From a virus: DNA of 20,217 nt. The stretch covers positions 1 through 20,217 of the IMG/VR virus record IMGVR_UViG_3300051212_000104. The stretch is one strand, 5' to 3'. Below are positions 1 through 20,217 of the stretch, piece by piece. The position numbers and the translations under genes are program-made. The notes below the pieces were generated by a model, which did no database searches, was not told the DNA's origin, and worked only from the letters and a program-made list of their open reading frames with translations. Position 1 is the stretch's first letter. Every line of letters begins with the position of its first letter.

Positions 1-27
1 TCTGGATGGTTTGGAGAAAGTAAGGAA

Positions 28-633
28 ATGATTAGAGAAATTGAGAACTTTCTAACAGACGAAGAATGCGATTACCTAGAAAATTTTGCACGAAACAATA
101 AAATATGGGATGTTACAGAATCTCATTATAATGAAAATGGAACAATTATTTATGACCATAGACCTTGGGAAAATAGAGTAGCAACACTTAATACTTTGAT
201 GAAAGCTGATCAAAAAGTTGTTGATATGCTAAGAGAAATTATTCAAAGACTAAAGCCAATCATAGATGAATTTTTTGAAGTAGATGCTGAGCCAACAAAC
301 CCAGCAATTGTAAGATGGCCTGTTGGCACATTTCAATTTCCACATGCTGATAAAGAATTACACGAGGGCCCAGACGCAGGAACAGAAAATGATTTCCCTT
401 GGTATGATTTAGGAACAATATTTTATTTAAATGATGACTATACTGGAGGAGAGCTACATTTCCCTAGACAAGAAGTTGCATTTAAGCCAAAGCGTAAAGC
501 AGTTTATTTCTTCCCTGGAGATAAATATTTTATTCATGGGGTGGACAAAGTTTTGTCTGGAACCAGATATACTTCCCCTTGGTTTTGGACAATTAGAGAG
601 CTGAAAGGTGAGAGAAGACATGTCAGCTGGTAA
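28..633 (+). CDS. 2OG-Fe(II) dioxygenase, prolyl-4-hydroxylase type (paralog 1 of 3)
   Basis: This 201-residue protein has the double-stranded beta-helix signature of 2-oxoglutarate/Fe(II) oxygenases. The iron-binding HxD is H106-A-D108, the distal histidine is H170 (in YFIHGVDK), and R180 (in SGTRYTS) is the likely 2-oxoglutarate carboxylate anchor. Between them lies the family's YLNDDYTGGELHFP stretch (about 133-146). Such enzymes couple decarboxylation of 2-oxoglutarate to hydroxylation of a protein side chain or small molecule; the substrate cannot be read from sequence. All catalytic residues are present. The ATG at 28 is chosen because the fold typically begins right before an IENFLT-like strand. 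The frame is open to the window edge, so a longer upstream start is not excluded. Upstream purines (GGAG at 13-16, AAGGA at 22-26) are a poorly spaced ribosome site. The gene overlaps the next by 14 nt. Confidence 0.88.
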   Translation: MIREIENFLTDEECDYLENFARNNKIWDVTESHYNENGTIIYDHRPWENRVATLNTLMKADQKVVDMLREIIQRLKPIIDEFFEVDAEPTNPAIVRWPVGTFQFPHADKELHEGPDAGTENDFPWYDLGTIFYLNDDYTGGELHFPRQEVAFKPKRKAVYFFPGDKYFIHGVDKVLSGTRYTSPWFWTIRELKGERRHVSW

Positions 634-1372
634 TATTGAAGCATTAAATCAAAAGTATCCAGGATTAAAAGTTTGGAAAGATGATTGCTTTACTATTGAA
701 AATTTTGTTACAGAAGATGAAGCAAAAAGAATAATTCAATATTTAGAGTATTTAGTTGAAGTAGGTAGACTGCAATGGAATCAAATATCTTTTTATGATT
801 CTTATGCAATGGGATTCTGGGACTCAGATCCAATGCTAAAAGAATTTGGTTTTGAAGAAGATTATTTCCAAAGACTAAAAGCTAAAATTAAAAAAGCAGG
901 AGAAGATTTATTTGGAATTAAATGGGCAGAGATTAGTTATCATGCTCAAAAATGGATTCCTGGTGCATTTGCAGACTTCCACTCAGATAATACTGATTTA
1001 GAGGGTAACCCTACTGCTTTTGAAAGAAGCAGATATGCAGCATTTATGTATTTAAATGATAATTTTGAGGGTGGACTTTTGAACTATAGAGATTATGATA
1101 TTTCTATAAAGCCTAAAACAGGACTGATAGCTATTTTTGCTGGTGGGTTTGGAAACGAGCATGAAGTTACAACTGTTAAAAATGAACAAAGATACACTAT
1201 TGGATCGTTTTGGGACGATGCTGCAAACGAATATACAGATGAACAAAGAGAACGTTGGGCCGCAGAACTTGCAGAGACAAGAAAAGAACAAGATGGTCAA
1301 TATAAAGAATGGGCTAAAAATAAAGAAGCTGGCAATGCCCCAATTTATTATGGCAAAGGAGAAAAACAATGA
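620..1372 (+). CDS. 2OG-Fe(II) dioxygenase (paralog 2 of 3)
   Basis: This is a 250-residue protein counted from the ATG at 620. The iron triad is H121-S-D123 and H181, with R191 (in EQRYTIGSFW) as the predicted 2-oxoglutarate binder. The strand FMYLNDNFEGG followed by SIKPKTG matches the same region of the two flanking genes, so the three are paralogs. The C-terminus (about 205-250) is a charged, probably helical tail that the other two lack. An in-frame GTG at 608 would add four residues. ATG 620 is preferred because AGGTGAG at 605-611 is well spaced from it. The start lies inside the previous gene and the stop overlaps the next start (ATGA), implying translational coupling. The substrate is unknown; modification of a virion protein, a host protein or a nucleotide are all possible. 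Confidence 0.88.
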   Translation: MSAGNIEALNQKYPGLKVWKDDCFTIENFVTEDEAKRIIQYLEYLVEVGRLQWNQISFYDSYAMGFWDSDPMLKEFGFEEDYFQRLKAKIKKAGEDLFGIKWAEISYHAQKWIPGAFADFHSDNTDLEGNPTAFERSRYAAFMYLNDNFEGGLLNYRDYDISIKPKTGLIAIFAGGFGNEHEVTTVKNEQRYTIGSFWDDAANEYTDEQRERWAAELAETRKEQDGQYKEWAKNKEAGNAPIYYGKGEKQ

Positions 1373-2079
1373 CAGAAGAAAACCAACAGTTAAATGAATC
1401 GCAACACAATCCTGGTGCAGGCCTAAATGTAGATCCAACTAGTAGCCTAACCAAATTTTCAGATAAAATACTTTACTATAAGAATGCTCTGCCAGACATT
1501 TACAATTTAGTAAAAGATTTAGATGCTTATCAAGAACAATATAATAGTTCTTCTTCATGGATTGCTCCTTGGGAAGATTGGCTGTCTAATAATGACTCAA
1601 CCGATATTTATGGAGAGCAAAGAACTGGCTATTTTAGTGGACCAAAAGGTTCTTCAGATAACATATTGCATGAATATTCTGAGTATGACGCAAAATCTAA
1701 ATCTATTTCTGTTTCAGTAAAAGAAGCTTTGGACAGTTTAGTATTGGATTATGCAAAAAATACAGATACTGTAAACTATGGATATCTACCAAATACTTAT
1801 TTTATTAGAAAGTATAGACCAGAAAAGGGAATGGGTGAGCATTTTGACAAGTACCCAGATGGTTCAAATGAAACAACACTTTCAGCTGTAATCTATGTTA
1901 ATGACGACTATAATGATGGACAAATCGAGTTTCCAGAATATGAGCTTTCTATTAAGCCAGAAGCAGGAAGCATATTATTTTTCCCATCAGGTCCAGACTA
2001 TCTACACATAGCAAGACCAGCAGGACTTGGCGCAAGAAGACTTATTATTCCAATATTCTGGTACGCTAACCAGGAATAA
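1369..2079 (+). CDS. 2OG-Fe(II) dioxygenase (paralog 3 of 3)
   Basis: This 236-residue protein has H158-F-D160 and H213 as iron ligands and R223 or R224 as the 2-oxoglutarate anchor. The intervening IYVNDDYNDGQIEFP and SIKPEAGSILFFPSG parallel the other two oxygenases. The first ~40 residues are low-complexity and polar and are not part of the catalytic fold. The start overlaps the previous stop (ATGA), with AGGAG at 1357-1361 as a well-spaced ribosome site. The stop is one base from the next ATG, which puts the LamG-domain protein in the same translational unit. The substrate and need for three enzymes are unknown. The catalytic set is complete, so the gene does not look like a decayed duplicate. 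Confidence 0.87.
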   Translation: MTEENQQLNESQHNPGAGLNVDPTSSLTKFSDKILYYKNALPDIYNLVKDLDAYQEQYNSSSSWIAPWEDWLSNNDSTDIYGEQRTGYFSGPKGSSDNILHEYSEYDAKSKSISVSVKEALDSLVLDYAKNTDTVNYGYLPNTYFIRKYRPEKGMGEHFDKYPDGSNETTLSAVIYVNDDYNDGQIEFPEYELSIKPEAGSILFFPSGPDYLHIARPAGLGARRLIIPIFWYANQE

Positions 2080-2080
2080 A

Positions 2081-3811
2081 ATGTCATATCAGCTAAAGGT
2101 TATTAAAGATAACCCAATTGGATTTTGGATGCTCGAAGAGTCATCTGGAACAGTTGCGTCTGATAAATCTGGCTGTGGTAATAATGGAACATATGTTGGA
2201 GGCATTATTTCAAACATGCTTCCCATAGTTCCAGGAGGAGTTTCTGGTAATAAAATAACTAATACTTCGTATATAACACTACCAGTTACAAAAAATTATT
2301 ACGGGCTATTGTCTTACTCAGCTTTAGCTAATAAAAATGTTTCAGAAAAAGCATTTACGTTAGAAGTTTGGATAGCGCCAGATATATCTAGCTCTGGTGC
2401 TATTCCGTTGCTTGCGGATAGCACAAATTTTATAGGATTATATTGGGACAATACTGGAAATATAGTATTCTCAGTCTCTTCTAATGAAAGAGTATCTTAT
2501 CCAGTTCCTTATAGCAAAAAATCATTACATATTGTTGGAGTTTACACTGGCACATCTATATCTTTGTATTTAGACAGTATTCTTGTTGCTACAAAAAATT
2601 TATATAATTTTAAATTTACAAACTCTACAAGCTCTTTCTGGATTGGTCCAACATCAAACCCGTCAGATTCATTTATAGTAGATGCCCCAGCAATATACAG
2701 ATATGCTTTAAGTTCAACATCAATCAGAAGACATTTTGTTGAAGGAAGTATTTCTAAAGATCCTATACAAATAGCTTTTCCAGATGAAGGCGTATTATTT
2801 AGTCTTAATGATATGAAAATTAAACCACAAATGATTTATACCTATCCCAAAAATCGTAGTTGGTCAGAGATTGCAGATGGAACAACAACATATTATGATC
2901 CAATAAATAACTATATTACTTTTTACGATATTGATTTAACTGGAGCAAAATCATACACTTATACTGATTCATTTTCCGTTCCAACAGAAATCGGATTAAT
3001 TTCTTCTAAAATTGAATGGCGAAATGATTATGGTATAACAGTTAGAACTAGTGTAGACGGAACTAATTGGATATCATGTACAAATGGAGATGCAATTCCT
3101 CAATATAAAAAAGGATCATTTAGCACATCTGGAATGTTGTATGTAGAAATAACTATGTCTACTCCTGATATAACAAAATTTAATCCAAGACTATTATTTT
3201 TTACAATAAGCTTCTTTTCAGACAAAGATTACTATGCAGATAATTTTGGAGACAAGATATCCTCAACTTCAGAATATACTCTTGGATCCATTAACTACCC
3301 AGTACTGTCTAGAAATTATTCTAATGGCATAAGGTCTGTAAATCCTTTTACCCTAAATACAACGTCTAATATTAAATCAATAGAGATGTTTTATACCCCA
3401 AATGGAACAGGTGCTTTTGGACTAGTATCAGCGACTGGAACGGGGTATTCGTGGAACGGATCAGGAGCTATATCTAAATTAAATATAGACAAGATATATG
3501 TAAATGGAATAGATAGGACCTCTGCCACAAATATAAGCTCTTGGCTCACAGATGGACAACCCCATCATATTGTTATAGTATTCGCAAACTCAGTTACTAC
3601 ATCTATTAATTTTAATAATGGTTCTGCTACTGGGCATCTTTATAACAATATAACTACGTATACAAAGGAGCTAACCCAGGCCATAGTAACCCAACACTAT
3701 AATTTATATGTAGGAAAACCATCTACAACTGCCCAAGAGCCAACCATCACACTGACAGAATTGGTCCCTAAATATTATAATAATGACTGGGTGGTAATTC
3801 AAACAGTATAA
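2081..3811 (+). CDS. LamG/concanavalin A-like domain protein, candidate virion adhesin or decoration protein
   Basis: This is a 576-residue protein. The N-terminal ~225 residues carry a LamG-type jelly-roll: the entry motif NPIGFWMLEESSG (about 11-23), D28-x-SG, an NNGTYVGG turn, then FTLEVWIAPD (about 92-101) and a closing YRYALSSTSIRRHF segment. LamG-like folds commonly bind glycans. The middle (about 225-400) is beta-rich and unrecognised. The C-terminal ~170 residues look like a second jelly-roll, with a PHHIVIVFAN strand. No signal peptide or membrane segment is seen, which fits a virion component. The ATG at 2081 has AGGA at 2072-2075. A longer in-frame start at 2027 would run inside the preceding gene and is not favoured. 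The gene is coupled to the oxygenases and sits upstream of the head genes, an unusual place for a tail fibre. It could be capsid-attached, but that is inference. Confidence 0.72.
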   Translation: MSYQLKVIKDNPIGFWMLEESSGTVASDKSGCGNNGTYVGGIISNMLPIVPGGVSGNKITNTSYITLPVTKNYYGLLSYSALANKNVSEKAFTLEVWIAPDISSSGAIPLLADSTNFIGLYWDNTGNIVFSVSSNERVSYPVPYSKKSLHIVGVYTGTSISLYLDSILVATKNLYNFKFTNSTSSFWIGPTSNPSDSFIVDAPAIYRYALSSTSIRRHFVEGSISKDPIQIAFPDEGVLFSLNDMKIKPQMIYTYPKNRSWSEIADGTTTYYDPINNYITFYDIDLTGAKSYTYTDSFSVPTEIGLISSKIEWRNDYGITVRTSVDGTNWISCTNGDAIPQYKKGSFSTSGMLYVEITMSTPDITKFNPRLLFFTISFFSDKDYYADNFGDKISSTSEYTLGSINYPVLSRNYSNGIRSVNPFTLNTTSNIKSIEMFYTPNGTGAFGLVSATGTGYSWNGSGAISKLNIDKIYVNGIDRTSATNISSWLTDGQPHHIVIVFANSVTTSINFNNGSATGHLYNNITTYTKELTQAIVTQHYNLYVGKPSTTAQEPTITLTELVPKYYNNDWVVIQTV

Positions 3812-3832
3812 TTTGTCAACGGTCTTGACAAA
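3812..3832. promoter_or_regulatory. Inverted repeat overlapping a -35 box, candidate operator
   Basis: Two perfect 8-base arms, TTTGTCAA and TTGACAAA, are separated by CGGTC. The right arm contains the TTGACA that serves as the -35 of the promoter for the following head genes, so a bound dimeric protein would block it. No T-run follows the repeat, so an intrinsic terminator is less likely. It begins immediately after the stop of the LamG-domain gene. Confidence 0.5.
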
Positions 3833-3852
3833 ATCTGGACATATACTATAAA
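3825..3852 (+). promoter_or_regulatory. Sigma70-like promoter for head module
   Basis: A consensus -35 TTGACA (3825-3830) and TATAAA (3847-3852) are separated by 16 bases. A second -10-like hexamer, TATACT (3842-3847), ends exactly 7 bases before the ATG at 3855, as in actinobacterial leaderless genes, although its spacing from TTGACA is only 11. Which -10 is used decides whether translation begins at 3855 (leaderless) or at the in-frame ATG at 3873. Confidence 0.6.
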
Positions 3853-3854
3853 GA

Positions 3855-4214
3855 ATGGTAAAATATAATCCTATGAACATTAATAAATTGAGCCAGTCAG
3901 TTGTAGAAGAGACGACCTTAGGGATCTATGTCTGGGAAATGCCAGACGGTAGATGGATTGGCGATGACGATGGAAACTTTTTATCGGTAACCTCTAAAAA
4001 GGGTAACAAGGTCAAGATAGATGCCTTAGCCAGAGAAGTTAGATCGTATGGAATATATGAGGGCAAGCCAAAATTTTTGGCAGGTCGTAGAAAAATTGAT
4101 GACGAAGAATTTGCTCATCAAAAACAAAGATTAGAATGGGGCCTAGTTCCAGATCCTTATGATATTGGAAACTACAAGGACGAAATAAAAGCCATGAAAG
4201 GCGGAAGACAATAA
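3855..4214 (+). CDS. Conserved-looking hypothetical protein upstream of portal
   Basis: I do not recognise this 119-residue soluble protein. It is rich in charged and aromatic residues, with a WEMPDGRWIGDDDGNF segment near residue 30 and a basic C-terminus. It has no signal peptide or membrane segment. Its stop overlaps the portal start (TAATG), so it belongs to the head operon. A role in packaging or portal assembly is possible from position only. No Shine-Dalgarno sequence precedes the ATG at 3855, which could be leaderless. If the TATAAA -10 is used, the start would shift to the ATG at 3873, losing six residues. Confidence 0.72.
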   Translation: MVKYNPMNINKLSQSVVEETTLGIYVWEMPDGRWIGDDDGNFLSVTSKKGNKVKIDALAREVRSYGIYEGKPKFLAGRRKIDDEEFAHQKQRLEWGLVPDPYDIGNYKDEIKAMKGGRQ

Positions 4215-5791
4215 TGAATTTTATTGAAGACGAAGAAGATTCAGTTCACGTAACAACAGCAGCAGATTTATCAAGATTTGCCAATGTATCGATTGAAAAA
4301 ACAACAGATGAGTTTAAGCTAGAAGGCGAAGATCTTAAAAAGATTCATGGCTTAGGACCAGCATTTAAGCGTAAAATGACTAGAGATCTTCAAAAAAGAT
4401 TTGTTGGTCTTGACGGTGCACAAACTCAACAAAATCTTTTAGCACAAGCAATTACTGGATATGCCCTTTTTGATTTAATTGAGCCTCCATTTAATTTAGA
4501 TTATTTGTCTAAAGTATATGAAATATCTCCATACAACTACGCAGCAATAAATGCCAAAGTAGCAAATATTGTTGGCTTAGGATATGATTTTGTTGAAACA
4601 AGAAAAGCAAAAGAAGCATTGGACAATATTGATGATCAAAAACAATTAGACCGTGCTCGTCGTAAATTAAATAAATTAAGACAAGAACTTGATTCTTGGC
4701 TTGAAGATTGTAATGAAGAAGAAACATTTATTGAAACTTTAATTAAAGCATACACAGATGTTGAAGCAACAGGAAATGGATACATAGAAATTAGCAGAAC
4801 AACATCTGGCAAAATTGGGTATATAGGACACATTCCATCAAAGACAATGCGTGTACGTAGACTTCGTGATGGGTTTGTTCAATTGCTATATGGCAAAGCA
4901 GTCTTTTTCCGTAATTTTGGAGATACAGAAACTCCTAATCCAATTGCAGGACAAGAAGATCGCCCAAATGAAATTATTCATTTAAAGAAATATACCCCAA
5001 CAAATAACTATTATGGTATCCCAGACATTGTTGCAGCGGTTAATGCTATGGCTGGAAATGAGTTTGCTGGAAAATATAACCTAGACTATTTTGAGAATAA
5101 GGCGGTTCCAAGATATATCGTTACTGTTAAGGGTGCAAAGCTTTCAGCAGAATCAGAAAGAAAGCTTCTTGAATTTTTCCAGGTTGGACTAAAAGGAAAA
5201 AATCATAGATCTCTATATATTCCCTTGCCAGCAGATAGCCCAGACTCTAAGGTTGAATTTAAAATGGAGCCAGTTGAAGCAGACGCTCAAGATTCATCCT
5301 TTAATAATTATCGTAAAATGAATAGAGATGAAATATTGTTGGCCCATAGAACTCCAATTAGCAAAATTGGTTTGCCAGAAGGAGTAAATCTATCATCAGC
5401 AAGAGATTCAGATAAAATGTTTAAGGAGCAGGTCTGCAGGCCAGCTCAAGATATTTTAGAAAGAAAATTAAATAAATTAATTTCTGAAATGACTGATGCC
5501 CTATATCTTAAATTAAATGAACTAACATTAACAGACGAAGATACCCAATCAAAGATCGATGAAAGATATTTGAGAATGCAGGTTATTACTCCTAATGAGG
5601 TTAGAATTAGAAAGGGTATGGTCCCTATTGATGGGGGAGACGAAGTAGTTAAATTAAAGCCTGAGCAGGCAGCAGAACAAAGAGCACAGGCAGGTAATAC
5701 TAGAACCAGAACTCAAGAGCGGGCTTCAAATTCACCAGATATTTCTGGGGAGGCTAGAAATCCAAAAGGTGAGGGTAGAGTAACTGCTTAA
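4214..5791 (+). CDS. Portal protein (PBSX/HK97-like family)
   Basis: This 525-residue protein is the likely dodecameric portal through which DNA is packaged and to which the connectors bind. Portal-family features include the central region with EATGNGYIEISR (about 184-195), EIIHLKKYTPTNNYYGIPDI (about 253-271), and a helical segment with HRTPISKIGLPEG (about 378-390). A charged helix (about 130-170) and a disordered polar C-terminus (about 480-525) flank the core. The length is typical. Unusually, residues 38-56 (LKKIHGLGPAFKRKM region) resemble a helix-hairpin-helix DNA-binding motif. The start overlaps the previous stop, and no strong ribosome site is seen, so coupling is likely. The prohead protease follows after 55 nt. 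Confidence 0.9.
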   Translation: MNFIEDEEDSVHVTTAADLSRFANVSIEKTTDEFKLEGEDLKKIHGLGPAFKRKMTRDLQKRFVGLDGAQTQQNLLAQAITGYALFDLIEPPFNLDYLSKVYEISPYNYAAINAKVANIVGLGYDFVETRKAKEALDNIDDQKQLDRARRKLNKLRQELDSWLEDCNEEETFIETLIKAYTDVEATGNGYIEISRTTSGKIGYIGHIPSKTMRVRRLRDGFVQLLYGKAVFFRNFGDTETPNPIAGQEDRPNEIIHLKKYTPTNNYYGIPDIVAAVNAMAGNEFAGKYNLDYFENKAVPRYIVTVKGAKLSAESERKLLEFFQVGLKGKNHRSLYIPLPADSPDSKVEFKMEPVEADAQDSSFNNYRKMNRDEILLAHRTPISKIGLPEGVNLSSARDSDKMFKEQVCRPAQDILERKLNKLISEMTDALYLKLNELTLTDEDTQSKIDERYLRMQVITPNEVRIRKGMVPIDGGDEVVKLKPEQAAEQRAQAGNTRTRTQERASNSPDISGEARNPKGEGRVTA

Positions 5792-5810
5792 TTATTAGGC
5801 AACTAGTTAT

Positions 5811-5839
5811 TTGCGTTTAGATAGATAGAAAGATAAAAT
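5811..5839 (+). promoter_or_regulatory. Promoter placed for a leaderless mRNA of the protease gene
   Basis: TTGCGT (5811-5816), a 17-base spacer, and TAAAAT (5834-5839) precede the protease ATG at 5847. Exactly 7 bases separate the -10 from the ATG, so the predicted transcription start falls on or next to the start codon. No Shine-Dalgarno sequence is present, in contrast to the strong AGGAGG sites of other genes here. This is the standard layout of leaderless transcripts in actinobacteria. Confidence 0.6.
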
Positions 5840-5846
5840 TGAGCAT

Positions 5847-7148
5847 ATGAATATTGAAAAATCATACTGGTCTTCCAATGGCGACGCCATTAGTTTATCC
5901 GTACCTTTTACTAAAGTCAACCGTGAAAAGAGAACGGTGTCTGGCTTTGCAACACTTGACAATATTGATCAAACAGGCGATCTTGTAACAGCAGAAGCTT
6001 CTCTTAAGGCATTTGAAAATTTCCGTGGAAACATTCGTGAAATGCATGGATCTAATGCTGTTGGTAAGATGGTATCCTTTAAACCAGAAACGTATTATGA
6101 TCCAAAGAGTGGAGAATTTTATAGTGGTGTATATGTAGATGCATATATTTCAAAAGGCGCACAAGATACATGGGAAAAAATTCTTGATGGTACTCTTTCT
6201 GGATTTTCAATTGGCGGAAAAATTATTGAACAAGAAAACGAAGTAAATAAGTCTACGGGACAAACAGTAAGATTTATTAAAGAATATGCTCTTATGGAGC
6301 TATCTGTAGTTGATTCTCCAGCAAATGAACTTTGTAATATTTTGTCTATTCAAAAAATGAATGGTCAACTTATGTTTAAGGGAATTGCAGCAGAAACTAA
6401 ATTGGAAAATATTTTTTATTGTGAAGAAAGCGATTCTGTTTTTATGTCAACAGAATCTTCTTTTGTTTCACCAGTTAGCGGTAAAGATGCAGAATTAATC
6501 GGTTGGGTAGAATCAAACGATGTTAATAAAGCAAAAGAAATAGATAAGATTCTTGCTTCATTTAAGAAGTCAAGATTGACGTTGCCTGATACAACAATTG
6601 CAAAACAGGCAAACGCAGAAGGAGGTAATGAAGTGTCAGAAAACACAGAAGCAGTTGCAGTAGTTGAAGAGACTCCTGTAGCAGTAGAAGAAACACCAGT
6701 TGCTGAAGCTCCAGCTGCAGAAGCAGCACCAGCAGAAGCACCTGCAGACGCTCCTGCCGAAACTCTGGAAAAAGCAGCCGACGTATCAGAAGTTGAGGTT
6801 GATGAACCTGATTTTGCAAAGATGCTTGGCGAACTTAAGGAGTTTTTCGCAGATACTCTTAACAAGACAGTAAAGGCTAATGAGACAGAAATTGCATCAG
6901 TAAAAGATTCAGTTGCAAGTCTTGCAAAGTCTTTAGAGGAAAAAGTTACAGAGTTAACAATACAGAATGCTGATCTCTCAAAGACATTGGCAGATGCGCT
7001 AAATGGCGTAGAAAAGCGCATTGAGGCAGTCGAATCTGAGACTGCAATTAAGAAGTCCTCTGACCTCGGCGGGTCACAGGAAGTAGCAATACAAAAATCA
7101 AAGTGGAACGGTTCTTTCCTCGGTTCCGTATCAGACTTAATTCGATAA
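5847..7148 (+). CDS. Prohead protease (S78/XkdF-like) fused to scaffold-like C-terminal domain
   Basis: This 433-residue protein has two parts. Residues ~15-165 are a prohead serine protease: histidine H67 in REMHGS, a serine in GTLSGFSIGG (S121 most likely, S118 possible), and ELSVVDSPAN (151-160), a conserved closing motif. It would cleave scaffold and itself during procapsid maturation. Residues ~262-310 are an acidic, Ala/Pro/Glu-rich linker. Residues ~320-405 form a heptad-like coiled coil typical of scaffolds. The capsid protein lacks a long N-terminal delta-like region, so this C-terminal part is the likely scaffold. The ATG at 5847 has no Shine-Dalgarno sequence but fits leaderless initiation. 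A second, internal start at 6633 probably makes the scaffold alone. Confidence 0.87.
   Translation: MNIEKSYWSSNGDAISLSVPFTKVNREKRTVSGFATLDNIDQTGDLVTAEASLKAFENFRGNIREMHGSNAVGKMVSFKPETYYDPKSGEFYSGVYVDAYISKGAQDTWEKILDGTLSGFSIGGKIIEQENEVNKSTGQTVRFIKEYALMELSVVDSPANELCNILSIQKMNGQLMFKGIAAETKLENIFYCEESDSVFMSTESSFVSPVSGKDAELIGWVESNDVNKAKEIDKILASFKKSRLTLPDTTIAKQANAEGGNEVSENTEAVAVVEETPVAVEETPVAEAPAAEAAPAEAPADAPAETLEKAADVSEVEVDEPDFAKMLGELKEFFADTLNKTVKANETEIASVKDSVASLAKSLEEKVTELTIQNADLSKTLADALNGVEKRIEAVESETAIKKSSDLGGSQEVAIQKSKWNGSFLGSVSDLIR
6633..7148 (+). CDS. Nested in-frame scaffold protein from internal start
   Basis: An internal GTG (codon 263 of the protease gene) is preceded by AGAAGGAGGT at 6617-6626, nearly a full anti-16S match, with 7 bases between GGAGG and the GTG. 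Translation here would give a 171-residue protein with only the acidic linker and coiled coil and no protease. This reproduces the lambda C/Nu3 arrangement, where the scaffold is a separate product of the 3' part of the protease gene. It would allow far more scaffold than protease, as assembly needs. An ATG at 6628 is out of frame and reaches a stop after 11 codons. Confidence 0.66.
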   Translation: MSENTEAVAVVEETPVAVEETPVAEAPAAEAAPAEAPADAPAETLEKAADVSEVEVDEPDFAKMLGELKEFFADTLNKTVKANETEIASVKDSVASLAKSLEEKVTELTIQNADLSKTLADALNGVEKRIEAVESETAIKKSSDLGGSQEVAIQKSKWNGSFLGSVSDLIR

Positions 7149-7169
7149 TACAAAGGTAGGTGAAAATAA

Positions 7170-8222
7170 ATGAGCAATGAAACATTAGAAAAGACCATTG
7201 CAGCAGGTACAACTGCTACAGGTACATTCGCTTCCGCAACAGGCGGAACTGGCGTACACCGTGCTTCCGAAAACGGAAATGGTGGTCTTCTAAATCCAGA
7301 GCAGTCAGCTCGCTTCTTGGACTATATGTTCGACGCAACCGTAATTGGTAAAGTTGCACGTACAGTACGCATGAGAGCAGACACTACTGAGATTGATCGT
7401 ATGTCAGTTGGTGAGAAACTGATGAAGATTGCTACTGAAGGTGACGACACAAACAGCGCAAATTCAGGAGTAACTTTCTCAAAGATTTCTCTAACAACAA
7501 AGAAGCTCCGTCTTGATTGGGAACTCTCAACAGAGTCCCTAGAAGACAACATCGAGGGTGCAGATCTTGAAGATCATATTGCACGTTTGATGGCAACACA
7601 GGCAGGTAATGATATTGAAGATGTTGTTCTCAATGGAGACACAGCACTTTCTTCAGACCAGCTTTACAAAGCATTTGATGGTGTAGTTAAGAAGTCAAAG
7701 GCTAATGGACACGTAGTTGACGCAGCAGGTGCTAACGTATCTCGTGCAGTATTCAATTCAGCATTGAAGGCACTTCCACGTAAGTACAAGCAACGTCGTA
7801 CTGATCTTCGTTTCCTTTCAGGAAGCAATTTGATCCAGGACTACTTGTATTCAACAAGCCAAAATATTCAGAACGTAAACCCACAAGATATTGCATCAAG
7901 CATTATCCGTGGAGAAGTTGCACCACTTGGTGGTCCAGCAGGTTACGTAGCACCATATGCATTTGGTATTCCAATTGTTGAAGTTCCTCTATTGAAGGAA
8001 ACTCAGACAGGTGATTACTCAGGTGCAGCAGGATCTCACGGAGATATCCACTTGACATTCCCAAATAACGTAGTTATTGGTATCAAGCGTGATGTAACTG
8101 TTTACAGATTCTTCTGGCCAAAGAAGGACTCAATCGAGTACACAATGTTTACTCGTGTAGGCGTTCAGATTGAACAAGCAGATGCTTGGGTAGTCGTAAA
8201 GAACGTTAAGGTCGCTTCTTAA
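7170..8222 (+). CDS. Major capsid protein (HK97 fold)
   Basis: This 350-residue protein sits right after the protease/scaffold gene. Its features suit an HK97-type capsid protein: a short flexible Gly/Thr/Ala-rich N-terminus (about 1-38), the segment NPEQSARFLDYMFDATVIG (42-60) leading into RTVRMRADTTEIDRMSVGE, a long spine-helix-like region with ESLEDNIEGADLEDHIARLM (about 122-141), and a late FPNNVVIGIKRDVTVYRFFW segment. It resembles actinophage capsid proteins. There is no large delta-like domain. Arginine is encoded almost entirely by CGT/CGC here, whereas most neighbours favour AGA, indicating selection for high expression. The ribosome site AAGGTAGGTG precedes the ATG, and a strong terminator lies 19 bases after the stop. 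Confidence 0.9.
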   Translation: MSNETLEKTIAAGTTATGTFASATGGTGVHRASENGNGGLLNPEQSARFLDYMFDATVIGKVARTVRMRADTTEIDRMSVGEKLMKIATEGDDTNSANSGVTFSKISLTTKKLRLDWELSTESLEDNIEGADLEDHIARLMATQAGNDIEDVVLNGDTALSSDQLYKAFDGVVKKSKANGHVVDAAGANVSRAVFNSALKALPRKYKQRRTDLRFLSGSNLIQDYLYSTSQNIQNVNPQDIASSIIRGEVAPLGGPAGYVAPYAFGIPIVEVPLLKETQTGDYSGAAGSHGDIHLTFPNNVVIGIKRDVTVYRFFWPKKDSIEYTMFTRVGVQIEQADAWVVVKNVKVAS

Positions 8223-8241
8223 TTAGGATTAAATTCCGCAA

Positions 8242-8273
8242 GAATAGCCCCCAGAGCAATTTGGGGGCTGTTC
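8242..8273 (+). terminator. Intrinsic terminator after the capsid gene
   Basis: A 12-bp stem, GAATAGCCCCCA pairing with TGGGGGCTGTTC (one G-U), encloses the 8-base loop GAGCAATT. The central eight pairs are perfect and mostly GC. The sequence after it is AT-rich (ATTTAAAT) rather than a pure T-run. It would end the head transcript after the capsid gene. Confidence 0.8.
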
Positions 8274-8297
8274 ATTTAAATATATCAATGCTATAAT
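8269..8297 (+). promoter_or_regulatory. Promoter for connector genes
   Basis: A perfect TATAAT (8292-8297) lies 29 bases before the ATG at 8326. The best -35 candidate at 17-base spacing is TGTTCA (8269-8274), a weak match that overlaps the terminator's 3' arm. The expected transcript start is near 8304, leaving a short leader with AAAGGAG at 8314-8320. Confidence 0.55.
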
Positions 8298-8325
8298 TGA
8301 TGTACCTATTATCAAAGGAGTATAT

Positions 8326-8724
8326 ATGTCATTCGAGACATTAAAAGTATCGGAACTAAGAAAAATAGCAGAAGATTTTGCTGTAGAGACAGATGGCCTT
8401 AAGAATAAGGCAGATATAATTGCAGCCCTCGCAGAAGAAGGCGTAACTTGGTCAGTATACAGTAAGACCATTCAAAAAATTGAAGATGAGAAAGAAGATG
8501 CTCCAGAAGTTCTTCCAAAGTTTGATCCAAAGGCGAAGCAGGCGGAAGGATCAGTATTAGTCAGAATGACTAGGGCAAACTTTAGATATGATATTTTGGG
8601 ATATACCTTTACAAAGGATCACCCATTTGTAGCAATGTCAGAAAAAGATGCACAACATATTTTTGACAGCCAAGAAGGATTCAGATTAGCTAACCCAACG
8701 GAAGTACAAGAATTTTATAGCTAA
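8326..8724 (+). CDS. Rho_N/SAP-like N-terminal domain protein downstream of capsid
   Basis: This is a 132-residue protein. Residues ~4-40 (LKVSELRKIAEDFAVETDG followed by KNKADIIAAL) match the helix-extended-helix pattern of Rho N-terminal/SAP-like domains, which often bind nucleic acid. Residues ~50-73 are a charged linker. Residues ~74-132 form a second, beta-containing part (GSVLVRMTRANFRYDILGY). Small Rho_N-like genes next to the capsid gene are familiar in actinophages; their role is unsettled. Given its position, a head-associated or head-completion protein is as likely as a regulator. AAAGGAG ends 5 bases before the ATG, and the gene has its own TATAAT promoter after the capsid terminator. 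Confidence 0.75.
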   Translation: MSFETLKVSELRKIAEDFAVETDGLKNKADIIAALAEEGVTWSVYSKTIQKIEDEKEDAPEVLPKFDPKAKQAEGSVLVRMTRANFRYDILGYTFTKDHPFVAMSEKDAQHIFDSQEGFRLANPTEVQEFYS

Positions 8725-8739
8725 TATGTAGGAGGAGAA

Positions 8740-9720
8740 ATGGCAGAGGTTCTAGTTGGAACTAATTCACCAGTAAGTCATCAAGTCTATTGGCAAGGAG
8801 AAGTTGTAGATGCAGATTCTGCTCCTACTGTCAAAGTATATGACATTACTGAAGATCCTGCCATATCCCCACCTATTGATCCTGAAACTCTTTTAACAAC
8901 AATTACATCTATCAAAGATGAAACAAATATTGGAGTATACAATGTATATCTCCCGTTGTCCTACACCAACAGACCTAGAAAATTAAGATTGTTGTGGCAG
9001 TACCAAGTTTCTATGAACAATGTTTCAAAAGACCATGTTGTATTTATTACCCAACCATATACAGATTTATCACAAGCTTCAATATCTTTAGGAATAAGTA
9101 CAGATCCATCTGATCCAATGTATAAAAGCTTTAAAGAATTACAAGCTGCAGAAAGATATGCAAGGAAAAAGATAGACGTACATTGCGGACAAAAATTCTA
9201 TCTGTATGATGATTCGTTTACAGTTTATGGAAATGATTCTGATACTTTATTGCTTCCACAAAAATTAAATGATTTGCATGAAATTTATGCAAATGATTTG
9301 TTAATGTATGATAAATTTGCTCCACTTAATAATTTTGGATATCAAATAGATGTTACAGTTAGTGGATTTGGCTTAAAATTAAACAGAGCGGCCATGCTCG
9401 ATAATATTACATATACAGCAAACGGAATGGTTCCTCCGTCTATTCATGATTACACTGGTGTATTTAGACAACCAGACCAATATAAAATACAAGGAAAGTT
9501 TGGCTGGGCAGATGTTCCAGACGAAGTAGAACTAGCCTGTATTGAATTGATGAAAGATTATTTTTCCCAAGATAAAACTTGGAGACACAAGTACTTAAAG
9601 AATATCCAAACATTTGATTGGCAGTTTGAATATAACTCAGAAGTTTATTCTGGTACTGGTAATGCTTACGCAGATCAATTGTTGGCTGACTATGTCTTAA
9701 ACCAGGCGGTAATCATTTAA
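8740..9720 (+). CDS. Head-tail connector (adaptor, gp6-like)
   Basis: This is a 326-residue protein. Residues ~1-105 are beta-rich and may be an Ig-like or accessory domain. From ~125 on, the helical adaptor pattern appears: YKSFKELQAAERYARKKID (about 128-146), a beta hairpin section, and a terminal helix GWADVPDEVELACIELMKDY (255-274), the hallmark of connectors that dock on the portal's underside. It is larger than the usual 100-200-residue adaptor because of the N-terminal extension. GGAGGAG at 8731-8737 is the ribosome site. The stop overlaps the next ATG (TAATG). Confidence 0.75.
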   Translation: MAEVLVGTNSPVSHQVYWQGEVVDADSAPTVKVYDITEDPAISPPIDPETLLTTITSIKDETNIGVYNVYLPLSYTNRPRKLRLLWQYQVSMNNVSKDHVVFITQPYTDLSQASISLGISTDPSDPMYKSFKELQAAERYARKKIDVHCGQKFYLYDDSFTVYGNDSDTLLLPQKLNDLHEIYANDLLMYDKFAPLNNFGYQIDVTVSGFGLKLNRAAMLDNITYTANGMVPPSIHDYTGVFRQPDQYKIQGKFGWADVPDEVELACIELMKDYFSQDKTWRHKYLKNIQTFDWQFEYNSEVYSGTGNAYADQLLADYVLNQAVII

Positions 9721-10148
9721 TGAATGATCTAGTAGAAGCTGTACTCAGCATGAAAGCAGACGTCTATAGACAGTCTGAAACACAAGACCCAGACACAGGC
9801 GAAATTGTTCGCTCTTGGATGTATTACAAAACAGTCAATTGTCACGCCAAAGGAGTTATCAGCAATTCCGCTACAACTCGTTCAAGCGACAAACAAGTTT
9901 TTGCTACTAAATATCTTAACGATCAAGTAATTCAAGTTCGTACACAAGAGCGTTTAATTAATAGAGAAAAAATAACAAATATTCGTGATGCTGCAGGCAA
10001 TGTTATTTGGAGAGAAGCAAATTATCCAAATGAGACTCCAACAGTATTTGAGGTTATTGGAACAACGCCAATAACAGATCCATTTGGTCAATCAATTGGG
10101 TATAGCACTTCTATGAAGAGATCGGAGAATCAGCAAATTGGGCTCTAG
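9720..10148 (+). CDS. Head closure (stopper)-like connector protein
   Basis: This 142-residue, mostly beta protein is placed second in the connector series, where head-closure proteins lie in HK97- and SPP1-like phages. The N-terminal segment SMKADVYRQSETQDPDTGEI (about 10-29) followed by a WMYY strand is a common opening of this family, which starts with a metal/DNA-plug barrel. Assignment rests on size, fold impression and gene order. It is coupled to the adaptor gene by TAATG and overlaps the next gene by up to 11 nt. Confidence 0.6.
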   Translation: MNDLVEAVLSMKADVYRQSETQDPDTGEIVRSWMYYKTVNCHAKGVISNSATTRSSDKQVFATKYLNDQVIQVRTQERLINREKITNIRDAAGNVIWREANYPNETPTVFEVIGTTPITDPFGQSIGYSTSMKRSENQQIGL

Positions 10149-10923
10149 CGAAATGCTTGTTGCAGCTGCCAGCGGTCTCGAAGGATTGATGGTTGGCAAT
10201 AGAGATAATCCTATAATGAAGGATAGTACTGTTGCACAAATTTCAGCTTTTGTTTATTATCAAACACATGTCCTTGCTAAATTAGAAAGCAGCAAAGAAT
10301 TTCAAAATTTATTTGGTAAAACAATATTTCAGCAAATTGAAAAAGATTTTCCTTTATTTATAGATTCACAGGCTAGAACAAAACCAAAATCTTTTCACCA
10401 TGTTTATGAATGGGGGAAAGCTGGTAACTCTCAAGCACGTCTTTTTAAATTAAATAAATTAACACAAGACGGATTATCATTTAAATTAGATTATGAATTT
10501 TTACCATCAATAACAAATGTTCCAAATAGATCCAGCAGGCGCAGATATAAATTTGAGGATAAAGCTTCTGTGATGGAAGCTGGAATGCCCGTAATAATCT
10601 CTCCTAAGGCCGCAGAGCGCCTAGTATTTAAGATTGATGGTGAAACAGTCTTTATGCCTAAAGGGGCTTCTGTGACCGTCCAGAGGCCTGGAGGATCGGC
10701 TGTTAAAAACCAATTTAGACTTGCTTATAGTAGATGGTTTAGTAGTGATCTTGTTAATTTATCTATTAAAAGATCTGGGTTTCAAAGAATATTTAATTCA
10801 TCATTAACTCGTGCATTATCTCTTCCATCAGACATTAAAAAAGTTAGATATTCATTTAGTAGAAATACAATTCGTGCTCAGGCAGATATGGCATTAAAAC
10901 AATCATTTGGAGGCGCATTATGA
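10138..10923 (+). CDS. Neck/tail-completion protein, HK97 gp10-position
   Basis: This 261-residue protein is third in the connector series. The segment SFHHVYEWGKAGNSQARLF (about 85-103) is distinctive and I associate it with actinophage neck proteins, without a firm family name. A helix-rich N-terminus and basic C-terminus flank it. The TTG at 10138 is taken as start because GGAGAA at 10124-10129 precedes it. The alternative ATG at 10153 has no ribosome site. TTG is also used by the chaperone gene in this window. GGAGG at 10909-10913, inside this gene, serves the next gene. Confidence 0.6.
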   Translation: MGSSEMLVAAASGLEGLMVGNRDNPIMKDSTVAQISAFVYYQTHVLAKLESSKEFQNLFGKTIFQQIEKDFPLFIDSQARTKPKSFHHVYEWGKAGNSQARLFKLNKLTQDGLSFKLDYEFLPSITNVPNRSSRRRYKFEDKASVMEAGMPVIISPKAAERLVFKIDGETVFMPKGASVTVQRPGGSAVKNQFRLAYSRWFSSDLVNLSIKRSGFQRIFNSSLTRALSLPSDIKKVRYSFSRNTIRAQADMALKQSFGGAL

Positions 10924-11432
10924 CAGTTAATTATAAACTAGATGCCTCTTATGAGATTCGTAAATATTTATGGGATCAATTTTTAACCATAGGGATATTT
11001 GAAGAAGAAGATTACTGGTCAGACAATTTGGGTGAGACAACTGTTCCTATAATCCCAGTACAGCAATCTGCTGAAATGGATCAATTTTTAAGTGGCAAAA
11101 AGCATATAGTTTATGACAAAATAGGTATGTCATATGAAGACAACTGGATGATATGCTGTGAACAAATTGCCTTTACTCTATATGCTACAAATGTGGCAGA
11201 AATTGGAGAGATGAGAAACTTCATCCTAGACCTCTTCAGAAGAATGGATGATTCAGCAAGAGATGTTAATGCCTTTATAGGGGTAAATAATAAGTTTAAG
11301 TTCCATAGTATATTTGTAGCAGAGATATCTCCAACAGAGCCATCTCAGGAGCTTAAGGGATTTTTCTCGGCTGACGTGATTATTGAGGCCAAATATTCCC
11401 GCCAAGTTGACGGTAGAGGGCGCTTTTTATAG
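10920..11432 (+). CDS. Tail terminator-like protein
   Basis: This 170-residue protein is encoded immediately before the tail tube gene, the usual place of the tail terminator that caps the tube and joins it to the neck. The pattern fits this alpha/beta family: an N-terminal amphipathic helix (YEIRKYLWDQFL), a central beta region, a helix with NFILDLFRRMDDSARDVN (about 100-117), and final strands. Sequence alone does not prove it. The start overlaps the preceding stop (ATGA), with GGAGG six bases upstream. Confidence 0.62.
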   Translation: MTVNYKLDASYEIRKYLWDQFLTIGIFEEEDYWSDNLGETTVPIIPVQQSAEMDQFLSGKKHIVYDKIGMSYEDNWMICCEQIAFTLYATNVAEIGEMRNFILDLFRRMDDSARDVNAFIGVNNKFKFHSIFVAEISPTEPSQELKGFFSADVIIEAKYSRQVDGRGRFL

Positions 11433-11433
11433 T

Positions 11434-11462
11434 TTGCCTTAGGACCCAAAATACCATAGAAT
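11434..11462 (+). promoter_or_regulatory. Promoter candidate for the tail tube gene
   Basis: TTGCCT (11434-11439) and TAGAAT (11457-11462) are separated by 17 bases in the 104-base gap before the tube gene. The transcript would have a leader of about 68 bases containing a T8 run, the 18-bp palindrome and the strong ribosome site. This gives the abundant tube protein its own transcript, closed by the terminator at 12266. Confidence 0.5.
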
Positions 11463-11497
11463 TAGACAAAGAGGAAAGAGCCTAGCCAGCTTGTTTT

Positions 11498-11515
11498 TTT
11501 TATAACGTTATAAAA
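11498..11515. promoter_or_regulatory. 18-bp perfect palindrome in tail tube leader
   Basis: TTTTATAACGTTATAAAA is a perfect palindrome just after a T-run and 6 bases before the AGGAGGTG ribosome site of the tube gene. As DNA it could be an operator. As RNA it could form a small AU hairpin close to the ribosome site. The T-run lies before, not after, the stem, so it is not an intrinsic terminator for + strand transcripts. Confidence 0.45.
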
Positions 11516-11536
11516 TTTCACAGGAGGTGGAAATAA

Positions 11537-12250
11537 ATGGCATTAGATGCAAGAAATATTCTCGTAGGTGCTTCTCCACTGTATCTTTCAAAGAAGGATT
11601 CAACAGATAACACTTACGCAGCAGTATTGCCAGAAGGTTCAAATGTAACCGCTGGTACATCTGTTCTTAATGATAATAAGACAGATCTAAGAAATGCAAC
11701 TTTATCTGCAGCATATCGTAACGTTGGTTATACAAACAATGGTCTTCAGATCACATATAACCCAACATTCGATTCAGTAACAGTAGACCAGCTTCTTGAT
11801 ACAGCAAAACTGTTCAAGTCAGCTATGGAGGTTATGATCGCAACAGAAATGTCCGAAGGTACACTAGAAAACGTTCTAGCAGTATTTGGACAGGCAAGCG
11901 ATGGAACATCAACAATTGATGCTGATAACACTCTAACAACTTACGATGCAACAGCAAAGAAGCAAGAACTTGGTTTGTCAGCAGGTGCTCTTGGTGTTCA
12001 ACCAACAGAGCGTCAGCTAATCGCAGTTGGTCAAGCACCAACAGCTCTTGGAACATTTGATGGTTCTTCAACCGCAAATACCAAGTCAGAGCGTGTATAT
12101 TATGCACGTCGTGTTCTTTCGGTCCAACAGTCACAATTCTCATTGGCCCGTAATACACCAACCACATTTCCAGTAACCTTCCGTCTTCTCCCAGATGCAC
12201 AATATGCAGGAGCAGAGTACGGTAAGATTATTGACCGTGTCCTTAGCTAA
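11537..12250 (+). CDS. Major tail (tube) protein
   Basis: This 237-residue protein lies between the tail terminator and the chaperones, the standard place of the tail tube subunit. The sequence is beta-rich with Thr/Ala/Ser repeats, opens with DARNILVGASPLYLSKK, and ends with FPVTFRLLPDAQYAGAEYG (about 213-231), consistent with tube subunits that assemble in stacked hexamers around the tape measure. Codon choice resembles the capsid gene, with many CGT codons, which fits high expression. AGGAGGTG at 11522-11529 is one of the strongest ribosome sites here. A strong terminator follows 15 bases after the stop. Confidence 0.82.
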   Translation: MALDARNILVGASPLYLSKKDSTDNTYAAVLPEGSNVTAGTSVLNDNKTDLRNATLSAAYRNVGYTNNGLQITYNPTFDSVTVDQLLDTAKLFKSAMEVMIATEMSEGTLENVLAVFGQASDGTSTIDADNTLTTYDATAKKQELGLSAGALGVQPTERQLIAVGQAPTALGTFDGSSTANTKSERVYYARRVLSVQQSQFSLARNTPTTFPVTFRLLPDAQYAGAEYGKIIDRVLS

Positions 12251-12265
12251 TAATTAAGGATTTTG

Positions 12266-12294
12266 GAAAGCCCCCCTCAAATAGGGGGGTTTTC
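12266..12294 (+). terminator. Intrinsic terminator after the tail tube gene
   Basis: GAAAGCCCCCCT pairs with AGGGGGGTTTTC over 12 bp with one G-U, around a 5-base loop CAAAT. The 3' arm runs directly into TTTTCTGTTT, the expected U-rich tract. It is the clearest terminator in the window. Confidence 0.9.
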
Positions 12295-12297
12295 TGT

Positions 12298-12326
12298 TTG
12301 TGTTAATAAAATGCTTTTGTTATAAT
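12298..12326 (+). promoter_or_regulatory. Extended -10 promoter for chaperone/tape measure operon
   Basis: TGTTATAAT holds a perfect -10 TATAAT (12321-12326) with the extended TG one base upstream. TTGTGT (12298-12303) lies 17 bases before it as a weak -35. The expected start near 12333 gives a leader of about 24 bases with GAGGAGG at 12344-12350. It starts right after the tube terminator. Confidence 0.65.
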
Positions 12327-12356
12327 GATTTAGACCTATCCTAGAGGAGGATAAAA

Positions 12357-12689
12357 TTGGCAACAACAGTATATAATGTAGAAGAGATCGAACTACAAAA
12401 TGGGGCTAAAGCAAAACTAAAGCCACTATCAATTTTTGATCTTCGTGAATTCATGAAAGCTATGTCTAAAGCATCAGACGTACAAACAGAAGATGAAACA
12501 ATTACAGTTCTTATAGATGCATGTGCAGTAGCATTACGTTCACAGCTACCAGAATTAGTAGCAGATAGAGAAGCACTAGAAAAAGCATTGGATGTTCCAA
12601 CAATCAATCGCATACTTGAAGTGTGTGGAGGGATTAAGATGGACGACCCAAACCTACTAGCGGCAGCGGTTCTGGCTGGTCAGAACTAG
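12357..12689 (+). CDS. Tail assembly chaperone, short form (G-like)
   Basis: This 110-residue protein initiates at a TTG, decided by GAGGAGG ending 6 bases upstream. The opening (ELQNGAKAKLKPLSIFDLREF, about residues 11-31) is typical of tail assembly chaperones: a short strand-turn and then a helix. The rest is helical, with a cysteine-containing region near residues 90-95. With the longer frameshift product it coats the tape measure protein during tail assembly and does not enter the virion. A small fraction of ribosomes is expected to slip at 12647-12653. Confidence 0.82.
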   Translation: MATTVYNVEEIELQNGAKAKLKPLSIFDLREFMKAMSKASDVQTEDETITVLIDACAVALRSQLPELVADREALEKALDVPTINRILEVCGGIKMDDPNLLAAAVLAGQN

Positions 12690-13012
12690 ATTTAGCCGCT
12701 TTAGAAGGAGAAGTATTTCTCCTAGGACATTGGAAGAATTACCAGGAGTTAGAAGAAAATCTTTCAATGCCAGAGTTGATTCAAACTTTGAAAGCAATGC
12801 ATAAAAAGGAAGGCGATAGCCGAAAGTTTATGGCTTCAATGCAAGGAGTGAATTTAACTGAAGAAAATACAGAAGGGCCTAGTTTCGAAGACATCAGAAG
12901 ACGAGCATTAGGAATTAATGCAGCAGCAGATGATGTCGTTTCATTACAAGGATCGCTTGCTACGCAAGCAGGATTTGGAATTGGAGCAGGGTTAGGCTAC
13001 TCACAGGAGTAA
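12357..13012 (+). CDS. Tail assembly chaperone, -1 frameshift fusion (GT-like)
   Basis: Ribosomal slippage after codon 99 joins the G-like frame (12357-12653) to the -1 frame (reading resumes at 12653, stop 13010-13012), giving a 218-residue protein. The -1 frame has no stop between 12653 and 13010 and encodes a Gly/Ser linker (PTSGSGSG), then ELDLAALEGEVFLLGHW and a helical region, which I associate with T domains of actinophage chaperones. The separate reading frame has no good start or ribosome site of its own before the ATG at 12767, where half the conserved domain would be lost. The tape measure ATG follows 3 bases after the stop. Confidence 0.82.
12647..12700 (+). promoter_or_regulatory. 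Programmed -1 frameshift signal (slippery heptamer plus stem)
   Basis: C CCA AAC (12647-12653) has the X XXY YYZ pattern in the zero frame. Five bases later an outer stem, AGCGGC (12659-12664) with GCCGCT (12695-12700), encloses a 6-bp inner hairpin, GTTCTG (12669-12674) with CAGAAC (12681-12686), looped by GCTGGT. The outer pairing spans the G stop codon. Spacing and structure suit stimulation of -1 slippage. Confidence 0.8.
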
Positions 13013-13015
13013 TAA

Positions 13016-16000
13016 ATGGCAGAAGAACAAGTCCGAACTAGAATAGTAGCCAATGCGGATTTCTCAAATCTTATAGCAGATGTGCATAAGGTTACTGCGT
13101 CGCTTGCAAGGATGCAGGAGCAATTAGCACAATCTAACAAGATGTTTGCAAATCAGGTTGCTGCTATGAACAGAGGCTTTGCAGACACTCTACGAAGCAC
13201 AGGACAATTTTCTACACAATTTGTTAGCCTTCAATCAGATGTTCAAAAGTTTGGCCAACAGCTTGATAAAGGCCAGATCAAGCTGGGCCAATACTATAGA
13301 GTATTACAAAATCATACCAAGACTCAAGGCGGATTAATTAGAGACCTTGCTAAACAGCAAGTAGCATTACAAAATGCAGTATTGCAACCGTTAGGCAGAA
13401 ATGCTGAAGGAATAATGCAATACAACGTTCACATCCCTAGAGGATTGAATGAGACAAAGAATAAAACTGCATTAGCAAGACAAGAGTTGCAAATCATGAA
13501 CAAGGTTATGCAACAGGGTGCAGGGCAGTTAATTAACTGGGGTAAAAATACTCAGTGGGCTGGTCGTCAATTAACAGTAGGATTAACAGTTCCAATTGCT
13601 GCATTTGGTAAAGCAGCAGCAGATGCATTTAGAGTAGCTGACCAAGAACTTACTAGATTAACTAAGGTATATGGTGACACAGCAGGATCAACTGCACAAG
13701 AACTTGAAAGAATTAGAAGAGATGTTGGTGCTACTGCTAAAAGATTAGCTACAGAACTTGGCGCTACATATAACGAAACAATATCATTGGCTGCTGATAT
13801 TGCAGCTACTGGTAAAACTGGCGAAGAGTTGCTTAGATCAACTGAAGAAGCAACCCGTCTTGCTATACTTGGTGAAGTAGATAGACAAGAAGCAATGAAG
13901 GCTACTCTTGCAATTCAATCAGCATTTAAATCAAATACCGAAGAACTTTCTCAATCTATTGACTTCTTAAACGCAGTTGAAAACCAAACATCAACAAGCC
14001 TTGCAGATCTTGTAGAAGCAATTCCAAAAGCAGGACCAGTAGTTAAAGGTCTTGGAGGTTCTGTAAAAGATCTTGCTCTTTATTTAACTGCTATGCGTGA
14101 AGGCGGAATTAATGCATCAGAAGGTGCAAATGCATTAAAGTCTGGTTTGGCATCTTTAATTAACCCTACAGACAAAGCAGTAGAAAAGTTTAAAACAATG
14201 GGAATTGACATTCTCTCTATTGTAAATAATAATGCTGGCAATGTCACAGCAACCCTATTAGAATTACAGGCTGCGCTTGACACTCTAGACCCATTACAAA
14301 AACAACAGGCAATTGAACAATTGTTTGGTAAATTCCAATTTTCAAGAATGAATGCTTTGTTTGAAAATCTTGGAAAGCAGGGCAGCCAAACATTACAGGT
14401 ATTAGACCTTATGAAAGCAAGTACAGATGAACTTGGTGCCGTGGCAGATCGAGAATTAAAAGCAGTTACTGAATCTGCTTCTGGTAGATACAGAAGAGCC
14501 GTCGAGGGATTAAAAGCAGAACTTTCTGAAATTGGAGAATCATTCTTAAAGATTAATACAACATTAATTAATGTAATTGCAAAGGTTGTAGATTTTGTTA
14601 CTAATTTACCAAAGCCAATTAAAACTGTCCTAGCATTTGTTGGCGGACTAACAGCATTAGCTGGTCCACTTATTATGCTTACTGGTGTACTTGCTAACTT
14701 TTTTGGATATATTATAAAAGGAGCATTTCACCTTAAATCTTTATTTAAAGGTGGAGAAGGATGGAAATATTTAACTCCAGAAATGCTTGCTGCCGAACGA
14801 GCAGGAAGTTTAGTAGAAAAAACATTTTATGATGATGCCAAAGCAGCATCTATTTTACAACTAGCCTTAAGAAACCTTATTGATGAATTTACTATATTAG
14901 AAACAAAAGCAAAAACTGGAGCAATGTCAGTTGCGCCAGCAGTTAATACAATAACAAATCAAGCAGTTTCTGCTGCAATGGCCTCACGAGTTGTTAATCC
15001 ACAGCACCCATTAGTTGGAGCGCCTTACAGCAGAGCGTCTTCACACATGAATCCTCGTGGAGGAATGACAGAAGATCAAAGAATGGCTCAAACAATATTT
15101 GGAATGGTTCCTGGTTCTGGTCCTGTAAATCAAAAGATTGGCCAGAATCCACAAATTTATATGAACGCTCCATTGCCAAATGTTCCTGGACTAACTACAA
15201 TTAATGGAGTATCTACTGGCGTAGTTGCAGGAGAAGCAGCAAAATGGCATGCAATGATGGCAACACTTGGCATGCAATCAAAAGCAGAAATTGAAAATTT
15301 AAGAAGAACAATTATTGCAACTGGTACATTAACTAAAGATTTTATGTCTACATTTGATGACATTCTTCCAGCAGTAAAGGCCATCACAGATAATGCAGCA
15401 GCTCAGTCAGCACAAATTGTTGCACAATTAAGAGCAGGTAAACTTACAGTAGAACAAGCAAGAAATGAAATTATAGCTCTTAATGCACAAACAGAAGCAA
15501 TGATGGCATCTACAGTCTCTGCTCAAGCTTCTGCAATGGGTAGAGTAATTAATCCAACAATGGTTCCTACATTAAATCAACCAGTAGTTGACCCTACTGG
15601 AAGATCTAATATGCGTGAGTTATTTAAAAAGAGTAAAACAAAAGATTTTATTGATAGAGTAGCACGAGTTCTTGGCGTAAGAACCTCAGGCGCAGGATAT
15701 AATATTGAAACAACAATTCCTAAGAGACTTAATTTAGGCAACATTGTTCCAGGAACAGGCAATCAAGATACTGTTCCAGCAATGCTTACTCCTGGAGAAT
15801 TTGTTGTAAACAAAGAAGCAACAGCAAGAAACCTTCCATTATTACAAGCAATTAACGGAAGCACAAGAGAAGCTGGCCCTTCAAACATGCTTGGCGGATT
15901 TATGGCAGCAAGAGCAGCTAATGCAATTCTTGGTGCATTTGGAGTAGCAAGTAGATCAACAAAATCTGCAAGACTTGTAGGCAATTGGGGAATGTTAATG

Positions 16001-19000
16001 CCTAAGAGAATTAATGATCAACTTGCAATGAAGCGTGGTTCAAAGGGAGCATCTGGTCTCGAACTTAAGATGCTATTAAATGATCCAGATAGATTGATTG
16101 ATTTAGAAAGATTCCTTGCATTTAGAGGAGTTAAAGGTGCAGACATCGCAGCAGCAAAACGAAGAGTTGCATCAAGAATTTCTCAAAGAATAAATTCTAA
16201 TTCTGTTTATGACGATAAGGCATTTGGAAGATTATCATTTTCTGCAATAGATGAAGAAATTATGGCAATGGAACGCATGTATCCAGGCTTAAGATTAGCT
16301 TATCAAAAAGATAGAATGATGCCTGGAAGACGTGATACTGCAAGTTCTAATCCAACCAAACATGGTCCAAGTCCAACCGCTATCAACGTTCCAGGCTGGC
16401 GTGGCAGTAGTTATGGTTCTGGCAAAAACGGTGAAGTTTGGGGACACTTCTCAGATGATGCTTTTGATGCAAATATTGCTTCATTAGGTGGAGCATTAGG
16501 ATTTAATAAGGGCGGTATGGTACCAGGAGTTCAATACTTTAATAATGGTACTGATGAGCCTGTCGGATTTAAAGCTGGATTCCAAAGAGGACGTGCAGGC
16601 GGAGGCGGCCAAATGGGTGGCTTTGGAATGATGGGAGCTGGTTTTGGACTACAGATGGGATCTCAATTTGTAGGCGGAACAGCTGGGTCAGCAATGATGA
16701 CTGCTGGAACTGTAATGCAATTAATGCCATTGCTACAAGGAATAACCTCAATGGGAGGAAAGCTTAAAGGATTAACTGGGCTTGCACAAACATTTGGTAG
16801 AGTTGCAGGAACAGCATTTAGAATAGCAGGAACTGCTGTTAGATTTTTAACTGGTCCAATTGGTATTGCTACAGTTGCTTTGACTGCCCTGGTTATGGGA
16901 GTTAGAAAGTATCAAAAAGAACAAGCAGAAGCTCGTAGAGAAGCACAACTATTAAATGGTATGACAATAAAGGGTGCAAAAGAAGCTGGCATTGCTTATA
17001 AGAGTATTTCAGATAAGATTAAAGATGTTAATGAACAAATTAGGTTATCTAGAGAACAAGGAATGCTTGGCTTTGAAGCAACTACAAATGCTGGAATTCC
17101 TGGTCTTACATTAACAATTAAAGAATTAAAAGAATTAAAGAAAACAGCTAAAGAAACAATGCCAGAGCTTTTGGCAACATTTAATAAGATAGATGCAACT
17201 AAAGTTGGCGATCTTGCAGCTAACCTAAAAGCTCAATTTGTTGCTGCTGGTATGAGCGTTGAAGAAGCAACAAATAAAATTTATGCTTTAATTGCAGCGT
17301 CAGAAAAATCAGGTCAAGCATTTGCCGCTATTTCTGGAAAAGCATTTATGCAAATTAAAGACAAATCTACAGCAGCAGCTTTTGCCGTAGAACTGCTTTC
17401 AGATAACTTAGATGAAATAAATACTGGGGTATCAGACTTAGATGCAGAAGCTTTAGCTGGAAGCTTTGAGTCTGTTATTTCTAGTATTGATTCTGCAGTA
17501 CAAGGGCTTGCTGGAACTAAAGATGAGACTGGAAAAGTAATTACTGAAACACAAGCATTACAAATGCAGTTTGAGAAATTAAATGAAAAGGGTCTTTTAA
17601 GAACTGAAATTGGTAAACAAGCTCTTGATCAACTTAAAAAAACAAGGCCAGAGCTTGCTGCTATATTAAAGAGTAGTGATTCAATTGGTGGAATGTATGC
17701 TAAGTGGAGAATTTTATTATCTGGAGTATATGTTGATTTAAAGAATATAACTTCAGAACAAGCAATAGGGTTAGCTGCATATCAACAAGCATTGGATATG
17801 GCAGGAGACCAAATAGCAACTGGAGAGGTAACGTCTAAAGTTTTGGCTGATTCTGTTAAAGGATCTAAAGATCTTGGTGAAAAGATTACTGAAAATACAG
17901 GGAAAATAAAAGCTTATAATAATGCTGCTATTGGTTTAAGTAGACAACAAATTAAAGCAATTAATGATCAAATTGCTGCAATTAAAAAACAAGCAGACGC
18001 TAAAAAGAGAGCAATGCAAGATGCGCTAGATGCTGAAAATACTGAATTAGAGTTAATGCAATTAAAGCGTGATGCTCAAGATGCTCTTGCTCGTGGCGAT
18101 AGAGATGCCTATGCTGATATTCAACTACGAATACAGCAACTTACTAAAGAAGCTCAAACAAAAGCTGCTATTAGAAAAATAGAAGAAAATGAACAAAAGG
18201 CTATTGATGAAAAACAAAAAATTCTTGACGCAGATGCAGAAAAGAAGGCAAGAGCAGATGAAAATATTGGTGGATTAGGCAGGAAAACAGAATCAGCAGC
18301 TGAAACAAAAGCTGCCGTAGATAAGCTTAATGAAACAATTCTTAAGCTTGCAGGAGAAAGAGTTCAGGCTCTTAAAATTAAAGATGCTGAAAAAAGAGAA
18401 AAAGCATTAAATACAATTGAAGGAAAGTTTAGTACTCAATTCCTAGATGTTCTTGAAAAGTCTTCTGATGCAGTTCAAAATTATTTTAAAGATTTTGTTG
18501 ATGTAAAAACAGATAAAGCATATAGAAAAACAATAACCGACGTACCTGGAGTTGGAACATTTACTAGTGGAGGCATGGCAAACTCTGCATTTGCTCAATT
18601 AGCAACAGAGCTCGGAAAACAAGGTGAAGTTAATTTCCAAGGATTTGCTGACTCAATTAAGGGTGGCGCAACTCTTGGAATGATTTATAAGGTTTTGGGC
18701 GGAAAGCCAGCAAGCAATACAAGAGAATTAAATATGGCAGATGTTAAATCTGCAATTATATCTAATCAAGGCAAGAATTCTGGATATCTTAAAGATTATA
18801 CTAGAGACGACGGATCGCTAGAAGCAGGAGTAAGAACTGCAATTATTGAAAAGTATGGTTTTAAAGAAGGGGATTCTTTTGAATTTGAAAATATTATTTA
18901 CAACGTAAAGAAAAAACCTTGGTATAACGGTGGAGGATTACAAGCAGTTAAAAGAGCTGGCGGAGGTCGAGTAGTACCTGGCGTAGCTTATACAGTTAAT

Positions 19001-19282
19001 GACGGTATGAAGACAGAGGGTATTAGATTTGATAGACCTGGTACAGTATTTCCAAATATCAATACAATGCCTAGGTTTGATGTTCAAAGCAATTCATTAA
19101 TGCCATCATCAGGATCAATAGTCAATTCACAAAATAATAATACATATACAATTAATATAGAACTAAATGGCACAAACGTATCTCCAAATGATATAATCAG
19201 AAGGATGAAAGAAGAAATGTCATTAATACAAGCAAGGGAGGGAACAGCGAGAAGTTTAGGTTCGCTGTCAAATAATTACTAA
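13016..19282 (+). CDS. Tail tape measure protein
   Basis: This 2088-residue protein sets tail length. The N-terminal ~150 residues are helical/coiled. Residues ~165-400 match the TP901-type tape measure core (QWAGRQLTVGLTVPIAAFGK start, then ADIAATGKTGEEL and AMREGGINASEGANAL). A hydrophobic stretch lies at ~540-568 and another at ~1260-1293, with a Gly/Met-rich run before the latter (~1192-1249). The TVPAMLTPGEFVVNKEA motif (about 923-939) is typical of tape measures. Residues ~1645-1750 form a long charged coiled coil. GGMVPGVQYFNNG (from 1166) and GRVVPGVAYTVNDG (from 1984) are related motifs. The unassigned 940-1160 part may be an inserted domain. It is coupled 3 bases behind the chaperone fusion, with AGGAG at 13005-13009. 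Confidence 0.93.
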   Translation: MAEEQVRTRIVANADFSNLIADVHKVTASLARMQEQLAQSNKMFANQVAAMNRGFADTLRSTGQFSTQFVSLQSDVQKFGQQLDKGQIKLGQYYRVLQNHTKTQGGLIRDLAKQQVALQNAVLQPLGRNAEGIMQYNVHIPRGLNETKNKTALARQELQIMNKVMQQGAGQLINWGKNTQWAGRQLTVGLTVPIAAFGKAAADAFRVADQELTRLTKVYGDTAGSTAQELERIRRDVGATAKRLATELGATYNETISLAADIAATGKTGEELLRSTEEATRLAILGEVDRQEAMKATLAIQSAFKSNTEELSQSIDFLNAVENQTSTSLADLVEAIPKAGPVVKGLGGSVKDLALYLTAMREGGINASEGANALKSGLASLINPTDKAVEKFKTMGIDILSIVNNNAGNVTATLLELQAALDTLDPLQKQQAIEQLFGKFQFSRMNALFENLGKQGSQTLQVLDLMKASTDELGAVADRELKAVTESASGRYRRAVEGLKAELSEIGESFLKINTTLINVIAKVVDFVTNLPKPIKTVLAFVGGLTALAGPLIMLTGVLANFFGYIIKGAFHLKSLFKGGEGWKYLTPEMLAAERAGSLVEKTFYDDAKAASILQLALRNLIDEFTILETKAKTGAMSVAPAVNTITNQAVSAAMASRVVNPQHPLVGAPYSRASSHMNPRGGMTEDQRMAQTIFGMVPGSGPVNQKIGQNPQIYMNAPLPNVPGLTTINGVSTGVVAGEAAKWHAMMATLGMQSKAEIENLRRTIIATGTLTKDFMSTFDDILPAVKAITDNAAAQSAQIVAQLRAGKLTVEQARNEIIALNAQTEAMMASTVSAQASAMGRVINPTMVPTLNQPVVDPTGRSNMRELFKKSKTKDFIDRVARVLGVRTSGAGYNIETTIPKRLNLGNIVPGTGNQDTVPAMLTPGEFVVNKEATARNLPLLQAINGSTREAGPSNMLGGFMAARAANAILGAFGVASRSTKSARLVGNWGMLMPKRINDQLAMKRGSKGASGLELKMLLNDPDRLIDLERFLAFRGVKGADIAAAKRRVASRISQRINSNSVYDDKAFGRLSFSAIDEEIMAMERMYPGLRLAYQKDRMMPGRRDTASSNPTKHGPSPTAINVPGWRGSSYGSGKNGEVWGHFSDDAFDANIASLGGALGFNKGGMVPGVQYFNNGTDEPVGFKAGFQRGRAGGGGQMGGFGMMGAGFGLQMGSQFVGGTAGSAMMTAGTVMQLMPLLQGITSMGGKLKGLTGLAQTFGRVAGTAFRIAGTAVRFLTGPIGIATVALTALVMGVRKYQKEQAEARREAQLLNGMTIKGAKEAGIAYKSISDKIKDVNEQIRLSREQGMLGFEATTNAGIPGLTLTIKELKELKKTAKETMPELLATFNKIDATKVGDLAANLKAQFVAAGMSVEEATNKIYALIAASEKSGQAFAAISGKAFMQIKDKSTAAAFAVELLSDNLDEINTGVSDLDAEALAGSFESVISSIDSAVQGLAGTKDETGKVITETQALQMQFEKLNEKGLLRTEIGKQALDQLKKTRPELAAILKSSDSIGGMYAKWRILLSGVYVDLKNITSEQAIGLAAYQQALDMAGDQIATGEVTSKVLADSVKGSKDLGEKITENTGKIKAYNNAAIGLSRQQIKAINDQIAAIKKQADAKKRAMQDALDAENTELELMQLKRDAQDALARGDRDAYADIQLRIQQLTKEAQTKAAIRKIEENEQKAIDEKQKILDADAEKKARADENIGGLGRKTESAAETKAAVDKLNETILKLAGERVQALKIKDAEKREKALNTIEGKFSTQFLDVLEKSSDAVQNYFKDFVDVKTDKAYRKTITDVPGVGTFTSGGMANSAFAQLATELGKQGEVNFQGFADSIKGGATLGMIYKVLGGKPASNTRELNMADVKSAIISNQGKNSGYLKDYTRDDGSLEAGVRTAIIEKYGFKEGDSFEFENIIYNVKKKPWYNGGGLQAVKRAGGGRVVPGVAYTVNDGMKTEGIRFDRPGTVFPNINTMPRFDVQSNSLMPSSGSIVNSQNNNTYTINIELNGTNVSPNDIIRRMKEEMSLIQAREGTARSLGSLSNNY

Positions 19283-19755
19283 TGCCTACAGTACATATGC
19301 CTAGAGGCTCAATTCTTTTGATAGAAGCAAAAGATTTATTGGCTACCCCTGCTGGTACAATTAAAATTTGGAATAAAATAACAGAACATAATAGATCAGA
19401 ATTTTCTATGGATATAGAAAGAATTGAAAAAACAATAAGAACCTCAAATGGATCTTTAAGAAAAAATCATATAGCCGATAAAAGAAAATTTTCTGTAAAT
19501 TGGAATATGCTTCCTTCCTACAGGACATTAACCGTAGATGGAGCATGGGGAGCTGAGGATTTAAGATCATTTTATTTGTCAGAGGATGGCAAAACATCTT
19601 TTAACATAAGAATTAATTTAGCTAAAGCTGGAGCAGATCAAACATCTTCTGGATACGAATCTGCTACTGTAGTAATTAGCAATTGTTCTTTTACTGTAGT
19701 TAAAAGAGGCTTGCAGCCATTCTGGAATGTTTCTTTGCAAATGGATGAGGTATAA
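19282..19755 (+). CDS. Tail protein following the tape measure (distal-tail candidate)
   Basis: This 157-residue beta-rich protein begins by TAATG overlap with the tape measure stop. A central segment, RKFSVNWNMLPSYRTLTVDG (about 68-87), with aromatic residues and alternating strands, suits a tail-tip or tube-like fold. Position after the tape measure is where distal tail proteins lie, but at 157 residues it is shorter than most of them, so it could instead be a tube-like or minor tail protein. It overlaps the next gene by TAATG as well, so the tail-tip genes are translationally coupled. Confidence 0.6.
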   Translation: MPTVHMPRGSILLIEAKDLLATPAGTIKIWNKITEHNRSEFSMDIERIEKTIRTSNGSLRKNHIADKRKFSVNWNMLPSYRTLTVDGAWGAEDLRSFYLSEDGKTSFNIRINLAKAGADQTSSGYESATVVISNCSFTVVKRGLQPFWNVSLQMDEV

Positions 19756-20217
19756 TGGTTGCAATATCAACAAATGCTAAAAATGTACTAGAGCAAAATG
19801 TAAGCATTAGTACAAGACTTGGCTGCACCATAGAATATAACATGAACCAGCTTGTAGACAATATTACTATTACTGGAAACGAATACACGGCCCCAGACGG
19901 AACCAAGCCATTTAAAAAATTATTCCCTGTAGACACTATCGTTAAACCATTTAGACCAGCGGGAGCAGGAATTAAGTATGCAATAGTGGGAGACATTCCA
20001 GCCAATTCATATAGAGATCCAAAGTCTACAACATACAGTATAGACTACAGAACATATTACCCAGGCCCAGACACATACTATAAGTACTTTATTAGTCCTA
20101 GAAGTTCTGGCGTAGACATTATAATGAATTATCCTAAAACAATTTATGCAAATAAAATTGTTGTTAAGTTTGAAATTTCTCATGCTATCCCACCAACATG
20201 GACAATTAGTGCAAGTG
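19755..20217 (+). CDS. Minor tail protein, N-terminal part (cut by window end)
   Basis: An open frame begins at the ATG overlapping the previous stop (TAATG) and runs without interruption to the window end, giving at least 154 residues. The visible part is soluble and beta-rich with many Tyr and Pro residues, for example TTYSIDYRTYYPGPDTYYKY (about 95-114), and ends in KIVVKFEISHAIPPTWTISA. Gene order suggests a tail-tip or baseplate component, perhaps the large receptor-facing tail protein. Function cannot be fixed from the fragment. Confidence 0.7.
   Translation, partial: MVAISTNAKNVLEQNVSISTRLGCTIEYNMNQLVDNITITGNEYTAPDGTKPFKKLFPVDTIVKPFRPAGAGIKYAIVGDIPANSYRDPKSTTYSIDYRTYYPGPDTYYKYFISPRSSGVDIIMNYPKTIYANKIVVKFEISHAIPPTWTISAS

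Follow-up and report, generated by a model that had tools for sequence, protein, structure and literature searches.

An oxygenase array next to the head genes of freshwater tailed phages varies with a proline/phenylalanine-repeat stalk protein, its likely target

2OG-Fe(II) oxygenases are common in aquatic phages, where their presence is unexplained. The viral use of prolyl 4-hydroxylase in particular "remains cryptic" (PMC9301287). The left end of the virus record IMGVR_UViG_3300051212_000104 (positions 1 to 20,217, the 20,217-nucleotide stretch referred to here as the window) poses the question directly, as oxygenase genes in a row precede a LamG-domain gene and the head genes: what is such a row of enzymes for, and which protein would it modify?

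Three consecutive reading frames on the plus strand (28–633, 608/620–1372, and 1369–2079) each score above the curated cut-off for Pfam 2OG-FeII_Oxy_3 (PF13640), corresponding to oxyA (1..633), oxyB (620..1372, with an ATG at 620), and oxyC (1369..2079). As the initial annotation had proposed, they are true paralogues (25–34% identity over the aligned core) with a common core, Y-[LV]-N-D-[DN]-[YF], and all retain the iron triad HxD...H and the basic 2OG anchor of the family: the HxD motif (PHAD, FHSD, and EHFD in oxyA, oxyB, and oxyC, respectively), the distal His (IHG, EHE, and LHI), and the 2OG-anchoring Arg (GTRY, EQRY, and ARR). These residues are invariant among 30 oxyA orthologues (HxD at 115–117, H179, and R189) and 24 oxyB orthologues (H121, D123, H181, and R191), as are H158/D160/H213 among the orthologues of oxyC, which were taken from the gene-neighbourhood survey; the oxyC protein alone, used as a search query, found no relative. 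All three genes are under strong purifying selection, with dN/dS against the nearest relative of ~0.04 (oxyA), ~0.10 (oxyB), and ~0.12 (oxyC).

The description of three complete genes holds for oxyB and oxyC but not for oxyA, which lacks its 5' end. Although position 28 offers an ATG, the oxyA frame continues to base 1 without a stop, and its orthologues start 33 residues further upstream (the orthologue in the relative L098 begins 'MAFESALDPDIVLNYDALEDGKNVRTARKSITPSGWFGE...'). Because relatives with these genes carry 5–10 oxygenases at this position, the count of three reflects where the contig ends, and gene order indicates that the trio is the 3' end of a larger, truncated island. Similarly, the overlaps between oxyA and oxyB (14 nt) and between oxyB and oxyC (4 nt, ATGA) were correctly noted, but the proposed coupling to the LamG gene is not conserved: the oxyC stop (2077–2079) and the LamG ATG (2081) do not overlap, and several relatives have an additional gene between the array and LamG.

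The full island in relatives runs from an fn3 stalk protein through 1–2 P4H-type oxygenases with a Lys anchor, DUF6065, a phrog_7084 protein, and 3–6 more oxygenases, including the oxyA, oxyB, and oxyC orthologues, to LamG and the portal. Arrays in lake-water viruses number 4–10 oxygenases, and in 316/317 unique oxygenases of the relatives HxD...H is accompanied by Lys or Arg as the 2OG anchor. The oxyA family (cluster B) is represented in 52/52 arrays and in 0/58 non-arrays, the oxyB family (cluster C) in 40/52 and 0/58, cluster A in 52/52 and 2/58 (both exceptions with short PPYFPP/PYFPYFP stalks), and DUF6065 in 52/52 and 1/58, while the oxyC family (cluster N) is lineage-specific and found in 6/52 arrays. 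This conservation supports the suggestion of a dedicated modification cassette beside the head genes, and its carriers are freshwater, probably actinobacterial, tailed phages. The single match to oxyA in the bacterial genomes searched, a short contig in a Chitinophagaceae MAG, was judged to be binned viral DNA.

Downstream of oxyC and on the same strand, the LamG (concanavalin A-like) protein (2081..3811) belongs to Laminin_G_3 (E=1e-14, above the curated cut-off) and, with its conserved place before the portal, to phrog_11584. It is followed by a small conserved protein (3855..4214; phrog_9394) and by the head genes noted at first: the portal protein (4214..5791; ~60% identical to Stanwilliamsviridae portals), the head maturation protease (5847..7148), and the major capsid protein (7170..8222; phrog_1623), in the position of the capsid gene of Streptomyces phages. 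LamG had been put forward as partner or substrate of the oxygenases, to be checked by a survey of relatives. The survey points elsewhere. Every relative lacking oxygenases for which the downstream sequence was read has LamG in this position, freshwater relatives have it downstream both with and without oxygenases, and a homologue is found in 127 Streptomyces phages; the annotated Streptomyces Stanwilliamsviridae that were examined carry no oxygenase next to it. LamG is a conserved neighbour of the portal independent of oxygenase presence; it is the Pro/Phe-repeat stalk with which the oxygenases covary.

The stalk protein of the relatives combines two fn3 domains with a long Pro/Phe repeat and in some cases ends in a Hint domain. 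Hint-like ends occur in both PP and non-PP stalks, and the domain was rejected as part of the oxygenase association. PP-type repeats are FFxPPx hexads or PFFPP tracts, not the Gly-X-Y triplets of collagen-like fibres, and no Pfam collagen match was obtained among the PP-type stalks scanned. Other classes consist of GVFGFSP, of GFTP/SFTP (including GFTPFGFTP), or of the Pro-free FGAFGA and NFYN, and Phe is the commonest residue in the repeats. The stalk gene of L098 sits directly behind tail-fibre-like genes, and a search among isolates gave nothing beyond a weak intein/Hint match in phage NCTB. The window itself has no stalk gene, and in relatives the PP-type stalk gene and LamG flank the array at opposite ends. 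As the stalk is Pro-rich in all contig groups that have an oxyA orthologue and a readable stalk (two in unusual or broken form), a PP-type stalk gene would be expected just upstream of base 1 in this virus.

Among 110 independent contig groups that encode a homologous fn3 protein, a PP-rich repeat was scored against the presence of at least 4 oxygenases: 50 groups had both, 57 had neither, and 3 were discordant (Fisher p=1e-27). Leaving out contigs reached by an oxygenase query gave 26/1/1/57 (p=1e-19). The repeat state changes ~10 times on the LamG tree, and among 8 independent pairs the array change agrees in 6–7 and is opposite in 0 (sign test p 0.016–0.03), a test with few independent pairs; the version on the fn3 tree, with 5 supported pairs, did not reach significance. 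L152 and L305 illustrate such a change, with LamG proteins 85% identical but a PFFPP stalk and 6 oxygenases in the former and a Pro-poor FGAFGA stalk and 0 oxygenases in the latter. These comparisons indicate that the association is more than one inheritance event and, at the level of sequence, show stalk repeat type and oxygenase set changing together in evolution.

The correspondence extends beyond PP-type stalks. Cluster G accompanies GVFGFSP stalks in 16/16 cases, eight GFTP/SFTP-class stalks carry clusters J and O, and NFYN and FGAFGA stalks have no oxygenase. Some single-Pro repeats (SFTPYSFTP) are also without an oxygenase, so Pro alone is insufficient, and the non-PP stalks with 1–2 oxygenases are Phe-rich and Pro-poor. 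Oxygenase number rises with stalk Pro content (rho 0.87 overall, 0.58 within arrays). Since the array is present almost only with a Pro/Phe-rich repeat protein, the stalk repeat, and not LamG, is its likely target.

The predicted enzyme type is compatible with such a target. In profile searches of solved structures oxyA and oxyB match P3H1, and oxyC matches a bacterial prolyl 4-hydroxylase (3itq, E=3e-7). The structure prediction called for initially gave AF2 models of oxyA (pLDDT 91) and oxyB (pLDDT 93.6) with the double-stranded beta-helix fold of 2OG dioxygenases (Foldseek prob 1.00). The top matches were prolyl hydroxylases: PBCV-1 vCPH, Cr-P4H with (Ser-Pro)5, BaP4H, and P3H1 for oxyA, and PHD2, P3H1, vCPH, and P. 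putida P4H for oxyB. The TM-scores are moderate (about 0.5–0.65), the PDB contains a disproportionate number of PHD2 structures, and a similar fold does not fix the substrate. The protein prolyl hydroxylases (P4H/P3H/PHD) are the nearest group by profile for all three enzymes and by fold for oxyA and oxyB. Collagen-type P4Hs have a Lys at the 2OG site (HxxxPVxxGxK[YW]), as do the cluster A enzymes of the relatives' cassette; because Arg takes the aligned position in oxyA, oxyB, and oxyC, these are filed only as P4H/P3H/PHD-like. DNA modification was rejected, as the similarity to Tet_JBP is far below cut-off and the solved-structure matches are protein prolyl hydroxylases, and the 'DNA endonuclease' labels of phrog_2297 and phrog_274, which share the 2OG family and motif, were treated as mis-annotation.

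Hydroxylation of a virion protein remains the best reading of the locus, as first suggested, and from sequence and models the array is probably a repeat-specific prolyl-hydroxylation cassette for the virion stalk protein. The enzymes would hydroxylate the stalk repeat, most likely at the prolines of FFxPPx hexads or PFFPP tracts, and may act one after another, in the way that P4H and P3H modify collagen. Once modified, the stiffer or more hydrophilic tract would form a fibre or stalk displayed by the virion; alternatively, the hydroxylated tract may accept further modification. A more tentative extension, to which we give somewhat less than even weight, is a repeat-chemistry code in which each repeat type (PP/FF, GVFGFSP, GFTPFGFTP, or Pro-free) would have its own oxygenase set and up to ten hydroxylases would sequentially modify one fast-evolving displayed fibre.

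Adjacency complicates the argument, as stalk gene and array could move as a block without interacting. LamG borders the array just as closely at its opposite end without covarying, yet module swapping upstream of LamG would give the same pattern. It is conceivable, though unlikely, that stalk and array are merely one exchanged tail module and that the enzymes have a different target in the virion, in the host, or at the cell surface (sugars, proteins of the host, nucleic acid, or small molecules); besides the physical linkage, the weak Tet_JBP similarity and the modification of EF-Tu by bacterial P4Hs (PDB titles 5v7y and 4iw3) are in keeping with this. However, block exchange alone does not account for sub-families that track repeat chemistry (A, B, and DUF6065 with PP, G with GVFGFSP, J and O with GFTP, none with Pro-free) or for oxygenase numbers that rise with Pro content, and the nearest solved structures are not AlkB or Tet. 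It is improbable that the repeat is modified at non-Pro residues (e.g., by beta-hydroxylation of Phe or a variable position), with Pro just part of the recognition motif: the prevalence of Phe, also in the Pro-poor stalks with 1–2 oxygenases, and the many sub-families, which suggest more than one target residue, would fit, but Phe-rich, Pro-free repeats lack oxygenases and the nearest structures are prolyl hydroxylases. Least probable by a little is hydroxylation of LamG, a plausible virion surface protein whose frame is nearly contiguous with the oxygenases but which keeps its place without them, is separated from the array in several relatives, and at 85% identity occurs with 6 and with 0 oxygenases.

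Through repeated co-evolution, the cassette offers a concrete candidate substrate, the Pro/Phe-repeat virion stalk. Should stalk hydroxylation hold, phages would hydroxylate a surface fibre in several steps, much as collagen is hydroxylated, and the oxygenase set would be predictable from the stalk repeat; should the code hold as well, bacteriophages would have a dedicated, exchangeable system for hydroxylating virion protein.

Literature searches turned up no phage system of this kind, and the known systems each share a part of it. The Stanwilliamsviridae (Streptomyces BE-type phages) have the same order of LamG homologue, phrog_9394 homologue, portal, protease, and major capsid protein, but in place of a stalk and oxygenase island beside LamG they have RNR, a LysM protein, and glycosyltransferases. 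The phrog_61 oxygenases of cyanophages and other aquatic phages belong to the same broad PHROG family as those of the window but are only 26–29% identical to them, and we know of no substrate for them. EGLN3-like oxygenases are likewise reported as widespread in phages, with the target unnamed (Phold, PMC12774648). Algal and plant P4Hs act on extensin-like Ser-Pro and poly-Pro repeats (Cr-P4H-1, PDB 3gze), which resemble the short-period, Pro-rich candidate substrate, and oxyA matches their fold; they are, however, eukaryotic secretory enzymes, and the phage repeat alternates Pro-Pro with Phe-Phe. Collagen, modified by P4H and P3H1 (and lysyl hydroxylase), with a viral case in mimivirus (PMC9546862), is a Pro-rich repeat served by several 2OG hydroxylases, and the oxyA and oxyB profiles match P3H1. 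In contrast to its Gly-X-Y triplets, the bacteriophage repeat is FFxPPx or PFFPP and the activity is predicted, the Lys of collagen-type P4Hs is Arg in the window's enzymes, and no glycosyltransferase was seen in the L098 island. The chlorovirus PBCV-1 enzyme vCPH (PDB 5c5t), the top Foldseek match of oxyA, is a virus-encoded member of the P4H superfamily that has been linked to hydroxyproline in viral proteins (Eriksson 1999, as cited in PMC9301287). It is a single enzyme of a eukaryotic virus, whereas here 4–10 enzymes of tailed phages are genetically tied to one repeat protein.

The three 2OG-Fe(II) oxygenases predicted by the initial annotation, oxyA (1-633), oxyB (620-1372) and oxyC (1369-2079), each exceed the Pfam cut-off and retain the iron triad and an Arg anchor. 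They are 25–34% identical to one another, and dN/dS against the nearest relative (~0.04, 0.10 and 0.12, respectively) indicates purifying selection. The claim that all three are complete holds for the presence of three genes, but oxyA, the leftmost gene of this 20,217-base virus fragment, is truncated by the contig end, because its frame is open to base 1 and its orthologues begin 33 residues further upstream. The LamG gene (2081-3811) follows oxyC without overlapping it. Rightward of it lie genes for a phrog_9394 protein, portal, protease, capsid and connectors; a gene for a 237-aa protein occupies the tail-tube position, followed by that for the tape measure. Two short ORFs in different frames (12357-12689 and 12767-13012) precede the tape measure, where tail assembly chaperones produced through programmed frameshifting are usually encoded.

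Relatives gathered using the portal, each oxygenase and LamG as queries were compared through gene-order maps, placing the trio at the right end of an island that holds 5–10 oxygenases in relatives. Eight long contigs each contain 5–13 PF13640 matches, inside the island and elsewhere. In the closest full relative (L098; portal and the shared part of oxyA both 91% identical), the order is tail-fibre-like genes, stalk, two oxygenases, DUF6065, a phrog_7084 protein, oxyA-B-C, LamG and portal. Its 624-aa stalk has fn3 domains and an FFxPP motif repeated 28 times, and it ends in a Hint-like domain. The DUF6065 and phrog_7084 proteins (L098:8419-9135 and 9125-9862) both match phrog_7084 and look distantly related; phrog_7084 proteins also occur beside stalks without PP repeats. 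Two array islands contain a second Pro/Phe-repeat protein with an apparently PASTA-type N-terminus (L093:14145-14657 and L052:6003-7172). The window portal is ~60% identical to portals of Streptomyces phages (Stanwilliamsviridae), and a WhiB gene in seven of eight long cassette-bearing relatives is indirect evidence for an actinobacterial host. One Chitinophagaceae MAG includes a 5.3-kb contig (L412, JAFMJX010000128.1) that carries an oxyA orthologue and is probably viral contamination.

LamG, originally proposed as the partner of the oxygenases, did not hold up in this role, as it lies downstream both with and without them; a homologue occurs in 127 Streptomyces phages, and no oxygenase was found beside LamG in the annotated Streptomyces phages inspected. 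The association is instead with the stalk. Stalk homologues were fetched without reference to oxygenases and reduced to one row per independent contig group (110 groups). A PP repeat (≥4 PP per 60 aa) and an array (≥4 oxygenases) occurred together in 50 groups and were both missing from 57 (Fisher p=1e-27). One group paired a PP repeat with few oxygenases (L314; short repeat, one P4H-type oxygenase) and two had an array without a PP repeat (L161, a Pro-rich FFPNFCP repeat; L252, a repeat that looks frameshifted). Leaving out contigs reached by an oxygenase query gave, in the order both, PP repeat only, array only and neither, 26/1/1/57 (p=1e-19), and leaving out glycine-rich fn3 proteins gave 50/1/2/48.

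The stalks have homologous fn3 parts, but their repeats at the C-terminus are of several kinds (FFxPPx hexads, PFFPP tracts, GFTPFGFTP, GVFGFSPF, FGAFGA, NFYNYSN). The repeat region appears to be a fast-swapping aromatic fibre tail. Related phages with the same fn3 stalk carry radically different aromatic repeats (NFYNYSN, FGAFGA, GVFGFSP and GFTPFGFTP; L233:7923-8729, L288, L202, L336). On the LamG tree (75 contigs, ~10 changes of repeat state), the array changed in the same direction in 6–7 of eight independent pairs on supported branches and in the opposite direction in none (sign test p 0.016–0.03); five supported pairs on the fn3 tree gave four and none, which is not significant alone. 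L152 and L305 share 85% identical LamG proteins, the former having PFFPP repeats and six oxygenases and the latter FGAFGA and none.

Oxygenases co-evolve with the stalk in a repeat-specific manner. Among clusters cut from a tree of 413 oxygenases, those of oxyA and oxyB occur in 52/52 and 40/52 arrays, respectively, versus 0/58 non-arrays, and that of oxyC is lineage-specific (6/52 arrays). Cluster A occurs in 52/52 arrays versus 2/58 non-arrays, both exceptions having short PPYFPP or PYFPYFP stalks, and DUF6065 in 52/52 arrays (PP-type) versus 1/58. Cluster G accompanies GVFGFSP stalks in 16/16 cases, clusters J and O accompany eight of the GFTP/SFTP-class stalks, and FGAFGA and NFYN stalks have no oxygenases. 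Oxygenase counts rise with the Pro fraction (rho 0.87 overall, 0.58 within arrays); the repeat motif matters and not Pro alone, because the Pro-containing SFTPYSFTP repeats have no oxygenases.

HxD and the distal His are kept in 316 of 317 unique full-length oxygenases, with Lys (175) or Arg (142) as the 2OG anchor. Enzymes encoded immediately after the stalk gene have the Lys anchor and a P4H-like motif (HxxxPVxxGxKY), and the window trio is of the Arg type. The window oxygenases are prolyl-hydroxylase-like in sequence and, for oxyA and oxyB, in modelled fold. Profile searches of solved structures matched oxyA and oxyB to prolyl 3-hydroxylase 1 (P3H1) and Bacillus P4H (BaP4H), and oxyC to P4H. 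Using AF2 models (pLDDT 91 for oxyA and 93.6 for oxyB), Foldseek matched oxyA to the PBCV-1 viral collagen prolyl hydroxylase (vCPH), Chlamydomonas P4H, including a structure with a (Ser-Pro)5 peptide, BaP4H and P3H1, and oxyB to PHD2, P3H1, vCPH and P. putida P4H, with moderate TM-scores and a fold likeness that does not fix the substrate. The PHROG labels 'DNA endonuclease (V)' of phrog_2297 and phrog_274 sit on plain 2OG oxygenases, likely a mis-annotation that is spreading to cyanophage records.

Gene order is conserved, catalytic residues are intact and selection is purifying. The stalk would be a virion fibre, given its placement behind tail-fibre-like genes and its fn3 domains, and the oxygenases may hydroxylate its repeat, most likely at prolines, over several steps, with the DUF6065 and phrog_7084 proteins as putative accessories. 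The virus of the window presumably has its own stalk gene, because the 52 contig groups with an oxyA orthologue and a readable stalk comprise 50 with PP repeats and the two unusual forms (L161, L252). Only some stalks, of both PP and non-PP kinds, have the Hint domain, which could serve a separate processing step. A Hint/intein-like domain often ends stalks (L098:5183-7057, L119:5760-7076), in L119 with Cys1 ... TxxH ... HN at the extreme C-terminus; this ending suggests self-processing independent of the oxygenases.

No description of such a cassette was found in the open-licence papers searched. The closest known counterparts are collagen hydroxylation and the viral forms of that process (PBCV-1 vCPH, mimivirus). 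Unlike collagen-type P4H, the window oxygenases lack the Lys anchor, and the stalk repeats lack the Gly-X-Y of a collagen-like substrate; the cassette is therefore classified only as P4H/P3H/PHD-like.
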